This document shows, one piece after another, positions 1 through 64,000 of a stretch of DNA of 64,000 nt; positions within the stretch are counted from its first letter, which is position 1, and every line of letters begins with the position of its first letter. The DNA comes from an uncultured Acidobacteriia bacterium (lineage in GTDB: Bacteria; Acidobacteriota; Terriglobia; Bryobacterales; Bryobacteraceae), in contig CAIKMJ010000046.1 of the NCBI GenBank assembly GCA_903828455.1, forward strand, positions 124,001 through 188,000, written 5' to 3'. The notes below the pieces were generated by a model, which was not told the DNA's origin, did no database searches, and saw only the letters and a list, made by a program, of their open reading frames with translations. A program made the translations under genes and the position numbers.

Positions 1-343
1 ACTCGGTGGCGAGCTGTTCGCGGACGGCGACGAGGCGCGCGGGGGAGATCTCCACATTCACGTCGTATTCGCGACGGGTGCCGTCGGCCAGCCAGATCAC
101 GAGGCTGGTTTCACCGGGCAGATGGCCGTTGACCATGAGGCTGCGGGCGCTGACCGGTACCGCTTCGGCGGTTTCCGGAGCAGCCACCGAGACGCGCTCA
201 ATGTTGACCGGCATATCGAGCAGGTGCGTCTTGCCCGCTCCCACCACCAGCTTTTCCGCGGGCGGGAGAGTCGCCGAGCGCAGCGAGTTGGCGCAGAGGG
301 CGAGCGAGAGCAGCAACAGGATGTCGAACAGACGGCGTTTCAC
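1..343 (-). CDS. cpaC: Flp/Tad pilus secretin CpaC/RcpA, N-terminal part (runs off the window)
   Basis: Reading the minus strand from a GTG at 343 gives a signal-peptide-like start (MKRRLFDILLLLSLALCANS) followed by a region rich in short beta strands, with LVVGAGKTHLLDMP, then VERVSVAAPE-like text and SLVIWLADGTRREYDV. This is the pilus-formation N-terminal domain that precedes the secretin pore in CpaC/RcpA. Secretins form the outer-membrane channel of the tight-adherence pilus. The GTG overlaps the cpaB stop codon by four bases (GTGA), which argues for translational coupling and for this start. Only about 114 residues are present; the secretin domain lies outside the window. Family assignment rests on the domain pattern and on the cpaB neighbour. 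Confidence 0.85.
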   Translation of the reverse strand, partial: MKRRLFDILLLLSLALCANSLRSATLPPAEKLVVGAGKTHLLDMPVNIERVSVAAPETAEAVPVSARSLMVNGHLPGETSLVIWLADGTRREYDVNVEISPARLVAVREQLATE

Positions 344-1257
344 TGGCGTGCTCCCGTGGCGCTGCCGGGATCGGTGAAGGCGGATTCGGTGCGCTTGGAT
401 CCCTGAAAGACTTCAATCGTGACGGTCTGCGGGCGGGCCGGAGCAACCGGGGCAGCCGTGGCCGCGGCGGGCGGCGCGTAGACTCTGGGACGGGGAGCCG
501 GCTGGTCGTTCATCACGACGGGTCCGGCGGCTTTCTTAATCGTCATGCCGGAGAAGAGATTGCTGGTGGCCGCGCCGTCGGTGGCCACAACTTCCTGGTC
601 ACTCGGGTTGCGCAGCACGAGCTGGATGGATTGTTCGCTGGCCAGATTGAGCATTTCGGCCTGCGCCGGCGTGACGAGCAGATTGACGACCTGCACGAGC
701 ACGGGCTTGCCTTCGGCATCCTTCTGGTAGTTCTGGCCGGCGGAGAGAACCTGAATGTTTTGCAGCATGGTGCGCGTGACGGCGCCGGTGGTTTCGCGCG
801 AGGCGCCGGGCGGCGAGCCGGAGACGAGCACATCGACGCGCATACCGGCAACGGCGAAGCCGGCGACACCGACGACATCGTTCACGTGAACGGCGAAGGC
901 GCGCATGCCTTTGGGGATTGTGGAAGCGAAGCCGGCGCCGGCACCCTTGGGCGCCAGGGAGGCTTCGTAAAACGTTGCGTCCTGGTGGATCGGCGTGGTG
1001 ACGCCGCGATTGAGAATGTCTTCCTTTTTCATGATGGCGCCGGCGGGCGGCATCAGAAATTCCTGCGTCGCGATATCTTTTTCCTGAATCAGTGCGCCGA
1101 GTTCAAGATCATGCGCCGCGACGAAGACTCTTACCGTCTGCGGCTTGGTGGAAGCGCCGACACTCACTTTTGACGCGATCAACTGATACAGCACGAACGC
1201 GGCCCCGGCCGACACGGCCAGAGCGAACGCGAGCACGCTGAGTAATCGCTTTTTCAT
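340..1257 (-). CDS. cpaB: Flp pilus assembly protein CpaB
   Basis: A 305-residue protein with an N-terminal membrane anchor (about residues 5-28) followed by a SAF/CpaB domain (about 43-105; VRVFVAAHDLELGALI, then PPAGAIM) and an RcpC/CpaB periplasmic domain ending near 245. The C-terminal 50 residues are rich in proline and alanine. CpaB/RcpC is a periplasmic component of the Tad secretion apparatus and is thought to act with the secretin. Length is usual for the family. It lies between the pilin genes and the overlapping secretin gene on the same strand, the normal order in tad loci. Confidence 0.93.
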   Translation of the reverse strand: MKKRLLSVLAFALAVSAGAAFVLYQLIASKVSVGASTKPQTVRVFVAAHDLELGALIQEKDIATQEFLMPPAGAIMKKEDILNRGVTTPIHQDATFYEASLAPKGAGAGFASTIPKGMRAFAVHVNDVVGVAGFAVAGMRVDVLVSGSPPGASRETTGAVTRTMLQNIQVLSAGQNYQKDAEGKPVLVQVVNLLVTPAQAEMLNLASEQSIQLVLRNPSDQEVVATDGAATSNLFSGMTIKKAAGPVVMNDQPAPRPRVYAPPAAATAAPVAPARPQTVTIEVFQGSKRTESAFTDPGSATGARQ

Positions 1258-1332
1258 TGTGAAGTCCGATTCCTTTCCTTAAGCTGTGACCAAAGAAAAT
1301 GTGACCAATGGAACTGTGAAGCGTGAAATGCG

Positions 1333-1363
1333 GCGGGGCGCGGCTGTTACAGCGACACCCCGC
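1333..1363 (-). terminator. Terminator-like hairpin between pilin and cpaB
   Basis: GCGGGG at 1333-1338 pairs with CCCCGC at 1358-1363, and an inner GCTG/CAGC pair lies at 1343-1346 and 1350-1353. It sits just downstream of the second pilin stop on the minus strand. There is no U-tract, so it may be a partial terminator or an mRNA-stabilising hairpin that lets pilin be made in excess of CpaB. Confidence 0.45.
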
Positions 1364-1369
1364 TAAGTT

Positions 1370-1555
1370 TTAGCTGGCGGCGACGGCGGCGTTGCTGATC
1401 TGCGTGCTGCCCGACTGCCAGATCGTTCCCACGCTGTTTCCGGCCTGAAGAAAGATCGAAGCCGAAGCAAGCGCAACGAACGCCATGAGCAGGGTGTATT
1501 CGATCAGATCCTGTCCCGATTCTTCCCGCAGGAAGTTATTGAGCAGTGCTTTCAT
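1370..1555 (-). CDS. flp: Flp family type IVb pilin (second copy)
   Basis: A 61-residue Flp pilin from the ATG at 1555. A longer reading frame exists upstream but adds 12 residues with no homology and breaks length agreement with its neighbour. Residues 1-14 form the charged leader ending in ESG. TadV/CpaA-type prepilin peptidase should cut after Gly14, before QDLIEYTLL, which holds the Flp signature Glu-Tyr. A hydrophobic helix of about 20 residues follows. It is the structural subunit of the tight-adherence pilus and is a close paralogue of the pilin at 1715-1900. Confidence 0.93.
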   Translation of the reverse strand: MKALLNNFLREESGQDLIEYTLLMAFVALASASIFLQAGNSVGTIWQSGSTQISNAAVAAS

Positions 1556-1667
1556 GTTGTCCTCCACGTTTTCGTAATCGCCGGTTCCCACGCCGGCGAA
1601 AGGCTGCAGTTTGGCCCGGACTGCCGTTCCTGAATCAGGCGGCAGGCCTGGCCCCGAAAGCCAGCCT

Positions 1668-1694
1668 CCGGAGCGGTTTACTGGACCGCTCCGG
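1668..1694 (-). terminator. Perfect 10-bp inverted repeat between the two flp genes
   Basis: CCGGAGCGGT at 1668-1677 and ACCGCTCCGG at 1685-1694 form a perfect stem with a seven-base loop, 20 bases past the stop codon of the upstream pilin on the minus strand. No poly-U follows, so it is more likely an attenuating or 3'-stabilising hairpin than a full terminator. Confidence 0.55.
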
Positions 1695-1714
1695 GGCCGG
1701 TTTAAGAGCCAGAG

Positions 1715-1900
1715 TTAGCTGGCGGAAACGGCGGCGTTCGAGAGCTGGTTGCTGGCGTTCTTCCAGATGGAGTTGACGCTGGAACCGGCCTGAATGAAGA
1801 TCGCGGCCGAAGCGAGGGCGATGAACGCCATCAGCAGCGTGTATTCGATCAGATCCTGGCCCTGCTCTTCTTTCACGAAACGCATAAACATGTTTTTCAT
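1715..1900 (-). CDS. flp: Flp family type IVb pilin (first copy)
   Basis: A 61-residue Flp pilin with the same layout as its downstream paralogue: a charged leader of 14 residues ending in EEQG, predicted cleavage before QDLIEYTLL, then one hydrophobic helix and a short Ser/Ala-rich tail. A purine-rich ribosome site (AGGAAAAGGA on the minus strand) lies just upstream. The stop of the preceding membrane-protein gene is only about 20 bases away, so both may share a transcript. The differences between the two copies are mostly in the C-terminal third, which would be the exposed face of the pilus. Confidence 0.94.
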   Translation of the reverse strand: MKNMFMRFVKEEQGQDLIEYTLLMAFIALASAAIFIQAGSSVNSIWKNASNQLSNAAVSAS

Positions 1901-1921
1901 TGTGGTTTGGTCCTTTTCCTC

Positions 1922-3640
1922 TTATGTATTTGGTTGGGTGGTGGTTTTCGCGATCTTCCGATCGCGGCTGCTTCCCTCGTTACTGGAAACGAAGGGAACT
2001 GGTTGAGACTGGTTGCGCCGGAAGACCACGGTCACGGTGTCGTCGTAAACGACACGCCAGTCGGGAGAAATTTTGAGGGTCTGGGTGAGCGCGAACTTCG
2101 GAGAGATCGCGATGGTGTCGACCGAATACTTGTCGAGCGTGCTCTGCCAGTCCCATTTGACGTTCATCAGATCGAGGTAGCGTTCGCCGAAGTCGTCGCC
2201 GTAGAAGTCGCTGCGACCGTCGATGAAGACCTTCTTGCCTTTCGGGTAGAGCTGATAAACGAGGTAGTCGCCCCACTCGTCCTCGGCGAAGATGTGGTGC
2301 ACGTCCGGAGCGGCCAGGAGCGAGAGGGCTTTTTCCGGATAGTAGGCCGGGTCGTAGGTGGAGATGAATTTGTCGTTGAGCGGTGCCGGCGCGAACAGCA
2401 GCAGGCCGATGATGGCGACCGCCATGGCGCTCACCAGATGCACGCGGGGGATGCGGTCGGTCTCATCCGTGCTGGCGGCGGCGCCGACAAACCACGTGGA
2501 GACTTTCGGGATCCAGCTCGCCAGATTCGAGAGGCGCGCTTCGCCGAGCACAGCCGAGATGCCGCGGGCCACTTCCGGGGCCACCGCGAGGGCGAACAGC
2601 GGCAGGTTGCGCTGCGCCATCAGGGCGAGATGCAGCCAGCCCATGCTGGCGAACACCTCGACAAAGCGACGGTTGCGCAGATCCCACAGGGCGACGAAGA
2701 ACGCGACGGCCATGAGCGGTTCGAAGTACACGACAACCGGCGAATGGAAGTTCATCGACTGGAATTCGGTGATGTGCTGCAGCTGATAGGGATCGGAGAT
2801 GTACTCGATCACATGCTTGTGCAGCTGCCAGCCGTACGGATTGATAAAGGTAACGGCGAAGCAGACGACAAACGTCAGGAGCCAGGGCTTGACGGCCGCG
2901 AGATAACCGCGGCGGGCGACAGGATCGCGTTCGAGGACCGCGTTCAGCAGGTCACCGCCGATGTAGCAGGCCAGCAGCAGGAACAGAACGAAGAAGCCGC
3001 CGTGGAGATTGGTCCACAGGAGCGTCAGGGGCACCAGCCAGGCGAGCAGCCGGGTGCGGCCCTCGCGAGCCCGCTCCGTAATGTGCATGGAGACAACAAA
3101 AAAGAGCAGGGTGAAAAGATGGGGCCGCGCAAGCCAATGAATCGCGCAGCCCCCCGTCGCCAATAGGGTCACGGCTATGGCGACTAACCCGTTGCCGCAC
3201 TTGCGCCGGACCAGCCGGAACAGCAGTGCGTTCGTAAAGCAGATAACAGCCATGCTGCCGAGGACGACCGAAGGCATCCCCCACTTGCTGAACAGCACGG
3301 CGAAGCAGACATCCCAGAGCCATTCCCAGGCAAACCACGGTGCGCCGGGGCGGCTGTAGGAGAACATATCGACGGTCGGAACCATGTGGTGGGCCAGGAT
3401 CCACTGGCCGGTGCGGATGTGCCAGCCGGTATCGCCGTCGCCGAGCAGGGTGCGCGCGCCGGCCAGCTTCACGAAGACGAAGATGATCGGCATCATGAAA
3501 GCGAGGTCGGTCAGCGAAGGCAGGAAGCGGGCGATGGCGGGAACTTTGGCAGTCCCCGTGGCGACGGAGGAGGACGCGGCGACGGGCGCGGCCTGGGCAG
3601 CGACATCCATTCTGGTTTCCGGGGCGACGGGGATAATCAT
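1922..3640 (-). CDS. Polytopic membrane protein with C-terminal soluble domain, possibly glycosyltransferase-like
   Basis: A 572-residue protein. Residues about 45-430 carry roughly ten hydrophobic segments. The last 130 residues are soluble and carry FIDGRSDFYGDDF and a TIAISPKF stretch. The layout recalls GT39/ArnT-like or related GT-C membrane proteins, often annotated only as hypothetical; I do not see a diagnostic catalytic motif. It starts four bases after the stop of the PilZ gene with an AAGGA ribosome site and runs into the flp pilins. It could modify pili or envelope glycans, but that is inference from position. Confidence 0.72.
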   Translation of the reverse strand: MIIPVAPETRMDVAAQAAPVAASSSVATGTAKVPAIARFLPSLTDLAFMMPIIFVFVKLAGARTLLGDGDTGWHIRTGQWILAHHMVPTVDMFSYSRPGAPWFAWEWLWDVCFAVLFSKWGMPSVVLGSMAVICFTNALLFRLVRRKCGNGLVAIAVTLLATGGCAIHWLARPHLFTLLFFVVSMHITERAREGRTRLLAWLVPLTLLWTNLHGGFFVLFLLLACYIGGDLLNAVLERDPVARRGYLAAVKPWLLTFVVCFAVTFINPYGWQLHKHVIEYISDPYQLQHITEFQSMNFHSPVVVYFEPLMAVAFFVALWDLRNRRFVEVFASMGWLHLALMAQRNLPLFALAVAPEVARGISAVLGEARLSNLASWIPKVSTWFVGAAASTDETDRIPRVHLVSAMAVAIIGLLLFAPAPLNDKFISTYDPAYYPEKALSLLAAPDVHHIFAEDEWGDYLVYQLYPKGKKVFIDGRSDFYGDDFGERYLDLMNVKWDWQSTLDKYSVDTIAISPKFALTQTLKISPDWRVVYDDTVTVVFRRNQSQPVPFVSSNEGSSRDRKIAKTTTQPNT

Positions 3641-3644
3641 TGGC

Positions 3645-4013
3645 TTAAACGATCCTTGTTGCGACGGTCATGCTTGCGAGGTCGCTGTTCTTACGCGTGC
3701 GCGTCTTGACGAAGCGCATGGTGTCCACTTCGAACGCCACCGCGTGTTCATCTCCCTTTACAGGGGTGATCCGAACAACCCTACCCCTGCACCGCATAAC
3801 CCTGGGGCCAAAATCAGAGTTTTCCGGCAACGAGACGTCTAAAGTCATCGTTTTGGCGAGCTCCGGAAGGGCTACACCACCCGTCCAGCGCATCAAAATG
3901 CCAGTGCGGCTGACGTTCTCAGTGAGCACCCGGAGGGGGGTTGCTTCGATGCGATCAGCGCTCACAAAACAAGTCAGCTGCACATCCACTCGGTCTTTTT
4001 GTCGGCGGTCCAT
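3645..4013 (-). CDS. PilZ domain protein (probable c-di-GMP binding)
   Basis: About 122 residues from the ATG at 4013 (MDRRQKDRVDVQLTC). A frame extended upstream to 4079 adds 22 residues that look like untranslated sequence. Near the N-terminus is RRQKDRV, the position of the PilZ RxxxR motif, and further on NVSRTGILM matches the (D/N)xSxxG motif. These are the two c-di-GMP contact motifs. It is probably the first gene of the minus-strand Flp transcription unit, so pilus production or function may respond to c-di-GMP. That link is inferred from position. The residues following the domain are basic. Confidence 0.83.
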   Translation of the reverse strand: MDRRQKDRVDVQLTCFVSADRIEATPLRVLTENVSRTGILMRWTGGVALPELAKTMTLDVSLPENSDFGPRVMRCRGRVVRITPVKGDEHAVAFEVDTMRFVKTRTRKNSDLASMTVATRIV

Positions 4014-4334
4014 TTGCTGTTGTAAGTCTGAATTTATTACCAATGCCAGTGCGGGTACAATACCGAAAATGGGTGGCATAGTGATGCTATCGAAGGATAC
4101 ATGTGGCGGGTTAACCGCAGTTGTGGGTCCGAATCCGATTCGGCATAAATTCAGTTAAACCATTACAATATAACCACTTACTAATTTATGCGTAAATACT
4201 GCAACAAGTAGCAGGCCGAAACATAAAGAAGTTATATATCGGAGGTACCATCAAAACCAGCCCGGAATAAAATATTCCGAAGAAAACTACAAAAAGTATT
4301 AGAAATTTTTGCTGCAAGATGATATTCTCCATTC
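4014..4334. promoter_or_regulatory. AT-rich divergent intergenic region with two palindromes
   Basis: About 320 bases without a gene, between the PilZ gene and the broken LuxR regulator. The right half is clearly AT-rich, unlike the rest of the window. Two perfect inverted repeats stand out. CCGAATC-C-GATTCGG lies at 4129-4143 and CGGAATA-AAA-TATTCCG at 4263-4279. A GGTTAACC palindrome is at 4109-4116. An orphan GGAGG (around 4241) has no start codon at a useful distance. The region probably holds promoters and operators for both sides, but I cannot place the promoters firmly. Confidence 0.45.
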
Positions 4335-5078
4335 ATGGCAAGCGTACTCCTCTGTACCGATGAACCGATTTTGGCTGAAGGATTGGCCCGCATCCTGACG
4401 GGCGTTGAGGGTCTCGAGCTGGCGTCCTACTGCCCCGGCTTATAGGGCCTCAGGGAAACCCTAGAGAGCAGTCAACCAGACATCCTTCTGGTGGATCTGA
4501 CCGCCAGCATTACGTTTGGCGCGCTCAGCGGACTGCAGGAATCGGCCTCGCACGCCAAGATCGTGCTGTGGGTCCACTCCATCTCTACTGAACTGGCGCT
4601 GCAGGCCATGAGCCTCGGCGTACGGGGCATTCTGCGCAAGACACTGCCCACCGAAACGCTGCTGCGTTGCCTGACGCGCGTGATGGATGGCGAACTGTGG
4701 TTCGAAAAGGCGCTGACGGACAGTATTATGTCGGCGCGCCGCTACTCGCTGACCCGCCGCGAGGGGCAGCTGGTGAGCCTCCTGTCACAGGGACTCAAGA
4801 ATAAGGAAATCGCCACGGCGCTGAACATCTCCGAAGGCACGGTAAAGGTGTACCTGTCGCGGCTGTTCCAGAAACTGGGCGTAAAGGATCGCTTCGAACT
4901 GGCGCTCTACGGGCTGAAGAACCTTGCGCCGGGCGGATCGCTCGAAAATGGCGAAAAGCCGACCAGCGCCGGCGCTCCGGTCTGGCAGCCGCCGCGTTCG
5001 TTCTTCGTGGAACGGATTCCGCCGAAGGCTCAGGCCGCTCCGCCGCAGCCGCGCGCCATGGCCGCATACAAGTATTAA
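4335..5078 (+). pseudogene. NarL/LuxR response regulator interrupted by an in-frame TAG
   Basis: From the ATG at 4335 the frame reads MASVLLCTDEPILAEGLARI, the start of a receiver domain, up to codon 36. A TAG at 4443-4445 then stops it. The same frame continues without a shift as GLRETLESSQPDILLVDLTA, which holds the phospho-acceptor Asp, then a conserved Ser and Lys, and a complete LuxR helix-turn-helix (SLTRREGQLVSLL, then NKEIATALNISEGTVKVYL). Only a single codon is damaged. A GTG at 4491 could restart translation, but it lies inside the phospho-acceptor strand and would give half a receiver. Likely a recent nonsense mutation, a sequencing error or, less likely, readthrough. Confidence 0.72.
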
Positions 5079-5129
5079 TGCGGGCGCCGGAGCCGATACA
5101 GAGATAACGCAGCCCTCCCTGCGATTGAA

Positions 5130-5167
5130 AAGGCCGGTCGAGCATGTCTCGCCGGCCTTATTTTTTG
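5130..5167 (+). terminator. Rho-independent terminator
   Basis: AAGGCCGG at 5130-5137 pairs with CCGGCCTT at 5152-5159, extended inward by CGAG/CTCG, and is followed by ATTTTTTT. It lies about 50 bases past the stop of the LuxR-type reading frame, a textbook intrinsic terminator. Confidence 0.9.
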
Positions 5168-5190
5168 TTGTGGGCGGGATTCCGGCGCGG

Positions 5191-5595
5191 TTAGTGGACG
5201 GGTTCGTGAACTTCGCGCAGCTCTTCGAGTCCGTCAAGGACCTTTTGGAGCAGTTCATCGGTCTGAACTACCATGTCGCGGAGCGCCTCGATGGAGCGGG
5301 CGTTCTGTTCGAAGCGGATTTCCGAATCGAAACGGACCCGGTTGAGGGCATCTTCGATGCCGGCGGCGTACTCACTGCGACTCACAGCGGTGGCCACGCG
5401 CGCCTCGATGTAGCGCGACTGATCGCCGAGACCCGCGACAGCCATCTCGAGCGTGGCGATCCGGGCGTCGAAACCCTTCTGAACAGAGGAGTTATCGGCG
5501 ATCCGGGCGATCAGTTGGACACCGCGCAGGATTCCGTAGGCGAATCCGGCGGTGACCACGAGCGATTTGGCGATTGGTCTCACGAACAAAGGCAA
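5191..5595 (-). CDS. Hypothetical protein, membrane-anchored coiled coil
   Basis: A 134-residue protein of unknown function. Residues about 9-28 form a weakly hydrophobic helix (SLVVTAGFAYGILRGV). The rest is charged and helical with heptad-like spacing (FDARIATLEMAVAGL, then ARSIEALRDMV and ELLQKVLDGLEEL). It may be anchored by its N-terminus and oligomerise through the coiled coil. It is transcribed toward the terminator of the upstream regulator and away from the histidine kinase. The same build (short membrane helix plus coiled coil) is seen in the protein at 7517-8428. No family recognised. Confidence 0.6.
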   Translation of the reverse strand: MPLFVRPIAKSLVVTAGFAYGILRGVQLIARIADNSSVQKGFDARIATLEMAVAGLGDQSRYIEARVATAVSRSEYAAGIEDALNRVRFDSEIRFEQNARSIEALRDMVVQTDELLQKVLDGLEELREVHEPVH

Positions 5596-5740
5596 TTATA
5601 GGATTTTTGTACTCCAAATGCACAACCAACGGTAATAGAGCCTCGCGGTCGGTACGGTACTGGAGCTAAATGAGCTGCCCGGGGGCCCGAAAACAAAAAA
5701 ATCATCCCACACAAGGGCTTTCCTGGTATAAACATAGGAT

Positions 5741-6643
5741 GTGCCTGAAAATTTCCCACAGGTGAATCCTACTGAGGCCGGGAGCCGGGGATATCCGAGC
5801 GGAATCCCCCGAGGCGCGGCCCGGAACGATGTTCGCGCTGCGGCCGATCGCGGCGCTGAAGCCGCGGGCGCGGAAGTCAGCGGGAGAGAAACGGCGGCGT
5901 GGGCCGAAATGCTGGCGCGGATCGGGCGGCAGAACTGCCGATTGAATAGCCTGATCGAGCGGGCGCGGCCGCGCAATCAGCGGGCGCGGTCGGCGGGACG
6001 GGCGATTTTGGAAGAACTCGAAAAAGAACGCACCCGGATCGCACGAGACCTGCATGCGGGGGCCGGGCAACCGCTGGCGGGCATCAAGATGAACCTGGAT
6101 TTGATTGACGGATGCGCCGCGGAGCTGCCCGAAGGGGCGCGGACGGCGGTGACGCGACTCCGGACGCTGACCGATCAGGCTCTGGCGCAGGTACGCGCGG
6201 TGTCGCACCGGCTGCATCCGCCGGCCTGGCAGCAATTATCTACGGAACAGGCGATTCGCTCGCTGGTGGAGTCTTCCGGAATGATGGCACAGATGGAAAT
6301 GGTTCTGGACTTCCAGCCGCTGCCAACCGAGCCGGACCATGGCGTGAAGGTTTCGCTCTACCGCTGTGCGCAGGAATGCCTGTCCAATATTTCCCGGCAT
6401 GCCGAGGCGACGCGGATCGAAATCCGGCTTCGACCGGTGGACGGAGCGGTGGAACTGATGATTCGGGACAACGGTAAAGGCCTGACGCCTGGGGCGCCGA
6501 AGGGAAGCGGGATCGGCCTGCTGGCTCTTCACGAACATTCCGAGGCGATGGGCGGCACCACCGATATCGCGAGTGGCCCGGGCGGCACCACGGTTACGGT
6601 GCGGATTCCATTGCGAGAGGAATCCGACGAGGACGACGAGTAA
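5741..6643 (+). CDS. NarL-family sensor histidine kinase with altered H-box
   Basis: A 300-residue soluble kinase. About 85 variable N-terminal residues are followed by a HisKA_3 dimerisation domain with the H-box RIARDLHAGAGQPL (His105) and an HATPase domain with N-box QECLSNISRHAEA (Asn217), G1 DNGKG (243-247) and G2 GSGIGL (256-261). No sensor or membrane segment is seen, so input must come from the N-terminal stretch or a partner. The usual acidic residue after the phosphorylated His is Ala106 here, which is unusual. The GTG start at 5741 is uncertain. It precedes a NarL regulator by about 40 bases, its likely partner. Confidence 0.87.
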   Translation: MPENFPQVNPTEAGSRGYPSGIPRGAARNDVRAAADRGAEAAGAEVSGRETAAWAEMLARIGRQNCRLNSLIERARPRNQRARSAGRAILEELEKERTRIARDLHAGAGQPLAGIKMNLDLIDGCAAELPEGARTAVTRLRTLTDQALAQVRAVSHRLHPPAWQQLSTEQAIRSLVESSGMMAQMEMVLDFQPLPTEPDHGVKVSLYRCAQECLSNISRHAEATRIEIRLRPVDGAVELMIRDNGKGLTPGAPKGSGIGLLALHEHSEAMGGTTDIASGPGGTTVTVRIPLREESDEDDE

Positions 6644-6685
6644 TTCCGGCAGTATGCGGGCTTGAGAAACAGCTGAGAGGAACAG

Positions 6686-7345
6686 ATGGAGACGACAGAA
6701 AAGACAATCACGCTGGTGCTGGCTGACGACCACGGCATTGTTCGGGAAGGCATTGCGGCCTTTTGCTCGACGCGGCCGGAGCTGAAAATCCTGGGACAGA
6801 CATCGGATGGAGCCGATGCCGTCGATTTGATTCTGGCGCTGAAGCCCGATTTTGCAGTGCTGGACCTCAATATGCCGAAGCTCAGCGGGCTCGACGTGGT
6901 GCGGCGGATCCGGCAGTCCAAGAGCGAAACCAAGCTCATCATCCTTTCGATCAGCCGGGACGAGAATGTAATCCGGGAACTATTCCGCAGCGGGGCGAAC
7001 GGATATTTATTGAAAGACGGGCCGGCACGTCATTTGTTTGACGCGATCAATTATATTCTCGATGGCGGCCAATATCTTACGCCGCTCATTCGCCGTGAAG
7101 CGATTGATATTAAAGTAGATAAAGCAGATCCGCTCACACTGCTCAGCAAGCGTGAGTATGAAGTATTCTCATTTTTGGTCGATGGGATGCGCCCCAAGGA
7201 CATCGCAAAACTATTAGATATCAGCCCTAAGACGGTCGATACTTACCGGGCCAATATCATGCGTAAATTAGAAATCGACGGAATCGCCGGTCTGGTTCGT
7301 TTCGCCATCCAGCGTAATCTTCAGTCGAACTCCATGCCCTGCTAA
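6686..7345 (+). CDS. NarL/FixJ-family response regulator
   Basis: A 219-residue regulator. The receiver (about 8-128) has Asp14/Asp15, phospho-acceptor Asp60 in FAVLDLNMPK, and the LLKDGP lysine. A LuxR-type helix-turn-helix (about 150-212) carries LSKREYEVFSFLVDGM and PKTVDTYRANIM. It should be phosphorylated by the kinase encoded just upstream and bind DNA. The receiver is closely similar to that of the large fusion protein at 8651-10627 (shared NLPK/NMPK and the YLLKxGPxRHL stretch), so the two may compete for one kinase. Confidence 0.93.
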   Translation: METTEKTITLVLADDHGIVREGIAAFCSTRPELKILGQTSDGADAVDLILALKPDFAVLDLNMPKLSGLDVVRRIRQSKSETKLIILSISRDENVIRELFRSGANGYLLKDGPARHLFDAINYILDGGQYLTPLIRREAIDIKVDKADPLTLLSKREYEVFSFLVDGMRPKDIAKLLDISPKTVDTYRANIMRKLEIDGIAGLVRFAIQRNLQSNSMPC

Positions 7346-7470
7346 TGGTTAACCAGAAACTTCTTAGGTGCAATTCCCTACCCGACTAGGATATAACTGA
7401 CTTATGACACAAAGCAACACCTGGGTCAAAATTTCTGCTGACAACTTTCGACAGCCGGTAGCGTTCCGGC

Positions 7471-7497
7471 GTCGCGCGAGACTGATGCGCGCGCGAC
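7471..7497 (+). promoter_or_regulatory. Hairpin just before a strong ribosome site
   Basis: GTCGCGCG at 7471-7478 and CGCGCGAC at 7490-7497 form a perfect 8-bp stem a few bases ahead of AAGAAGGAGG, the ribosome site of the gene at 7517. Such a stem could modulate translation or protect the 5' end; no ligand is suggested by the sequence. Confidence 0.35.
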
Positions 7498-7516
7498 TGA
7501 AGAAGGAGGCGACGCA

Positions 7517-8428
7517 ATGGCAAAGCTGATCAATATTCTGGCGGCTTCGCTCGGCAGCGGGTTGTTGCTGGGCGCCGGATTCCGCCTTGGCGAGAAACTG
7601 GCGGGAGAAGAGCGCGCCGCCGAGGGCGCGGGCGGCACAACGGCGGCGGGAGCGGCCCCGGCCGAACATTTCGGTGGAGGCCATTTCGCTGGAGCTAATG
7701 TAGCCGGTGAGATGTCCGAGCGGCTCGGCTTCCTGGAAGGACGGCTGTCGCATCTGGAGACGGTGGCGGTGCCGCCGCCCATGCCGCCGATCGATCTGAG
7801 CGGTCTGGAAGCACGGCTCGCGGCGCAGGCGAGGGAAGTTGCGGCCGTCCGGATGCGGCTGGACGAAGGGGCGGGGCGGATCGAATCGCTCGGCCAGACC
7901 GACGAGCGGCTGCGGAATGAGCTGCGTGGATGGGTCGACAAACGGGTGGACGAGCGACTGAAGGGCGTGGAGAGCAAGCTGCGGGCGGAAAGCGACGAAG
8001 CCCAGCGGGAAATGCTGAGCGCCGTCATCGACAGCGTTCAGACGCGAGTCATCCTGCGCATATCGAAACTGGAAGAAGAGCTTGCCGGGCAGGCGAACGG
8101 CATGATGGAATTACGCGACTGCACGCTGCGGACGGAAGACAGTATGCAGAAGCTGCTGGGCGGGATCGATCGGCTGATCGCCGCGCAACAGCAGCCGGCA
8201 CGGGCCCCGAAACCTGCACCCGCGCCGGAGCCGGCACCGGAGTTCCGGGCGAAAACAGCGCCGGCGCCCGAAGCCGTAAACGCACGTCCCAGGCAGCCCG
8301 AAAGCGCCCCGCAGCCAAAGCGGGCCGAAAGCCCGGCTGCAGTGAAATCGGCGGCCGATGCGCCGGCGAGACCGGTGGTGATGCCGTCGCTCGATTCCCC
8401 GCGCCGCCGCTGGAGCATTTTCGGATAG
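7517..8428 (+). CDS. Coiled-coil protein with N-terminal membrane helix and Pro/Ala-rich tail
   Basis: A 303-residue protein with a strong ribosome site (AAGAAGGAGG, 8 bases before ATG). Residues about 5-24 form a glycine-rich hydrophobic helix, 66-222 are predicted coiled coil, and 228-290 are low-complexity Pro/Ala/Lys. No catalytic domain is visible. Residues about 160-222 are homologous to residues 318-381 of the downstream receiver fusion (shared pattern QA..MM.LR...RTED......G.D.L). This conserved module suggests the two proteins form a mixed coiled coil or share a partner. Function unknown; the context implies a part in the local signalling system. Confidence 0.72.
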   Translation: MAKLINILAASLGSGLLLGAGFRLGEKLAGEERAAEGAGGTTAAGAAPAEHFGGGHFAGANVAGEMSERLGFLEGRLSHLETVAVPPPMPPIDLSGLEARLAAQAREVAAVRMRLDEGAGRIESLGQTDERLRNELRGWVDKRVDERLKGVESKLRAESDEAQREMLSAVIDSVQTRVILRISKLEEELAGQANGMMELRDCTLRTEDSMQKLLGGIDRLIAAQQQPARAPKPAPAPEPAPEFRAKTAPAPEAVNARPRQPESAPQPKRAESPAAVKSAADAPARPVVMPSLDSPRRRWSIFG

Positions 8429-8650
8429 GGCTAACGTGTACGGGCAGAGTTCGGAACAGTTTCGGAGCATGGAAAGCGCGCAGCTTCGGTGCGCCTCTCC
8501 CGCAAAGGGAAAGTCCGGTTTAATGCCTGATTCTACAGGGTTAATGTTAACGGCAGTACCGTTACCACAGGGGGACCGACAACGTATTCTCAGGTTCCGG
8601 ATTGACGTTAAAATGGGACTTCGGGCCGGTAAGGCGCGAAGAGTTGTGCA
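8429..8650 (+). promoter_or_regulatory. Long leader with possible RNA structure
   Basis: A 222-base spacer before the receiver-fusion gene. It contains a GCGC-CAGCTTCGGT-GCGC hairpin near 8476-8494, a CGCAAAG followed by GTCCGG, and AACGG/CCGTT arms near 8550-8564. It looks more structured than the other spacers but matches no riboswitch class that I can confirm. Confidence 0.3.
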
Positions 8651-10627
8651 ATGACCGCAACCGAAAGATTATCGATTCTTCTGGCCGACGAAGACGCACT
8701 GCGGCGGGACGGCCTGGCGGCAGTCCTGCAGGGGATGCCGGAGTTTCACGTTGTTGCGCAGTGTGCTGACGGGGACCAGGCGCTGATGAAGATTCGGGCG
8801 CTGCGTCCGCAGGTGGCTGTGGTGGATCTCAATCTACCCAAACTTCACGGTATCGAGCTGGTGCGCCGCGTGCGCAGCGAGGCTCTGGGAACGAGGATTA
8901 TAGTGCTTTCCGGAACTGCACACGACGATATCGTGCGCGAAGTGATTCGGGCGGGAGCTGATGGCTACCTGCTCAAAAACGGACCGGTCCGTCATCTGGT
9001 GGATGCGATCTCTTATGTGCGCGACGGCGGCCAGTATTTTTCGCCGCAACTGGGCCGCGACGGCCTCGACCGGCATCTGCTGGAGGAGTCGCCCCGCACC
9101 GGGCCTGCAGTGGACACCGCGTCCCGGCAGACAGTGTTTACGGGGACGGACACACCGGGTGACTTCGAAGGCGAACTGCCCGAAGGGGAAGCGCTCTATG
9201 AGCGCGTTTCGCGCGGACCCCGGTACAGCCGGACTCGCCGGTTTGGGCGGCGCGCAACCGACCGCATTCGGATGCAGCGGATCGTCGACGAGACAGGAAC
9301 CCAGCAACTCGACGAGCGCGACTACGAAATTCTCGACATGATGGCCGAAGGGATCCGGCCCATTCTGGACCGTCTGGACGAAATCGACACGCGGGTGGAG
9401 CAGATGGAGACCGGCGCCGAGCCGGTGCCGAGCAACCCCCGGGGCTGGCTGAGCAGGCAACTTGCGGACACGCTCGAAACGCCGGGACGACAAGGCGGGC
9501 ATGGCAGGCTGAGCAGCGATCTGGAAGCCAGGCTGCCGCGGATGATCGAGGAGGCGGTGAGCGCCCGGTTCCAGCAGATGGCCGGGAAGCTGCAGGACGA
9601 GATTGAAGAGACGCACGTCCGCACGCTGGAATCGTTCGTCAAGAACGTGCAGGTGAAGCTGGTGCAGCGCGTTTCGGCGCTGGAGACGGATATGTCCCGC
9701 CAGGCCAGCGCAATGATGCAGTTGCGGGAATACTCGCAGCGCACCGAAGACAATTTGAGCCGGCTGATTGCCGGCGTGGATAAACTGGCACAGGATCTGC
9801 CCAAACGGCTGGCCGGGATGCAGTCCGGACAGACGCAGTTGCCTTCCGGAACTGTAGTCGCGAAACCAGCGCCGTCACAGGGCGATTTCCGGGCAGCGGG
9901 CTCTGCGTCGGGATATCCTGCGTCGGGATATCCTGCGTCCGGATTTTCTCCGGCCGGGGCGGCTCCGGCTGCTGGCGAAAATTTGACGGATTCGGCCATG
10001 CCGGCTTCGGCGGCAAATCCGGCTGCAAACGACGGGAGCGCGGCCGACGGGTGGTCCTACTCCACCCCGGGCACTGGAGATACAGCGGCATCGCCGGGCG
10101 CGGCGCCGGGCATGGGAAGCGTTATGCGCCCCGCCAATTTCCGCCCGCCTGAATTTGTGCCTCCCGCCAAGCCAAAACCGCCCAAGCGGACCTGGAAGCA
10201 GAATGCGCCGAAGATCTTCTGGATTTCCGTGGCGTCGATTTTAGTCTTAACCGGCGGCGGACTGGGGCTGCGGCGAGCAATGACTCCGCCGGAAGCTGCT
10301 ACCGAAGCCGCGGCAGTCATGGCGGGCAATGGGTCTCCCATGCCGAAGCGTGCGGTCAAACTTACCCCGCCGCCGCCCAATGCCGATCTGAAAACCAAGC
10401 TGTCGGTGGCGCAGGAGTACATGGAGCGCAAGGATTACAGCACGGCAGAGGACATTTACCGCCAGGCGCTGAAGAGCGAACCGCAGAACCCGGAGGTCCT
10501 CAAACTGCTGGCCAGCGTGCTGTATCGCGAAGATAAGATTGAGGAAAGTGCCGCCGTTCTGGACAAACTGCCAAAGGAAGGCCCTCCCGGCACGGCGAAA
10601 GTCCCGGACATTAACGGGGCCCAATAG
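8651..10627 (+). CDS. Receiver-coiled coil-transmembrane-TPR fusion protein
   Basis: A 658-residue protein of unusual architecture. Residues 7-130 are a NarL-type receiver with acidic pair Asp13/Glu14, phospho-acceptor Asp59, Ser87 and Lys109. Residues 219-236 (QLDERDYEILDMMAEGIRP) match the first helix of a LuxR helix-turn-helix, but the DNA-recognition part is absent and a coiled coil follows (about 237-381). A disordered Pro/Ala/Gly region (390-510) leads to one transmembrane helix (about 521-540) and two TPR-like units (584-643). The receiver must be cytoplasmic, so the TPR part is probably periplasmic. The coiled coil is homologous to that of the preceding gene. Function unknown; it may carry a phosphorylation signal to the membrane rather than to DNA. 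Confidence 0.85.
   Translation: MTATERLSILLADEDALRRDGLAAVLQGMPEFHVVAQCADGDQALMKIRALRPQVAVVDLNLPKLHGIELVRRVRSEALGTRIIVLSGTAHDDIVREVIRAGADGYLLKNGPVRHLVDAISYVRDGGQYFSPQLGRDGLDRHLLEESPRTGPAVDTASRQTVFTGTDTPGDFEGELPEGEALYERVSRGPRYSRTRRFGRRATDRIRMQRIVDETGTQQLDERDYEILDMMAEGIRPILDRLDEIDTRVEQMETGAEPVPSNPRGWLSRQLADTLETPGRQGGHGRLSSDLEARLPRMIEEAVSARFQQMAGKLQDEIEETHVRTLESFVKNVQVKLVQRVSALETDMSRQASAMMQLREYSQRTEDNLSRLIAGVDKLAQDLPKRLAGMQSGQTQLPSGTVVAKPAPSQGDFRAAGSASGYPASGYPASGFSPAGAAPAAGENLTDSAMPASAANPAANDGSAADGWSYSTPGTGDTAASPGAAPGMGSVMRPANFRPPEFVPPAKPKPPKRTWKQNAPKIFWISVASILVLTGGGLGLRRAMTPPEAATEAAAVMAGNGSPMPKRAVKLTPPPPNADLKTKLSVAQEYMERKDYSTAEDIYRQALKSEPQNPEVLKLLASVLYREDKIEESAAVLDKLPKEGPPGTAKVPDINGAQ
9911..9940 (+). 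repeat. 15-bp tandem repeat inside the receiver-fusion gene
   Basis: Two copies of GGATATCCTGCGTC(G/C) encode GYPAS twice, flanked by a partial unit and a diverged third copy (GFSPA). The repeat keeps frame and lies in the disordered linker, so copy number could vary without damage. Confidence 0.8.
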
Positions 10628-10691
10628 CGCCTCAAGGGGAGCCGGTTGGCCGGGGTAGTCGGTCCGGCTGCAGAATGTGTCGCCTAAATAT

Positions 10692-10720
10692 TTGACTTCA
10701 CGCGCCGCAAAGGCGAAAAT
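10692..10720 (+). promoter_or_regulatory. Probable promoter of tRNA-Leu
   Basis: TTGACT (10692-10697), 17 bases, then GAAAAT (10715-10720) gives a sigma-70-like promoter about 21 bases before the mature tRNA end. A TGGAGG/CCTCCA hairpin lies between them and the tRNA. Confidence 0.5.
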
Positions 10721-10741
10721 GGAGGTTTCCCCCTCCAATGT

Positions 10742-10828
10742 GCGGATGTGGCGGAACTGGCAGACGCGCTAGATTCAGGTTCTAGTTGGGGCAACTCAGT
10801 GGAGGTTCAAGTCCTCTCATCCGCACCA
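10742..10828 (+). tRNA. tRNA-Leu (anticodon CAG)
   Basis: An 87-base class II tRNA. The acceptor arm GCGGATG pairs with CATCCGC. The anticodon stem CTAGA/TCTAG holds loop TTCAGGT with anticodon CAG, which reads CTG. A long variable arm (TTGGGGCAACTCA region) and the T-arm GGAGGTTCAAGTCCTC are present. The 3' CCA is encoded (10826-10828). All features fit tRNA-Leu. Confidence 0.97.
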
Positions 10829-10951
10829 GATTCAAAACAAGGCATTTAGTTCGTTTTCCCACGCCGATCCGAGGGCGTCTTTGCCCGCGATCCGGCCCTG
10901 TCCCGACTGGTGTTTGATTCCACCTGCCCACGCGGACCTTTCAACCCCGGA

Positions 10952-12349
10952 TCACATCGCGCCGAGCTTCTCCCGGGCCGCCGTGTGCCCCTGCTCTGCA
11001 GCGAGGCGGTATAGGCGCAGGGCCCGCTCGTGGTCTTGCGACACTCCCCATCCATTTTCGTAAAGAACACCGAGGCCGAATTGCGCCGTCGGGTCTCCCT
11101 GTTCGGCCGCGAGCCGGTACCAGCGAGCCGCCTCGCCGAAGTTTTGCGGGACGGCGCCGGACTTTGCCAAATCGGTTCCCGGCGAACCCTGGTAGAGAGC
11201 GCCGAGCGCGACCTGGGCGGCGACGTTCCCCTGATCCGCGGCCATGCGGTACAAGCGCATTGCCAGACTGCGATCCTCGGCAAGACCCCAGCCATTGGCG
11301 CACAGGATGCCGAGGTTGTACTCCGCCTCCGCGCTGCCCTGCGACGCGGCGTGACGGTACAGCCGCAGGGCCTCCTGATAATCGCGCGGCACTCCGCGGC
11401 CGTTGGCATAAAGGATGCCGAGACCGGCCTCGGCAGCAGCATTTCCCTGCGCGGCGGCGAGACGATACAGGCGGACGGCTTCCTCGTAGTTTTGGGGCAC
11501 GCCCTTGCCCTCCGAGTACAGCGCTGCCAAGCCAGCCTGCGCGGCGGCCGAGCCGCGATCCGCCGCCATGCGATACCAGCGAACGGATTCGGCATAATCC
11601 TGCGGCACTCCGCGGCCCTCCTCGTACAGCGCGGCGAGCCGCACCTGGGCACCGGCGTTGCCCTGTGAGGCAGCCGCAATATAAAGACGCACGGCTGACT
11701 CGGGATCCCGCGGTACACCCCAGCCAGCGGCATACAGGACGCCGAGGTTCAGCTCGGCACCGGCATTTCCCTGCTCCGCGGCGAGGCGAAACCAGCGGGC
11801 GGCTTCTTTCAAATCCCGCGTGACGCCCTGGCCCTGCAAATAGAGGACGCCGAGGGCGACCTGCGCGTCGGCGCTTTCCTTGTCGGCGGCCATGCGATAC
11901 CAGCGGGCGGCCTCAATGTAGTCCTGCGCCACGCCCTGACCGCTGGCGTACAGGATGCCGAGATTGAGCTGCGCGCCGGCGTTTCCCGAGGCAGCCGCCA
12001 GACGGAACCAGCGGGCGGCCTCGTTGTAGTCCCGCGGCACGCCGCGACCCTGATAGGACGCGACGCCGAGGGCAGCCTGCGCATCGGGGCTTCCCTGATC
12101 CGCCGCGAGCCTGAGCAGGCGGAGGGCTTCGTCGTAATCCTGCGGCACGCCGCGGCCCTGGTAGTACATGACGCCGAGGTTGGCCTGGGCATCCTTGTTC
12201 CCCTGGCTGGCCAAAGGCCGGCATTCCGCAGACGCCAGATCGAAGGCGTTAGCGTGGAAGGCCTCGACGCAGGTTGCAAGGTCGGCCAGCGCCGGCATGC
12301 AGAGCAGCAGGCTCAGGGCGACAGACCGGACGCCAATAACAGACTTCAC
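10952..12349 (-). CDS. Sel1-repeat (TPR-like) exported protein
   Basis: About 465 residues from the GTG at 12349, giving a signal peptide (VKSVIGVRSVALSLLLCMPA) cleaved near ALA-DLA. The frame stays open upstream to 12769, but that part overlaps the divergent receptor gene and shows no domain. After a short cysteine-containing N-terminal region come eleven Sel1 repeats of 36 residues, each with the A-x-x-x-L-G-x-x-Y..G.GV..D...A..W/L.R.AA pattern, and a partial twelfth. The tenth repeat carries an eight-residue insertion. Sel1 proteins are periplasmic or secreted adaptors. No enzymatic domain is present. Partner unknown. The start remains uncertain because GGAG lies 14 bases ahead. Confidence 0.85.
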   Translation of the reverse strand: MKSVIGVRSVALSLLLCMPALADLATCVEAFHANAFDLASAECRPLASQGNKDAQANLGVMYYQGRGVPQDYDEALRLLRLAADQGSPDAQAALGVASYQGRGVPRDYNEAARWFRLAAASGNAGAQLNLGILYASGQGVAQDYIEAARWYRMAADKESADAQVALGVLYLQGQGVTRDLKEAARWFRLAAEQGNAGAELNLGVLYAAGWGVPRDPESAVRLYIAAASQGNAGAQVRLAALYEEGRGVPQDYAESVRWYRMAADRGSAAAQAGLAALYSEGKGVPQNYEEAVRLYRLAAAQGNAAAEAGLGILYANGRGVPRDYQEALRLYRHAASQGSAEAEYNLGILCANGWGLAEDRSLAMRLYRMAADQGNVAAQVALGALYQGSPGTDLAKSGAVPQNFGEAARWYRLAAEQGDPTAQFGLGVLYENGWGVSQDHERALRLYRLAAEQGHTAAREKLGAM

Positions 12350-12508
12350 GCCAATAATGATATCTCCAACTTCCGCGGGCCACTCTGCCCGGCGGCCAGG
12401 CTGGTCTTTTGTAATGGGTCTTTCATAATTTGCGTTCGGCCCGGTATAGGTATAAAATTGGCAACCAGTAAAGGTACGAGGTTGCGCTTTGGTCGAAGGA
12501 GTTAACGA

Positions 12509-15500
12509 ATGAAACTGACGAAAATTCAACATTTTGGGGGCATAGTTCTGCTGCTGTCGCTGGCGGGAGCTCAGGCGCTCTTCGGGCAGACGAGTTCGTC
12601 TACGATTTCGGGCACTGTCAGCGACACCTCCGGCGCCGCCGTTGTGGGCGCGGCTGTGGCGGTGAAGAACATCGACACCGGGGTGACGGCGAATCTGACG
12701 ACGGATGCCGAAGGGCGCTACCGTGCGCCGGAAATCGTTCTGGGCAATTACGAGGTGCGGGCTACGCATCCGGGGTTCGAGACGGTGGTGCGTTCGGGGA
12801 TCTCGACCGCAGTCGGCGAAGAAGCGATTGTGGACATCTCGCTGCCGGTTGGGCAGGCGAGCCAGGTGGTGACGGTGGACTCGGTGGTGACCCAGGTGGA
12901 TACGTCAACGTCGGCGCTGAGTGTGACCTTCGACCAGCAGCAGATGTCGGATCTGCCGATGGGAACGGCGCGGAACTTCGTGGATCTGATCAATCTGGCG
13001 CCCGGCGTGGCTGCGATTCAGAACGGCAACGGCGGCGTGGCGTACGGCCAGCAGGCGAACTATACGGTTTCGGGTTCGCGGCCCACGGGGCTGGGATTTC
13101 TGATCGACAGCACGAATTTCACGACGTTTAATGGAAAGTCGGCGGGCTCGGGCGCAACGGGCTTTTCGCCGGGCATTGAGGCGCTTTCCCAGTTCCAGGT
13201 GCTGACGAATACGTACAGCGCACAGTTTGGCGGCAACGGGATCGTGGTGAACGCGGCCAGCAAATCGGGCACCAACTCGATGCATGGTTCGGCGTACATC
13301 TTCGTCGGAAACAGCTTTTTCAGTGCGCGCGGGGAATTCGACACGGTGGTGAATCCGGGGCAGACGGCGGCACATGTTCCGCCTTCGCACACGGGAGTTC
13401 TGGGCGGCAGCGTGGGCGGGCCCATCAAAAAGAACAAGCTGTTCTACTTTGTGAATTACGAAGCGACGCGGCAGGGCGGCGAAACGACGCAGCAAAATAC
13501 CAACGTACCGGACGCAAATGCACATGCGGGATATCTGCCGTGCGCGGTTGCGAACGGCACGGCGACCGCCCCGACCAAGGGGGGCGGTAAAGGCGGGACG
13601 ACCACCGGCACAGCCACCTATCCCTGCGACAACAACACCGGACTGGCTTACGTCGGCTTTGCTCCGGCGATTCAGCCGCTGATGAACCTGCTGCCGACGG
13701 CGCAGACTTCGGTTTCGCTCGGCCAGGGCATCCAGACGCAGCTGAATCCGACCGGCGCGCACGACAACTACACGCTGGGACGGGTCGATTACACCATTTC
13801 AGACCGCGACACGATTTTCATGCGCATGGTTCATGAAAATGCTTACCGGCTGATCACGCAGGGTGTGGGCGTTTATACGGAAAAGGACGCGACATCGAAC
13901 TGGTATGCGACGGTGGAAGAGCGGCACACGATTTCGCCGAGCATGATCAATCTGGCGCGAATCAGCCTGCTGCGGCCGCAGGAAATCGCGGTGGAAAATA
14001 CGCCGAGCATTCCGGCACTGCATCTGATCCCGGGATCGATTGCCGACGCTTCGGTCATTGTGCCGTCCGGCAACCGGATTCTGGGGCCGAACCAGAACAC
14101 GCCGTTCAATCTGACGCAGGACGGATTCCAGTTGATGGACGACGTGATCTGGAGCCGCGGGGCGCATAACGTGAAGTTCGGCGTCGGCACCACATACACG
14201 AAGGACTACACCTTTGAAGTGAGCGGAGCGCCGGGCGGGCAGTTGACGTTTAACTCGATTCTGACCTTTATGCAGGGCCTTCCGGCACAGTTGCAGGCGC
14301 CGCTGCCGGGCCAGAGCTACAACAACCGCGACATGTCGGAAAGGACGCTGACGCCTTATATTCATGACGAATGGAAATTTTCGCGCCGGCTGACGCTGAA
14401 CATCGGGCTGCGGTACGAGTGGGCGGCCAATCCGAGCGAGTATCGAAACAACTTCTGGAACTTCCCGCAGCCGCTGACGAATACGACGTGGGTGAATATT
14501 CCGAAGGCGTTTGCGAACAATCCGACGAATAAGAATTTTGCGCCGCGGTTCGGGTTTGCGTACGATCCGTTCAACGATCACAAGACGTCGGTTCGCGGCG
14601 GGTTCGGAATTTTCTATGACGTGATGACCGGCCACATCATCCTGCCGGCCTACTGGGGTGCATATCCGTATGCACAAGGCACGGTGACGAGCCCGCCGTG
14701 GCCGAATCCGTATTCCTCGTTCCAGGGAGCGACGTCGGTATCTGCTCCGTCTCTTGGGGCCGGCGTGTTGTATGGAAACGGCAAAACGAGCACGCCGTAC
14801 GCGATGCAGTACAACCTGAATATTCAGCGCGAGGTGTACAAGGGCGCAATTCTGCAGGTGGCGTATGTGGGGTCGCGCGGGGTACATCTGCTGCAGACGA
14901 TTGAGACGAATCCGCCGCAGATCATCAATGGCGTATTCGGGACGCTGAACACGACGAACGGAACAACGACGCCGAATCCGCGCATCAATCCGAATCTGGG
15001 AAGCCTGGCGATGCGGGCACCGATCGGGAGTTCGCACTACAACGCGCTGCAGGTGAATCTGACGCGCCGGTTTGCCTCGCATTTTTCGGCGAACGTGTCC
15101 TACGCGTATTCGAAGTCGATCGATTACGGTTCGGCGTTCTCACAGGATTCGTCGGTCAGCAGCAATACGCTGACGCTGGACCCTTACAATACGAAAATCG
15201 ACCGCGGGCTTTCGACGTTCGACCGGACGCACGTACTGCGCACGAACATCGTCTATGAGCTGCCGTTCAGCCAGAACCAGTTCGTGAAGGGCTGGAGGCT
15301 GACAGGCATTTACAGCCAGAGCACGGGCGCTCCGACGACGATCACCACCGGATTTGAACGGACCGGCCTCGGCGGCAATTCTGGCGGCGCAAACCGGCCG
15401 GACCTGGCGCCGGGCTGCAGTCCGAATCCGATTATCGGCACGATTCAGGAATGGTTCGACATTTCCTGCTTCACGCTGCAGGCGGTGGGGACGATCGGCA

Positions 15501-15817
15501 ATCTGGGCCGCACCACAGTGATCGGGCCTCCGGCGAAGACGATGAACTTCGGGATCCTGAAAGACACGCGGATACCGAAGATTTCGGAATTCTTCGACCT
15601 TCAGTTCCGAGCCGAGGCGACGAACCTGTTCAACCATCCAAATCTCGATCTGCACGGCAACGGCGGAACCAACGCCACGATGCTTTTCCAGAACGGCGGG
15701 ACGGTGCTGCCGAACGGGACGATTACGGCGCCGACGCTGAATCCGATCGCCGGGCAGATTCTGAGCCAGTTCGGATCGGGCCGGACGCTGACGTTCGCGC
15801 TGAAGGTGATCTTCTAG
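12509..15817 (+). CDS. Oar-like TonB-dependent receptor with carboxypeptidase-regulatory domain
   Basis: A 1102-residue outer-membrane protein. A signal peptide (about 1-27, ending ALFGQ) is followed by a carboxypeptidase-regulatory-like domain (about 32-115; SGTVSDTSGAAVVGAAV), a plug domain and a long beta-barrel ending in aromatic-rich ALKVIF, the usual C-terminal signal for barrel insertion. This build is typical of the Oar-like receptors greatly expanded in acidobacteria and myxobacteria. A strong ribosome site (GAAGGAG) precedes the ATG, and a clear terminator follows. Substrate is not deducible. The divergent neighbour is the Sel1 protein, and the shared 160-base spacer probably contains both promoters. 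Confidence 0.9.
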   Translation: MKLTKIQHFGGIVLLLSLAGAQALFGQTSSSTISGTVSDTSGAAVVGAAVAVKNIDTGVTANLTTDAEGRYRAPEIVLGNYEVRATHPGFETVVRSGISTAVGEEAIVDISLPVGQASQVVTVDSVVTQVDTSTSALSVTFDQQQMSDLPMGTARNFVDLINLAPGVAAIQNGNGGVAYGQQANYTVSGSRPTGLGFLIDSTNFTTFNGKSAGSGATGFSPGIEALSQFQVLTNTYSAQFGGNGIVVNAASKSGTNSMHGSAYIFVGNSFFSARGEFDTVVNPGQTAAHVPPSHTGVLGGSVGGPIKKNKLFYFVNYEATRQGGETTQQNTNVPDANAHAGYLPCAVANGTATAPTKGGGKGGTTTGTATYPCDNNTGLAYVGFAPAIQPLMNLLPTAQTSVSLGQGIQTQLNPTGAHDNYTLGRVDYTISDRDTIFMRMVHENAYRLITQGVGVYTEKDATSNWYATVEERHTISPSMINLARISLLRPQEIAVENTPSIPALHLIPGSIADASVIVPSGNRILGPNQNTPFNLTQDGFQLMDDVIWSRGAHNVKFGVGTTYTKDYTFEVSGAPGGQLTFNSILTFMQGLPAQLQAPLPGQSYNNRDMSERTLTPYIHDEWKFSRRLTLNIGLRYEWAANPSEYRNNFWNFPQPLTNTTWVNIPKAFANNPTNKNFAPRFGFAYDPFNDHKTSVRGGFGIFYDVMTGHIILPAYWGAYPYAQGTVTSPPWPNPYSSFQGATSVSAPSLGAGVLYGNGKTSTPYAMQYNLNIQREVYKGAILQVAYVGSRGVHLLQTIETNPPQIINGVFGTLNTTNGTTTPNPRINPNLGSLAMRAPIGSSHYNALQVNLTRRFASHFSANVSYAYSKSIDYGSAFSQDSSVSSNTLTLDPYNTKIDRGLSTFDRTHVLRTNIVYELPFSQNQFVKGWRLTGIYSQSTGAPTTITTGFERTGLGGNSGGANRPDLAPGCSPNPIIGTIQEWFDISCFTLQAVGTIGNLGRTTVIGPPAKTMNFGILKDTRIPKISEFFDLQFRAEATNLFNHPNLDLHGNGGTNATMLFQNGGTVLPNGTITAPTLNPIAGQILSQFGSGRTLTFALKVIF

Positions 15818-15847
15818 TCAGATTCGCCTGAAGTGCCGCGGTAACAC

Positions 15848-15885
15848 GTGCCGCCCCCGGCTTCGGCTGTGGGCGGCACTTTTTG
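15848..15885 (+). terminator. Rho-independent terminator after the TonB-dependent receptor
   Basis: GTGCCGCCC at 15848-15856 pairs perfectly with GGGCGGCAC at 15871-15879, followed by TTTTT. It lies 30 bases past the receptor stop and separates it from the convergent glycosyltransferase gene. Confidence 0.93.
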
Positions 15886-15918
15886 TTTGCGCCGGCGGCG
15901 GGCCCGATACGGACGGCT

Positions 15919-16776
15919 TTATGCCGAAAGGCCGCGCGCGATGGCGCGCCAGAGCAACCGGGGCCGGGGCAATTTGGGCAGGCTCCGGATCGCCGTGATG
16001 GCCAGGTGCGCGGCGCTCAGCACGAAACAGATCGTTCTCGGGACTCCGCGATAGTGGGAGCGAATGAAGATGAGGGACGACTCCAGCATCAAATAGTGTT
16101 TTCGCCAGACCGTGTTGCGGAACGAACCCGAGACGTGATGCAGCACATTCAGTTCGGGGTCGGGCACAACATAGGTTCGGATTCCGATTGTTTTGGCGCG
16201 CAGAGTCAGGTCGAAATCCTCGAAATATGTGGTGTACCTCGGATCGAACCCGCCGAGAGCGTTCCAGCCATCCACCGGCACCAGGATCGCGCAACCGGTG
16301 ACAGTGTCCACTTCCGTGACGGCGCCGTAGCTGGCCCTCGACCGGCAAAACGGCGTGAACACCGTGAGTTTCCCGCCCGAAGACCAGACCTGTCCGGGGT
16401 TATGCGCCCAGTAGATCAGGGGACTCATAATGCCACCGGGTATTTCGCGAACCCTTCGTATCCATTGCTCCATGAACCGCGGGCCAAACGTTGTGTCGCT
16501 GTTCAGGAACAGGAGGTGCGTGGCGCCGGCGGCAACGGCCTCCCGCGCGGCGCGATTGCAGTTCGCGCCGAAACCGGCGTTTTCATATCGAATGTAGCGC
16601 GCCCGGCTGAAATGGTGAATGGCGGCGGGCGGCGGGGTGTCAGAGCCATCGTCCGCAATCAGAATCTGGAAGTTGGTAGCGCTTTGCGACTCGAGCGCCG
16701 CGAGGCATTGCAGTGTGTCGTCCCAGTTTCCGAACACCGGCACAATGACGAAAATGAGGGCATCCGGCGTCGACAC
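15919..16776 (-). CDS. Family 2 glycosyltransferase
   Basis: A 285-residue GT-A-fold transferase. The N-terminus FVIVPVFGNWDDTLQCL is the first strand, LIADDGSD the nucleotide-binding acidic motif, FLNSDTTFGP the DXD-like site and YFEDFDLTLRAK the catalytic-base region. The C-terminal part, after about residue 230, has an HHxxGS-type stretch seen in rhamnosyltransferase-like proteins. It probably adds a sugar to a growing surface glycan at the inner face of the membrane. It is followed on the same strand by nothing close and preceded by a FkbM methyltransferase (10 bases apart), so these form one unit with the flippase. Confidence 0.88.
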   Translation of the reverse strand: MSTPDALIFVIVPVFGNWDDTLQCLAALESQSATNFQILIADDGSDTPPPAAIHHFSRARYIRYENAGFGANCNRAAREAVAAGATHLLFLNSDTTFGPRFMEQWIRRVREIPGGIMSPLIYWAHNPGQVWSSGGKLTVFTPFCRSRASYGAVTEVDTVTGCAILVPVDGWNALGGFDPRYTTYFEDFDLTLRAKTIGIRTYVVPDPELNVLHHVSGSFRNTVWRKHYLMLESSLIFIRSHYRGVPRTICFVLSAAHLAITAIRSLPKLPRPRLLWRAIARGLSA

Positions 16777-16786
16777 GTTTCAGTAC

Positions 16787-17572
16787 CTACTCGGTTCGCA
16801 CGGCCAGGAAAATATTCGGGTGCGGCAGTTCGGTGACCCGGAATCCGAGCGGTTCGAGATGGGCACGAAGTTCAGGGATCCGATACGCCCCGTGGAATTC
16901 TCCGATGATCGTCCTGACCTGACCCAGCCATGGCTGACGGGCTCCAAACAGCAGTTCCTCAGCACCCTCGATATCGATCTTCAGCAGATCGATTCGCTCC
17001 CACCCCAGACGCTCCAGCAATGTCGGAACGCTGAGGCCCTGGACTGTAATCTCCGAGCCGGTGCTGTGGGCTGTCGGCATTAATCCATGCGTCATGCCGC
17101 CGCCGAGGAAGAGCGGCACCGGGCCATCCGCAACGGTTGCCGCGGCTTGAAATGCGGTGACGGTAAGGTTGTTCCGGCTGACGTGCGCTTTGAGGCTGGC
17201 GAAATTGGCAGGGTGCGGCTCAACGGCTGCGATGCGCGCGCTGGGAAATCGGGCGGAGAACGCGAGGGCGGTGTAACCGCAGTAGGCGCCCAGATCGAGA
17301 ATCGTCTCTGGCTGGCCGAGATCGTGATCATAGTAGCCGTAGAGAAAAAGTTCACGGTAGGCGGCGTAGTCTTCCGATGACATCCGAATGATCAGTTTTG
17401 ACTGGCGTGTGCCGCAGGTAATTCCGCTCTCGATGTCCGGCTGCCACTTCCAGGGTGAATAGTCATTCCAGCGCTCGATGGCGAACGCAGCGAAGGCCCT
17501 GAGCCGGTACGAACGGACCCAGGGAGACCGCGCGCAGGAGTTGAGATCTTTGGCGAATGCTGTCAGATTCAT
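16787..17572 (-). CDS. FkbM family methyltransferase
   Basis: A 261-residue SAM-dependent methyltransferase. The SAM-binding motif TILDLGAYCGYTAL (about 91-104) and the acidic end of strand two (IAAVEPHPAN) are clear; LLKIDIEGAEELL is the FkbM signature near residue 195-207. FkbM enzymes O-methylate sugars or polyketides. Between a glycosyltransferase and a flippase, this one most likely methylates a sugar residue in an exported glycan. The ATG start gives full family length. Confidence 0.92.
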   Translation of the reverse strand: MNLTAFAKDLNSCARSPWVRSYRLRAFAAFAIERWNDYSPWKWQPDIESGITCGTRQSKLIIRMSSEDYAAYRELFLYGYYDHDLGQPETILDLGAYCGYTALAFSARFPSARIAAVEPHPANFASLKAHVSRNNLTVTAFQAAATVADGPVPLFLGGGMTHGLMPTAHSTGSEITVQGLSVPTLLERLGWERIDLLKIDIEGAEELLFGARQPWLGQVRTIIGEFHGAYRIPELRAHLEPLGFRVTELPHPNIFLAVRTE

Positions 17573-17651
17573 CTCGTCCGGTTCCCCGATTTCCAGCCAT
17601 CCTGCCGTTCGTATTCTCTTCTCATTCGCATTCGGCCCGACAGTCTCCCCG

Positions 17652-19181
17652 TTATGATACTCGAGCTATTTGGCGCCACAGAGCCTTGCGTTCCGCGCCG
17701 GATACTCCGATCGCGGCGGCGCACAACAAGCCGGCGAGCGCGCTAACGACGGCTTCCAGCAGCAACGACGGCCAGTGCAGCGGAGGAAAGCGGAACACGA
17801 GTCCGGCGCCCGTCAGACAGGCGACGCCGCCAGCCAGCGCGGAGCGCGCGAACACATCCCGAAAATAAACTCCCGCGTTCACCGAATAGGTTCGGAACAG
17901 ATAGAGCGGAATCGCCAGGCCTTCGAACAGCAGCATCGGAATCAGATTGGAAACGGCAATACCGGCAAGGCCAAACGGCTTCACCAGCGCCAGGCTCAGC
18001 ACAACCTTCACGACACCTTCGAGCAGAGAGATCCGCATGAGGAAGCCGAGCTGGTTGGTGCCGTAAAACAACTGCGTCGTCATGTTGTGGATCAGGCGTG
18101 GCAGAAACGCCGCGAGCAGTATCAGCAATACGACGCCGGCCCTGTTCTGCCAGGGGCCGCCGACGAATTCGGCACCCTGCCAGAGAGCAAGGAAGGGCGG
18201 TCCGAACACGCCGATACACGCCGTCAGCAGAAACGCCGCCGCCCCGGTTAGACGAGCGCCCCGCAGGTATAGCGAGACTACATCGTTGTTTTTCCCCTGG
18301 GCATGAAGATGTGTCACGTGCGGAGTGAACGACCAGGCTATGGCGCGAATTCCGGCGTCGGCGTACTCCATCAGCGATCGCGGAATTGCATAAAAGCTGA
18401 CCATCGGGATCCCCAGCACGGCACCGATAATCATGAGATCCGTCCGGCTGCTCACTATCCATCCCAGACCAATCAGCACGGTGGGCAGGCCAAACCGGGC
18501 GAGACGCCGGAGATGATCGTGGCTCCAGTAGCGCAGGGAAAGTTTCACCCCGGGCATCGTGCGGCGCATCGCGACCCAGGTGCAGGGTCCGACGAGCATA
18601 CGCATCACGAGTTGTATGAGGCTGAGGGCGACCAGACCGCCGCCGTTGATCACGCAAACCAGCATCGCGAATGAGCCGATGGAGCGGCTGGCCATTTCCA
18701 TCGCGTTGACAACGTCGAGGCGCTTCACCGCGGTCAGCGCCGAATTCATGGCCTCGACAGGCAGGCTGAGTCCCAGCGCCGTGGCCATGAAGACGATTGA
18801 CCGGCTGGTCTCGCGCGGATCCAGCCCGGTCGGGGCGAAGATCATCGGGAAGATGGCTGCAAGGCCGAAGCCTGCAAACGCAAGCGCGACGCCCAGTCCG
18901 GTCAAAGACCAGATCGAGGTACTCATCGTTCTGTTCAGTTCCTCGCGATCGTCCTGCGCCGTGTAGAGGGCGGCATAATACTGAACACCCGCGCGAAGCC
19001 CTATCCCGACATAGCTGTAATATCCGGTCAGTTCGGAAATGAGCATCCAGAGGCCGTAACGGGCCAGTCCCAGCCGGTGAATCATGACCGGATACATAAT
19101 GAACGCCGCCGCGATGGTGATTACATAACTCGCGCTGTTGGTCGCGATATTACGGCTCAGGGAATGTGCGCGCAGTTTCAC
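17652..19181 (-). CDS. Polysaccharide flippase (Wzx / MATE-like)
   Basis: A 509-residue membrane protein with about 12-14 hydrophobic segments spread over the whole length and few charged loops. The N-terminus (SLSRNIATNSASYVITIAAA) is typical of the polysaccharide transporter family that flips undecaprenyl-linked oligosaccharides. It lies upstream of FkbM and GT2 genes on the same strand. Its 5' end is divergent from, and may overlap by 16 bases, the GT4 reading frame. A second, unrelated-looking flippase is encoded at 37866-39236. Confidence 0.9.
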   Translation of the reverse strand: MKLRAHSLSRNIATNSASYVITIAAAFIMYPVMIHRLGLARYGLWMLISELTGYYSYVGIGLRAGVQYYAALYTAQDDREELNRTMSTSIWSLTGLGVALAFAGFGLAAIFPMIFAPTGLDPRETSRSIVFMATALGLSLPVEAMNSALTAVKRLDVVNAMEMASRSIGSFAMLVCVINGGGLVALSLIQLVMRMLVGPCTWVAMRRTMPGVKLSLRYWSHDHLRRLARFGLPTVLIGLGWIVSSRTDLMIIGAVLGIPMVSFYAIPRSLMEYADAGIRAIAWSFTPHVTHLHAQGKNNDVVSLYLRGARLTGAAAFLLTACIGVFGPPFLALWQGAEFVGGPWQNRAGVVLLILLAAFLPRLIHNMTTQLFYGTNQLGFLMRISLLEGVVKVVLSLALVKPFGLAGIAVSNLIPMLLFEGLAIPLYLFRTYSVNAGVYFRDVFARSALAGGVACLTGAGLVFRFPPLHWPSLLLEAVVSALAGLLCAAAIGVSGAERKALWRQIARVS

Positions 19182-20542
19182 CGGAGGGATATTTCAGACG
19201 CCGCGGGGCCGTGTACCCCAATGCAGGGACCCCATGCTATGATTCAAACCGCTTGCAGGCTTCATCGAGCTCCGCCCTGGCCCGGCGCAGGGTATTGATC
19301 GCAGCTCCGTTTCCGCCCGCGAAGGATGGTCTTCACGGCGGGGCTCAGGTGATCGGGCGGTTGGTAGACGAACTGGCGGACTCGCACGAACTCGCCGTCA
19401 TGTACTTCCGGGCTGAAAATGAAGCGCCCATGGAAGAGGCGCTGGCCAGGCGATGCGCGTTCGTGGAAGAGGTGCCGCGCGCAGGCGGGGCCGCCGATCC
19501 GCGCCGCATGCTGAAACTGCTCGCGGCGTTCGTCCGGGGCTATCCCATGTGGGCGGAGGACTGGCGTGCCAACGGGTTTCGCGAGCGCCTTCGCAAAATC
19601 TGCGCACACTGGAAGCCGGATGTCGTGCAGTTCGAGTGTCATACCATGGCGCAATATGCGGAAGCGGCCAGAGGGCAAATCACCATTCTCGTGGAGCATG
19701 AGCCCGGCGCGGCCGCGGCGCGGGACCGGTGGCAGTTCAGCCGAGGCTGGCGCCGGCTGGTACTTGCGCGGGACCGGAGAGCGTGGGACCGGTACGAGAC
19801 GGAATGCCTCGCAAAGTTCGACGCCATAGTCTCCCTGACGGAAAGAGATCGGCGTGAATTGCTGCGCATGCGGCCGTCCGAGCGGGTGCGAGTCATTCCG
19901 CCAGGCGGCCCGGCGCCTGCCGCCGGCACATCCGGCAACTCACCATCCGCCAACACGATCCTGTTTGCCGGGAATTTTATCCACCCGCCGAACGTGGACG
20001 CGGCGATGCGGTTGGCCGGGTCGATCTTTCCCCTCGTGAGAGCTCGCCATCCGGACGCGGTACTGAACATTGTGGGCGAGGCCCCACCCGCCTGCCTGCG
20101 CCGCCTTGCCGCTCCCGGCGTTGTTGTCACGGGACGGGTTGACGATATAACGCCATGGCTCGACGCCGCGGCGGTCGTAGCGGCGCCACTTCGCCTGGGC
20201 GGAGGCATCCGGATTAAAGTTATGGACGCCTTGTACGCAGCGAAAGCGATCGTCGCCTCGCCGCTGGCGGCGGAAGGTCTGAAGCTGCGCGATGGCCGGG
20301 AGTTCCTCCTCGCAGAGACCGATGCGGAATTTGCCGCCGCACTGAGTTCTCTGCTGGCGGATCCTGCGGCGCGCGACCGGCTCTCCGCATGTGCCAGGGA
20401 ATGGGCCGCACAGTTCGCAACCCCTGGCCGGGTGGGAGCGGCATGTGAGCGGCTGTACGCCGTAACGCGGAGCGCGGCCGAAGGGGCGTCCGGTCCAACC
20501 GCGAAATCACAGCGGGATCGCGCCGCGGGCCGGACTCGGTAG
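19166..20542 (+). CDS. Glycosyltransferase family 4
   Basis: A GT-B-fold transferase. The N-terminal domain has GGAQVIGRLVDEL, and the C-terminal domain has NTILFAGNFIHPPNV and RLGGGIRIKVMDALYAAKAIV, the GT4 donor-binding signature with a weakened Glu position. Homology begins around residue 40 (RRRVLIAAPFPPAKDG). The 40 residues before it have no recognisable domain and overlap the divergent flippase start, so the true start may be downstream, for example a TTG at 19253. It probably builds the same glycan as its neighbours. It ends eight bases from the convergent GT2 gene. Confidence 0.86.
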   Translation: MRAVSPEGYFRRRGAVYPNAGTPCYDSNRLQASSSSALARRRVLIAAPFPPAKDGLHGGAQVIGRLVDELADSHELAVMYFRAENEAPMEEALARRCAFVEEVPRAGGAADPRRMLKLLAAFVRGYPMWAEDWRANGFRERLRKICAHWKPDVVQFECHTMAQYAEAARGQITILVEHEPGAAAARDRWQFSRGWRRLVLARDRRAWDRYETECLAKFDAIVSLTERDRRELLRMRPSERVRVIPPGGPAPAAGTSGNSPSANTILFAGNFIHPPNVDAAMRLAGSIFPLVRARHPDAVLNIVGEAPPACLRRLAAPGVVVTGRVDDITPWLDAAAVVAAPLRLGGGIRIKVMDALYAAKAIVASPLAAEGLKLRDGREFLLAETDAEFAAALSSLLADPAARDRLSACAREWAAQFATPGRVGAACERLYAVTRSAAEGASGPTAKSQRDRAAGRTR

Positions 20543-20549
20543 TGGCGCC

Positions 20550-21866
20550 TCATGTCAGAGACCGGGAAGAATACCGGAAGCCGATGTGCCGCGCCAGGCC
20601 GACGGCAAACGAGATCCCGTTGTAAAAGTGATAAAGCAAGTGGAACGGTATGGCCGCCAGCATGAACGGCACGCCTCGCTTGCCCGCGAGGAACACGTAA
20701 AAGTCGCTGTTGAGGAAGCCGAGCAGCGCCAGCACGAGAAACATGGCGATTACGTAGTTGTAAGACGGCAAATAGAAGATCGCGAGCAGAACCACACACG
20801 CGGCGTACGCCAGTCCGGCCCACCGGACCCATGAAGGCGCGGAACCCGGTTGTGAATATCGGTGCCGGATGAGCAGCAGTGCGGGACTCAGCAGCAGCGG
20901 CGGAATCAGGCCGAACATATTTTGCAGGTAAGCAAGATACGCGATGCATGCCACGCAGGCGCAAATCAGGAAGGGAGCCGAGCGCGGCCGGGTTGGCCCC
21001 GCAAATTCTCCCCACCAGCGGCTGAGCAGGATAAACACGATGACCAGCAGCGGCAGCAGCGACCATGCGCCATGGAACAAAGCGCTCGCCGCGCAAAGCG
21101 CCAGCAGCAGATAGACCAGCGCCACGCTCACGCGCTGGCTCAGCTGAATGTTCAGATCGTTCGGCATGAACCGATCCCGCAGAATCAGTTCGGTCCAGGG
21201 GATGCCCCGGTCGCACACATCGGTCTTCACCAGATTCCAGAAGCTCCAGTGCTTTAAGTGGGTGACCTGGATCGAACGGTCCAGCACGATCTTCCGCCCG
21301 GCGCGCACGAGGCGATAGCCGAGTTCAATATCTTCAACAGCCGGACGGGCGAAAGTCTCATCGAATCCGGAATGCTCCAGAAAGACATTGCGCCGGATCG
21401 CGCCGCAGCCGCTCCAGAAAGTCGATGCCTGCCGCTGGCCGCTCTGGTGCACAAAAGAATGCATCAGGTTCCGGTATTGCGAAAGAAAATCCGGCGATCG
21501 GGGCTCGCTGTCGTAGGAGGCAATCACGGCGTCAACGTCAGGTTCAGCCGCCAACACTTCGCCTGTTTTTTCCAGCGTGTCGGGCTGGACACAAACATCG
21601 GAGTCCAGAAAGAAAAGCACTTCCCCGGCGGCGGCCCGCGCCCCGAAATTTCTCGCGCATGCAGGTCCGGAACGTTGGGGATTGCGGAGCAAGCGGACCG
21701 GAAACCGGGCTGCGATCTCGCAGGTATCATCCGTCGATCCGTCGTCGACGACAATGATCGCGGCCGGCATCCGGCTGCCGCCAAGCAGCGCTTTCAGACA
21801 CTGCTCCAGGTACGCCGCAGCATTGAATGCCGGGATGATGACCGTGATGTCTATCGAGCGACTCAT
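20550..21866 (-). CDS. Membrane-associated family 2 glycosyltransferase
   Basis: 438 residues from the ATG at 21866 (MSRSIDITVIIPAFNAAAYL). A reading frame reaching back to 21932 adds residues with no domain. The GT2 domain holds IVVDDGSTDDT, FLDSDVCVQPD (DXD) and a conserved AVEDIELGYRL motif. After about residue 245 come four or five hydrophobic segments, so it is anchored in the inner membrane. This architecture fits cell-wall glycosyltransferases that build surface polysaccharide. Acceptor and donor are not deducible. Confidence 0.87.
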   Translation of the reverse strand: MSRSIDITVIIPAFNAAAYLEQCLKALLGGSRMPAAIIVVDDGSTDDTCEIAARFPVRLLRNPQRSGPACARNFGARAAAGEVLFFLDSDVCVQPDTLEKTGEVLAAEPDVDAVIASYDSEPRSPDFLSQYRNLMHSFVHQSGQRQASTFWSGCGAIRRNVFLEHSGFDETFARPAVEDIELGYRLVRAGRKIVLDRSIQVTHLKHWSFWNLVKTDVCDRGIPWTELILRDRFMPNDLNIQLSQRVSVALVYLLLALCAASALFHGAWSLLPLLVIVFILLSRWWGEFAGPTRPRSAPFLICACVACIAYLAYLQNMFGLIPPLLLSPALLLIRHRYSQPGSAPSWVRWAGLAYAACVVLLAIFYLPSYNYVIAMFLVLALLGFLNSDFYVFLAGKRGVPFMLAAIPFHLLYHFYNGISFAVGLARHIGFRYSSRSLT

Positions 21867-22117
21867 CGAGTGGGCGGCGGAACCGACCGCGCCAAAACTT
21901 GTGCTTGAGTGTACCAGCCCGCGCATCGCCATCCAAGCCCTCCGGAAGCGTGGCTGGACTGCCGCTAAGAGGCGCCGGCGGAGCAGAGCCAGGCATCCGG
22001 GAGTTAAATCGTTAATGTCGTAAAAATGGAGAAATCAGGCCGATTTTCACCGAAATTCACGCTGTTTCCAGGGTTGCGCGAGTTCGGCGTTCAGAGTTTC
22101 GGTTAACTTCGGACCCA

Positions 22118-22500
22118 GTGAGTTCGACGACACCATTCCCGGTATCGATCGTCATCCCTGCGCGCAATCGGAATCGTGTGCTGCAAGTTAATGGCGCCAA
22201 CGTATTTTCGGCAGGGCTGCGCAGAGTGAATCGTTGTCGACAATGCCAGTGACCGGCCGCTTTATCCAGTTCGATAGCGCCTCTCAACCCAAGGTGCCGA
22301 TCGAGGTGCCGTACCCGCTGCTTTCGCATTACGAAGGCTCCATCAACAGCAATAGCCTGGAAGAAGCGACGCGGCTCCCGTACGTGGAATACCGGGTCGC
22401 GCGGAACAATTATTACTTTCCGCGCAAGAACAGAATGGCGTTGCAGGAGGCGGGGGCCTGTGCGCAACCGTTTCCGGATACCGCGTTGCTTGTGAGGCGG
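22118..22500 (+). pseudogene. Decayed family 2 glycosyltransferase
   Basis: In one frame from a GTG at 22118 the translation reads FPVSIVIPARNRNRVLQ, the first strand of a GT2 domain. About 30 codons later, in a second frame, it reads IVVDNASDRPLYP, the GT2 nucleotide-binding motif, which soon meets a stop. A third stretch reads VEYRVARNNYYFPRKNRMAL, like the conserved N-x-G-x-x-x-A-x-N region. The motifs are in the right order but in different frames, so the gene carries at least two frameshifts. It lies beside intact GT2 and flippase genes, so it is probably a lost member of this cluster. A 94-residue reading frame here starts out of phase and is not a gene. Confidence 0.68.
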
Positions 22501-22654
22501 AGAATGCGCCGGTACTGACGCCGCCTGCTCAGGAAAACGTTGTGCTCGCCGGAAAGCAGCACGGCAACGCCGTTATGAGAAGCGGGCAAATGTTGACGCG
22601 ACAGAGGGCCCGGCGCGGGCCGGCTGCCTCATAGCGCATCGGCCGGTACTCCGC

Positions 22655-24175
22655 TTAATGTTTGGCCAGCGGATATTCCGAAAGCCGCGGCGGTCCCGCG
22701 TGCGGCGCGGCCTGGAGCAGGGGGCGCAGTTCGCGGACATCTTTGACGCTTTCGATATGCATCACGCGATCGATCAGCGTCTTCGTCTTCTGGGCGCCGA
22801 GAACCGGCACCATGAGGTCATTACATTTCGCCAGCAGTTGTTCGGGCGTAACGGGGTTGTTGCCAGCGCCGTCCTGCGCGTAGCGGGTGCCATCCGCCAT
22901 CGTGATCTGCACAAGCGGGGGACGCGGCGCCTTGACGTTCTCCGCCAGACGGACCTTCGCACGCAACCCTGCCACCAGCGGATCGGTGATACGCGACCTG
23001 TCGTGAATCGAGCGGAAAGTGACTTTCTTATCGACCAGCATCATCGCGATGGCGTGCTGGATGCTGATGTCCGGCGGGCCGCTGTTGTCGTTGTCGCCGA
23101 AGGATCCGGCGATGGTCAGCAACACTTCCTTCACCTGGGCGGGATCGACGGCCTGTTTCTTCAGCAGCGCGTCCAGCGCTTCGAGCGGCGCCTGATTGGG
23201 ACCGCCTGTCGTCCAGCGTTTGATGCCGGAACGCATGATGTCGTAGCGCTCGCCGAGCTTTTCGACGATCACTTCCGGAGCCGTGGTGGGCGCGTTGGCC
23301 TCGAGGTAATTGTCGGGACCCGAGAAGATGTCATTCACGCCATTCCAGCCCGCCTGAACCATCAGTGCAGCAGAGACGCCGTCGCGCGCCGACTTGCCGG
23401 CGAAAGTGAAGCCCTTTTCGAAATGTTCAATGTCGCGCGGAAATGAATTGAAGCCGCCCGCCTGCTGTCCGCAGTAGGAAAGGAGCCAGCGCATCTGTTG
23501 TGCCGTCAGGCCCACCGCGCAACCAGCAGCCGCGCCAGCGCCGAATACGCCGCCGATCCCGAAAGGCAGTTTGTGGCTGTTCACAAAACCCGGCGCCAGC
23601 GTGAGGACGACGCGATTGCCGATGTCGTAGCCAAGCACGACCGCACGCAGAAAGCGGGTGCCGCTGTTGCCGAACTGCTCACCGACCGCGAGCGCCGCCG
23701 GGACAATGGCACAGCCAGGATGCCAGGGGCCGGTCATCGTGTCGTCGGTCTCGTCGGCGTGGCCCATTTCGCCGTTAACCAGGGCAGCCTCGATGGGGCC
23801 GCAAACGACCGTATCGGCAATGACTGTCGCGACTGGCTTGCCGCCATAGGCGCGCACGAATTTGCGGGCAACGACTCCCGGATTCAGCTCGGAGCCGGAC
23901 ACGATGGCGGCGATGGTATCGAGGATATGTCGCTTCGCCTGTTCGACAACTTCGGCCGGCAAATCGTGGTCGCCCGCCTGGCTCATGTAAGTGCTGAGGC
24001 GCGTCATGACATCACTGACCGGGAGGTCGGCCAGCGTCTGACCGGCGGCATGACGCACGCCCGGCAGCGTCGTAGCGGCAATCGCCCAGCCCGCGCGGCG
24101 CAGAACATCGCGACGCGTCAGCTCGCTGGTTGCCTTTCGATCGTCGCGTCCGAAACCTTGCCAGAGTCTTGTCAT
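22655..24175 (-). CDS. MmgE/PrpD family protein with a Tat signal
   Basis: A 506-residue protein. Residues 21-45 have TRRDVLRRAGWAIAATTL, a twin-arginine motif followed by a hydrophobic stretch and a small-residue cleavage region. The remainder is a full MmgE/PrpD domain (the 2-methylcitrate dehydratase fold; GEMGHADETDDTM, GGVFGAGAAAGCAVGL, and a C-terminal domain with KVTFRSIHDRS). Classic PrpD is cytoplasmic and dehydrates 2-methylcitrate. Export by Tat suggests a different periplasmic substrate. No prpB/prpC genes lie nearby. A spacer of about 180 bases separates it from the PEBP gene upstream on the same strand. Confidence 0.88.
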   Translation of the reverse strand: MTRLWQGFGRDDRKATSELTRRDVLRRAGWAIAATTLPGVRHAAGQTLADLPVSDVMTRLSTYMSQAGDHDLPAEVVEQAKRHILDTIAAIVSGSELNPGVVARKFVRAYGGKPVATVIADTVVCGPIEAALVNGEMGHADETDDTMTGPWHPGCAIVPAALAVGEQFGNSGTRFLRAVVLGYDIGNRVVLTLAPGFVNSHKLPFGIGGVFGAGAAAGCAVGLTAQQMRWLLSYCGQQAGGFNSFPRDIEHFEKGFTFAGKSARDGVSAALMVQAGWNGVNDIFSGPDNYLEANAPTTAPEVIVEKLGERYDIMRSGIKRWTTGGPNQAPLEALDALLKKQAVDPAQVKEVLLTIAGSFGDNDNSGPPDISIQHAIAMMLVDKKVTFRSIHDRSRITDPLVAGLRAKVRLAENVKAPRPPLVQITMADGTRYAQDGAGNNPVTPEQLLAKCNDLMVPVLGAQKTKTLIDRVMHIESVKDVRELRPLLQAAPHAGPPRLSEYPLAKH

Positions 24176-24356
24176 AACTTTTGGGGCCTCACTCGTCCGG
24201 CGAGGATTCGATTCGGCAAATCAGTTGCACGCCGACCGAGCCTTTCGCCTGTTTGCTGCGCCTGTTCGTCAGAGAGTATATCGCGATGGAGGGAAAACAG
24301 GGGTGCCGCTCAGGTCCCGGCGCCGCGATGGACGCCGGGACTGGCGGGTTTACTGA

Positions 24357-25052
24357 TTACTGCTGAGCGGGAGCGGCGGCACCGCGTCCGGCGGCATTGC
24401 CTCTGCCACCAGCAGCTGCGTCACCCGCTCTGCCCGCACCGGCTCCGGCGGCGCCGGCAGGGCCCCGGCCGTTATTCGGCGCAGCCGCGCCGCGCATGTA
24501 AACCATGTCCAGACTGGAGCGGGCGAGCACTTTGCCGTCAATCGCATCGAGGAGCTGGTCCATGGTGACCATGCCTTCCGCCGTACCTTTAAACTCCAGA
24601 TTCGGCGGAGAGGAAAGCGCGTAGAGGGTCGCTGTGTAGATCTTCAGTCCGCCGCCACCGGAGCAGGGCGGGGTGTAACCGACTTTGTGACGCATGGAGT
24701 TCATTCCCCAGACGCCCACGTCTTTGGAATTTTTCGCGAGGCTGCGAACATCGGCCGGAATGTTGTAGAGCACAACATAGACGTGCTTTACTTCGTCGTC
24801 CGGCGGAATATGATGCAGCGTCATCGCAAATGAACGCGTGCCGGGAGGCGGATCGTTCCAGGTGAAAGGCGGCGACGCGCTTTCGCCATCGCAGGTGTAT
24901 TCGGTGGGAAGGTTGCCGCCGTTGTTCCGAATGACCGGGCTCTTCAGTCTGAACTGGCCGGCGGGTCCGGATTGTGCCGCGCCGAAACCGGCCGCCAGCA
25001 GCAAGCCAGCCGCCAGCAGCGCCATCCGGATGGCGGGAGAAGTGGATTTCAT
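24357..25052 (-). CDS. Exported PEBP (YbhB/YbcL) family protein
   Basis: About 231 residues from the ATG at 25052, which has a good ribosome site (AAAGAAAGG); an ATG seven codons upstream is less likely. A signal peptide (IRMALLAAGLLLAAGFGAA) precedes the phosphatidylethanolamine-binding domain with CDGESASPPFTW, HVYVVLYNIPADV and the Tyr-Ala-Leu end strand. Bacterial PEBP proteins bind small anionic ligands; the exact role is mostly unknown. The C-terminal 45 residues are a low-complexity Ala/Gly/Arg tail rarely seen in the family. It is followed by the Tat-exported MmgE/PrpD protein, so both may act in the periplasm. Confidence 0.9.
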   Translation of the reverse strand: MKSTSPAIRMALLAAGLLLAAGFGAAQSGPAGQFRLKSPVIRNNGGNLPTEYTCDGESASPPFTWNDPPPGTRSFAMTLHHIPPDDEVKHVYVVLYNIPADVRSLAKNSKDVGVWGMNSMRHKVGYTPPCSGGGGLKIYTATLYALSSPPNLEFKGTAEGMVTMDQLLDAIDGKVLARSSLDMVYMRGAAAPNNGRGPAGAAGAGAGRAGDAAAGGRGNAAGRGAAAPAQQ

Positions 25053-25331
25053 CAAATGCGCCTTTCTTTGCATGCCGTTATTTTGATTCCGTTAAGTTGT
25101 CTTCGCAACGTGGCAAGTATAAGCCGGTTGTTTGAAGATTTCATGAAGAGACACGTGCGGACCAGACGCGGTATCTTGTGGCTGCGGACGGATAACGGTT
25201 GAGGCTCACGTCACTGCAACGAAAATTCGCTACAGTGCTAATGGTGCCTGAGCGGGCCGAATCCGGTCCGGATCACGGACGATTGTAGCCGGGCAATGAC
25301 GACGGGAAATGAACAGGGAGACTGAAATCTT

Positions 25332-25676
25332 ATGAGCCTGAAACTGAACACTCGCCATGCAGGGGATGTGGCAATCATCGAAATCTCCGGAAAAATTACG
25401 CTGGGCGAAGGGTCGAGCGCGATTCGCGACGCCATGCGCGACGCAATGGCGAAGGGAAATAAGAAGATTTTGCTGAACCTGAGCGAAGTCTCCTTCATCG
25501 ACAGTACGGGCATCGGCGAACTGGTTGCCGGGTTTACCAGCATCACGAACGACGGCGGTTCGGTAAAGTTACTGGGGCTCGCCAAGCGGGTGAAAGACGT
25601 TCTGGTAATCACAAAACTTTACACAATCTTTGAAATTTTCGACGACGAAGCGACGGCGCTCCAGAGCTTCGCGTAA
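25332..25676 (+). CDS. STAS-domain anti-sigma factor antagonist
   Basis: A 114-residue single-domain protein. VSFIDSTGIGELVAGF contains the conserved Ser that partner-switching kinases phosphorylate in SpoIIAA/RsbV proteins. VAIIEISGKITLGEG is the first strand. An AGGGAGA ribosome site precedes the ATG. No anti-sigma kinase or phosphatase gene lies close, so it works as an orphan or with partners elsewhere. The gene downstream encodes an acyltransferase fusion in the same direction about 100 bases on; any link is not clear. Confidence 0.92.
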   Translation: MSLKLNTRHAGDVAIIEISGKITLGEGSSAIRDAMRDAMAKGNKKILLNLSEVSFIDSTGIGELVAGFTSITNDGGSVKLLGLAKRVKDVLVITKLYTIFEIFDDEATALQSFA

Positions 25677-25774
25677 GGCCGGACCGGCTTCTGAACCCAG
25701 GTGAGCTTCTGAAGACGCGCCAACAACGGCAACCCGGGGATAGCCTCGCACGGAAGGTCGGCCGGCTGGCCGGA

Positions 25775-27457
25775 ATGGCCGTGCTTGGCTTCGCGGCGGT
25801 GGCGATTCCACTGCAGCTCCTGCTGAAGCGAGAGCTGAAGGACGCACCGGAGGACGTGCGGGCGCAGGGCTGGCCGATCCGGCTGATGCAGGTGCTCTTT
25901 GTCCGCTACGTTCTGCCGTGGATCGACGTGGAGGGCGTGGAGAATCTGCCGGCGGGTTCGTTCGTGCTGGCGGCGAACCACGCCTATAAGTCGGGTGTCG
26001 ACGGGTTCATTCTGGGCCACCTGATTGCGACGCGGGCGCGGCGGGTTCCGCACATCCTGATGACGTCGGAGAGCCGGAACTGGGCAGTGCGGGCGGAACG
26101 GTGGGTGCTGCACCACTACGGGGTCGCCATGCTGGTGCCGGATGAGAAGGGCGGACGGGCTCGGCCCAGCGGCTTGTCGGACCGGGTCGCGGCATACCTG
26201 CGGGAGGCAAGGAGACACGCGGTCATCATCTTTCCGGCGGGCCGCGCCATAGCCGATCCGGTGCTGCAACTGAAGGACTGGAGCACGGGAGCGGTGGTGG
26301 CGGCCGAGAAAAGCGGCTGCCCGGTGGTTCCGGTGGCAATCGGCGGCCTGCGGCTGGACTGGACGCCGGAGACGGTCATCTTCGCCGCCCTCGATGCGGA
26401 TGGAAAGGAGCCGCCGTTCCGCATCCACGTGCGGATCGGCAAGCCGATTACACCGAAAGGCGAGCCTCATGCGGAAACGGAGGCCTTGCGCGACGCCGTG
26501 GGGCTTCTGATGCAGGACATCCCGGGATTGCGTCCCGCGCCCGGAGAACTGGATCCGGCTTTCGGCAAACTCACCCTGCGCGACGGGCGCACGCTGGCGT
26601 ATATGGATCGCGGGCCACGCAACGGAACGCCAATCCTGTACTTTCACAGCTTCCAGGGTTCACGGCTCGAACAGACTCCAGGGCTGGACGAGATTCTGGT
26701 CAGGCTGAACATCCGGCTCATTTCGCCCGACCGGCCGGGGATTGGACTTTCCACGCCGGCGCGGGAGCGAACGGTGGTCGGGTGGGCGAGCGACGTAGGC
26801 CAGTTGACGGAGCGGGCACTGGCGCCGGGACAACCATTTTCCATCCTGGGATTTTCGGCGGGCGCGACTTACGCGCTGGCCTGCGGCGCGCTGCCCGGGT
26901 TGCGGGCTATGGCGCTGGTCAGCGGGCTGGGATTGCCTCATCTGATTGCAAGCTGGCGCCAGATGTCGAAAGAAGCGTGGCGCGTGCTGCTTTCGGCAAA
27001 GCTGGCGACCTTTCGTGCCGCAACCTTTCTCCGCATCGAAAAGAAGCAACGCGACTGGATGCTGAGCGACTGGGAGAGTTACTACGCCGACGTCAGGCAA
27101 AGCCTTTCGGCCGATGACCAGCGCTTGCTGACGCGGCCGGCGGTGGAAGAGTTATTTCGCGAGAACCGGCAGGAGAGTTATACGCAGGGCGAGGGCTGCC
27201 TGCTGCAGGAGGCGCAGGCGCTTTACTCCGATCCACGGATCGATCTGGCGCATCTGGCGGCGTGCAGTGTGCAGATCGTTCACGGGGTCGAGGATACAGT
27301 GGTGCCGGTGGCAGTGGCGCGGGATCTTCGCGGCCGGATACCGGGGAGCCAACTGCGGGAACTGCCGGGACGCGGCCATTACTTCCTCTATGAAACCGCC
27401 GAGATGGAGCGAGTATTGGCGGATCTGCTGGCGGCGCATAGCGATTGCCGAAAATGA
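25775..27457 (+). CDS. Lysophospholipid acyltransferase-alpha/beta hydrolase fusion
   Basis: A 560-residue two-domain protein. Residues 1-250 are a PlsC-like acyltransferase with ANHAYKSGVDGF (His69, Asp76), FPAGR (153-157, matching FPEGTR) and VVPVAIGG (motif IV). The His-Asp spacing is six residues where the family has four (HX4D). Residues 265-560 are an alpha/beta hydrolase with Ser361 in GFSAG, Asp507 in HGVEDTVVP and His535 in GRGHYF, a complete triad. It may remodel membrane lipids by acyl transfer and hydrolysis. An upstream frame exists without a good start. The O-methyltransferase gene begins four bases after the stop. Confidence 0.82.
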   Translation: MAVLGFAAVAIPLQLLLKRELKDAPEDVRAQGWPIRLMQVLFVRYVLPWIDVEGVENLPAGSFVLAANHAYKSGVDGFILGHLIATRARRVPHILMTSESRNWAVRAERWVLHHYGVAMLVPDEKGGRARPSGLSDRVAAYLREARRHAVIIFPAGRAIADPVLQLKDWSTGAVVAAEKSGCPVVPVAIGGLRLDWTPETVIFAALDADGKEPPFRIHVRIGKPITPKGEPHAETEALRDAVGLLMQDIPGLRPAPGELDPAFGKLTLRDGRTLAYMDRGPRNGTPILYFHSFQGSRLEQTPGLDEILVRLNIRLISPDRPGIGLSTPARERTVVGWASDVGQLTERALAPGQPFSILGFSAGATYALACGALPGLRAMALVSGLGLPHLIASWRQMSKEAWRVLLSAKLATFRAATFLRIEKKQRDWMLSDWESYYADVRQSLSADDQRLLTRPAVEELFRENRQESYTQGEGCLLQEAQALYSDPRIDLAHLAACSVQIVHGVEDTVVPVAVARDLRGRIPGSQLRELPGRGHYFLYETAEMERVLADLLAAHSDCRK

Positions 27458-27460
27458 GAC

Positions 27461-28132
27461 ATGACTCCTTCTGACGAGAAGCTGATCCAGCGGATCGATT
27501 CGTACCTCGAAGATATGTTCATTGGCGCCGATCCGGTGCTGGATGCCAATCTGGCGAACTCGCGCGCGGCGGGGCTGCCGCCAATCAACGTGGCGGCCAA
27601 TCAGGGAAAATTTCTGCACCTGTTGATGCGCATCGCGGGGGCAAAGCACGTGCTGGAAATCGGCACGCTGGGAGGCTACAGCACGACCTGGCTGGCACGC
27701 GCGCTGCCTCCCGGCGGGCGGCTGATTTCCCTCGAATTCAGCCCGGAGCATGCGGCGGTGGCGCGGCAGAACCTGAAGGCGGCCGGGCTGGAGGGAGTTG
27801 TGGACGTGCGGGTCGGAGCGGCAGCCGATTCGCTGCAGGCGATGATCGGGGCCGGTGAAGGGCCGTTCGACTTTGTGTTTATCGACGCGGATAAGCCGGG
27901 CTACGTGAGGTATCTGGAGCTTGCGCTGCAGATGTCGCGGCCGGGAACGGTGATCGTCGGCGACAACATTGTCCGCAACGGGGCCGTGCTGGAGGAAAAT
28001 CCCGAGAGCGCGATGGTGCGCGGCATCCAGGCGTTCAATGCGGCGGTGGCGAGGCATCCGCGCCTCGACTCGGTCGGTCTCGCGCTGTACAAGAACACGA
28101 TCGACGGGATGTCGATTTCGCTGGTGAAGTAA
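27461..28132 (+). CDS. Class I SAM-dependent O-methyltransferase
   Basis: A 223-residue enzyme of the catechol/caffeoyl-CoA O-methyltransferase-like family. VLEIGTLGGYSTTWLA (about 65-80) is SAM motif I, ISLEFSPEHA the acidic strand, VFIDADKPGY the metal-binding Asp motif, and GDNIVRNGAV the second metal site. These enzymes methylate aromatic hydroxyls in a divalent-metal-dependent manner. It begins four bases after the acyltransferase-hydrolase gene and is probably cotranscribed. A physiological substrate cannot be inferred. Confidence 0.93.
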   Translation: MTPSDEKLIQRIDSYLEDMFIGADPVLDANLANSRAAGLPPINVAANQGKFLHLLMRIAGAKHVLEIGTLGGYSTTWLARALPPGGRLISLEFSPEHAAVARQNLKAAGLEGVVDVRVGAAADSLQAMIGAGEGPFDFVFIDADKPGYVRYLELALQMSRPGTVIVGDNIVRNGAVLEENPESAMVRGIQAFNAAVARHPRLDSVGLALYKNTIDGMSISLVK

Positions 28133-28212
28133 GCGGCGGCGCGAGCACCCCGAATTGCGGATTCCACCAATTCCCGCCGTATCGCAGCTTCCTGGTCGGT
28201 TGAGCGCGTCGG

Positions 28213-29442
28213 TCAGCGGGAAGACCGGCGGCGAACCGGGAGCACCGGACCCGCCACGCTGGCGCTGAATTCATCGAGCCAGGCAACTGCGTGATCGTAG
28301 CTGGTGATTTCAGACAGCGGCATCGACTTCCACTGGCTGACGACGGGCAGCGAAATCTCGCGTTCGCCCACGTTGACGGTATGGGTGAGGCGCGTCCCCG
28401 TCACGCGCTTGGCCATCATGGTCAGTTCCCAGTCGGTCTGTTCGCGTTGCGAAAGAATCACGAAGCAGGGGCCGCGCCAGCGGAACAGCGAATCTTCGTC
28501 GGATACTTCCTGCGCGAGGTGCTGGGCGAAGAAGAACAACATCTTGTCGCCGACTTTGTAGCCAAACCGAAGATTGACCGTCTGGATGCGTTCAAGGCTG
28601 AATACGAGAAGAAAGCCGGTCTTAACGCCACCTTCGATTACCGCCCGAATCGTCCGCGCGGCGCTTTGCGCGCCCAGCAGACCCGTAATCGGGTCCACCA
28701 CGTCGCTGCTGCCGGCCGCAGCCACGGGGGCCGCCGCTCCCGAGGAGATCCGCCCGGGCAGCGGGGGCGGCGGAAGCGCAGCCGCAACCTGGGCAATCTG
28801 CGCCAGACAGGTTTCCAGCCTGCGGTTCGCGGCGGCCAGATCCTCCACCCGAAGGGCCGTAACGAGCTGATCACGAACACGCCCCAGCTCTTCGACCAGC
28901 TTTGCCGCCTCCGGACGGCTGGCGCCGGACTCTCCGGACAAACCCGCCGCGTCGATGAGCGACGCGGTCAACATTTCGATGGCCTTCCGCGTCTGGTCTC
29001 TCCTTGCCGAGATGAAGTGCTCGGCACCGGCGGAATACTGCTCATGCGCAGCCATCGTGGAACTGCACAGCGACAGGAGCGCTTCGGCGTCCTGCGCCTC
29101 TTCAAACTGTCGTCGAAATCCCTCCAGCGCCGCGACGTAGTTTCCAAGCTCGCGTGGACTATAGCGAAATGCGTTCAGCCCAAGGGCCTCCAGCAGGCTG
29201 GACACAACGCGCCGCAGCGTGGGGCTCAGGTCGCACGGCGGCACGCCATCATCAGGGTTCAACGCATCTGAATGCATCGGCGCGGAACCGGACGGCACCG
29301 GATCGCGCGTTTCCGAAGGGGCGGTCGGCGGGGCTGTTTCCGGGGCCGCTGCGACCGGGCTCAGCCGTTCTTCCGGCTGCGTCGACTGGTCTGCTGAACC
29401 GGCCGACAATTGATCCACCATGCGGTGAGGATCGGACGTCAA
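28213..29442 (-). CDS. Degenerate GGDEF-domain protein
   Basis: A 409-residue soluble protein. Residues 75-225 are helical with no named domain. Residues 250-400 are a GGDEF fold (DPITGL at 250, GYKVGDKMLFFFAQHL). The active-site loop reads RGPCF at 323-327 in place of GGDEF, so the Gly, Asp and Glu needed for catalysis and metal binding are missing. It should not make c-di-GMP, although the fold could bind GTP or partner proteins. The first 65 residues are Pro/Ser/Ala-rich and probably disordered. It is divergent from the CBS protein gene. Confidence 0.83.
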   Translation of the reverse strand: MTSDPHRMVDQLSAGSADQSTQPEERLSPVAAAPETAPPTAPSETRDPVPSGSAPMHSDALNPDDGVPPCDLSPTLRRVVSSLLEALGLNAFRYSPRELGNYVAALEGFRRQFEEAQDAEALLSLCSSTMAAHEQYSAGAEHFISARRDQTRKAIEMLTASLIDAAGLSGESGASRPEAAKLVEELGRVRDQLVTALRVEDLAAANRRLETCLAQIAQVAAALPPPPLPGRISSGAAAPVAAAGSSDVVDPITGLLGAQSAARTIRAVIEGGVKTGFLLVFSLERIQTVNLRFGYKVGDKMLFFFAQHLAQEVSDEDSLFRWRGPCFVILSQREQTDWELTMMAKRVTGTRLTHTVNVGEREISLPVVSQWKSMPLSEITSYDHAVAWLDEFSASVAGPVLPVRRRSSR

Positions 29443-29604
29443 ACGTAGAAACTTTAGAACGAGGTACGGTTTGTTCGCTGCTGCGTGAATTTTACGGGCT
29501 GAATTTTAGGGGCTTGTGCCGGAGGCTCGCGAGGAGTATTCTCCGGACCATTGGCGCCGCCCGCAAGACTGCGGGAAAGCGAATGGTCACGGAAAGGAGC
29601 TCGT

Positions 29605-30051
29605 ATGAAGTTCAACGACGAAGTTGGATCCGTACTGGGAAGGAAGGGTGCCCGGATTTACTCCGTGTCGCCATCGGCCTATGTCTGCGATGCGCTGCGG
29701 GAGATGGCAGAACGGGATATTGGAGCCCTGGTCGTGCTGGAGCAGGGCCGTGTGGCGGGAATGTTCTCCGAGCGGGATTATGCGCGTAAAGTGATGTTGC
29801 TGGGCCGCTCTTCGCTGGAGACGAGCGTGAGTGACGTGATGTCGCCGGCCGCGCGGGTGGCGACGGGAGATTCCATCGATTCGTGCCTTCACCTGATGAC
29901 GTCCGCGCGCGTGCGGCATCTGGCGGTCATGGAAGGGGAGGCGCTGGCCGGGGTAGTCTCCATTGGCGATCTCGTGAACTGGATCATCTCGGCGCAGGCC
30001 GAGGCGATCGACCATCTGCATCACTATATTGGGGCGGAGTATCCGGGCTGA
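29605..30051 (+). CDS. CBS-domain pair protein
   Basis: About 148 residues from the ATG at 29605, which has a good ribosome site (GAAAGGAG). A longer frame from 29551 adds 18 residues of basic text. Two CBS motifs are present: the first with YVCDALREMAERDIGALVVL and GMFSERDYAR (about 24-65), the second with DSIDSCLHLMTSARVRHLAV and GVVSIGDLV (about 90-130). CBS pairs bind adenosine nucleotides and act as energy sensors. No enzyme domain is attached, so it is a stand-alone regulator. It is followed by a strong hairpin. Confidence 0.92.
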   Translation: MKFNDEVGSVLGRKGARIYSVSPSAYVCDALREMAERDIGALVVLEQGRVAGMFSERDYARKVMLLGRSSLETSVSDVMSPAARVATGDSIDSCLHLMTSARVRHLAVMEGEALAGVVSIGDLVNWIISAQAEAIDHLHHYIGAEYPG

Positions 30052-30063
30052 GGAGTCCGGCCG

Positions 30064-30100
30064 GGCGGAACCGGATTGCCGGGCGCGGGCCGGTTCCGCC
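30064..30100 (+). terminator. Strong hairpin after the CBS gene
   Basis: GGCGGAACCGG at 30064-30074 and CCGGTTCCGCC at 30090-30100 form a perfect 11-bp stem with a 15-base loop starting 13 bases past the stop. There is no U-tract, so it may be a rho-assisted terminator or stability element. Confidence 0.55.
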
Positions 30101-30179
30101 GGACGGAAAGTCCGTAACGCGCCCCGACCGGGTCCACGCTCCGTACCGGAACCGTTAGAATAGGAATTCCGGAATCAAT

Positions 30180-31211
30180 ATGGGTAACGTGGGCTGGGTG
30201 CGGGTTTTCGCGGTTTGGATGAGCGCCGTCGTGCTGCTGGAGCCGCTGGCTGCTCAGGCGCCAATCAGAGTCAATGTCAACGAAGTGATCCTGCCGGTGA
30301 CCGTGACCGACGAAAAGGGCCGTTTCGTCTCGAATCTGACGAAGGACGATTTCAAAATCGTCGAAGAAGGCCGGGAACAGAAGCCGCATTTCTTTAGCCA
30401 TGAGCAATCCCAGCCAATCGTAATCGGATTCCTGATCGACACCAGCAACGGGATGAAGATCCACTGGGACAAATTCAAAGAGGCGGCGAACGAGCTGATG
30501 CTGAATTTGCTGCCCGGCGATAAGAAGTACAGCGGCTATCTGATTACCTACGGGAACACGCCGCAGCTCATTTCGGATACCAGCACCGACGCCGAAAAGA
30601 TGGTGGAAAAGCTGGCGAAGGTCAAGCCCGGGGGCGGGGCGGCGCTGTTCGATGCCATCTACCTGGCGTGCACGAGCCGGAAAACGGTGGTGGGCGAACC
30701 ATTCGAGCCGCGGCGCGTGATTGTCGTGATCGGCGACGGACACGATACGGCCAGCAGGAAGTCAATGGAGGAAGTGATCGAGATTGCGCAGCGCAATCTG
30801 GTCACGATCTATTCGATGAGCACGGTGGCGTTCGGCATGAACCGGGATACGGAAGATGTCCTGAAGCAGATGACCAGCGAGACCGGCGGGAAAGTCGAGG
30901 CGCCGCTCAACGATATTTACAAGGAACTCGCTACCGGTTACCTCGAAGTGCCGCAGGATGAAGGCAACTTTGCGCTAACGGTGGGCACCGGTGCGTACAC
31001 GGCGGCGATTTCCAGCTCGATCTTCCGCTCCGTGGCCAACCTCTCGGGTGAAATTACCACGCAGTACGTGATCCGCTACACGCCGGACGTTGCGCCGGGA
31101 ACGGAGAACCGGCAATTCCGCAGAATCAAAGTGAGCGTGAACCTGCCGAATGTTCAGGTTCGCTACCGGAGCGGGTATTACCCGTTCGGACCGCCCGGGT
31201 CGGAAAAATAG
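30180..31211 (+). CDS. VWFA-related protein of the acidobacterial type
   Basis: A 343-residue exported protein. A signal peptide (about 1-26, ending LAAQA) is followed by VNEVILPVTVTDEKGRFV and DFKIVEEG, the characteristic N-terminal region of the VWFA-related proteins expanded in Acidobacteria, and then a von Willebrand A domain (about 78-255). The MIDAS motif is LIDTSNGM (Asp87, Ser89): the third position, normally Ser, is Gly91. RVIVVIGDGHDTASR is the second metal-site region. The C-terminal domain is beta-rich. It likely mediates adhesion or protein assembly outside the inner membrane. It is followed in the same direction by a TPR protein. Confidence 0.9.
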   Translation: MGNVGWVRVFAVWMSAVVLLEPLAAQAPIRVNVNEVILPVTVTDEKGRFVSNLTKDDFKIVEEGREQKPHFFSHEQSQPIVIGFLIDTSNGMKIHWDKFKEAANELMLNLLPGDKKYSGYLITYGNTPQLISDTSTDAEKMVEKLAKVKPGGGAALFDAIYLACTSRKTVVGEPFEPRRVIVVIGDGHDTASRKSMEEVIEIAQRNLVTIYSMSTVAFGMNRDTEDVLKQMTSETGGKVEAPLNDIYKELATGYLEVPQDEGNFALTVGTGAYTAAISSSIFRSVANLSGEITTQYVIRYTPDVAPGTENRQFRRIKVSVNLPNVQVRYRSGYYPFGPPGSEK

Positions 31212-31290
31212 CCGTCCCGGGGGCGCTCTGCTGCTGTAGTATGCTTAGTAGTTTCGGGTTTTAGCGATTAAATTTTCGAGGTACGTCTGA

Positions 31291-32409
31291 ATGTCTCACC
31301 ACTTCAAATCGTTGCTTTTGGGCGCGTTCGCCGCGCTGTTGCTGTCCGTTCCGGCATTTTCTCAGACCACGGCTGTGGAAGGCCTCGTAAAGTCTCCGGA
31401 CGGGAAACCCCTGGTCGGCGCGGTGGTGGATTTCGCCCGCACCGATATTAAGGGCAGCTACACCGTAAAGACCGACAAGAAGGGTCATTATGGCCACTAC
31501 GGTCTGCCGATTGGCACGTTCGACGTCACCGTGACGGTGGATGGCCAGGTGCGCGATAAGATGCGCGGCGTTCGTACCAAACTCGGCGAGCCCGTTTCGC
31601 TGAATTTCGATCTGAAAGATCAGACCCAGCAGGCTGTCGCCGAACCCGAAACCAAGGGCATGTCGAAGGAAGAAAAGGAAAAGTTCGACAAAGCCAACAA
31701 GAGCCGTGAAGCTCAGCTTGCAAAGAATAAAGAACTGAACGACGCCTTCCAGGCCGGACGCGCGGCGCTCGAGGCGAAGAAGTACGACGAAGCCATCGAA
31801 TCGCTGGTGAAAGCGGCCGGGATCGATGAAAAGCAGGTTGTGATCTGGGGCAATCTGGCCGAAGCTTATGTCGGTTCGGCCGGGGAGAAGCCGACCGAAG
31901 CCGCCGCGATTTACGAGAAGGCGTTCGAGGCTTACAAGAAGGCTATCGAGCTGAAGCCGGAAGAAGCTTCGTACTACAACAATTACGCGCTGGCTCTGGC
32001 CAAAGACAAAAAGATGGATGAGGCGCGGACGAACCTCGACAAAGCGGCCCAGCTCGACACCGCCGGCGCCGGAAAGTACTACTACAATATGGGCGCTCTT
32101 CTGGTGAACAGCGGCCAGTCGGAAGCGGCGGGCGCAAGCTTCAAGCGCGCCGTGGAAGCCGACCCGAGCTACGCGGATGCTCAGTATCAGTACGGTCTCT
32201 ACCTGGCTTCCAAAGCGGACACCGACAAGACCGGCAAGGTGATTGCGCCTCCCGGAACCATCGAAGCGCTGCAGCAGTATCTGAACCTGAAGCCGGATGG
32301 CCCGATGGCCGCTTCGGCAAAGGAACTGATTTCATCGCTGGGTGGCACGGTCACGGCGACGTTCTCCAACCCGTCGGCCAAGCCCGCGGCGCCCGCGAAG
32401 AAGAAGTAA
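31291..32409 (+). CDS. Exported carboxypeptidase-regulatory-like plus TPR protein
   Basis: A 372-residue protein. A signal peptide (1-25, ending PAFSQ) precedes a carboxypeptidase-regulatory-like fold (about 28-110; TAVEGLVKSPDGKPLVGAVV, GHYGHYGLPIGTFDVTV), a charged linker and four or five TPR units (about 150-345; repeated A..A...P.EA.YYNN.A.AL.., YYYNMGALLVNSGQ). The tail is Pro/Ala/Lys-rich. It probably scaffolds envelope complexes. Its beta domain is the same kind as that on the two TonB-dependent receptors. The VWFA gene lies just upstream on the same strand. Confidence 0.87.
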   Translation: MSHHFKSLLLGAFAALLLSVPAFSQTTAVEGLVKSPDGKPLVGAVVDFARTDIKGSYTVKTDKKGHYGHYGLPIGTFDVTVTVDGQVRDKMRGVRTKLGEPVSLNFDLKDQTQQAVAEPETKGMSKEEKEKFDKANKSREAQLAKNKELNDAFQAGRAALEAKKYDEAIESLVKAAGIDEKQVVIWGNLAEAYVGSAGEKPTEAAAIYEKAFEAYKKAIELKPEEASYYNNYALALAKDKKMDEARTNLDKAAQLDTAGAGKYYYNMGALLVNSGQSEAAGASFKRAVEADPSYADAQYQYGLYLASKADTDKTGKVIAPPGTIEALQQYLNLKPDGPMAASAKELISSLGGTVTATFSNPSAKPAAPAKKK

Positions 32410-32485
32410 CGAACCGATCTGACAAATTCGACGTCTGATTGAGGGTAGCGAGCCGCGGACTCGCAGTTCGGGTCAGCTCCCAGCC

Positions 32486-32755
32486 ATGATGTCTTTCATC
32501 GTCAGATTTATCGAGTTTCTGGTACTGGTCTCCGTGGTCCGGTCCATACTGGCCACGGTGCAGAGATTTTTCTCGGCACCCCGGGCACGTGGTCCGGTGC
32601 AACGGCAACCCGCGCGGGAAGCGCAGGCGACGGTGCTGCAGCAGGATCCGGTTTGCGGAACCTACGTGGCTGTGGATACTTCGATGAAGAAGATCGCGGG
32701 CGGCAAGGTATTCCATTTTTGTTCCGCGGAGTGCAGGGACCGGTGGCAGGGGTGA
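32486..32755 (+). CDS. Small membrane protein with YHS/TRASH-like metal motif (PP0621-like)
   Basis: An 89-residue protein. The N-terminus (about 3-25) is a membrane helix. The C-terminal 40 residues contain DPVCGTYV, then VFHFCSAECRDRW. The arrangement C-G-T-Y-V...F-C-S-x-E-C-R-D is typical of short YHS-like or PP0621-like proteins that bind metal through cysteines. Its function is not known. It lies between the TPR protein and the sugar-nucleotide operon without being clearly part of either. Confidence 0.75.
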   Translation: MMSFIVRFIEFLVLVSVVRSILATVQRFFSAPRARGPVQRQPAREAQATVLQQDPVCGTYVAVDTSMKKIAGGKVFHFCSAECRDRWQG

Positions 32756-32794
32756 GATACTGAAACCTGCGATTTTGGCCTCTGTGCGAAACCG

Positions 32795-33562
32795 ATGAAG
32801 ACCATTCTGCTTGCCGGCGGACTCGGGACCCGCCTCGCCGAAGAAACCACGCTCATCCCGAAACCGATGGTGGAGATCGGCGGCAAGCCCATTCTGTGGC
32901 ACATCATGAATATGTATGCCGCGCACGGGTTCGATGAGTTCGTTGTCGCGCTGGGCTATAAGTCCGAGGTCGTCAAAAATTACTTCCTGAATTTCTACTC
33001 GGTCAACAACGATCTGACCGTAGATCTTGCCACGGGCGGCGTCACCGTTCACGACGGCCGGCAGCCGGCCTGGAAAGTGCACCTGGTGGATACCGGCGCT
33101 GCCACCGACACGGGCGGGCGCGTGCTTCGTCTGCGCAAATGGATTGGCGATGAGCCATTCATGATGACGTACGGCGACGGCGTGTCGAATGTGGATATTC
33201 GCAAGCTCGTGGCCTTTCACAAAGCGCATGGCAAGCTCGCCACCGTGACGGCCGTCCGGCCTCCGTCGCGCTTCGGCGGGATTCGGTTCAATGGCGACGC
33301 GGTTACCGAATTCGAGGAAAAGCCGCAAACGGGCGAAGGCTGGATTAACGGCGGCTTCTTCGTGCTGGAACCGGCGGTGTTCGACTACATTGCGGGCGAC
33401 ACCACGATTTTCGAACGCGACCCGCTGGAAAAACTGGCCCGCGCCGGTCAGCTGATGGCATACCGGCATGAGGGATTCTGGCAGCCCATGGATACGATCC
33501 GCGAAAAGAAACTGCTGGAGCACCTTTGGGATTCGAAGGCCGCTCCGTGGAAGGTTTGGTAA
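32795..33562 (+). CDS. rfbF: Glucose-1-phosphate cytidylyltransferase
   Basis: A 255-residue nucleotidyltransferase that makes CDP-glucose from CTP and glucose 1-phosphate. The N-terminal signature ILLAGGLGTRLAEET with downstream PKPMVEIGGKPILWHI is the nucleotide and sugar-phosphate site. MMTYGDGVSNVDI and GWINGGFFVLEP are RfbF-specific. Length matches RfbF. First gene of a tight five-gene set: its stop overlaps the next start by one base (TAATG). CDP-glucose is the entry point to all CDP-3,6-dideoxyhexoses. Confidence 0.96.
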   Translation: MKTILLAGGLGTRLAEETTLIPKPMVEIGGKPILWHIMNMYAAHGFDEFVVALGYKSEVVKNYFLNFYSVNNDLTVDLATGGVTVHDGRQPAWKVHLVDTGAATDTGGRVLRLRKWIGDEPFMMTYGDGVSNVDIRKLVAFHKAHGKLATVTAVRPPSRFGGIRFNGDAVTEFEEKPQTGEGWINGGFFVLEPAVFDYIAGDTTIFERDPLEKLARAGQLMAYRHEGFWQPMDTIREKKLLEHLWDSKAAPWKVW

Positions 33563-34545
33563 TGGGCAACTTCTGGGAATCGAAACGAGTATACGTAACC
33601 GGCGCCACCGGGCTGGTGGGAACGTGGCTGGTGAAGTACCTGGTGGAATCCGGCGCGCGCGTGGTGGCGCTGATCCGGGATCGCGATCCGCAGAGTGAAC
33701 TTTTCCGGAGTGGGCTGGAAGGCCGGATCGCTGTCGTCAACGGAGCGCTGGAAAGCTACTACGACCTGGAACGCGGCTTGGTGGAGCATGAGATCGACAC
33801 CGTGTTCCACCTCGCGGCGCAAACCATCGTGGGAACGGCGTACCGCAGTCCCCTCGCCACGTTCGAGGCGAATGTGCGGGGCACCTATAATCTGCTGGAA
33901 GCCTGCCGGGTGCAGTCGCACACGGTGAAACGGGTAGTGATCGCGTCGAGCGACAAGGCGTATGGCTCGGCCGACAAGCTTCCTTACGACGAAACGATGC
34001 CGCCGGCCGGACGTTTCCCGTACGATGTGTCAAAATCGTGCGCCGACCTGATCAGCCAGTCGTACTTTCATACGTACGATCTGCCGGTGGTCGTGGCGCG
34101 CTGCGGCAACATTTACGGTGGCGGCGACCTGAACTGGAGCCGCATTGTTCCCGGCACGATCCGCAGCCTGCATCGGGGCGAAGCTCCCATCATTCGCAGC
34201 GACGGCACGTATACGCGCGATTATGTGTACGTGGAAGACGCCGTGAGCGCCTACGTCGCGATGGCGGAAGCGCTCCACAAGCCGGGAGTGGCGGGAGAGG
34301 CCTTCAACTTCGGCCCTGCGCAGCCGTACCGCGTGAGGGAAATCGTGGATGCCTTGCGCCGCCTGATGAACCGCGAGGATCTGGAGCCGGAGGTGCTTTC
34401 GGTGGCGAAGGCGGAGATTCGGGATCAATTCCTCGATTCGGCCAAAGCACAGCGCGTGCTTGCCTGGAAGCCGAAATTCACGCTGGAGCAGGGTCTGGCT
34501 GAAAGCATCGAGTGGTACCGGGGCTACTTCGCCCGGTTTGAGTGA
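33562..34545 (+). CDS. rfbG: CDP-glucose 4,6-dehydratase
   Basis: 327 residues from the ATG at 33562, which overlaps the rfbF stop. VYVTGATGLVGTWL is the Rossmann nucleotide motif, SSDKAYG the family signature holding the active-site Ser, YDVSK the catalytic Tyr-Lys pair, and RCGNIYGGGDLNWSRIVPGT the substrate-binding stretch. It converts CDP-glucose to CDP-4-keto-6-deoxyglucose using a bound NAD. A longer reading frame begins inside rfbF and is not needed. The SDR gene starts four bases after the stop. Confidence 0.95.
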   Translation: MGNFWESKRVYVTGATGLVGTWLVKYLVESGARVVALIRDRDPQSELFRSGLEGRIAVVNGALESYYDLERGLVEHEIDTVFHLAAQTIVGTAYRSPLATFEANVRGTYNLLEACRVQSHTVKRVVIASSDKAYGSADKLPYDETMPPAGRFPYDVSKSCADLISQSYFHTYDLPVVVARCGNIYGGGDLNWSRIVPGTIRSLHRGEAPIIRSDGTYTRDYVYVEDAVSAYVAMAEALHKPGVAGEAFNFGPAQPYRVREIVDALRRLMNREDLEPEVLSVAKAEIRDQFLDSAKAQRVLAWKPKFTLEQGLAESIEWYRGYFARFE

Positions 34546-34549
34546 TGCC

Positions 34550-35515
34550 ATGATCGCCGGCCCGATTCTGGTCACTGGCGCTTCGGGCTTCATCGGCTCC
34601 CATCTGGCGCGCCGGCTGGCGGAAGCGGGCGCGGAAGTCACGGGACTGGCGTCAGCTTCGGGCGCGGCGGCACGACTTGCCGGCATGCCGGTGAACTTCA
34701 CTGCCGCTCACGCCGATCTGCGCGATCCGGAGGCGCTCCGGAGACTCTTCGAAGCAACTCCCTTCCGCGCCGTGTTCCATCTGGCGGCGCATGGCGTGCG
34801 GCAGGAGGCAGATGGAGGGCTGGCGACGGTAGAAACCAACACACTCGCGTCCTTTGCCCTGGCGCGCGCGGCGCTCGATTTCAAAGTGGAGCGGTTCGCC
34901 TACTGCGGATCGGGCTTTGAGTATTTGCCGCAGGACGCGCCGATCCCGGAGTCGACGCCGGTCGGATCGCACACGTTGTACGGTGCATCGAAAGCCGCAG
35001 GGTGGCTGCTGCTCGATTACCTGCGCCGCATGGAGGACCTTCCACTGGTTACGGTCCGGCCGTTTACTGTGTACGGGCCGGCGGAGGCTGATTCGAAACT
35101 GGTGCCCTACGTGATCCGCTGCGCGTTGCGCGGCCAGCCGATGAAATTGACCGCCGGAACCCAGGTTCGGGATTATGTTTACGTCAGCGACGTGGTTCGG
35201 GCGCTCGTATTGGCAGCGGAAAAAGGCAGCCCGGGTGATGTGTACAACGTTGGATCCGGGCCGCAGGGCGCGCGGACCGTGCGGTCGATCGTGGAACAGG
35301 CGGTTGAGATCGCCGGCGGCGCAGCATCGCTTTGCAACTTCGGCGAAGCGACTCGCGCGCGCACCGATCCGCCGGTGCTGGTGTCCGACCCGACGCTGGC
35401 GCGGACCAGACTCGGCTGGAATCCGCAGGTCAGTTTCGAAGAAGGTCTGCGACTTACCGCCGACTGGTACCGGTCCGAATGGTACAAGGAAATGTCGCTC
35501 CCGAAAAACTCATGA
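34550..35515 (+). CDS. Extended-SDR reductase/epimerase, probable CDP-3,6-dideoxyhexose synthase
   Basis: 321 residues from the ATG at 34550. [18 protein letters not shown] is the NAD(P)-binding motif and LYGASK holds the catalytic Tyr-Lys pair. In CDP-dideoxyhexose pathways one reductase acts after RfbH to reduce the 4-keto group, giving CDP-paratose (or abequose by the other stereochemistry). The position between rfbG and rfbH makes this the best candidate. Which stereoisomer is made cannot be read from sequence, but the downstream CDP-paratose 2-epimerase favours paratose. It overlaps rfbH by four bases (ATGA). It is not a close match to RfbS/RfbJ by eye, so the assignment rests on context. 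Confidence 0.8.
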
Positions 35516-36834
35516 CAGCCGACGAACTGCGCAGCCGAATTCTCGAACTCACACGCGAGTTCCACCGTGCGAACTGGCCGGTCCAGCCGTTCGAACCGGG
35601 CAAGAGTGCGGTTAATGTAACGGGCAAAGTTTTTGACGGCGACGAGATGGCCAATCTGGTCGACGCCTCGCTCGACTTCTGGCTCACAACCGGCCGCTAT
35701 GCAAAGATCTTCGAGCGCGATCTGGCGCGATTCATCGGGGCGCGGTTTTCGTCGCTGACCAATTCCGGCTCAAGCGCCAATCTGCTGGCCATGAGCGCAC
35801 TCACGTCTCCGAAGCTCGGGGACCGGCGACTGGCACCGGGAGACGAAGTCATTACAGTAGCGGCGGGATTTCCGACGACCGTAAATCCGATCGTCCAGAA
35901 CCGTCTGGTGCCGGTCTTTCTGGATGCGCGTATCCCAACCTACGATGCCGACCCGGCGCACCTCGAAGCCGCTCTTTCGCCCCGAACGCGCGCGGTCTTC
36001 ATGGCGCACACGCTGGGAAACCCGTTCGATCTTGGACCGGTGGCTGAGTTTTGCCGAAAACACGACCTCTGGCTGATCGAGGACAGCTGCGACGCGCTCG
36101 GCGCAGAGTACGGCGGCAAGATGGTGGGGACGTTCGGCGATCTTGCCACAGTGAGCTTTTATCCGGCGCATCACATTACGATGGGCGAAGGCGGTGCCGT
36201 ATTCGGCAAGCAGCCGAACCTGCAGGTCATCGTGGAATCGTTCCGCGACTGGGGCCGCGACTGCTGGTGCGAGCCCGGCAAGGACAATACCTGCGGTAAA
36301 CGGTTCGAGTGGCAACTCGGCGAACTCCCCTGCGGCTACGACCACAAGTACACATACAGCCATATTGGCTATAACCTGAAGGCGACCGACATGCAGGCAG
36401 CCGTCGGTGTGGCACAGCTCCGAAAGCTGCCGGGCTTCATTCAGCAGCGCCGCGATAATTTCGCTTATCTGAGAGCAGCGCTGGCGGATCTGGAAGAATT
36501 CCTCATTCTCCCCGAAGCCACGCCGAACAGCAATCCGAGCTGGTTTGGCTTCGTGTTGACTGTTCGGGAAAATGGACCGCTCACGCGCAATCAGGTGGTG
36601 AAATACCTCGAAGAGCGCAACATCAAAACACGCCTCCTGTTCGGCGGCAACATGCTGCGTCAGCCGGCGTATCTCGGGATGGAGCACCGGGTGGTCGGCG
36701 AATTGAAGGAAACGGACCGGATTATGAATCAGACATTCTGGGTCGGAATCTACCCGGCGCTGACGCGCGAGATGCTCGACTACACGGCCGATGCGCTGCA
36801 CGCGGCCTTCGGCAAAGCGGGGGTGCGAAGGTGA
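35512..36834 (+). CDS. rfbH: CDP-4-keto-6-deoxyglucose 3-dehydratase (E1)
   Basis: 440 residues from the ATG at 35512 (MTADELRS). It is a PMP/PLP-dependent enzyme in which the Schiff-base Lys of aminotransferases is replaced by His, seen here as [14 protein letters not shown]. The four iron-sulfur cysteines are present with the exact family spacing C-X57-C-X1-C-X7-C: the first in IEDSCDAL, the others in [13 protein letters not shown]. Together these define the E1 enzyme that removes the 3-hydroxyl with a reductase partner (E3). No E3-type ferredoxin reductase is encoded next to it. Its stop overlaps the rfbE start (GTGA). Confidence 0.96.
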
Positions 36835-37850
36835 AGTGGGTTCTCACGGGAGGCGCGGGGTTCATTGGCGCCAATCTGGCGAAGCGGCTGAAGGAAGCGG
36901 GCGAAACCTGCGTCGTCACGGATAACTTCCATCGGCCGGGCGCAAGGCTGAACCGCGAGTTTCTCGAGAAGCACTGCGGCATCACGGTGCAGTATCTGGA
37001 CATCCGGTTTGCCGATCAGGTCAACGCTTTTTTTGAAGCAAACGCGGATGTCGATGTGGTCGTCCATTTGGCGGGACAGGTTTCGTTCGTTGCGTCGATC
37101 GAAGATCCGCGTTACGACTTCGACACCAACGCGCTCGGGACTTTTAACGTTCTGGAAGCGCTGCGACGCTTCGCCCCCGGTGCGCGCGTCGTCTACTCGA
37201 GCACGAATAAGGTCTATGGCGATCTGACGGGACTGCGGTGCGAAGAGACAGCGACCCGCTACGTCCTGCCGGACTATCCGAACGGACTGCCGGAATCGCT
37301 GCCGATTGAACTACATGGCGGATATTCATGTTCCAAGGGGACAGCCGACATCTACATGCGCGACTACCGGGCCATGTACGGGCTCAAAACCGTGTCGCTG
37401 CGACAGTCCAGCATTTACGGCGGCAATCAGTATGCGACGGAAGATCAGGGCTGGGTCGCATATTTCGTGCAGATGGGTGTGCAGAATTCGCCGTACCGGA
37501 TCAGCGGCACTGGCAAACAGGTTCGCGACCTGCTGCACATCGACGATCTCTGCGCCTGTTTCCGCCGCATCGCTGAGCTTCCGGAAGACAGCGCAGCGTG
37601 GGGGCAGGCCTTCAACATGGGCGGCGGCGCGGGTTCCAGTCTGTCTTTGCTGGAATTGTTCGAGAAGCTGCGGACACGTTACGGTTTCACGATGACCTAC
37701 ACCGCCGGTCCGCCGCGGCTGGCCGATCAGAAGGTGTTCATCGCAGATACGACGAAGGCGCGGCAGATGCTGGGGTGGAAGCAACAGGTCAGCGTGGACG
37801 AGGGCCTCGACGAGATGGTCCAGTGGTCTCGCGCGCAGTGGAAGCGCTGA
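36831..37850 (+). CDS. rfbE: CDP-paratose 2-epimerase (CDP-tyvelose synthase)
   Basis: A 339-residue extended-SDR enzyme from a GTG at 36831 that overlaps the rfbH stop. [17 protein letters not shown] is the NAD motif. [26 protein letters not shown] (Tyr-Lys pair) and [20 protein letters not shown] match the RfbE/tyvelose-epimerase subfamily. It inverts C2 of CDP-paratose to give CDP-tyvelose. Its presence as last gene of the unit fixes the product of the cassette as tyvelose, a sugar otherwise known from Salmonella group D and Yersinia O-antigens. The flippase gene is convergent 15 bases away. Confidence 0.95.
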
Positions 37851-37865
37851 ACCGGAACTCCGGTA

Positions 37866-39236
37866 TTATTCCTCAGCGACCGTGCGGACCAAATGCCGGG
37901 CGTTGACAAGCTGATCCCAGAGGCCCACTTCGAGAACCACATGATAGCCCACAACGGCCACAATCTGCGCGATCGTGAAAGCCCAGCACAGCCCGACGAA
38001 AGAAAGCTTTCCCGTCAGATGCAGACCGCCGAGGATCAGGACATTCATCGCAAGAATTGACAGCGAGTAGCGGGAATTCAGCAGGGGCTTGCCGACTCCG
38101 TAGGCCAGGAAGTAGGGAGCGCATCCCAACGCATGAATAGCGGCGGCGAGGGCAAACACCGGCAGTACCGCCGCCACGGGACCCGCCGTGCCGGCACCCA
38201 GCCACAGCGGCAAAAGCCAGTGCCGCAGCAGAACGAGAGGGACGAGGCCGCCGAGCGCGATTCCGCCGCTGGCAAGAATCATCCGCAAATAGACCCGCCG
38301 GATTCGCCGTGGCTCTGAATTGGCGCTCACGAAGGGGAAGAGTACCTCGCAAAGCGCCGCGACGGCCGAGTGAACCTTATACGGAATCATGGATGCCATC
38401 TGGTAGATCGTCACCGATGCGGGGCCAAAGAGCACGCCCGCCAGGTAACGCTGCCCCTGGAACATCAGAATCTCCGAGGCCGAGTTGAAGGTCAGGACGG
38501 AGCCGAACTTCACCATGCGATGAAACGTCCGCCGCGTCGGTCTTGCCCGCCAAAGAGGCATGCCACTCGCCAGGCAGTCGCGCAAGCCGCGAAAGGCAGC
38601 AAAGATGAAAATCAGCGCGCTGGAGAAGAGGCTCACCAGCGTCAGTCCAATGAGTCCGGCTCCCCCCCAATAAACTGCGGCCACACCTCCGCCAAACGTC
38701 AGCACCGAAAGACCCGACATGCAGAGGGCGGAGAGATGGAAGCGCTGGAACGCCTTGAAAATGGCGAGGCAGACCGAGTTCAGCATAAAAAACGCAAATT
38801 GCCCGGCGGCAATCCGGAAGCTGCTGATTCCCTCGGCATGAAGAGCGGCATCTACGTTGAAGGTCTTCATGAACAGGGGCGACAGAAACCAGAGCAGGGC
38901 AGCGCCCACAATGCCCAGTCCTCCATAAAAACAGAGCGAGGTGACGACTACTTCCGCCGCTTCGTCCAAAGCGCCGGCGGCGAGGTCTTCCGATACGAAC
39001 TTGAGGGTAGCAGCGGAAAAACCGAGGTCCAGCATCGCCAGCGTTCCGGTGACTGAACTACCGAGGATATAGACGCCCATCGCAGCCAGACCCACATGCC
39101 GAACCAGAAACGGGTAGGCAAAAAAAGTCACCAGGCTGGGGATGGCAAAACCGGCAACGCCGAAGAACCCGTTCGTGCGGTTTTTCGAAACGAGTCGCAG
39201 CTTTTGAAGAACGCTGAATCGGCTGGATAACCCCAT
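37866..39236 (-). CDS. Polysaccharide flippase (Wzx-like)
   Basis: A 456-residue polytopic membrane protein with about 12-14 hydrophobic segments, starting LVSKNRTNGFFGVAGFAIPSL. It belongs to the polysaccharide transporter superfamily and should flip lipid-linked repeat units across the inner membrane. It faces the tyvelose operon and the Wzy-like polymerase, so it is the likely flippase for the tyvelose-containing glycan. It shows little obvious similarity to the flippase at 17652-19181, which suggests two separate glycans. Confidence 0.9.
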   Translation of the reverse strand: MGLSSRFSVLQKLRLVSKNRTNGFFGVAGFAIPSLVTFFAYPFLVRHVGLAAMGVYILGSSVTGTLAMLDLGFSAATLKFVSEDLAAGALDEAAEVVVTSLCFYGGLGIVGAALLWFLSPLFMKTFNVDAALHAEGISSFRIAAGQFAFFMLNSVCLAIFKAFQRFHLSALCMSGLSVLTFGGGVAAVYWGGAGLIGLTLVSLFSSALIFIFAAFRGLRDCLASGMPLWRARPTRRTFHRMVKFGSVLTFNSASEILMFQGQRYLAGVLFGPASVTIYQMASMIPYKVHSAVAALCEVLFPFVSANSEPRRIRRVYLRMILASGGIALGGLVPLVLLRHWLLPLWLGAGTAGPVAAVLPVFALAAAIHALGCAPYFLAYGVGKPLLNSRYSLSILAMNVLILGGLHLTGKLSFVGLCWAFTIAQIVAVVGYHVVLEVGLWDQLVNARHLVRTVAEE

Positions 39237-39706
39237 GAGACCGCGGCAGTTTGGCTTTGCTGTTATTGTCGCACCGCTGCGTTTGGCGAATCAGTTCATT
39301 TTTCCGGATTCTCGCCCAGAGCCAGGATTCGAAATCATACCTCGCGATTCCACGTGATCAACCGACCAGCTCGCGGGTTGCAGCAGCTCTCATCCTGACA
39401 CGAGAGCCCATGCAAAATGGTTGCCCGGAGCCCTGTCCCAAACCGCGTCACCACCGTCAGCGTACGCCACGACGACGGCCAACCGACGCCCATATTCTTC
39501 CAGAACGTGGTCCAGCGACCCAAATCGGAGATGGGATTGGTAGATCATTTGGTTACGTGAGGCAATACGGCATGCAACCCGTCAATGGGAGAAGAGGCTG
39601 GACCTCCCGGGCGGCCAGCCTCCCAGCTCCGGACGGCTTCGCTGCCGCTCTGCGCCGCGTAGCACTCCCATTCACCGCGAAATATTTCACTTGCTAAAAT
39701 CCGGGT
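39237..39706. other. Gap of 470 bases with no convincing gene
   Basis: Between the divergently placed flippase and Wzy-like polymerase. Long open frames here lack domains and have poor composition. One 52-residue minus-strand frame (39390-39548) has protein-like composition and is listed separately. The region must contain the promoters for both flanking genes. Confidence 0.5.
39390..39548 (-). CDS. Possible short protein or remnant
   Basis: A 52-residue reading frame from an ATG at 39548 with protein-like composition (SLDHVLEEYGRRLAVVVAYA, then GDAVWDRAPGNHFAW). No ribosome site and no family is recognised. It may be a fragment of a lost gene. Its GC-rich third positions are the only support. 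Confidence 0.2.
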   Translation of the reverse strand: MIYQSHLRFGSLDHVLEEYGRRLAVVVAYADGGDAVWDRAPGNHFAWALVSG

Positions 39707-41035
39707 GTGAGTACAGCCACCGTTTCCGGGCCGGCAGACTCGCGGCGATTAGCCAGCGGGCGCTACGAGCCAGTTGGCCAGCGCGCAAAGATTACTCTTC
39801 GGCCTTTCCCGTTTGCGCCGCTTATTCTTTTCATCCTCGGATTTCTGTTGGCGACGGAGATCCAGTTCGTGGGTCTTGTCTTTGCGGGCGAAATCGCATT
39901 GATCCCGGCAGCGCTGATGAGTTTCGCCTATTCTGTCCGCGAGAGAGATGGTGAACTTTGGAAGTTCGTGGGCTTTTACAGCTTCACGTTGTTCGTTTAT
40001 ATCGCCGCCGATACAATCAACGGCACAGTCATCACCGATGCCCTGCGGGGCTGGGCGCGACTGTGCTTCGTCCTCGTTATTTTATTGGGCATGCGGCCAA
40101 TCCTCTCGCAGAGCCGGTTCAACCTGTTCCCGATCTGTGCCGGAATGCTCGCCGGATATCTCGCTTTGAAGCATGATCTGAAGTCCGCAGAGCTTTGGAA
40201 GTTTTATGCTGCGCCCGTAGCCATCGCATCCGGCCTGTATCTGATCGCCTGGATGAGCAAACGATTCGTGTTTTTACTCAGCTGTGTCTTCCTTCTCATC
40301 GCAGCGATCAGCTTCATGTTGATTGACGCGCGCGCCGGAGCGGCATTTTGTTTGATGATTGCCGGTATTACCGCGGCGCGCGTCGCAGCCGTGAGGCGCG
40401 TCCGCAGACTGCTGCCGGTGCTCCTCGCAACCGGCGTTGTACTGGCCGGCCTGCTGACGTTTTTCATTCTGAATCAAACCAATGACGCTTACGGCCAGCG
40501 CCGGTCCGGTTCCAACGTCGCGAGGATTGCAGCTATGATCACGGCAGCCGAGACCATTGCTCAACACCCGCTGCTCGGCGTAGGCTCCTGGAGTAGTTCC
40601 GCCGAAGCAGCGGATCGCCATCGCCAGATCACCGAGGAACTCGGCCAGGCGTACGACGCTGAAGCGACCAACCAGGCAGGACATTCACAGATTTTGCAGG
40701 CCTTTACCGAAGCAGGTATCCTTGCCGGACTCGCCTTTATTTATTATCTTTGGCGACTTCTACGTGCGCTCCGCTGGATGCTGCGAAAGCCCATGGACCG
40801 CCTGTATGCGGTGGAATTCTATTTTCTGATCAATGGACTTTGGGCCTGCCTCTTCAGCGGTCTCAACGGCCCGCAACGCATCTACGTCGCGATCACAATC
40901 TGCCTGTGCATTTTGCTGACGGAAGAGGAAAAGGTATACAACCGCGAGCTCGCGCGCCGGCGTAACGCTTATCGCGAAATGTTGATTGCCGGGATCCGCC
41001 AGGGACGGCGCCTCGCTGAAGCCGGGCCCGCCTGA
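39707..41035 (+). CDS. O-antigen polymerase/ligase family protein (Wzy-like)
   Basis: A 442-residue polytopic protein (about 11-12 hydrophobic segments) with a large periplasmic loop near residues 270-330, which contains HPLLGVGSWSSSAEAADRH and NQAGHSQILQAFTEAGILA. The H-P-L-x-G-x-G and H-(S/N)-x-x-L motifs are those of the O-antigen ligase/polymerase family. It should polymerise or ligate the oligosaccharide after the flippase acts. The GTG start has no strong ribosome site. It is oriented away from the flippase. Confidence 0.87.
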   Translation: MSTATVSGPADSRRLASGRYEPVGQRAKITLRPFPFAPLILFILGFLLATEIQFVGLVFAGEIALIPAALMSFAYSVRERDGELWKFVGFYSFTLFVYIAADTINGTVITDALRGWARLCFVLVILLGMRPILSQSRFNLFPICAGMLAGYLALKHDLKSAELWKFYAAPVAIASGLYLIAWMSKRFVFLLSCVFLLIAAISFMLIDARAGAAFCLMIAGITAARVAAVRRVRRLLPVLLATGVVLAGLLTFFILNQTNDAYGQRRSGSNVARIAAMITAAETIAQHPLLGVGSWSSSAEAADRHRQITEELGQAYDAEATNQAGHSQILQAFTEAGILAGLAFIYYLWRLLRALRWMLRKPMDRLYAVEFYFLINGLWACLFSGLNGPQRIYVAITICLCILLTEEEKVYNRELARRRNAYREMLIAGIRQGRRLAEAGPA

Positions 41036-41093
41036 CGCGCCCGAACGTTGCGCCCGATTTGCGTGTTTGGCAATATCGCGAGCGCTGCGTCGA

Positions 41094-41879
41094 TCAGAGC
41101 TGCAAATAGGCGAACGACGTGCCGCGAATCTTCTTCGCCCCGCGAAAAGCGGGCTCGGTTCTGTAAAGCAGACCCACCGCGTTCGTCAGTCCTTCGTACC
41201 ACGCGTCGTAATCGTCCCACACGATAACGCCGTGGCCTCCGCGCAGCATTTCCAGCGCGCGGCGTGAGTCGTTCAGAACCGCTTCGTAGCTGTGGGACGC
41301 GTCGATGAAGATGAAATCCATCGAATTGAGATAGGGAGAGTAATCGAAAGTGGATGAATCCCCGAATAACTGAACAACTTTCCCGGCATAGGGAGTGCCG
41401 GCAAATAATCGGGGGGCTTCCAGATTCTGGACGAAAGCGTTCTCGCCGTCGAGCACGGCGAACTGGGCCGCCTCAATCTTTTCACGCGGCAGATCGAGAG
41501 TGAAAATCTTCGCGTCTTCCGGAGAGTTCGCCGCAAGATTCAGCGTCGTCCGGCCCTGAAAAGTCCCGAACTCGAAAATGCGCCGCGGACGAAAAAAGTC
41601 GCAGAGCGTATCGATCACGAAAAGGTCAAACAGGCCGAGCCCGCCGTTCTGGTTACAGTCGGCCTTCTCCATCCGAATATGCCGGGCCATCGGAACCAGG
41701 TCGTCGATGCCGACTTCGGGGAGGAGTTGTTCGGCAGGGCGGATCCTCTTGCCGGCCAAATCGCAGATGAGCTTCATGCCGGTGCGATCGGCCCGGCTCA
41801 GACACCCGATGGTAAAGATCCGGGCGCAGTATGCAAGCGCGGCAAAGTACACCCGCAGCAGTGGAATGAGCTTTGTCAT
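41094..41879 (-). CDS. Class I SAM-dependent methyltransferase (Methyltransf_24-like)
   Basis: A 261-residue protein. IFEFGTFQGRTTLNLA (about 137-152) is the SAM motif, IFTLDLPREK the acidic second strand, and FIFIDASHSYEAVLNDSRRA the characteristic motif of this family, which includes cephalosporin hydroxylase-like proteins and sugar methyltransferases. A short hydrophobic N-terminus (about 7-25) may anchor it. It starts 12 bases after the stop of the Dpm1-like gene and closes a three-gene operon, so it probably modifies a glycan. Confidence 0.85.
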   Translation of the reverse strand: MTKLIPLLRVYFAALAYCARIFTIGCLSRADRTGMKLICDLAGKRIRPAEQLLPEVGIDDLVPMARHIRMEKADCNQNGGLGLFDLFVIDTLCDFFRPRRIFEFGTFQGRTTLNLAANSPEDAKIFTLDLPREKIEAAQFAVLDGENAFVQNLEAPRLFAGTPYAGKVVQLFGDSSTFDYSPYLNSMDFIFIDASHSYEAVLNDSRRALEMLRGGHGVIVWDDYDAWYEGLTNAVGLLYRTEPAFRGAKKIRGTSFAYLQL

Positions 41880-41891
41880 CGGACCATCATC

Positions 41892-42578
41892 TTAACGTAT
41901 ACGCAGCAGACGGATCAGCGTCACGCCGTAACTAAAGATAAACACGAACAGGTTGCGTTTGCTCTTGCCGAACATGCGCTGTTTGAAGGTGAAAGGAAGT
42001 TCTTTGATCCGCAGTTGTTTCGTCCGCCGGGCGAGCCGAATCAGGATTTCTTCCACGATATCGAAGTTGTCGCACTTCAGTTCAATGTTTCTCAGTTCCT
42101 CGCCGCGATACAGCTTGAAGCTGTTCGAGACATCCTGGCAGTTGAGGTTCAGAAAGAAGGCATACGTCCAGTTGAGCATCCGGCTCATGAGAACGAGCAT
42201 CGGTGAATTTTCCGTATGCCCCCCATCGACGTATCGCGACGCCACCACCACATCGAACTGCTCACGCCAGTGGAGCATTTGCGTGATGAATTCGGGCCCA
42301 TGGGAGCCGTCGGCATCCATAAAACACACATACTTGCCCTGCGTATGTGCGATCCCGGTGCGAACCGCGGCGCCGAAGCTATCACCCCCGGCACGCCGCA
42401 GATGCACGGCTCCGGCCTGCCTGCATGCGCCTTCGGTATCGTCCAGTGCGGCGGCTGTATCCACGACCAGAATTTCGTATGTCAGGCCGGCATCATCCAG
42501 AACCTTCTTCAGCCGCGGCAGCAGCAGCCGGAGATTCTCCTCTTCCATGTAGGCGGGTATTACGATGCTCAGTTCCAT
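41892..42578 (-). CDS. Dolichol-phosphate-mannose synthase-like GT2 glycosyltransferase
   Basis: 228 residues from the ATG at 42578 (MELSIVIPAYMEEENLRLLL). The start shown upstream adds 17 residues with no domain. ILVVDTAAALDDTEGACRQ is the donor strand, FMDADGSH the DXD motif, ASRYVDGG and VSNSFKLYRG the acceptor region. The C-terminus (NLFVFIFSYGVTLIRLL) is one hydrophobic segment. Such enzymes transfer a sugar from a nucleotide to undecaprenyl phosphate. The membrane GT-C-like protein upstream would then use the product. Confidence 0.9.
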   Translation of the reverse strand: MELSIVIPAYMEEENLRLLLPRLKKVLDDAGLTYEILVVDTAAALDDTEGACRQAGAVHLRRAGGDSFGAAVRTGIAHTQGKYVCFMDADGSHGPEFITQMLHWREQFDVVVASRYVDGGHTENSPMLVLMSRMLNWTYAFFLNLNCQDVSNSFKLYRGEELRNIELKCDNFDIVEEILIRLARRTKQLRIKELPFTFKQRMFGKSKRNLFVFIFSYGVTLIRLLRIR

Positions 42579-42615
42579 TGTTTGAGTCGATTCTGTGCGA
42601 ACAGACGCTATGGTC

Positions 42616-44337
42616 CTATTTTCTGGCATAGAGTCGGAAAATTCGATTTTCGTCGATCTGCCGGAAGTCGCGCTCGAGGAGCGGCCCGAACAACCCGAGG
42701 ATTTTCGCGAGGTTCTCCGTGGACGAGATGCGCGGAACGATCACCAGGTCAGCTTCCCGCAGCGTGCGGCCCGGATCGGGATGCGCCGCATCGGTAAACC
42801 CGAGGCCATAGTGCCAGTAAAGCGCGCCCCCGTGCGGAGGAGGCAGCTGCAGCGCAAAAGGATACGGATTTTCGGCCTCGAGGGAAACGACCCGCGTGGC
42901 GGGCCCCACGTGAGGCCGCAGCAGTGCAATGCCCGAATTCAGCCACTGCAGATATTCGTGTGGCGTCCCGTCCAGATCCTCGGGGCGCGCGAAGTAGTGA
43001 CGCCACGTCTCTTCTTCGCTCTCGCCGATCTCCGGCGGCATGCGCGGCAGGGAGAGGTCGCGCATCACATTGCTCTGAATTCGGTCTTCTTCCGGAAGCC
43101 GGCGCTTCGCCGTGGCATTCCAGCCTGCGGCGTACGCCACGCTGGCCAGATCGGGCGCGGCTATCCACGCGACGGACAGCAGCGCCAGGATGGAAACCGC
43201 TTGTCGCGTTCCTCGCTCCGCCGTTCCGGCCGATCGTTCGAATAGTTCCGCGGTAACCAGCAGTGCCAGAGGGATCAGCGGGATATCGGACGGCTGCGCG
43301 TTGGTGCTGCAAATCAGAAAGCCGAATGGAACCATCACGACAGCGGGCAGCACAATGCGGATCAGCCCGGAGCGGCCTCTACCTGAACGGCAGATGAGCC
43401 AAAACACAACCGCCGCAATCGCCAGAACATCGGCGCTGTACCAGCCGGTGTCGACGATTCTCTTAACCCGATCCATCGCCCCCTGGAGCGCACCGCGCGT
43501 CGCCGCGCTGGCAGCTGCCATGCGGAGATCTCCCAGCCAGTCAGATAAATCGAAGCGGAGGTAGGCAAAAACGCCGAAGCTGACCACAACCAATCCAGAC
43601 GCAAAGGCACTGCATGCCGTTCTCAGGCGCCGGACATTGAGGACCAGAAAGGCCGCGCCGATGCACACTGCCGCGAGGAAATAATTGATCTTGACGAAGA
43701 GGAGCAGGCCGCAGAGAGCACCCGCGAGCGCGTCGTCGAGTTGCCCGAGCCGATTGTCGGCGACGCCACGTCGCGGCAGCAATAGAAGGATGGCCATCGC
43801 CACAAAGTCCCAGCCGATCCGGTTGTAGTGCATCGCGTAGCCAAGATGCGTGGGCGGCAGTCCCAGACTGCGCGGTGCCAATACCAGCAGGCCGGCCATT
43901 GCCGTGAATGCGAACGCAGCCGGGGCTGACAGCCGCGAGCGGGACACGAACCAGGCAAGCCGGAACACGACCAGCGCCAACAGGGATGCCCCCCACGCCA
44001 GTGCGTCCACCGTGCCGCTGATCCTGAGCCCGGCGCTGTAAACCAATAACGGCACGGCCCCGATCGGTGCGTAGAAGTCCCGGTGCGGGATTTGTCCATG
44101 CAGAATGCGCCAGGCGCCATCCAGCAGAATCGAGTAGTCCCAGGGCATCATCCGAAGCGGGGCACATCCGGACGCGATGACGACCGGAATCACGACGGCC
44201 GCGAGGCACGCAGCGGCTATTCCCCAGCGCCGTCGCAACGCGGACTCCGGCATGTTTCCGCTCGCCTCGGCAGCACTTGGTTCGCCGTGATTCGATTCAG
44301 CCCGGGCATCCGCCGGCCGCGCCTTCCATGCGCTCAT
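42616..44337 (-). CDS. Polytopic membrane protein, GT-C (GT39/ArnT-like) candidate
   Basis: A 573-residue protein with about 10-11 hydrophobic segments between residues 35 and 390, followed by a soluble C-terminal domain of about 170 residues. HRDFYAPIGAVPLLVYSAGL is the first periplasmic loop, which in GT-C enzymes carries the acidic catalytic residue. It probably takes a sugar from a lipid carrier made by the Dpm1-like enzyme encoded just downstream and adds it to a glycan or lipid. The 5' end is divergent from mfd, overlapping by two bases. Confidence 0.75.
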   Translation of the reverse strand: MSAWKARPADARAESNHGEPSAAEASGNMPESALRRRWGIAAACLAAVVIPVVIASGCAPLRMMPWDYSILLDGAWRILHGQIPHRDFYAPIGAVPLLVYSAGLRISGTVDALAWGASLLALVVFRLAWFVSRSRLSAPAAFAFTAMAGLLVLAPRSLGLPPTHLGYAMHYNRIGWDFVAMAILLLLPRRGVADNRLGQLDDALAGALCGLLLFVKINYFLAAVCIGAAFLVLNVRRLRTACSAFASGLVVVSFGVFAYLRFDLSDWLGDLRMAAASAATRGALQGAMDRVKRIVDTGWYSADVLAIAAVVFWLICRSGRGRSGLIRIVLPAVVMVPFGFLICSTNAQPSDIPLIPLALLVTAELFERSAGTAERGTRQAVSILALLSVAWIAAPDLASVAYAAGWNATAKRRLPEEDRIQSNVMRDLSLPRMPPEIGESEEETWRHYFARPEDLDGTPHEYLQWLNSGIALLRPHVGPATRVVSLEAENPYPFALQLPPPHGGALYWHYGLGFTDAAHPDPGRTLREADLVIVPRISSTENLAKILGLFGPLLERDFRQIDENRIFRLYARK

Positions 44338-47300
44338 GGCTCCACCCTATCATCACGAACTCCCCGTCAGCCGGCTGCCCGAACAGACAGGACGAGCCTT
44401 GGCGACGAGTTGGTTTTGGACAGGCTTCAGACGAGCGTGGCAGACAGCAAATCTAACCGGCCAGGCGGGTGCCCGTTTGCTACACTCCGGAAGCGGCGCT
44501 CTTCAGTGGAAGCCGGAGCGGCGAACCACAACCTTGCGGACCACCGAATCAGAGGAATTGCTTTCCGGCGCGGCGCGTCATCCTGCATTCCTGTCGATCC
44601 TGCAGGAACTGAGTGCCTCTGAAGTTCCGCGCGTACTTCGGCTTTCGGGGCTCACGCTCACCGCCCGAGCGCTCTATCTGGCGATGCTGCACGGCGCCCT
44701 CTCGCGTCCGATGCTCGTCGTCGCCGACGGCAATAAGCAGGCCGAGGCCTTGCTGCCGCTGATCCGCACCTTCACCGGCATGCTCGCGCCGCAGGCAGAC
44801 CCGCTGCTTTTCCCTTTCCTCGACGTACTCCCGGGCCAGAACCTCTCGCCGCACGCCGAAATTCTGGCCGCGCGCGCCAGTGCACTCGGCAGGCTCGCAG
44901 CCGGATACAACGGTATCGTCGTCGCGCCCGTCGCGGCGGCAATTTCAAAGACCGAGGCTCCGCCTTACTATCGGCAACTCACTCAGGTCCTGAAGGTCCA
45001 CGATGAGATTCCGCTCGACGATCTGGCCGCGCACCTCGAAAGCGTGGGCTACGAGCGTGCCGATCCCGTCGAGATGGTCGGGCAGTATTCCATCCGCGGC
45101 GGCATTCTTGACGTATTTTCGCCCGAGCAGGAGCAACCGGTTCGCGTAGAATTTTTCGGCGATGAAATTGAATCCATCCGCCGCTTCGACTCCGAATCGC
45201 AGCGTTCGATCCATAAACTCGGCGAATGCACGCTCCAGCCGCTGACCGAATTCCAGACGTCGAGGCCATTGCTGGCGGAACTTGCCAACCTGGTGCAGGA
45301 AAACGGCGCGCGCGGGCGCGATCTTCCCGTCAGCGGCGAACCATTCGCCGGCTGGGAGACGCTCGTCGGAGCGGTCCGGCCGAGGGGTTCTTCGCTGTTG
45401 GATTTCTTCGACAATCCACTCGTGATCATCGACGAACCGGAGCTGACGAAAGCCGCGGCCACGCGTCTGTGGACGCGCCTGGAAGATGCCTCCGCCTCCG
45501 CGCTGATTCCCCCTTCGGCATCGGCACTCGAATGGGCTGAATTCGTAACGCTGGCCGAAAAGAAAGGCGTACTGGAAATCCGCCAATTGGAACTGGAGAC
45601 CGCTGCCGAAGAAGGCTACCGCATTCCGACGCGGCCCTCGATGGCATTCCACGGCAACCTGCAGATCGCGATCCGCGAAGCGAAGACGCTCGTGGAGTCC
45701 GGCGCGCGGCTGGCCTTCTTTGCGCCGACCTCCGGCGAGATTGAACGGCTCGCGGATGTATTCAGCGAATATTCTCTCCCTTACCGCATCGACCTTGGCG
45801 GCGAGCGTCTTCCCGAGTATCTGCAAAACCGGATTCCCGCCGCCAACGCCGCAGTTGCGCTGATTCGCGGCGACATCGCGCGTGGCTCTGTATTTCCGGA
45901 GGGCCAACTGGCGATCTTCGGCGCGGACGATCTGTTCGACCCCACCGAAACCGTCGCCAAACCAGCGACGGGCAAGTCCCGCCTCGGCGCCTTCTCCGCC
46001 GATCAGTTCGATCTTAAGCCCGGCGATTACGTGGTCCACGTTCAGCATGGCGTCGGGCAGTTCCTCGGCGTTCGCGAAATTGCCCAGGGCGACGCGAAGG
46101 GCGACTACATGCTGCTCGAATACTCCGGCGGCAACAAACTGTACGTGCCGCTCACCCGGATGGATCTCATCCAGCGTTTTCGCGGCGAGGGCGAAGCTAA
46201 ACCGCAGCTCGACCGCATGGGCGGAGCGACTTGGGACAAGACCAAAACACGCATCAAAACGAAGATGCGCGACATGGCCGAGGAACTGCTGAAGCTCTAC
46301 GCGCAACGCAAGCTCGCTCAGGGCTTCAGCTTCTCGCCGGACAGCAACTGGCAGCGCGAATTCGAAGATGCCTTTGAATTCAGCGAAACAAAAGATCAGC
46401 GGGCCGCCATCGCCGACATCAAGCGCGACATGGAGGCCGAGCAGCCGATGGACCGGCTTCTGTGCGGTGACGTCGGCTACGGCAAAACCGAAGTCGTCAT
46501 GCGCGCGGCCTTCAAAGCCATGGGCGACGGCAAGCAGGTGGCCGTCCTCGCACCGACCACGGTTCTCTGCTTCCAGCATTTTCAAACTTTCAAAAAGCGT
46601 TTCCAGTCGTTCCCGGTGCGAATCGAAATGCTGAGCCGCTTTCGCTCCGCAAAGGAAATCAAAGCGGTGCTGGCCGATATGGCGGAAGGCAAGGTGGATC
46701 TCGCCATCGGCACGCATCGGCTGATTTCGAAAGACGTGGTGTGGAAGGACCTCGGCCTCGTCATCGTCGACGAAGAGCAGCGCTTCGGCGTGAAGCACAA
46801 GGAGCGGCTGAAGGAAATCTGCAAGGGCGTCGATTCGGTCACCATGAGCGCGACGCCAATTCCCCGCACTTTGCACATGTCACTTCTCGGCCTGCGCGAC
46901 ATGTCGGTGATCGAGACACCGCCGAAGGACCGACTCGCGATCCACACCGTTGTTGCGCCATTCGCACCCGATATGGTGCGCCCCGCCATCGAACTGGAAC
47001 TCGCGCGCGGAGGCCAGGTCTACTTCGTACACAACCGGATCGATTCCATCTGGAGCCGCGCCGCGATGATTCAGGAAATGTTTCCCGAAATCCGCGTCGG
47101 CGTTGGGCACGGTCAAATGCCCGAAGCGGAACTGGAACGCGTCATGCTTGCATTCATGCGCCACGAATACGACGTGTTCGTCTCCACGACTATCGTCGAA
47201 AACGGACTGGACATTCCGCTGGCGAACACGATCATCATCGAGGACGCAGAGCGCTACGGACTGTCGGCGCTATATCAGCTGCGCGGCCGCGTGGGGCGAT

Positions 47301-48007
47301 CCAACCGGCGGGCGTATTGCTATCTTTTTGTCGACCCGGACAGCGAACTGACTGAGATCGCGCGCAAGCGACTGGCTGCTCTCAAAGAGTTCAGCGACCT
47401 GGGCGCCGGGTTCAAGATCGCGGCTCTCGATCTCGAACTTCGCGGCGCAGGCAATCTTCTCGGCGGCGAGCAGCACGGGCACATCAACGCGATCGGCTTC
47501 GACATGTACGTGCGGATGCTCGAAGACACCGTGCGCGAACTGCGCGGCGAAGACGTTCCGCCCGAGATTCATTCGTCACTCAACCTGGGGCTCGATCTGC
47601 GCATTCCGGCAACTTACATCAGTGACGAAAATCAGCGCCTGCGGGCGTATAAACGGATTGCCCAGTCGGACAGCGCCGAAGAGCGGCTCAAAATCGAGCA
47701 GGAACTGGCCGACCGTTACGGCCCGGTGCCGGAAGACATTCATCTGCTGCTGCGCTATTCAGGAATTAAAACGTCGGCGGAAAAGATCGGCATTCAGGCG
47801 ATTGACCGTCGCGCCACGCTTCTGAACGTGAAGTTCCACGAAGAGGCGCGCGTGGATGCGGCACGGCTGATGGAGTTGGTTGCTTCAGCGCGCGGCGCAC
47901 AGTTCACGCCGGCCGGAGTGCTCCGTCTGCCTATGGAAGGCGCAACAACGCCGGCTGCGGTGCTCGAGTTTATTGAGCGGTGTTTGATTGCGTCACTGGC
48001 GCAGTGA
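44336..48007 (+). CDS. mfd: Transcription-repair coupling factor Mfd
   Basis: Up to 1223 residues. The Mfd order is complete: UvrB-homology domains (about 100-420), RNA polymerase-interaction domain (LKPGDYVVHVQHGVGQFLGV near 560), helicase motor with GDVGYGKTEV (Walker A) and DEEQRFG, and RNase-like C-terminal TRCF domain. It displaces stalled RNA polymerase and recruits UvrA. The first 66 residues are not like any Mfd; starting at the TTG at 44534 gives 1157 residues, closer to the usual length. Only the upstream ATG is available as a canonical start, and it overlaps the divergent gene by two bases. Confidence 0.95.
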   Translation: MAPPYHHELPVSRLPEQTGRALATSWFWTGFRRAWQTANLTGQAGARLLHSGSGALQWKPERRTTTLRTTESEELLSGAARHPAFLSILQELSASEVPRVLRLSGLTLTARALYLAMLHGALSRPMLVVADGNKQAEALLPLIRTFTGMLAPQADPLLFPFLDVLPGQNLSPHAEILAARASALGRLAAGYNGIVVAPVAAAISKTEAPPYYRQLTQVLKVHDEIPLDDLAAHLESVGYERADPVEMVGQYSIRGGILDVFSPEQEQPVRVEFFGDEIESIRRFDSESQRSIHKLGECTLQPLTEFQTSRPLLAELANLVQENGARGRDLPVSGEPFAGWETLVGAVRPRGSSLLDFFDNPLVIIDEPELTKAAATRLWTRLEDASASALIPPSASALEWAEFVTLAEKKGVLEIRQLELETAAEEGYRIPTRPSMAFHGNLQIAIREAKTLVESGARLAFFAPTSGEIERLADVFSEYSLPYRIDLGGERLPEYLQNRIPAANAAVALIRGDIARGSVFPEGQLAIFGADDLFDPTETVAKPATGKSRLGAFSADQFDLKPGDYVVHVQHGVGQFLGVREIAQGDAKGDYMLLEYSGGNKLYVPLTRMDLIQRFRGEGEAKPQLDRMGGATWDKTKTRIKTKMRDMAEELLKLYAQRKLAQGFSFSPDSNWQREFEDAFEFSETKDQRAAIADIKRDMEAEQPMDRLLCGDVGYGKTEVVMRAAFKAMGDGKQVAVLAPTTVLCFQHFQTFKKRFQSFPVRIEMLSRFRSAKEIKAVLADMAEGKVDLAIGTHRLISKDVVWKDLGLVIVDEEQRFGVKHKERLKEICKGVDSVTMSATPIPRTLHMSLLGLRDMSVIETPPKDRLAIHTVVAPFAPDMVRPAIELELARGGQVYFVHNRIDSIWSRAAMIQEMFPEIRVGVGHGQMPEAELERVMLAFMRHEYDVFVSTTIVENGLDIPLANTIIIEDAERYGLSALYQLRGRVGRSNRRAYCYLFVDPDSELTEIARKRLAALKEFSDLGAGFKIAALDLELRGAGNLLGGEQHGHINAIGFDMYVRMLEDTVRELRGEDVPPEIHSSLNLGLDLRIPATYISDENQRLRAYKRIAQSDSAEERLKIEQELADRYGPVPEDIHLLLRYSGIKTSAEKIGIQAIDRRATLLNVKFHEEARVDAARLMELVASARGAQFTPAGVLRLPMEGATTPAAVLEFIERCLIASLAQ

Positions 48008-48030
48008 TCTGACCCTTTCCAGGCAGTAAC

Positions 48031-48243
48031 TCAGGCCGCTCTTCCCCACCGAACCCGGCTCCAGATGCGCTCATGAATGAAGTACAGCGCGGTGCTCGCA
48101 AGATTGGTGGCGAACACCAGCCCCGCTGTCTGATCCCATCGATGGGTGATCAGAAAGATCACCGCAACGTCTGAGCAAAGAATTACCGCGCGGAACGTAA
48201 CGGCCTTTACGAAAGATCGCTTAGCCTGAACATACGCTTTCAT
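48031..48243 (-). CDS. DUF2061 small membrane protein
   Basis: A 70-residue protein with two hydrophobic segments (VTFRAVILCSDVAVIFLITH, then AGLVFATNLASTALYFI). R-x-(I/V)-x-S/C-D near residue 20-25 and YFxHERIW near the end are the DUF2061 pattern. Function unknown. It starts one base after the gabD stop on the same strand and is translationally coupled. Confidence 0.85.
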   Translation of the reverse strand: MKAYVQAKRSFVKAVTFRAVILCSDVAVIFLITHRWDQTAGLVFATNLASTALYFIHERIWSRVRWGRAA

Positions 48244-48244
48244 T

Positions 48245-49714
48245 TCACTGACTCAGCCCTCCCATGCACAAATACTTGAGGTTCTGATATTCGTCGAGGC
48301 CTTGCCGCGCGCCTTCACGGCCAAGACCGGATTCCTTGACGCCGCCAAACGGAGCCACTTCGGTGGAAATAATGCCTTCGTTGATGCCGACAATGCCGCT
48401 CTCCAGCGCTCCGGCCACACGCCAGACGCGGCCGAGATCGCGCGCATAAAAATACGCCGCAAGGCCAAAGGGCGTGTCATTGGCGAGCCGGATCACTTCG
48501 GCCTCGTCTTTGAAGCGGAACAACGGCGCGACCGGCCCGAAGGTCTCCTCCACCGCGATGCGCATTTCGGCTGTGCACCCGGTCAACACGGTCGGCTCGA
48601 AAAACGTTTGTCCAGCCGCGTGCCGCCGCCCTCCGGTCAGTATTTTCGCGCCTTTTGAAACAGCGTCCCGCAGGTGGTCTTCCACTTTCGTCAGCGCGCG
48701 CGCATTGATGAGAGGACCCTGCTCAGTGCCTTCCGTTGCCGCCGGTCCGACGCGCAACTTTGCCACCGCCGCGGCCAGCTTCGTAGCGAAGGTATCGTAC
48801 ACGCCGCTCTGGACGTAGATGCGATTGGCACAAACGCACGTCTGGCCTGAGTTTCGGAACTTCGATGCAATTGCACCCGCAACCGCCGCATCGAGATCGG
48901 CATCATCGAACACGATGAAGGGCGCGTTGCCGCCGAGCTCCAGCGAAACGCGCTTCAGCGTATCTGCCGATTTGCGCATCAGCTGTTTGCCCACGGCGGT
49001 CGACCCCGTGAACGAGATCTTGCGCACCCGCGGATCGGCGAGCCAGTCATCGGCCACTTCCGCAGCCCGGTCTCGCGAGGAAACAACGATGTTGATCACT
49101 CCAGCCGGCACCCCCGCTTCTTCCGCCAGCAGCGCGACAGCGAGCGAGCAGAGCGGCGCGTCTTCCGACGGCTTGGCGACGACTGTGCACCCCGCTGCCA
49201 GCGCCGGTGCGATCTTGCGCGTGAGCATCGCCACTGGAAAATTCCACGGCGTGATGGCCGCGACGACGCCCACCGGTTCTTTGACAACGAGCAACTTGCG
49301 GCCTGGCGCGTTTTCCGGAATCACTTCTCCATATGCGCGTTTGGCTTCCTCGGCAAACCATTCGACGAACGACGCGCCGTAGGCCACTTCGCCCCGGCTC
49401 TCGGCCAGCGGCTTGCCTTCCTCCAGCGAGATGAGGCGGGCGAGGTCTTCGGCGTGCGCGAGCAGAGCCGCATGCCAGGCCTTGAGCGCATTTGCGCGTT
49501 CCCTTGCCGTGCGTGCGCGCCATCCGGGAAACGCACGCACCGCCGCGTCGGTGGCGTCACGTGCTTCTCTGACTCCGCAATCGGGCAGCGCCGCAATAAC
49601 CTGGCCGCTCGCCGGATTGACGATGTTAAACATCCCGCCCGTGGCGGCCTGCCCGCGGGGACCTCCGTCAATCCATGCGCCGTGAACGATAAGAGCTGTA
49701 CGGGTGAGTTCCAT
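48245..49714 (-). CDS. gabD: NAD(P)-dependent succinate-semialdehyde dehydrogenase
   Basis: A 489-residue aldehyde dehydrogenase. ITPWNFP is the cofactor-loop motif, FTGSTAVGK the nucleotide motif, LELGGNAPFIVF carries the general-base Glu, and NSGQTCVCANR carries the nucleophilic Cys in the form typical of succinate-semialdehyde dehydrogenases. The length and pattern fit GabD/SSADH, although closely related aldehyde dehydrogenases cannot be fully excluded. It is followed directly by the DUF2061 gene. Confidence 0.9.
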   Translation of the reverse strand: MELTRTALIVHGAWIDGGPRGQAATGGMFNIVNPASGQVIAALPDCGVREARDATDAAVRAFPGWRARTARERANALKAWHAALLAHAEDLARLISLEEGKPLAESRGEVAYGASFVEWFAEEAKRAYGEVIPENAPGRKLLVVKEPVGVVAAITPWNFPVAMLTRKIAPALAAGCTVVAKPSEDAPLCSLAVALLAEEAGVPAGVINIVVSSRDRAAEVADDWLADPRVRKISFTGSTAVGKQLMRKSADTLKRVSLELGGNAPFIVFDDADLDAAVAGAIASKFRNSGQTCVCANRIYVQSGVYDTFATKLAAAVAKLRVGPAATEGTEQGPLINARALTKVEDHLRDAVSKGAKILTGGRRHAAGQTFFEPTVLTGCTAEMRIAVEETFGPVAPLFRFKDEAEVIRLANDTPFGLAAYFYARDLGRVWRVAGALESGIVGINEGIISTEVAPFGGVKESGLGREGARQGLDEYQNLKYLCMGGLSQ

Positions 49715-49780
49715 TCCTACCCACCATCATCGCGTAAGCCGCGCTCGATGCCGGCTTGCAGATCCGCTGCGTGGAAAGGC

Positions 49781-50332
49781 TTATCGGATCCGGCCCGTCG
49801 CCTGAATATCGATGTCGACGAAATCCTTCACCTTAAGCAGCACATTGCTCGGGTCTTTCATTCCCCACTTCACATACGGAACGGGAAACGCGATCGCGGC
49901 CGTGAGCTTCTGTTGTTCCAGATGGCACTTCACTTTCATCAAGAGCTCGTGGGTAGCGCCGTGAATGGCAAACATGCCGTGAAGTTGCACGTCCGAATCG
50001 CCCGTTCGGGCCACCGTTCCCTCCACGTGATCAGGAACAAAAGTGGCGTCCGGAAATTTCATGCTTTCGAGCACGTTTTTGTGCATCCGGCCGTCGCGGG
50101 CCCCGCTGCCGCTCTCGCCGCTCGCCGCGTCGACCACAATCAGTCCGCCCGCCTGATTCGTCGTCGTATCGAACCAGAGGTCGCCCTTGCGCACCCGGAA
50201 CGTTCCGTGCACAGTGTGCAGCACGTCGCCCAGCGTCCAGCCGACTTTCGTTGCCGCCGGATCCAGCTCCACATCAATGCGTTCGGCGTAAACAGAGCCG
50301 GCCATCAAAACCAGTACAAGAAAAACTTTCAC
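49781..50332 (-). CDS. YceI family periplasmic protein
   Basis: 183 residues from the GTG at 50332, whose first base pairs with the FAD-oxidoreductase stop (GTGA). A longer frame from 50473 overlaps that gene. A signal peptide (KVFLVLVLMAGSVYA) precedes the lipocalin-like domain with VGWTLGDVLHTVHGTF, a pattern of alternating strands. YceI proteins bind isoprenoid quinones or other long-chain lipids in the periplasm. It is the last gene of an overlapping operon with a geranylgeranyl-reductase-like flavoprotein, which suggests isoprenoid-related work. Confidence 0.87.
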   Translation of the reverse strand: MKVFLVLVLMAGSVYAERIDVELDPAATKVGWTLGDVLHTVHGTFRVRKGDLWFDTTTNQAGGLIVVDAASGESGSGARDGRMHKNVLESMKFPDATFVPDHVEGTVARTGDSDVQLHGMFAIHGATHELLMKVKCHLEQQKLTAAIAFPVPYVKWGMKDPSNVLLKVKDFVDIDIQATGRIR

Positions 50333-51438
50333 GCGGTTGCGATCTCCCATCCAAGGCTGACTGCGGTTCGGGCAAACTCCCCGAGCCTCACTGCGCCGAC
50401 GTGCCCGGCTAGCAGCGTGCGGAACAGATCCGGGCGCACCGATAAAGCGTGCAGCGCGCGTCGGCGGATCCATGCGGAGCGGTCCATCATGAGCATGAAC
50501 TCCGCCATGAACACCGGCATTCGCGAGAGTTGCTCGTGCGCCGCCTCATATTGCCTCAAATCCCCGGCCTCCAGCGCCGCGGCAAGCACGAGCGATTGTT
50601 GAAACGCGAGACAAATCCCCTCGCCGGTTATGGCATCAATCGTGCCGGACGCATCGCCAATCAGTGCGATGTGAGCCCGTGCCACCCGCTTCAGCCTGCG
50701 CGTGGCGGCGAATGCGCCGCGGTCGGACGTGGTCGCCTGTACTCCGCTCAGCCTTTCCCGGATGGCTGGAAAAAGCGGCAGCGCGTCGTCAATGCGCTGA
50801 TGCGGATCGCGCGACATCAGCACCAGACAGACCTCATCTTCGGCCACCGGCGTAACGTAAAACTGGCACCCTTCGCTCCAGTGAATCTCCACGAATTCGG
50901 ACCACGGGGCCATCCGGTAATGACGGCGAAAACCAAAGCGGCGTGATTCCCGCCGAATTTCGTCGAGTCCCGCCCAGCGGCGCGCCGCCGACTGGCCACC
51001 ATCCGCGCCCACGATCCAGCGTGCCGTGAGCGTACTCGACTGGATCCTTACGGAGTGCCCATCCATGCCGGTGACAGCCGCTCCCCAGAGCATCTCAACG
51101 CCGGCGTCCGCAGCCGCGTCAGCCAGCAGGGAATGCAGCGTCGTGCGGCGGATGCCTCGGCCGACGCCCCCCGGGAACGGCGCTTCCACGCTGTTCGCCG
51201 GGCCGGTGAAACGTATGCCGCGGAAGGGATGTCCGGCGTCGTCCGGAATATGAATGCCGAGCTGCGCGGCCGCGGTCAGCGAATCCGGCATCAGGCCCTC
51301 GCCGCATGCCTTGTCGATGGGTGGCCGGTCGGCGTCGGCCAGCGTGACGCGGAACCCGCGGCGTCTCGCGGCTATCGCGGCCGCGAGCCCGGCCGGCCCG
51401 CCTCCGAGTACGAAGACATCTGTGTCGTAACTCATCAT
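50329..51438 (-). CDS. FAD-dependent oxidoreductase (geranylgeranyl reductase/monooxygenase-like)
   Basis: A 369-residue flavoprotein. VFVLGGGPAGLAAAIAARRRG (GxGxxG FAD motif, about 8-28), then PPIDKACGEGLMP, the conserved geranylgeranyl-reductase-like GEG motif, and HIALIGDASGTIDAITGEGI, the GD motif binding the FAD. It may reduce double bonds of isoprenoids or hydroxylate aromatic polyketides; sequence alone cannot decide. Two start ATGs are possible in tandem. The ATG overlaps the stop of the TPR-like gene (ATGA), so translation is coupled. Confidence 0.88.
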   Translation of the reverse strand: MMSYDTDVFVLGGGPAGLAAAIAARRRGFRVTLADADRPPIDKACGEGLMPDSLTAAAQLGIHIPDDAGHPFRGIRFTGPANSVEAPFPGGVGRGIRRTTLHSLLADAAADAGVEMLWGAAVTGMDGHSVRIQSSTLTARWIVGADGGQSAARRWAGLDEIRRESRRFGFRRHYRMAPWSEFVEIHWSEGCQFYVTPVAEDEVCLVLMSRDPHQRIDDALPLFPAIRERLSGVQATTSDRGAFAATRRLKRVARAHIALIGDASGTIDAITGEGICLAFQQSLVLAAALEAGDLRQYEAAHEQLSRMPVFMAEFMLMMDRSAWIRRRALHALSVRPDLFRTLLAGHVGAVRLGEFARTAVSLGWEIATA

Positions 51439-52295
51439 TTCAGTTTTGCCAGCTCGCTGCGATAGAGCCGATTGTTGGGAAATTCGCTGGCCAGCGCGGA
51501 GAGCGTCTGTCGCGCGTTTGCAACGTCTCTTTCGCGAATTGCCACGACCGCGAGCAACAGGCGCGCATACGGCAGAAGATAATGGCCCTTTTCCGCGGTG
51601 ATCCGCAGCCGGTCGATGCCGGTCTCACGATCCGTCTGCGCGCCGCTCAGGCGCAGCAGCCAGCGTATGGGCATGGGCGCAAGGCTGAGCATATAATTTT
51701 CCACGCCGATCGCCAGATACGCGTCGTACAACTGCGGGTGTTTCGCCAGAATCGTCTCGGCAAATACACGCCCCTGCTTCATTTCCGAAAGCGCCGCCAT
51801 GTTGCGCTTCTGAATGAATCCAATGTAGTCGGTGTGCAGCCCAAAGCGAAGCAGCGTGGCCAGCAGCGCGGTCTCGTCTTCAGGGTTGCGCCGCAGCGCT
51901 TCCTTGGCCGCGCGGTCTCCCCGCTCCAGCGCGGCTTCAAAATCGCGCGCCGCCGCGGGGTCCGGAACCAGTGTTTTCTCACGCTGGTGAAAACCGTCTT
52001 CATTCTCGGCAAAGAACTCGGACTCGAGAATATGCAGCCGGTCGAACTCAGCAAACAAATACGCGGCGGCATCCGAGATCGGTCCCATCGGGTCGGCGGG
52101 CTGCGCGGTCTGATAGCGGTGGAGTATCTGATGGGCCGAGGCGAAATCCAGGTTGTACATCGCCCGATAGCTCTGCTCCAGCGGCGTCGCCGAAGCTGTC
52201 GGGCTGCCCATATCGGCGGCCATCACCGGCAGCGCCGGCAGAAGCAGGACCGCCAGCAGCGCGAACGTGGCGGACAAAACGTTCAAGGTCGCCAT
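51435..52295 (-). CDS. Exported TPR-like protein of unknown function
   Basis: A 286-residue protein with a signal peptide (1-25, ending PVMAA). The mature part is all helical, with repeated (E/A)...A...P..... patterns of TPR or Sel1 type (ARDFEAALERGDRAAKEALRR, AYLAIGVENYMLSL), ending in a Ser-rich, TPR-like unit. No catalytic motif is visible. It lies three bases from the aminotransferase stop and overlaps the flavoprotein start, so it belongs to the same operon. Confidence 0.72.
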   Translation of the reverse strand: MATLNVLSATFALLAVLLLPALPVMAADMGSPTASATPLEQSYRAMYNLDFASAHQILHRYQTAQPADPMGPISDAAAYLFAEFDRLHILESEFFAENEDGFHQREKTLVPDPAAARDFEAALERGDRAAKEALRRNPEDETALLATLLRFGLHTDYIGFIQKRNMAALSEMKQGRVFAETILAKHPQLYDAYLAIGVENYMLSLAPMPIRWLLRLSGAQTDRETGIDRLRITAEKGHYLLPYARLLLAVVAIRERDVANARQTLSALASEFPNNRLYRSELAKLK

Positions 52296-52298
52296 TCC

Positions 52299-53663
52299 TT
52301 AAAGATTAACCGCGCGCCTTGCGAGCGACAGCGCTTCGCTCCAGAACGTTGTCGAAGTGTGCATGAGATCCACCACGGCGGTGATCGCCTCTGCGAATCT
52401 GTCCAGTTGCTCTTCGGTAACTACCAGCGGCGGCGCCACCTTCAACACCATGAAGTTGTTTCCGCATATCTGCGTCAGGATATTCCACTCGCGGAACATC
52501 CGCATCACGATCATCTGACCGAACATCCCGCCATGGATCTGGCGGAACGCCTCGAACGGCACCCGCAGCTTCAGGCTCGATGGCGTTCGAAATTCGATTC
52601 CGCTGAGCATGCCCAGCCCGCGAACATCGCCGAACATTTCGTACTTGTTGAGGGACGCGTAAAGCCGCCGCCGGAGTTCGTCGCCCATTTGCGCCGCGCG
52701 CGGCCCAAGCTTCTCCGCTTCCAGCACGTCCAGTGTCGCCAGCCCCGTTCGCATGGCCAGCGCATTTTCCCCAAACGTCGAAGTGTGAACAATCGATCTC
52801 TTCAGTGAATCGTAAACTGCATCGTAAATCTCATCGGTCATCAGGACCGCACTCACCGGCACAAGTCCGCCGCTCAGCGCCTTTGCCAGAATCACCATAT
52901 CCGGCTCCACCCCGAAGTGATGAGCGGCGAGAAACGGACCGGTCCGGAACATCCCCGTCTGCACTTCATCGAGCACCAAAAGCGTGCCGTGCCTGCGACA
53001 CAGACGGGCGGCCTCCGCCAGATAGGCCATATCCGGCACCCGAATGCCGGCCTCGGACTGCACCGGTTCCACGAAGAATGCCGCGCACCGTCCATTGGCC
53101 AGCGCCTGCTCGAGGGCTTCCAGATCGCCGAACGGCACGCCGGCGGTGTCGGACAACATGGGGCCAAACTTGTCTCTCCAGAATCCGTCCCCCATGAGCG
53201 ACAGCGCCCCGCAGGTAAGTCCGTGGAACGCACCCTCGGCGTAGAGCAGACCCAGCCGTCCCGTAGATTTGCGGGCAAACTTGATCGCCGCTTCCACTCC
53301 TTCACTGCCTGAGCAGGCGAAGAAGGCCTTTCCCAGCTTGCCGCCCGCCAATTCGCACAGGCGTCGTGCAAGCTCGCCAGCCAGATCCGGAACATGGCTC
53401 TGCAGCATTGCGGGCCCGCGCCGCTCCAGTTCCTCTTTGATCGCCTGAATGATCGCCGGGTGGTTATGGCCCGTATTATGAACGCAGTACCCGGAAAGAA
53501 AATCGAGGATGACCCCGTCTTCCGCCGTCTGCAACTCAGCACCGGAGCAGCGCTCGTACCGAACATTCATCTGCAGCAGGTTCAGCAGCCGGACCCACTG
53601 CGGATTCACATGGCTGGAATATTCGGTGCGCGCAGCCGGAGCCGCCGTGGTCGGAATCACCAT
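52299..53663 (-). CDS. Class III PLP-dependent aminotransferase
   Basis: A 454-residue enzyme of the acetylornithine/ornithine/4-aminobutyrate aminotransferase group. SGYCVHNTGHNHPAI, CSGSEGVEAAIKFAR, LLVLDEVQTGMFRTG (Asp contacting the PLP ring) and MVILAKALSGGLVPVSA (Schiff-base Lys) are all present. Class III enzymes act on omega-amino groups of ornithine, putrescine, lysine or GABA. The exact substrate is not determinable from motifs. First gene of the four-gene overlapping operon. Confidence 0.92.
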   Translation of the reverse strand: MVIPTTAAPAARTEYSSHVNPQWVRLLNLLQMNVRYERCSGAELQTAEDGVILDFLSGYCVHNTGHNHPAIIQAIKEELERRGPAMLQSHVPDLAGELARRLCELAGGKLGKAFFACSGSEGVEAAIKFARKSTGRLGLLYAEGAFHGLTCGALSLMGDGFWRDKFGPMLSDTAGVPFGDLEALEQALANGRCAAFFVEPVQSEAGIRVPDMAYLAEAARLCRRHGTLLVLDEVQTGMFRTGPFLAAHHFGVEPDMVILAKALSGGLVPVSAVLMTDEIYDAVYDSLKRSIVHTSTFGENALAMRTGLATLDVLEAEKLGPRAAQMGDELRRRLYASLNKYEMFGDVRGLGMLSGIEFRTPSSLKLRVPFEAFRQIHGGMFGQMIVMRMFREWNILTQICGNNFMVLKVAPPLVVTEEQLDRFAEAITAVVDLMHTSTTFWSEALSLARRAVNL

Positions 53664-53766
53664 TGGGACATCGTAGTAGACGTGTCCTGGGGTGCCGTCC
53701 AGGTACAGAAAAATTCACACGGAACGGAGGATTCTGCAGTTCACTTCACCGCGCCCGGCCGAACAG

Positions 53767-54534
53767 TTAGCGCGGAATCCAGAGCGGGTGGCTGCCGAAC
53801 GCTCCGTTCACAAAGCTGATCTCACACACCACGAACAGCCCGAACGCCACGCTGACCACTCCCGATGCAATTCGCAAGCCGTGATTGATGCGCTCGAACC
53901 GACCGCCCGCATACACAAATGGCATCACCATCGCCCCGGTAATCAGCATCATTCCCGCTATCGCTCCCACGCCGAACACCAGCAGGTACGCCACGGCCCA
54001 TTTCGGATTGCGAATCGTACTCAGCACCAGCAGCGCGATCGCCGCCGAGCCTGCCAGCCCGTGAACGAGTCCCACAATTAACGGCCGCACCACCTGATAC
54101 AGACCGATCTTCCCGAAGTGGCGGTCGAACCAGTTGCCTGAAGCCGGATCGAAGTCGTGGGCATGCCGGTGCGGCGCGCCTGCCGCCCTGCGCGCGGGGT
54201 CGAATGTGTTGTTCATCCATTGCAGAACGCCGGTCAGATTCAGCGCGCCCAGCAGAATCAGCATCAGCCCCACCAGCAGTTCCATCGCCAGGCCAACGCG
54301 CGGCGAAATTACCCAGCCGGACAGAATAATGCCGCTGCCAACCATCAGGATTGTCAGCGTGTGCCCCACGCCCCACAACGCGCCCACCAGCACTGCATAG
54401 CCGATCTTCCGGTATCGTGAAATGATCGTCGTCACCGCGATGACGTGGTCCGGGTCCGTTGCGTGACGCATGCCGAGAAAGAAACCGAGCGCCACAATGG
54501 AAAACACGTTGACCATAAACCGGGGAGCTTTCAC
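53767..54534 (-). CDS. Nickel/cobalt transporter of the NiCoT/UreH-type family
   Basis: A 255-residue membrane protein with about six or seven helices. The motif GMRHATDPDHV (His24, Asp29, His30) is the HX4DH signature that binds Ni2+ or Co2+ in this family, and a histidine-rich loop HRHAHDFD follows. A second GLVHGLAGSAAIALL motif marks the other half. It lies about 45 bases downstream of nikR on the same strand, so it is almost certainly NikR-controlled nickel uptake. Cobalt cannot be excluded. Confidence 0.9.
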   Translation of the reverse strand: MKAPRFMVNVFSIVALGFFLGMRHATDPDHVIAVTTIISRYRKIGYAVLVGALWGVGHTLTILMVGSGIILSGWVISPRVGLAMELLVGLMLILLGALNLTGVLQWMNNTFDPARRAAGAPHRHAHDFDPASGNWFDRHFGKIGLYQVVRPLIVGLVHGLAGSAAIALLVLSTIRNPKWAVAYLLVFGVGAIAGMMLITGAMVMPFVYAGGRFERINHGLRIASGVVSVAFGLFVVCEISFVNGAFGSHPLWIPR

Positions 54535-54578
54535 TGTAGCACGGTCGTTTCGTTCGTGCTACACGCGAAAACCCGCCC

Positions 54579-54998
54579 CTACGGCAGCCTGGAGCCTGCC
54601 GCGGTGCCGGTAAATCGTCCGTGTTTCACACCCTTTGTGGCGATAAGCGCATCGGAGAGTTCCTGCACGCGCGCCGCTTTTCCGCGCACCAGGATGACCT
54701 CGAGGCAGTTGTCGTGATCCAGATGAACATGGAGCGCGGAAATGATCGAGGAATGATACTTGTGCTGCAGCTCCGTCAGCCGTTCCGTCAGCAGCCGGAC
54801 ATGGTGGTCATAGACCAGCGTCACCGTGCCGAACACTTCCGTATTCGGCGACGCCCAGTCTTCCTGCACCAGTTCGTGGCGGATCATGTCGCGAAACGCC
54901 TCCGACCTGTTCGCATAGCCTCGCTTTTCAATCAGCTTGTCGAACTTCTCCAGCAGGTCTTCGTTGATCGCCACGCCAATGCGGCAAAGCTCCGACAT
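54579..54998 (-). CDS. nikR: Nickel-responsive transcriptional regulator NikR
   Basis: A 139-residue protein. The N-terminal ribbon-helix-helix domain (IGVAINEDLLEKFDKLIE) is followed by an ACT-like domain with the four nickel ligands: His79, His90, His92 and Cys98, in QHKYH and LHVHLDHDNC. These correspond to the ligands of the E. coli protein (His76, His87, His89, Cys95). It binds Ni2+ and represses nickel uptake genes. It lies just upstream of a nickel transporter gene and divergent from a TonB-dependent receptor. Confidence 0.96.
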   Translation of the reverse strand: MSELCRIGVAINEDLLEKFDKLIEKRGYANRSEAFRDMIRHELVQEDWASPNTEVFGTVTLVYDHHVRLLTERLTELQHKYHSSIISALHVHLDHDNCLEVILVRGKAARVQELSDALIATKGVKHGRFTGTAAGSRLP

Positions 54999-55006
54999 AC
55001 GTTTTA
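54996..55006. repeat. Copy 1 of an 11-bp direct repeat
   Basis: CATACGTTTTA occurs at 54996-55006, overlapping the nikR start, and again at 55089-55099, inside the GCATACG/CGTATGC inverted repeat. The exact repeat on both sides of the GTATCAC palindrome suggests a regulatory signal acting on both divergent genes. Confidence 0.5.
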
Positions 55007-55049
55007 CTCCGCATACCAGTCTATACGGGTAAATCTTTGTCAGAGCTGC

Positions 55050-55076
55050 GTATCACGTCCGGATAGTCTGTGATAC
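55050..55076. promoter_or_regulatory. Candidate NikR operator
   Basis: GTATCAC at 55050-55056 and GTGATAC at 55070-55076 form a perfect inverted repeat with 13 bases between. Known NikR operators are inverted repeats of GTAT/GTGT-type half-sites separated by about 13-16 bases. It lies 50 bases upstream of nikR and ahead of the divergent receptor gene. A second inverted repeat, GCATACG-N9-CGTATGC, lies at 55088-55110. Confidence 0.6.
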
Positions 55077-55087
55077 ATTACTTCGTA

Positions 55088-55110
55088 GCATACGTTTTAG
55101 ATTCGTATGC
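55088..55110. promoter_or_regulatory. Second inverted repeat in the nikR-receptor spacer
   Basis: GCATACG at 55088-55094 and CGTATGC at 55104-55110 form a perfect inverted repeat with nine bases between. The core GCATAC/GTATGC resembles the GTATGA-type half-sites of NikR operators. It lies about 105 bases ahead of the preferred receptor start at 55215. An ATG at 55107 lies inside it, which argues against that start. Confidence 0.45.
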
Positions 55111-55214
55111 AACGTTTGCTTTGGACGGCCATCCAATTGCTGCTCTGTCGACGTATCCGCGGTGCGGTTCCTGATGACCCGCCATGCTTCACTTGTGCTA
55201 TCGTAAAATCCCGA

Positions 55215-58200
55215 ATGATCGCCGAACGCAACCTATCTTTTTCTGCGCGAAATCGCGCACTCCTCTCCGTCGTCTTCGCCCGGCCCTTGCGCGCCATGGC
55301 TCTGCTCGTCGCCCTCGCGGCGCTGGCGTGGGCCGTTTCCGGTGGCTCACTCGCCGGCACCATTAAAGATCAGACCGGCGGCGTTGTTCCCGGAGCGAAG
55401 CTGACCATCGTCAACAACGCGCTCCGCAGTGAATTCACGGCGACGGCCGACCCTCAGGGCAACTACATCTTCCCGAACCTCGCCGTCGGCCAGTACACGC
55501 TCAACATCGAGGCGGATGGCTTCCGCCCGCAGAAGAAGACCAATCTCCAGATCGACGCCGATTCTTCCGTGCGTCTCGACGTCCCTCTTCAGGTCGCCGA
55601 ACAATCCAGCGAAGTCACCGTTTCTGCCGACGCATCCGAAGTCGTGACCAGCGTTGAAACGACGTCCACGCAACTGGGCGAAATCGTGTCCGGTGCCCAG
55701 ATTGCCGACCAGCCACTCAACGGACGCAGCTACACCGATCTGCTCGCCATCCAGCCCGGCGTCACCCCGGTGACCACCCTGACGCCGACCTCGGTCATCA
55801 TGGCCGGCGTCACCGGCACGTTAAATCCCTCCGGCGACGCCAATCCCGGCGACGTTTCCATCAGCGGCCAGCGCGAATCCTCCAACGGCTTCATGGTGAA
55901 CGCCACCGACGTGCAGGAGCACATGAACGGCGGCACCTCGGTGATTCCGAATCTCGACTCCATCGCCGAATTTCGCGTACTGACGAACAACTTCGATCCC
56001 GAATACGGCAATTACAACGGCGGCATGATCAACGTCGTGACCAAGTCCGGCAGCAACCTGTTCCACGGCGACGCCTTTGAGTTTCTGCGCAACACCGACC
56101 TCGACTCCCGCAACTTCTTCGACGCCACGCGCGGCGTCTACCGCCAGAATCAGTTCGGCGGCACCCTCGGCGGGCCCATCCGCAAAAACAAAGTCTTCTT
56201 CTTTGCCGACTACCAGGGCACCCGCACCACCCAGGGCATCAACTCCCCCGCCGTCACTGTTCTCTCGCAGCAGGAGCGCGCCGGAAACTTCTCCGATGCG
56301 CTGAGCACTCTCACGGGAACGGTCAGCGGTCCCTATCTGGCCAGCCTGCTCACGCATGAACTCGGCTATGGCGTGCGGGCCGGCGAACCTTATTACGCGC
56401 CGGGCTGCAACGTCACCAACTGCGTGTTGCCGGGCGGCATCGTCCCGCAGCGCGCCTGGTCGGCGCCCGCGCAGCACCTTCTGCAGTACATTCCGGCGCC
56501 GAACATCGGCACCAACCAGTTCGAGACCTCCGCCTTCGCCCAGACCGTGGCTGACCACAAAGGCGGCACCCGCATCGATGCAAACACACGCTTCGGTGCC
56601 ATTTCCGGCTATTACTTCATCGACGACTACCAGCTGGATAACCCGTATCCAGGCCAGCAGGGCGGCGCCAGCATTCCTGGCTTCGACGCTCTGACCATCG
56701 GACGCGCACAAATGATCACGCTGGGCGACACGAAAATCTTCGGCGCAACCACCGTCAACGAAGCTCACCTCAGCTTCCTGCGCAACGTGAACGACATCGG
56801 GCATCCGCACGGCGGCGTGGGAACCACGCTCGCCTCGCAGGGCTTTCAGACCGGCGGCGGCGCGGGTATCGTCGTGCAGGATCCTTCCATCGAAGGCGTG
56901 ATGAACATCGTTTTCCCGTCGTTCGTGATGGGCGTGCCGATCACGAATACCTACCAGTGGAACAACACGGTTTATGCCAGCGACACCGTCTCGCGCGTGC
57001 TGGGCGCCCACTCAATCAAGCTCGGCCTGCAGTTCCACAACGATCAGGTGAACGAAAATCCCAACGCCACCTTTAACGGCACCTTCAGCGTGCTTGGAAC
57101 CGAGACCGGCTCGGCCTTCGCCGACTTCCTTCTTGGCTTTCCGAGCAACTTTACACAAACCACCGGCCAGCGTTTCTACCTGCGCAACCAGTACATGGGA
57201 GCTTTCGTGCAGGACAGCTGGCGTGCGAGCAGCCACCTGACCATCAATGTGGGCCTGCGCTGGGATCTGATCCGGCCGTGGAACGAAAAATACAACAACA
57301 TTCAGACGGTAGTGCCGGGCGAGCAGTCGGTGCTGTATCCAAATGCCATTCCGGGGCTGGTGGTGCCGGGCGATCCGGGGATTCCGGCCGGGCTGTCGCC
57401 CACCCAGTGGCACAACTTCGCCCCCCGCATCGGCGTGGCGTACGCGCCCCATGCGGAGAACAGCTTCCTGAAATTTCTTTTCGGCGATTCCGGGAAGAGC
57501 AGTATCCGGGCCAGCTACGGAATTTTCTATACCGAGTTTCCTGGCCTCAGCGCGGGCGTGATGTACGGCGTGCCGCCGTTCGGTTATAACTATCTGAGCG
57601 CGGCGCCGCCGCTGTTCTCGCAGCCGTTCGTCAATGCCGGAGACGGCGTGCAGCAGACCAATCCGTATCCCTTTAATTTCCCGCCGCACAACGTCTCACC
57701 GTCGAATCCGTACACGGCCTTCAATTTCGCCAGCGTGACACCCATCGGCGCAGATCCTTATTTTTATTACCGGAACAGCGTCCCGTATACGGAGAACTAC
57801 ATGCTCTCCTTCCAGCGGCAGCTGCGCTCGAATGCGCTGCTGACCTTGAGTTACGTCGGCAATCAGGGCCATCACCTGCTGGTGCTGGACCCCACGAACC
57901 CGGGAAATGCGGCGCTGTGCCTGAGTGTCAGCCAGACCAGTCAGGTCGCGCCCAACAGTGCCACCTGCGGACCCTACGGCGAAAATTCCACCTACACCAC
58001 CAGGTCGGGACAGGTCATCAGCAGCGTGCGCCAGGGACTCGGTCCCAACTTCGGGTCCGTCACCGCACAGAAGACCATCGGCAATTCCAGCTACAACGCA
58101 CTCCAGATGAACTTCCGCCTCACCATGGGCAAGAGCGGAACACTCTTCCTTGGCTATACCTGGTCGAAGTCTATCGATCAGGCATCGAATCTGGGCGAGC

Positions 58201-58802
58201 AGATCAATCCGTTTAACCAGTCACTCACCCGCGTCATTTCCTCCTGGGACATGACGCATGTCTTTGTGGCGACTTACCACTACAATCTGCCGTTCGAACA
58301 CTTCTTTGGACGCAATCGCATCACGGAAGGCTGGAGCCTCTCCGGCACCACCCGCTTCTCCACTGGCCTGCCGGTGACGCTGAGCGACACGTCGGACAAC
58401 TCGTTGCTGGGCACGAACAACAACGGCGTCAACAACCAGCTGCTCGATACGCCGCAGATGGCGTCCGGCCAGCTGCAGCTCAACACCAACCCACGCAGCG
58501 GCCAGCCGGCATTCAACACCGGCCTCTTCTCCGTGGAAACACTGGGTGTGCTCGGTAACGCCCCGCGCCGCATGTTCCATGGCCCCGGCATTGAGAACTT
58601 CGATGTGGAGCTCACCAAAAACGTTGCACTGGCCGAATCGAAGTCGCTCGATCTGCGCATCGAAGCCTTCAACGTCTTCAATCACGCCCAGTTTTACGGG
58701 CCGGCGTCGGTGGATGGCAATGTCGACGATCCGAACTTCGGCAAAATCGTGAGCGCCGCGGCCCCGCGTCTGATTCAGCTGGCCGTCAAGTTCCACTTCT
58801 GA
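55215..58802 (+). CDS. Oar-like TonB-dependent receptor, candidate nickel-regulated
   Basis: About 1195 residues from the ATG at 55215; another ATG at 55107 lies inside an inverted repeat and a third at 55296 is possible. A signal peptide (PLRAMALLVALAALAWAVSG) is followed by a carboxypeptidase-regulatory domain (SLAGTIKDQTGGVVPGAKL), plug, and a barrel ending in AVKFHF. It is divergent from nikR with a NikR-like operator between. The simplest hypothesis is nickel-responsive transport of a metal complex across the outer membrane, but the substrate is not shown by the sequence. A short tail with several aromatic residues is conserved with the receptor at 12509. Confidence 0.9.
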   Translation: MIAERNLSFSARNRALLSVVFARPLRAMALLVALAALAWAVSGGSLAGTIKDQTGGVVPGAKLTIVNNALRSEFTATADPQGNYIFPNLAVGQYTLNIEADGFRPQKKTNLQIDADSSVRLDVPLQVAEQSSEVTVSADASEVVTSVETTSTQLGEIVSGAQIADQPLNGRSYTDLLAIQPGVTPVTTLTPTSVIMAGVTGTLNPSGDANPGDVSISGQRESSNGFMVNATDVQEHMNGGTSVIPNLDSIAEFRVLTNNFDPEYGNYNGGMINVVTKSGSNLFHGDAFEFLRNTDLDSRNFFDATRGVYRQNQFGGTLGGPIRKNKVFFFADYQGTRTTQGINSPAVTVLSQQERAGNFSDALSTLTGTVSGPYLASLLTHELGYGVRAGEPYYAPGCNVTNCVLPGGIVPQRAWSAPAQHLLQYIPAPNIGTNQFETSAFAQTVADHKGGTRIDANTRFGAISGYYFIDDYQLDNPYPGQQGGASIPGFDALTIGRAQMITLGDTKIFGATTVNEAHLSFLRNVNDIGHPHGGVGTTLASQGFQTGGGAGIVVQDPSIEGVMNIVFPSFVMGVPITNTYQWNNTVYASDTVSRVLGAHSIKLGLQFHNDQVNENPNATFNGTFSVLGTETGSAFADFLLGFPSNFTQTTGQRFYLRNQYMGAFVQDSWRASSHLTINVGLRWDLIRPWNEKYNNIQTVVPGEQSVLYPNAIPGLVVPGDPGIPAGLSPTQWHNFAPRIGVAYAPHAENSFLKFLFGDSGKSSIRASYGIFYTEFPGLSAGVMYGVPPFGYNYLSAAPPLFSQPFVNAGDGVQQTNPYPFNFPPHNVSPSNPYTAFNFASVTPIGADPYFYYRNSVPYTENYMLSFQRQLRSNALLTLSYVGNQGHHLLVLDPTNPGNAALCLSVSQTSQVAPNSATCGPYGENSTYTTRSGQVISSVRQGLGPNFGSVTAQKTIGNSSYNALQMNFRLTMGKSGTLFLGYTWSKSIDQASNLGEQINPFNQSLTRVISSWDMTHVFVATYHYNLPFEHFFGRNRITEGWSLSGTTRFSTGLPVTLSDTSDNSLLGTNNNGVNNQLLDTPQMASGQLQLNTNPRSGQPAFNTGLFSVETLGVLGNAPRRMFHGPGIENFDVELTKNVALAESKSLDLRIEAFNVFNHAQFYGPASVDGNVDDPNFGKIVSAAAPRLIQLAVKFHF

Positions 58803-58871
58803 TTTTTCCGGGCGGTGACGCGGGTCACTGACTTCGGATGATACGATCTCTTACGCTGAACTGGCGCGAAT

Positions 58872-59330
58872 ATGCTGATCGGGAATCCCCTGAATTCCTC
58901 GGAGCTCGCATTCCCGGTGCTGGAGTGCATCCACATCCTCGCCTTTGCGTTCTCCGTGGGCACGGCGGCGATTGTCGATCTGCGGCTCATCGGCATCGGC
59001 ATGACCGATCAGTCCCCTTCCGATCTCTGGAAGGACACATCGCTGTGGACCCTGCTCGGCCTGATCGTCGTCGTCTTCTCCGGCCTGCTGCTGTTCTCGT
59101 CGGACCCCGATAACTACTACCTGAACTACGCCTTCCTGCTGAAAATGGCCTGCCTGCTGCTGGCGGTGGTCCACAACTACACAGCGGTGCGAAAGGCCGC
59201 TTCCGGCGCCGCCACGCCCGCCAATGGCAGGCTCGTCGGCTCGGTTGCGCTGTTCTTCTGGGCCTGCGTGGTCTTCGGCGGAATCTTCATCGGCTTCCTG
59301 AATTCCACCCTGGACAGCCGGAGGGTTTGA
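58872..59330 (+). CDS. Small polytopic membrane protein (first of a paralogous pair)
   Basis: A 152-residue protein with four hydrophobic segments. Residues around LECIHILAFAFSVGTAAIVDLRLIGIG and GLLLFSSDPDNYYLNYAF are conserved with its neighbour, so the two are paralogues. His-x-x-x-A and LRL-x-G recur. It may belong to an uncharacterised membrane-protein domain family; I cannot name it firmly. It stops two bases before its partner begins and probably forms a complex with it. Confidence 0.65.
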   Translation: MLIGNPLNSSELAFPVLECIHILAFAFSVGTAAIVDLRLIGIGMTDQSPSDLWKDTSLWTLLGLIVVVFSGLLLFSSDPDNYYLNYAFLLKMACLLLAVVHNYTAVRKAASGAATPANGRLVGSVALFFWACVVFGGIFIGFLNSTLDSRRV

Positions 59331-59332
59331 AC

Positions 59333-59899
59333 ATGATCCTCGAATTCGCTCAATGGCTGCAGGCAACCGCCCTGTTCACCGGATTGCGGGGCTCCGCCTA
59401 CCTTTACCCCGTGGTCCTTTCGCTGCACATGGTGATCATCGCCTTCTTCGGCGGAATGGTTCTGCTCACGAACCTGCGTCTGCTCGGTCTGTCGATGAGC
59501 CGTTATCCCGCCGGCGCCATGCTGGAGCGCTTCCGCCTGCCCAAGCGCTACGCTCTCATCGCAATGCTCGTGCTCGGCTTCCTGCTGTTCGGCTGCAAGG
59601 CGGAAGAATACTATTACAACGTCTGGTTCCGCGCCAAGCTGATCTTGCTGTTGCTCATCGGCGTAAATTACCTGATCTTCCGCGGCAGCATCTACAACAA
59701 CACCGCGGCGCTCGATCGAGCCGTACCGTCGTCAGCCAAACTCGCCGCCGCCCTGTCGCTCATACTCTGGGCCGGTGTCGTGTGCGCCGGCCGCGGCATC
59801 GGCTACATTGAACCTCCGCTCGATAAGATCCACGCCGGGCTGCATTCCGCGCCGCACGCCGCGCTTTATTCACGCTCAGGCGTGCGCCGACTGGTATAG
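59333..59899 (+). CDS. Small polytopic membrane protein (second of a paralogous pair)
   Basis: 188 residues from the ATG at 59333, two bases after the upstream stop (a TTG at 59327 is less likely). Four hydrophobic segments, with SLHMVIIAFFGGMVLL, LRLLGLSM and LLFGCKAEEYYYNVWF aligned to the first protein. The conserved His and the YYYN stretch may bind a cofactor. The last 24 bases overlap the convergent VOC gene. Confidence 0.65.
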   Translation: MILEFAQWLQATALFTGLRGSAYLYPVVLSLHMVIIAFFGGMVLLTNLRLLGLSMSRYPAGAMLERFRLPKRYALIAMLVLGFLLFGCKAEEYYYNVWFRAKLILLLLIGVNYLIFRGSIYNNTAALDRAVPSSAKLAAALSLILWAGVVCAGRGIGYIEPPLDKIHAGLHSAPHAALYSRSGVRRLV

Positions 59900-60679
59900 C
59901 GCGAACACACAACCCTGCGGATCCGCCAGGATCGCAATCCTGCCAACCTTCTCCATCGTGAACGGCTCCACCAGCGCTCTCCCGCCGAGCTGTTTCGCCT
60001 GCGCCGTGGCGGCATCGCAATTGGCAACCCAGAAGTAGATCATCCAGTGCGGCGGCGTATTCGGATCGTGCAGCGGCCCGATCCCGCCAATCTGCTTCTC
60101 GCCATTCCGGATGTGCAGATAGTCGCCCTGCCCGGCCTCCGTGGTCCAGCCAAACACACCGGCATAAAACGCCGCGGCCTTCGCCGGATCGGACGTATTC
60201 AGATCGCACCAGCAAACGCTGCCGAATTCGTCGCGCACGCTCACGCCAATGTGCGTCTTCGCCTGCCACACGCAAAACACCGCGCCGGTCGGATCTTGAA
60301 TCACCGCCATCCGGCCGAATTCGTACACATCGAACGGCGGCGCGATCAGCCTCCCGCCGAATTCAACCGCGCGCGCGGCCGTGCCATCGGCGTCGTCTGT
60401 CGCGATGTAAAGATTCCAGTGCGGCGGCACCGGCTGCCCGTGCAGTTCCAGACTGCTCAGCGCACACGCCGCGCCCACCGTGCGCCCTTCGCGCAGGAAC
60501 ATCGTGTAGACGCTTTCCGGACCCATCGGATAATCTGCGAACGTCCACCCGAACAGCGAGGTGTAAAACGCCTTCGCACCGTTCTGGTCGGTCGTTGTGC
60601 ATTCAATCCAGTTGAACGTCCCGGCTTCGTGTCTTTCGAATACTGGCATGTCAGGAAGTATATCCGCGCTCTGTGACAT
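59876..60679 (-). CDS. Two-domain VOC (glyoxalase/bleomycin-resistance fold) protein
   Basis: A 267-residue protein with two VOC domains (about 15-130 and 140-262). Each begins with NWIECTTTDQNGAKAFY or SVCWCDLNTSDPAKAAAFY and ends with DPTGAVFCVWQ or DPQGCVFALYQ. Such proteins are usually lyases or dioxygenase-like, but the usual metal ligands are not certain here. The 3' end overlaps its convergent neighbour by 24 bases. Substrate unknown. Confidence 0.87.
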   Translation of the reverse strand: MSQSADILPDMPVFERHEAGTFNWIECTTTDQNGAKAFYTSLFGWTFADYPMGPESVYTMFLREGRTVGAACALSSLELHGQPVPPHWNLYIATDDADGTAARAVEFGGRLIAPPFDVYEFGRMAVIQDPTGAVFCVWQAKTHIGVSVRDEFGSVCWCDLNTSDPAKAAAFYAGVFGWTTEAGQGDYLHIRNGEKQIGGIGPLHDPNTPPHWMIYFWVANCDAATAQAKQLGGRALVEPFTMEKVGRIAILADPQGCVFALYQSAHA

Positions 60680-60699
60680 GCCGATGAACGCAGCGCGCC

Positions 60700-62385
60700 T
60701 TACGCACGCGCCGCGCGCATCAGCTCAGCGGCGTTCTGCAACGCCTGCGGCGTCAGCTTCTGCCCGCTCAGCATGCGTCCGATCTCCTCGGTCCGCGCCT
60801 CGGCGCCGAGTTCTTCGATCTCCGCCACCGTCCGGTTTGCGCGCTCCGCCTTGCCCACCCGGTAATGATGATCGGCGAAACAGGCGATCTGCGCCAGGTG
60901 CGTCACGCACAGCACCTGATTTTCCGCCGCCAGCGCCTTCAGCCGCCGCGCCACACCTTCGGCCGCGCGCCCGCCAATGCCGGCGTCGATTTCATCGAAG
61001 ATCAGCGTGCGCTGCATCTCGGCCGATCCGGTCTTCGCCGCCGCCCGCGTGCCCACAAGGCACGTCTTCAGCGCGAGCGCCACGCGGGAAAGCTCGCCGC
61101 CGGAGACAATCCGCTCGATCGGCCTCGGTTCCTCACCCGCGTTCGGTGAAATCAGGAACGCAACCCGGTCGGCCCCGCTCTCCGACCACGGTGCCTCTTC
61201 CAGTTCGATGCGAAACACCGCACGGTCCATCGCCAGCGGCCGCAGCTCCTTTTCCACCCGCGCCGCCAGCTCGAGCGCCGCCTCCCGCCGCAGCGCCGAA
61301 AGCTTCGCCGCGGCTTTTTCGTAACGCTCCGCCAGCTCCTGCCGCCGCCGTTCCAGCTCCTCCAGCCGCTCGGCCGAACTCTCGGCCTCGGCAATGCGCC
61401 TCGCGGCATCTTCGCCAAAAGCCAGAATCTCGTCCACTGTATTGCCGTACTTGCGCCGCAGCTTGTCAATTGCCGCCAGCCGCGTTTCAATCTCTTCCAG
61501 CCGCGCCGGATTCGCCTCCACCCGCCCCAGATAGTCCCGCAGCTGATACGCCGCGTCTTCGATGCCCGGCATCACCGGCTCCAGTGCCTGCCGCACCGCT
61601 TCCATCTGTGGATCGATCCGCGCCAGTTCCTCCAGCTTCCTGGCAACCCATCGGACCTTCGACAACGCCGACTCTTCCGAGTCATACAGCGCTTCGAACG
61701 CCGCACCGGCCGTATCCAGCAGCCGTCCCGCGTTCTGCTGCACCAGTCGCTCCGCATGCAGCTCCACATCTTCGCCTGCCTGCAGCCCCGCCGCATCGAT
61801 CTCGCCGAACTGGAACTGCCAGAGATCCAGCATGCGCCGCTTCTCCTGCTCGCTCGACTCCAGCGCCGCGATATCGTCCGCCGCCTTCTTCCATTCAGCG
61901 AAAATCTCGCGCACTTCGGCCCGCAGCGGACGGGCTTTCGCGAACGCGTCCAGCATCCCCAGCTGCGCCGCCGCGTCGAACAGCATCTGCTGATCGTGCT
62001 GGCCGTGAATGTCGCCAATGTGAGCCGCCATCTCCTTCAGCAGCGCCACCGTCGCCGGGCGGTTGTTGATATACACGCGGCCCTTGCCGTTCGACCAGAT
62101 CTCGCGGTCCAGCAGCAATTCGCCCTCGCCTCCGTCAAAACCGGCCCGCTCCAGAATCGCCGCCATCGCCGGCGACGTATCGAATAATCCCGAAACCCTC
62201 GCCCGGCTCTCGCCCGACCGGATCATATCCGCCGAAGCCCGCCCTCCCAACAGCAGCGCCAGCGAATCCACAATGATCGATTTCCCGCTGCCCGTCTCGC
62301 CCGTCAGCAGATTCAGCCCCGCGTGAAAGCGCACGCGCAGCCGGTCCACCACGGCATAGTTTTCCACTGTCAGTTCGTGAAGCAC
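60700..62385 (-). CDS. recN: DNA repair protein RecN
   Basis: A 561-residue SMC-like ATPase. The N-terminal Walker A LTGETGSGKS (about 26-35) opens the head domain, followed by a coiled coil (about 150-370) and a C-terminal head with IFDEIDAGIGGRAAEGVA and VTHLAQIACFADHHYRV. RecN assists double-strand break repair by tethering DNA ends. Length and motifs match RecN. It is separated by about 150 bases from the exbB gene on the opposite strand. Confidence 0.95.
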   Translation of the reverse strand: MLHELTVENYAVVDRLRVRFHAGLNLLTGETGSGKSIIVDSLALLLGGRASADMIRSGESRARVSGLFDTSPAMAAILERAGFDGGEGELLLDREIWSNGKGRVYINNRPATVALLKEMAAHIGDIHGQHDQQMLFDAAAQLGMLDAFAKARPLRAEVREIFAEWKKAADDIAALESSEQEKRRMLDLWQFQFGEIDAAGLQAGEDVELHAERLVQQNAGRLLDTAGAAFEALYDSEESALSKVRWVARKLEELARIDPQMEAVRQALEPVMPGIEDAAYQLRDYLGRVEANPARLEEIETRLAAIDKLRRKYGNTVDEILAFGEDAARRIAEAESSAERLEELERRRQELAERYEKAAAKLSALRREAALELAARVEKELRPLAMDRAVFRIELEEAPWSESGADRVAFLISPNAGEEPRPIERIVSGGELSRVALALKTCLVGTRAAAKTGSAEMQRTLIFDEIDAGIGGRAAEGVARRLKALAAENQVLCVTHLAQIACFADHHYRVGKAERANRTVAEIEELGAEARTEEIGRMLSGQKLTPQALQNAAELMRAARA

Positions 62386-62537
62386 TCGCTCCGATTATAG
62401 TTGCGCGTCCACAAAAATATGTCACATCGCCGTCAACAAACCGCCCCCGCCGCGCGTCTTAATAAATTAATGACGAAAGTGCCCACTGCCCGCGGATTCA
62501 ACCGCGATGCGTGTTAGATTGACAGGGAGGAGACACG

Positions 62538-63224
62538 TTGCCGGGTCCGCTAGCGGCTCTTTTTCTACTGCAGACAGAATTTTGGAATCTGGTCAGCCAC
62601 GGAACCATACTGGCGAACTCGGTTCTGGCGATTCTTCTCGCTGCTTCCGTTTTTTCCTGGACGATCATCTTTTCCAAGTGGTCCGCATTCGGCAGAGCCA
62701 GCCGCAACGATGCCGGCTTTCTCCGCGCGTTTCGTCAGTCCGGCAGCATCGAAGGCGCCATCGCCGCCGGTGAGCAGTTCGGCCCCTCGCCGCTGGTTTC
62801 GCTGTTCCGCCACGGCTACCGCGAAGTCAGCCGTCAAATGAAATCGCGCGGTCAGCTCTCCAATCCGGACGCTCTTTCGCGCAGCCTTCAACTCGGCACA
62901 AGCGAACAACTGAGCCAGTTGGAGCAGCATCTCAACTGGCTGGCCACTACGGCCGCTGTTTCACCCTTCATCGGACTGCTGGGCACCGTCCTCGGCATTA
63001 TCCGCGCCTTTCAGAATCTGGGCAGCGCCGGCAGCACCAGCCTGAGCGCCGTCGGTCCCGGCATTGCCGAAGCGCTCATCGCCACCGCCGTTGGGCTGTT
63101 CGCCGCCATCCCGGCCGCCGTCTTTTACAACCACTTCGGCCACATGCTCAAAAAGGCCGGCGAGCAGATGGACGATTTCGGCCTTGAATTCCTCAACCTG
63201 ATCGAGCGGAGTTTCGGAGAGTAG
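62538..63224 (+). CDS. exbB: TonB-system proton channel subunit (MotA/TolQ/ExbB family)
   Basis: 228 residues from the TTG at 62538, with a strong ribosome site (AGGGAGGAG) eight bases ahead. Three membrane helices are seen (about 12-38, 130-155 and 175-200). The MotA/TolQ/ExbB conserved stretches are present: AVSPFIGLLGTVLGIIRAFQ and IAEALIATAVGLFAAIPAAVFYN. It forms the stator of the TonB or Tol energy complex together with ExbD. Whether it is ExbB or TolQ cannot be settled by sequence alone; the partner gene order favours ExbB. Confidence 0.93.
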   Translation: MPGPLAALFLLQTEFWNLVSHGTILANSVLAILLAASVFSWTIIFSKWSAFGRASRNDAGFLRAFRQSGSIEGAIAAGEQFGPSPLVSLFRHGYREVSRQMKSRGQLSNPDALSRSLQLGTSEQLSQLEQHLNWLATTAAVSPFIGLLGTVLGIIRAFQNLGSAGSTSLSAVGPGIAEALIATAVGLFAAIPAAVFYNHFGHMLKKAGEQMDDFGLEFLNLIERSFGE

Positions 63225-63228
63225 CGGC

Positions 63229-63666
63229 ATGAAACTGCACGCGCCCGCAATTCGCGGCGGCAGGCGCTCCCGGGGCGTTCCGGCCATGGCCGAAATCAAC
63301 GTCACGCCCTTCGTCGACGTCGCCCTCGTGCTGCTCATCATCTTCATGATCACCGCGCACGTCATGGAGTACGGCATCGAAGTCGACGTGCCGAAGACCC
63401 GTTCGGTCGCCTCCAGCACCAAGGAATTGCCGGTCGTCCAGATCTCCCGATCGGGCGAAATGTATCTCGGCAAGGATCCGGTCAACATCAACCGCCTCGC
63501 AGCCGAAATCCGCGCGAAGTACCCAGGCCAGCAGGCCGTCTATCTGCGCGCCGACCGTGCCACCACCTTCGACCCCATCGCCCAGGTCATGAGCGTCCTC
63601 GGCGACGCCAAACTGGCCGTCAACGTCGTCACCCAGCCCGACGACAGCATCGGACGGAAGCGCTAG
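63229..63666 (+). CDS. exbD: Biopolymer transport protein ExbD/TolR
   Basis: A 145-residue protein. After a basic N-terminus comes MAEINVTPFVDVALVLLIIF, one membrane helix with the critical Asp in the TPFVDV motif that carries protons. A periplasmic domain follows (PVVQISRSGEMYL, QAVYLRADRATTFDPIAQVM). It starts four bases after exbB and ends immediately before the TonB-like gene (TAG then ATG with no gap). Confidence 0.95.
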   Translation: MKLHAPAIRGGRRSRGVPAMAEINVTPFVDVALVLLIIFMITAHVMEYGIEVDVPKTRSVASSTKELPVVQISRSGEMYLGKDPVNINRLAAEIRAKYPGQQAVYLRADRATTFDPIAQVMSVLGDAKLAVNVVTQPDDSIGRKR

Positions 63667-64000
63667 ATGACCGCCGACTTCCCCACGCCCGAACCTCTCG
63701 GCAAACCCCTTGCCGGCTCGCTCCTCACCCACGGCGTGGTCTTCGGCCTGCTCGCCGCCTCCGGCCTCTGGAACATTTCGCGCAACGATTTCGGTTCGCC
63801 CAAAGCCAGCAGCGGCTCGGTCGGCGTCGGCATGGTCAAAACCATCCCCATCCCGCGCGACGACGCACCGGAAAACGCGCTCGCCAACGATACGAAATCT
63901 CTCGTCCCCCAGGCGCCGGCGCCCGTTCAGCCCCGCCAGATGACAAAGCAGGAACTGCGCGACGCCATCCCCATCCCGGACCGCATCGATAAGCGCCATA
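63667..64000 (+). CDS. TonB-like energy transducer, N-terminal part (runs off the window)
   Basis: From the ATG at 63667 a single membrane helix (LLTHGVVFGLLAASGLW, about 19-35) follows a Pro-rich N-terminus and is succeeded by a Pro/Ala-rich region (PQAPAPVQPRQM). This is the arrangement of TonB or TolA, where a proline-rich linker spans the periplasm. The C-terminal domain lies outside the window, so TonB against TolA is unresolved. Third gene of the exbB-exbD unit. Confidence 0.78.
   Translation, partial: MTADFPTPEPLGKPLAGSLLTHGVVFGLLAASGLWNISRNDFGSPKASSGSVGVGMVKTIPIPRDDAPENALANDTKSLVPQAPAPVQPRQMTKQELRDAIPIPDRIDKRH

Follow-up and report, generated by a model that had tools for sequence, protein, structure and literature searches.

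A receiver joined to a helix module, a membrane segment and TPR repeats in Acidobacteriota: a possible membrane-spanning adaptor of regulator descent

A response regulator is usually a soluble protein at the end of its pathway, and the locus described here raises the question of what a receiver does when it is carried in one polypeptide with a long helix, a membrane segment and TPR repeats. The window, a stretch of 64,000 nucleotides from an uncultured Acidobacteriia bacterium of the family Bryobacteraceae (contig CAIKMJ010000046.1, positions 124,001 to 188,000), encodes on its forward strand this fusion, RRcc (8651..10627, 658 residues), and a smaller protein, cc303 (7517..8428, 303 residues). 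Both open reading frames had been correctly placed and measured in the original prediction, which took them for a paired signalling module. A search for the same architecture elsewhere has found RRcc at full length in 15 of the 19 genomes of its genus.

Architecture of the fusion and its helix module

RRcc begins with a receiver (residues 9-120, Pfam PF00072, E 3.1e-21), followed by an HTH remnant (~219-237), helices at 222-253 and 289-391, a variable linker, a transmembrane (TM) segment at 522-540 and TPR repeats at 577-643 (Pfam match within 584-646, TPR_19 E 1.8e-9). The proposal of one membrane helix agrees with the single strong hydrophobic segment at 522-540, which is the best window outside the receiver (KD mean 1.94; no other window in the protein exceeds 0.97). 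The output was also expected to differ from the usual DNA-binding domain, and Pfam indeed finds no GerE match in RRcc at E <= 1. Two single-sequence structure models have low overall confidence (mean pLDDT 50.9 and 56.7), and the TM appears in such a model only as a short low-confidence helix at 528-534. A PDB search with the TPR part returns 43 sequences, mainly designed or ordinary TPR proteins. The sum of Lys and Arg is higher on the N-terminal than on the C-terminal flank of the TM in all 15 full-length copies, and this charge bias favours a periplasmic location of the TPR; the repeats that had been predicted are present, and the side on which they lie is what we infer from the flanking charges.

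Conservation of RRcc follows its parts. Mean pairwise identity among the 15 proteins is 0.70 in the receiver, 0.70 in the HTH remnant with the first helix, 0.72 in the long helix and 0.63 in the TPR, against 0.17-0.40 in the linkers and the TM, and the linker between helix and TM varies from 19 to 127 residues. This alignment excludes the copies of G007 (134 residues at a contig end) and G008 (a broken frame in two open reading frames); the helix profile has no match in the two other genomes of the genus, G011 and G013.

The helix module is shared with cc303, in which it follows an N-terminal hydrophobic helix (residues 4-22) and to which Pfam gives no match above cut-off. BLASTP aligns the two proteins over 162 columns with E 3e-17, a comparison of profile against profile (hhalign) gives a probability of 99.4 and E 2e-21, and the best of 2000 shuffles of residues 61-230 reaches 26.2 bits, as against 63.5 for the real protein. 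The stretch 'QA..MM.LR...RTED' lies at 192-208 in cc303 and at 351-367 in RRcc. When the own genome is searched with cc303, RRcc is the best non-self match (3.3e-13), followed by one paralogue (3.3e-9) and then by a match at 0.0065. The helix modules of RRcc and cc303 are homologous, and we accept them as one family. The cc303 alignment consists of ten neighbours of the fusion and the own-genome paralogue; the hydrophobic helix is absent, as the genes are called, from three of these ten neighbours, and the copy of G010 has only 114 residues and lacks much of the helix.

The claim that the common module is a coiled coil holds in part. Residues 222-253 of RRcc have a heptad-like period of 3.52 (equally strong in 1 of 2000 shuffles), and the best period of the long helix 289-391, which is predicted throughout and confidently so only at 351-390, is 3.86 and not 3.5 (5 of 2000). 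Within this helix, residues 313-382 give 3.60 (91 of 2000), and cc303 has a period of 3.86-3.90 (53 and 145 of 2000). The single PDB match of the helix profile, at E 0.35, was disregarded. A further candidate member, cc134 (5191..5595, reverse strand, start codon uncertain), is small and divergent, with a hydrophobic helix at its N-terminus and a similar helix motif at its end. It is weakly linked to the module by direct profile comparison, and its membership in the cc303/RRcc family would rest on intermediates such as the G037 protein L101 2494-3051, which matches the RRcc, cc303 and cc134 profiles.

Origin and drift of the receiver

Between HK and cc303 lies RR2 (6686..7345, forward strand), a NarL/LuxR response regulator with a GerE HTH, the receiver of which groups with that of RRcc. 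In the receiver tree, RRcc and two tail-anchored paralogues form a group (support 96/93) that joins RR2 (98/97); the tree has 45 rows, with just 11 hand-picked receivers from outside the RRcc, RR2 and tail-anchored groups. Receiver matches in the own genome number 51. Like the NarL/FixJ (LuxR-type) regulators, RRcc has a receiver closest to NarL (1a04 comes first in the PDB, E 1.6e-18; NCBIfam PRK10651 NarL matches at 8.4e-26, below its own cut-off), and it keeps the first HTH segment. Unlike them, it has no GerE match and lacks the DNA-recognition helix, in place of which stand the long helix and then the TM and the TPR. The HTH remnant corresponds to the first segment of the RR2 HTH only: 19-21 residues align, as well in none of 300 column shuffles, and hhalign aligns 21 residues with a probability of 40 and E 3e-4. 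The window copy itself scores 12.0 bits, less than the top-scoring one of 3000 row shuffles (13.1 bits). Taken together with the tree, these alignments suggest that RRcc probably descends from a DNA-binding regulator that lost its DNA-binding part and, in the reading that we prefer below, became a membrane-spanning adaptor.

The receiver of the window copy has the complete set of residues (D13, E14, D59, S87 and K109) and is intact, as had been predicted; the family as a whole is not. The phospho-Asp D59 is kept in 14 of 15 copies and is Glu in one, the switch Ser S87 is kept in six and replaced by Ala in nine, the second acidic residue E14 is kept in 12 and lost in three, and Lys K109 occurs in all 15. 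RR2 has not drifted in this way, the canonical residues being present at these positions in all 12 genomes compared. When RRcc is set against the RR2 of each genome, again in 12 genomes, identity is 0.61-0.74 in the beta5 loop, in alpha5 and in the residues that follow, and only 0.28 in alpha-1, which argues against a kinase common to both. Given the receiver drift and this RR2-unlike alpha-1, phosphotransfer to RRcc from the kinase at 5741 appears less certain than had been proposed.

Neighbours in the genus and relatives beyond it

That kinase, HK (5741..6643, forward strand), has HisKA_3 and HATPase domains; Pfam finds no sensor domain in it, and a membrane segment is absent, the best KD window being 0.73. 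Upstream lies RR1 (4335..5078, forward strand), the frame of a LuxR-type regulator with its start set from relatives, which is broken here by an in-frame TAG and intact in seven relatives. Beyond it, on the reverse strand, are a PilZ-domain protein (3645..4079, PF07238 4.3e-7), two small open reading frames (1715..1900, without Pfam or NCBIfam match, and 1370..1591, without Pfam match), which we take by eye, from their motif, to be Flp-pilin-like, and CpaB/RcpC (340..1257, TIGR03177 6.2e-51, over cut-off). The last belongs to a Tad/Flp pilus operon that extends past the window start with a secretin, a CpaE/TadZ-like protein (TIGR03815 4.7e-13, below cut-off), a T2SSE ATPase and two T2SSF proteins; apart from CpaB/RcpC and the CpaE-like protein, its members presumably deserve their tad names, which we assign from domain and gene order. 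At gathering scores Rfam finds one tRNA in the window, and a scan of it gives three promoter sites (1.3 expected) and seven terminator sites (5.7 expected), counts on which nothing here is based.

Among the 15 genomes, RRcc is adjoined by RR2 in 12, by HK in 11 and by cc303 in ten, so that the two proteins proposed as a pair do co-occur. On the Tad side, PilZ is near in seven genomes, MP572 in six and CpaB in five, some contigs being cut. The pairing is not obligatory: G004 and G005 have RR2 and no 303-type gene between it and the fusion, and in G002, G015 and G016 the kinase, RR2 and the 303-type gene are all missing beside it, the contigs of G002 and G015 ending near the gene. A search of these three genomes for an RR2 ortholog gave nothing at E below 1e-100, and G015 and G016 contain weaker 303-profile matches elsewhere. 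RRcc may accordingly act without these neighbours, and its partnership with them is not obligatory.

Across the order, the helix profile matches in 27 of 250 genomes at E <= 0.001, 12 of them outside the genus; eight of these were examined, and the weakest-looking (G122, G170, G181 and G212) were left out. Among 396 genomes sampled from the phylum it matches in two, the own genome and G274 (4.7e-4), both searches being blind to receiver-TM-TPR fusions built on another helix. Searching genome contigs with the fusion itself yields two matches, at 27 and 32% identity, both confined to the receiver. In genus g64 of the same family, three genomes (G151, G188 and G178) encode a protein that shares with RRcc a homologous helix module, a TM and a TPR (E 3.7e-17 to 3.4e-23 against the RRcc TPR profile), and that has a hydrophobic N-terminal helix where RRcc has its receiver; HK and RR2 lie in the same stretch in two of them (G188 and G178). 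In G021 and G149 a related helix module likewise precedes a single TM, but Pfam finds no receiver and the C-terminal domain is RodZ_C, which is periplasmic in E. coli RodZ.

The build of RRcc finds partial precedent in archaea, where, in the available excerpt of one paper (PMC5847659), a membrane-anchored output domain (MetOD3) and TPR-receiver combinations are named separately, whereas RRcc unites receiver, helix, TM and TPR, in that order, in one protein. Among the literature matches listed, no protein of this build was noticed in titles and abstract openings, and a search with names of membrane-bound response regulators returned nothing.

An adaptor and its alternatives

We tentatively prefer, with somewhat less than even confidence, the reading that RRcc arose as a NarL/LuxR-type regulator in the RR2 lineage and now serves as a membrane-spanning adaptor with a periplasmic TPR. 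As to its topology, partners, direction and function, we infer the following. Of its ancestor's parts, RRcc would retain the receiver and the beginning of the HTH but not the DNA-recognition helix, and it would have acquired a helix-TM-TPR part, of which another genus has a free-standing counterpart encoded near the same kinase and regulator. Receiver and helix would lie in the cytoplasm, where they may bind RR2, the kinase or themselves and may pair up with cc303 and cc134, whose helices are related. The periplasmic TPR would bind an envelope partner; in genomes in which the cluster adjoins the Tad operon, this partner is plausibly a component of the pilus. The likeliest role of the TPR end would be to relay the state of the envelope or pilus inward, or to fix a signalling complex at a single place in the envelope, with phosphorylation modulating the adaptor and not strictly driving it. 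The RodZ_C proteins of G021 and G149 count for this reading with the TPR outside; the partial Tad synteny, the three genomes without the neighbours, the divergent alpha-1, the weak structure models and the weak HTH and cc134 links count against it.

The missing recognition helix also suits a membrane decoy, in which RRcc would restrain RR2 as a dominant-negative partner, pairing with it through the common beta5-alpha5 face or taking the phosphate of the kinase, with TPR and TM as a mere anchor. The beta5-alpha5 face is a dimer face of receivers, and here RRcc resembles RR2, its neighbour in 12 of the 15 genomes, far more closely than at alpha-1; yet the TPR is conserved to a degree that is high for an anchor, and RRcc occurs without an RR2 ortholog in three genomes, so that we regard the decoy as unlikely. 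The reading originally put forward, that HK phosphorylates the receiver and that the resulting change reaches the periplasmic TPR by way of helix and TM, draws on the nearly invariant phospho-Asp, the invariant Lys and the kinase beside most copies. It has to contend with the loss of the switch Ser, of the second acidic residue and once of the Asp, at sites where RR2 stays canonical, and with the variable linker, a poor route for a rigid conformational signal; we consider such a passage of the phosphorylation signal across the membrane rather improbable.

Receiver drift, the constraint on the helix and the Tad genes nearby in some genomes would likewise fit a positioning factor that brings pilus machinery to one cell site by protein contacts, independently of phosphorylation. 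The analogy is with FrzS of Myxococcus xanthus and with SgmX, itself a TPR protein. FrzS, a pilus regulator, resembles RRcc in having a receiver ahead of a long helical region; according to the available excerpts, this receiver is atypical, lacks the Asp and precedes a long coiled coil (PMC1974792), and it binds SgmX, an activator of type IV pili (PMC12632262). RRcc differs from what these excerpts describe in its retained Asp and in its TM and fused TPR. FrzS is moreover absent from the 15 PDB sequences that match the RRcc receiver at E 1e-12 or better, which NarL heads, and even PilZ, the commonest Tad-side neighbour, is near in fewer than half of the genomes; this role seems to us decidedly doubtful. 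A degenerate, lineage-specific fusion of little function would explain the narrow range in the phylum, but it was already disfavoured by the four blocks that stay 63-72% identical among 15 genomes, against 17-40% between blocks, and it is very improbable.

The adaptor reading can be carried one step further, into a proposal that we consider speculative and more likely wrong than right by a wide measure: a duplicated regulator would have traded its recognition helix for a helix-TM-TPR stalk, and periplasmic contact of the TPR, for example with the Tad pilus, would determine how far the cytoplasmic receiver is available for gating the sister regulator. If this were true, an outside-in signal would enter a two-component system at the response regulator and not at the sensor kinase. 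Several forms can be compared, namely the canonical RR2, RRcc with its HTH stump and helix-TM-TPR part, the tail-anchored receiver paralogues and the receiver-free helix-TM-TPR proteins of the other genus, which makes testable both the route from a DNA-binding regulator to a membrane adaptor and the entry of a signal at the regulator.

Architecture and ancestry of the fusion protein

RRcc, a fusion of 658 residues encoded on the plus strand (8651-10627), joins a receiver, a long helix, a transmembrane segment (TM) and a TPR domain, and is full length in 15 of the 19 genomes of its genus that were searched. G007 has a fragment where its contig ends, the copy of G008 is broken, and the helix profile has no match in G011 and G013. 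The alignments contain four constrained blocks, namely the receiver, an HTH remnant with the first helix, the long helix and the TPR (mean pairwise identity 0.70, 0.70, 0.72 and 0.63, respectively), while the TM and the segments that separate the blocks have values of 0.17-0.40 and the long linker varies from 19 to 127 residues. A hydrophobic window lies between helix and TPR in every copy (KD mean 1.63-2.59), with more Lys and Arg on its N-terminal side in 15/15 (5-8 vs 0-4); the second-best windows reach 0.78-1.55, the maximum of 1.55, in G001, falling in the receiver. RRcc and cc303, a helix protein of 303 residues (7517-8428, plus strand), were each modelled from a single sequence, and such models cannot show a complex. 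The RRcc model (mean pLDDT 50.9) has four confidently modelled TPR helices (580-638, blocks 85-91), a helix at 289-391 that is confident at 351-390 only, and the TM as a short low-confidence helix (528-534); the cc303 model (mean pLDDT 56.7) has a helix at 161-225. A tRNA gene (10742-10825), the only Rfam match of the window at gathering scores, lies directly downstream of RRcc, which is faced by a 605-residue protein with 11 Sel1-repeat stretches (10952-12769).

In the receiver tree, which has a midpoint root and a long branch for RR2 of G005, RRcc groups with two tail-anchored receiver paralogues (support 96/93), and this group joins RR2, a NarL/LuxR regulator (6686-7345, plus strand), at 98/97 against 11 other hand-chosen receivers; RRcc alone (81/86) and RR2 alone (96/88) are both open forks. 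RR2 proteins from other genera cluster with RR2, which would mean either that the duplication behind RRcc and RR2 predates the genus or that the fusion evolved fast. In its own genome, the best receiver match to RRcc is RR2 (5.7e-38), the next being far weaker (1.1e-25), and the alignment of the two extends past the receiver and stops where the first HTH segment ends. The RR2 HTH profile scores a mean of 12.0 bits on the RRcc rows, with none of 300 column shuffles exceeding 2.1. The signal of single rows is weaker: 13/15 exceed 7.5 bits, the 99.9th percentile when rows were shuffled 3000 times, and the best shuffle (13.1 bits) scores above the window's own RRcc (12.0). The tail-anchored paralogues (L106 5594-6775 in G018; L105 5314-6453 in G014) consist of a receiver and a hydrophobic C-terminal segment, with no HTH or TPR found by Pfam, and L106 has, by eye, Arg at the conserved Lys position.

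The receiver of RRcc had been described as intact, which across the 15 copies holds for Asp59 (14/15, Glu in G016) and Lys109 (15/15), but not for the switch Ser, kept in just 6/15 and replaced by Ala in 9/15; the second acidic residue is present in 12/15. RR2 has the canonical residue at every site compared (12/12). The alpha-1 helix of receivers contributes to kinase choice, and its identity between RRcc and RR2 of the same genome is 0.28, vs 0.76 and 0.77 within the families. Receiver alpha5 can form dimers, and the beta5-alpha5 side is common to RRcc and RR2 of one genome (identity 0.61-0.74).

The helix module and its relatives

The module shared by RRcc and cc303 proved real (pairwise E 3e-17; profile comparison E 2e-21), with a match of 63.5 bits vs 26.2 for the best of 2000 shuffles, well separated from the remaining matches in the own genome. 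A coiled coil had been proposed for it; heptad-like periodicity was recovered in RRcc 222-253 only. The small divergent helix protein cc134 (5191-5595, minus strand) compares weakly with RRcc (E 0.0036, probability 9), and with cc303 in a different register (E 6.6e-5, probability 64). By itself cc134 thus joins the helix family weakly, but a 185-residue protein of G037 bridges them, with a match to all three profiles (RRcc 8.7e-9, cc303 3.1e-13, cc134 1.1e-12). A cc303 paralogue of 313 residues is encoded in the own genome, distant from the cluster (contig C27, L003 1360-2301), and similar proteins are present in other genomes of the genus.

The helix module seems to be reused ahead of several C-terminal domains, since a similar one is also found before a single TM and RodZ_C in two proteins with a different N-terminal domain (L091 8745-9973; L098 8080-9684). 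In another genus of the family, represented by three genomes among the matches listed (G151, G188, G178), the module leads on to a TM and to a TPR that is homologous to the one in RRcc; there the receiver is absent and the N-terminus carries a hydrophobic helix, weak in G188 (1.42). This gene adjoins a cc134-like protein, a histidine kinase (HK) and RR2 in G178, the same three lie ~2.7 kb away in G188, and in G151 the contig ends. G039 encodes, near RR2 and a cut HK, a helix protein that has two hydrophobic windows and a partial TPR match.

Genomic setting and possible function

The HK of the cluster (5741-6643, plus strand) lacks a membrane segment, its best KD window being 0.73. Across the 15 genomes with full-length RRcc, the gene is adjacent to RR2 in 12, HK in 11, cc303 in 10 and cc134 in seven; of the 12 with RR2, G005 has no adjacent HK, and G004 and G005 no adjacent cc303. 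In G002, G015 and G016, RRcc stands without HK, RR2 or cc303, no RR2 ortholog was found at E < 1e-100, and weaker cc303-profile matches occur elsewhere in G015 (1.4e-12) and G016 (9.7e-15); in G002 and G015 it lies, by eye, near uvrA-like genes. Contig ends restrict this view in G002, G004 and G015. Three of the ten neighbouring cc303 proteins (G014, G017, G018) have no N-terminal hydrophobic helix as called, and that of G010, with 114 residues, misses much of the helix.

A Tad/Flp pilus operon lies on the minus strand, toward the window start. It includes CpaB within the window (NCBIfam 6.2e-51) and, beyond the window edge, a secretin, a CpaE-like protein (match below cut-off), a T2SSE ATPase and two T2SSF proteins; a prepilin peptidase is encoded on the opposite strand. 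Two small ORFs (1370-1591 and 1715-1900) look Flp-pilin-like by eye; neither has a Pfam match, nor does 1715-1900, the sole one run, match NCBIfam. The LuxR-type regulator RR1 (4335-5078) has an in-frame TAG, from a pseudogene or a sequence error, and its frame is intact in seven relatives (245-286 aa). Near RRcc, RR1 is found in 8/15, and the Tad-side neighbours PilZ, MP572 and CpaB in 7/15, 6/15 and 5/15, CpaB of G001 lying near the start of a different contig. From these counts, the Tad neighbourhood is common without being general, and the pair that the original prediction saw as a signalling module is real yet dispensable.

RRcc may act as a decoy of RR2, or may carry a phosphorylation signal outward across the membrane, as originally suggested, or may be a positioning factor like FrzS. 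Precedents for RRcc are FrzS (PMC1974792, PMC12632262) and archaeal membrane-anchored or TPR-bearing regulators (PMC5847659); no protein of its build was noticed among the matches listed from mostly open-access literature. The favoured reading is that RRcc spans the membrane as an adaptor: its receiver and helix would assemble in the cytoplasm, its TPR would hold an envelope partner, and phosphorylation would modulate it.
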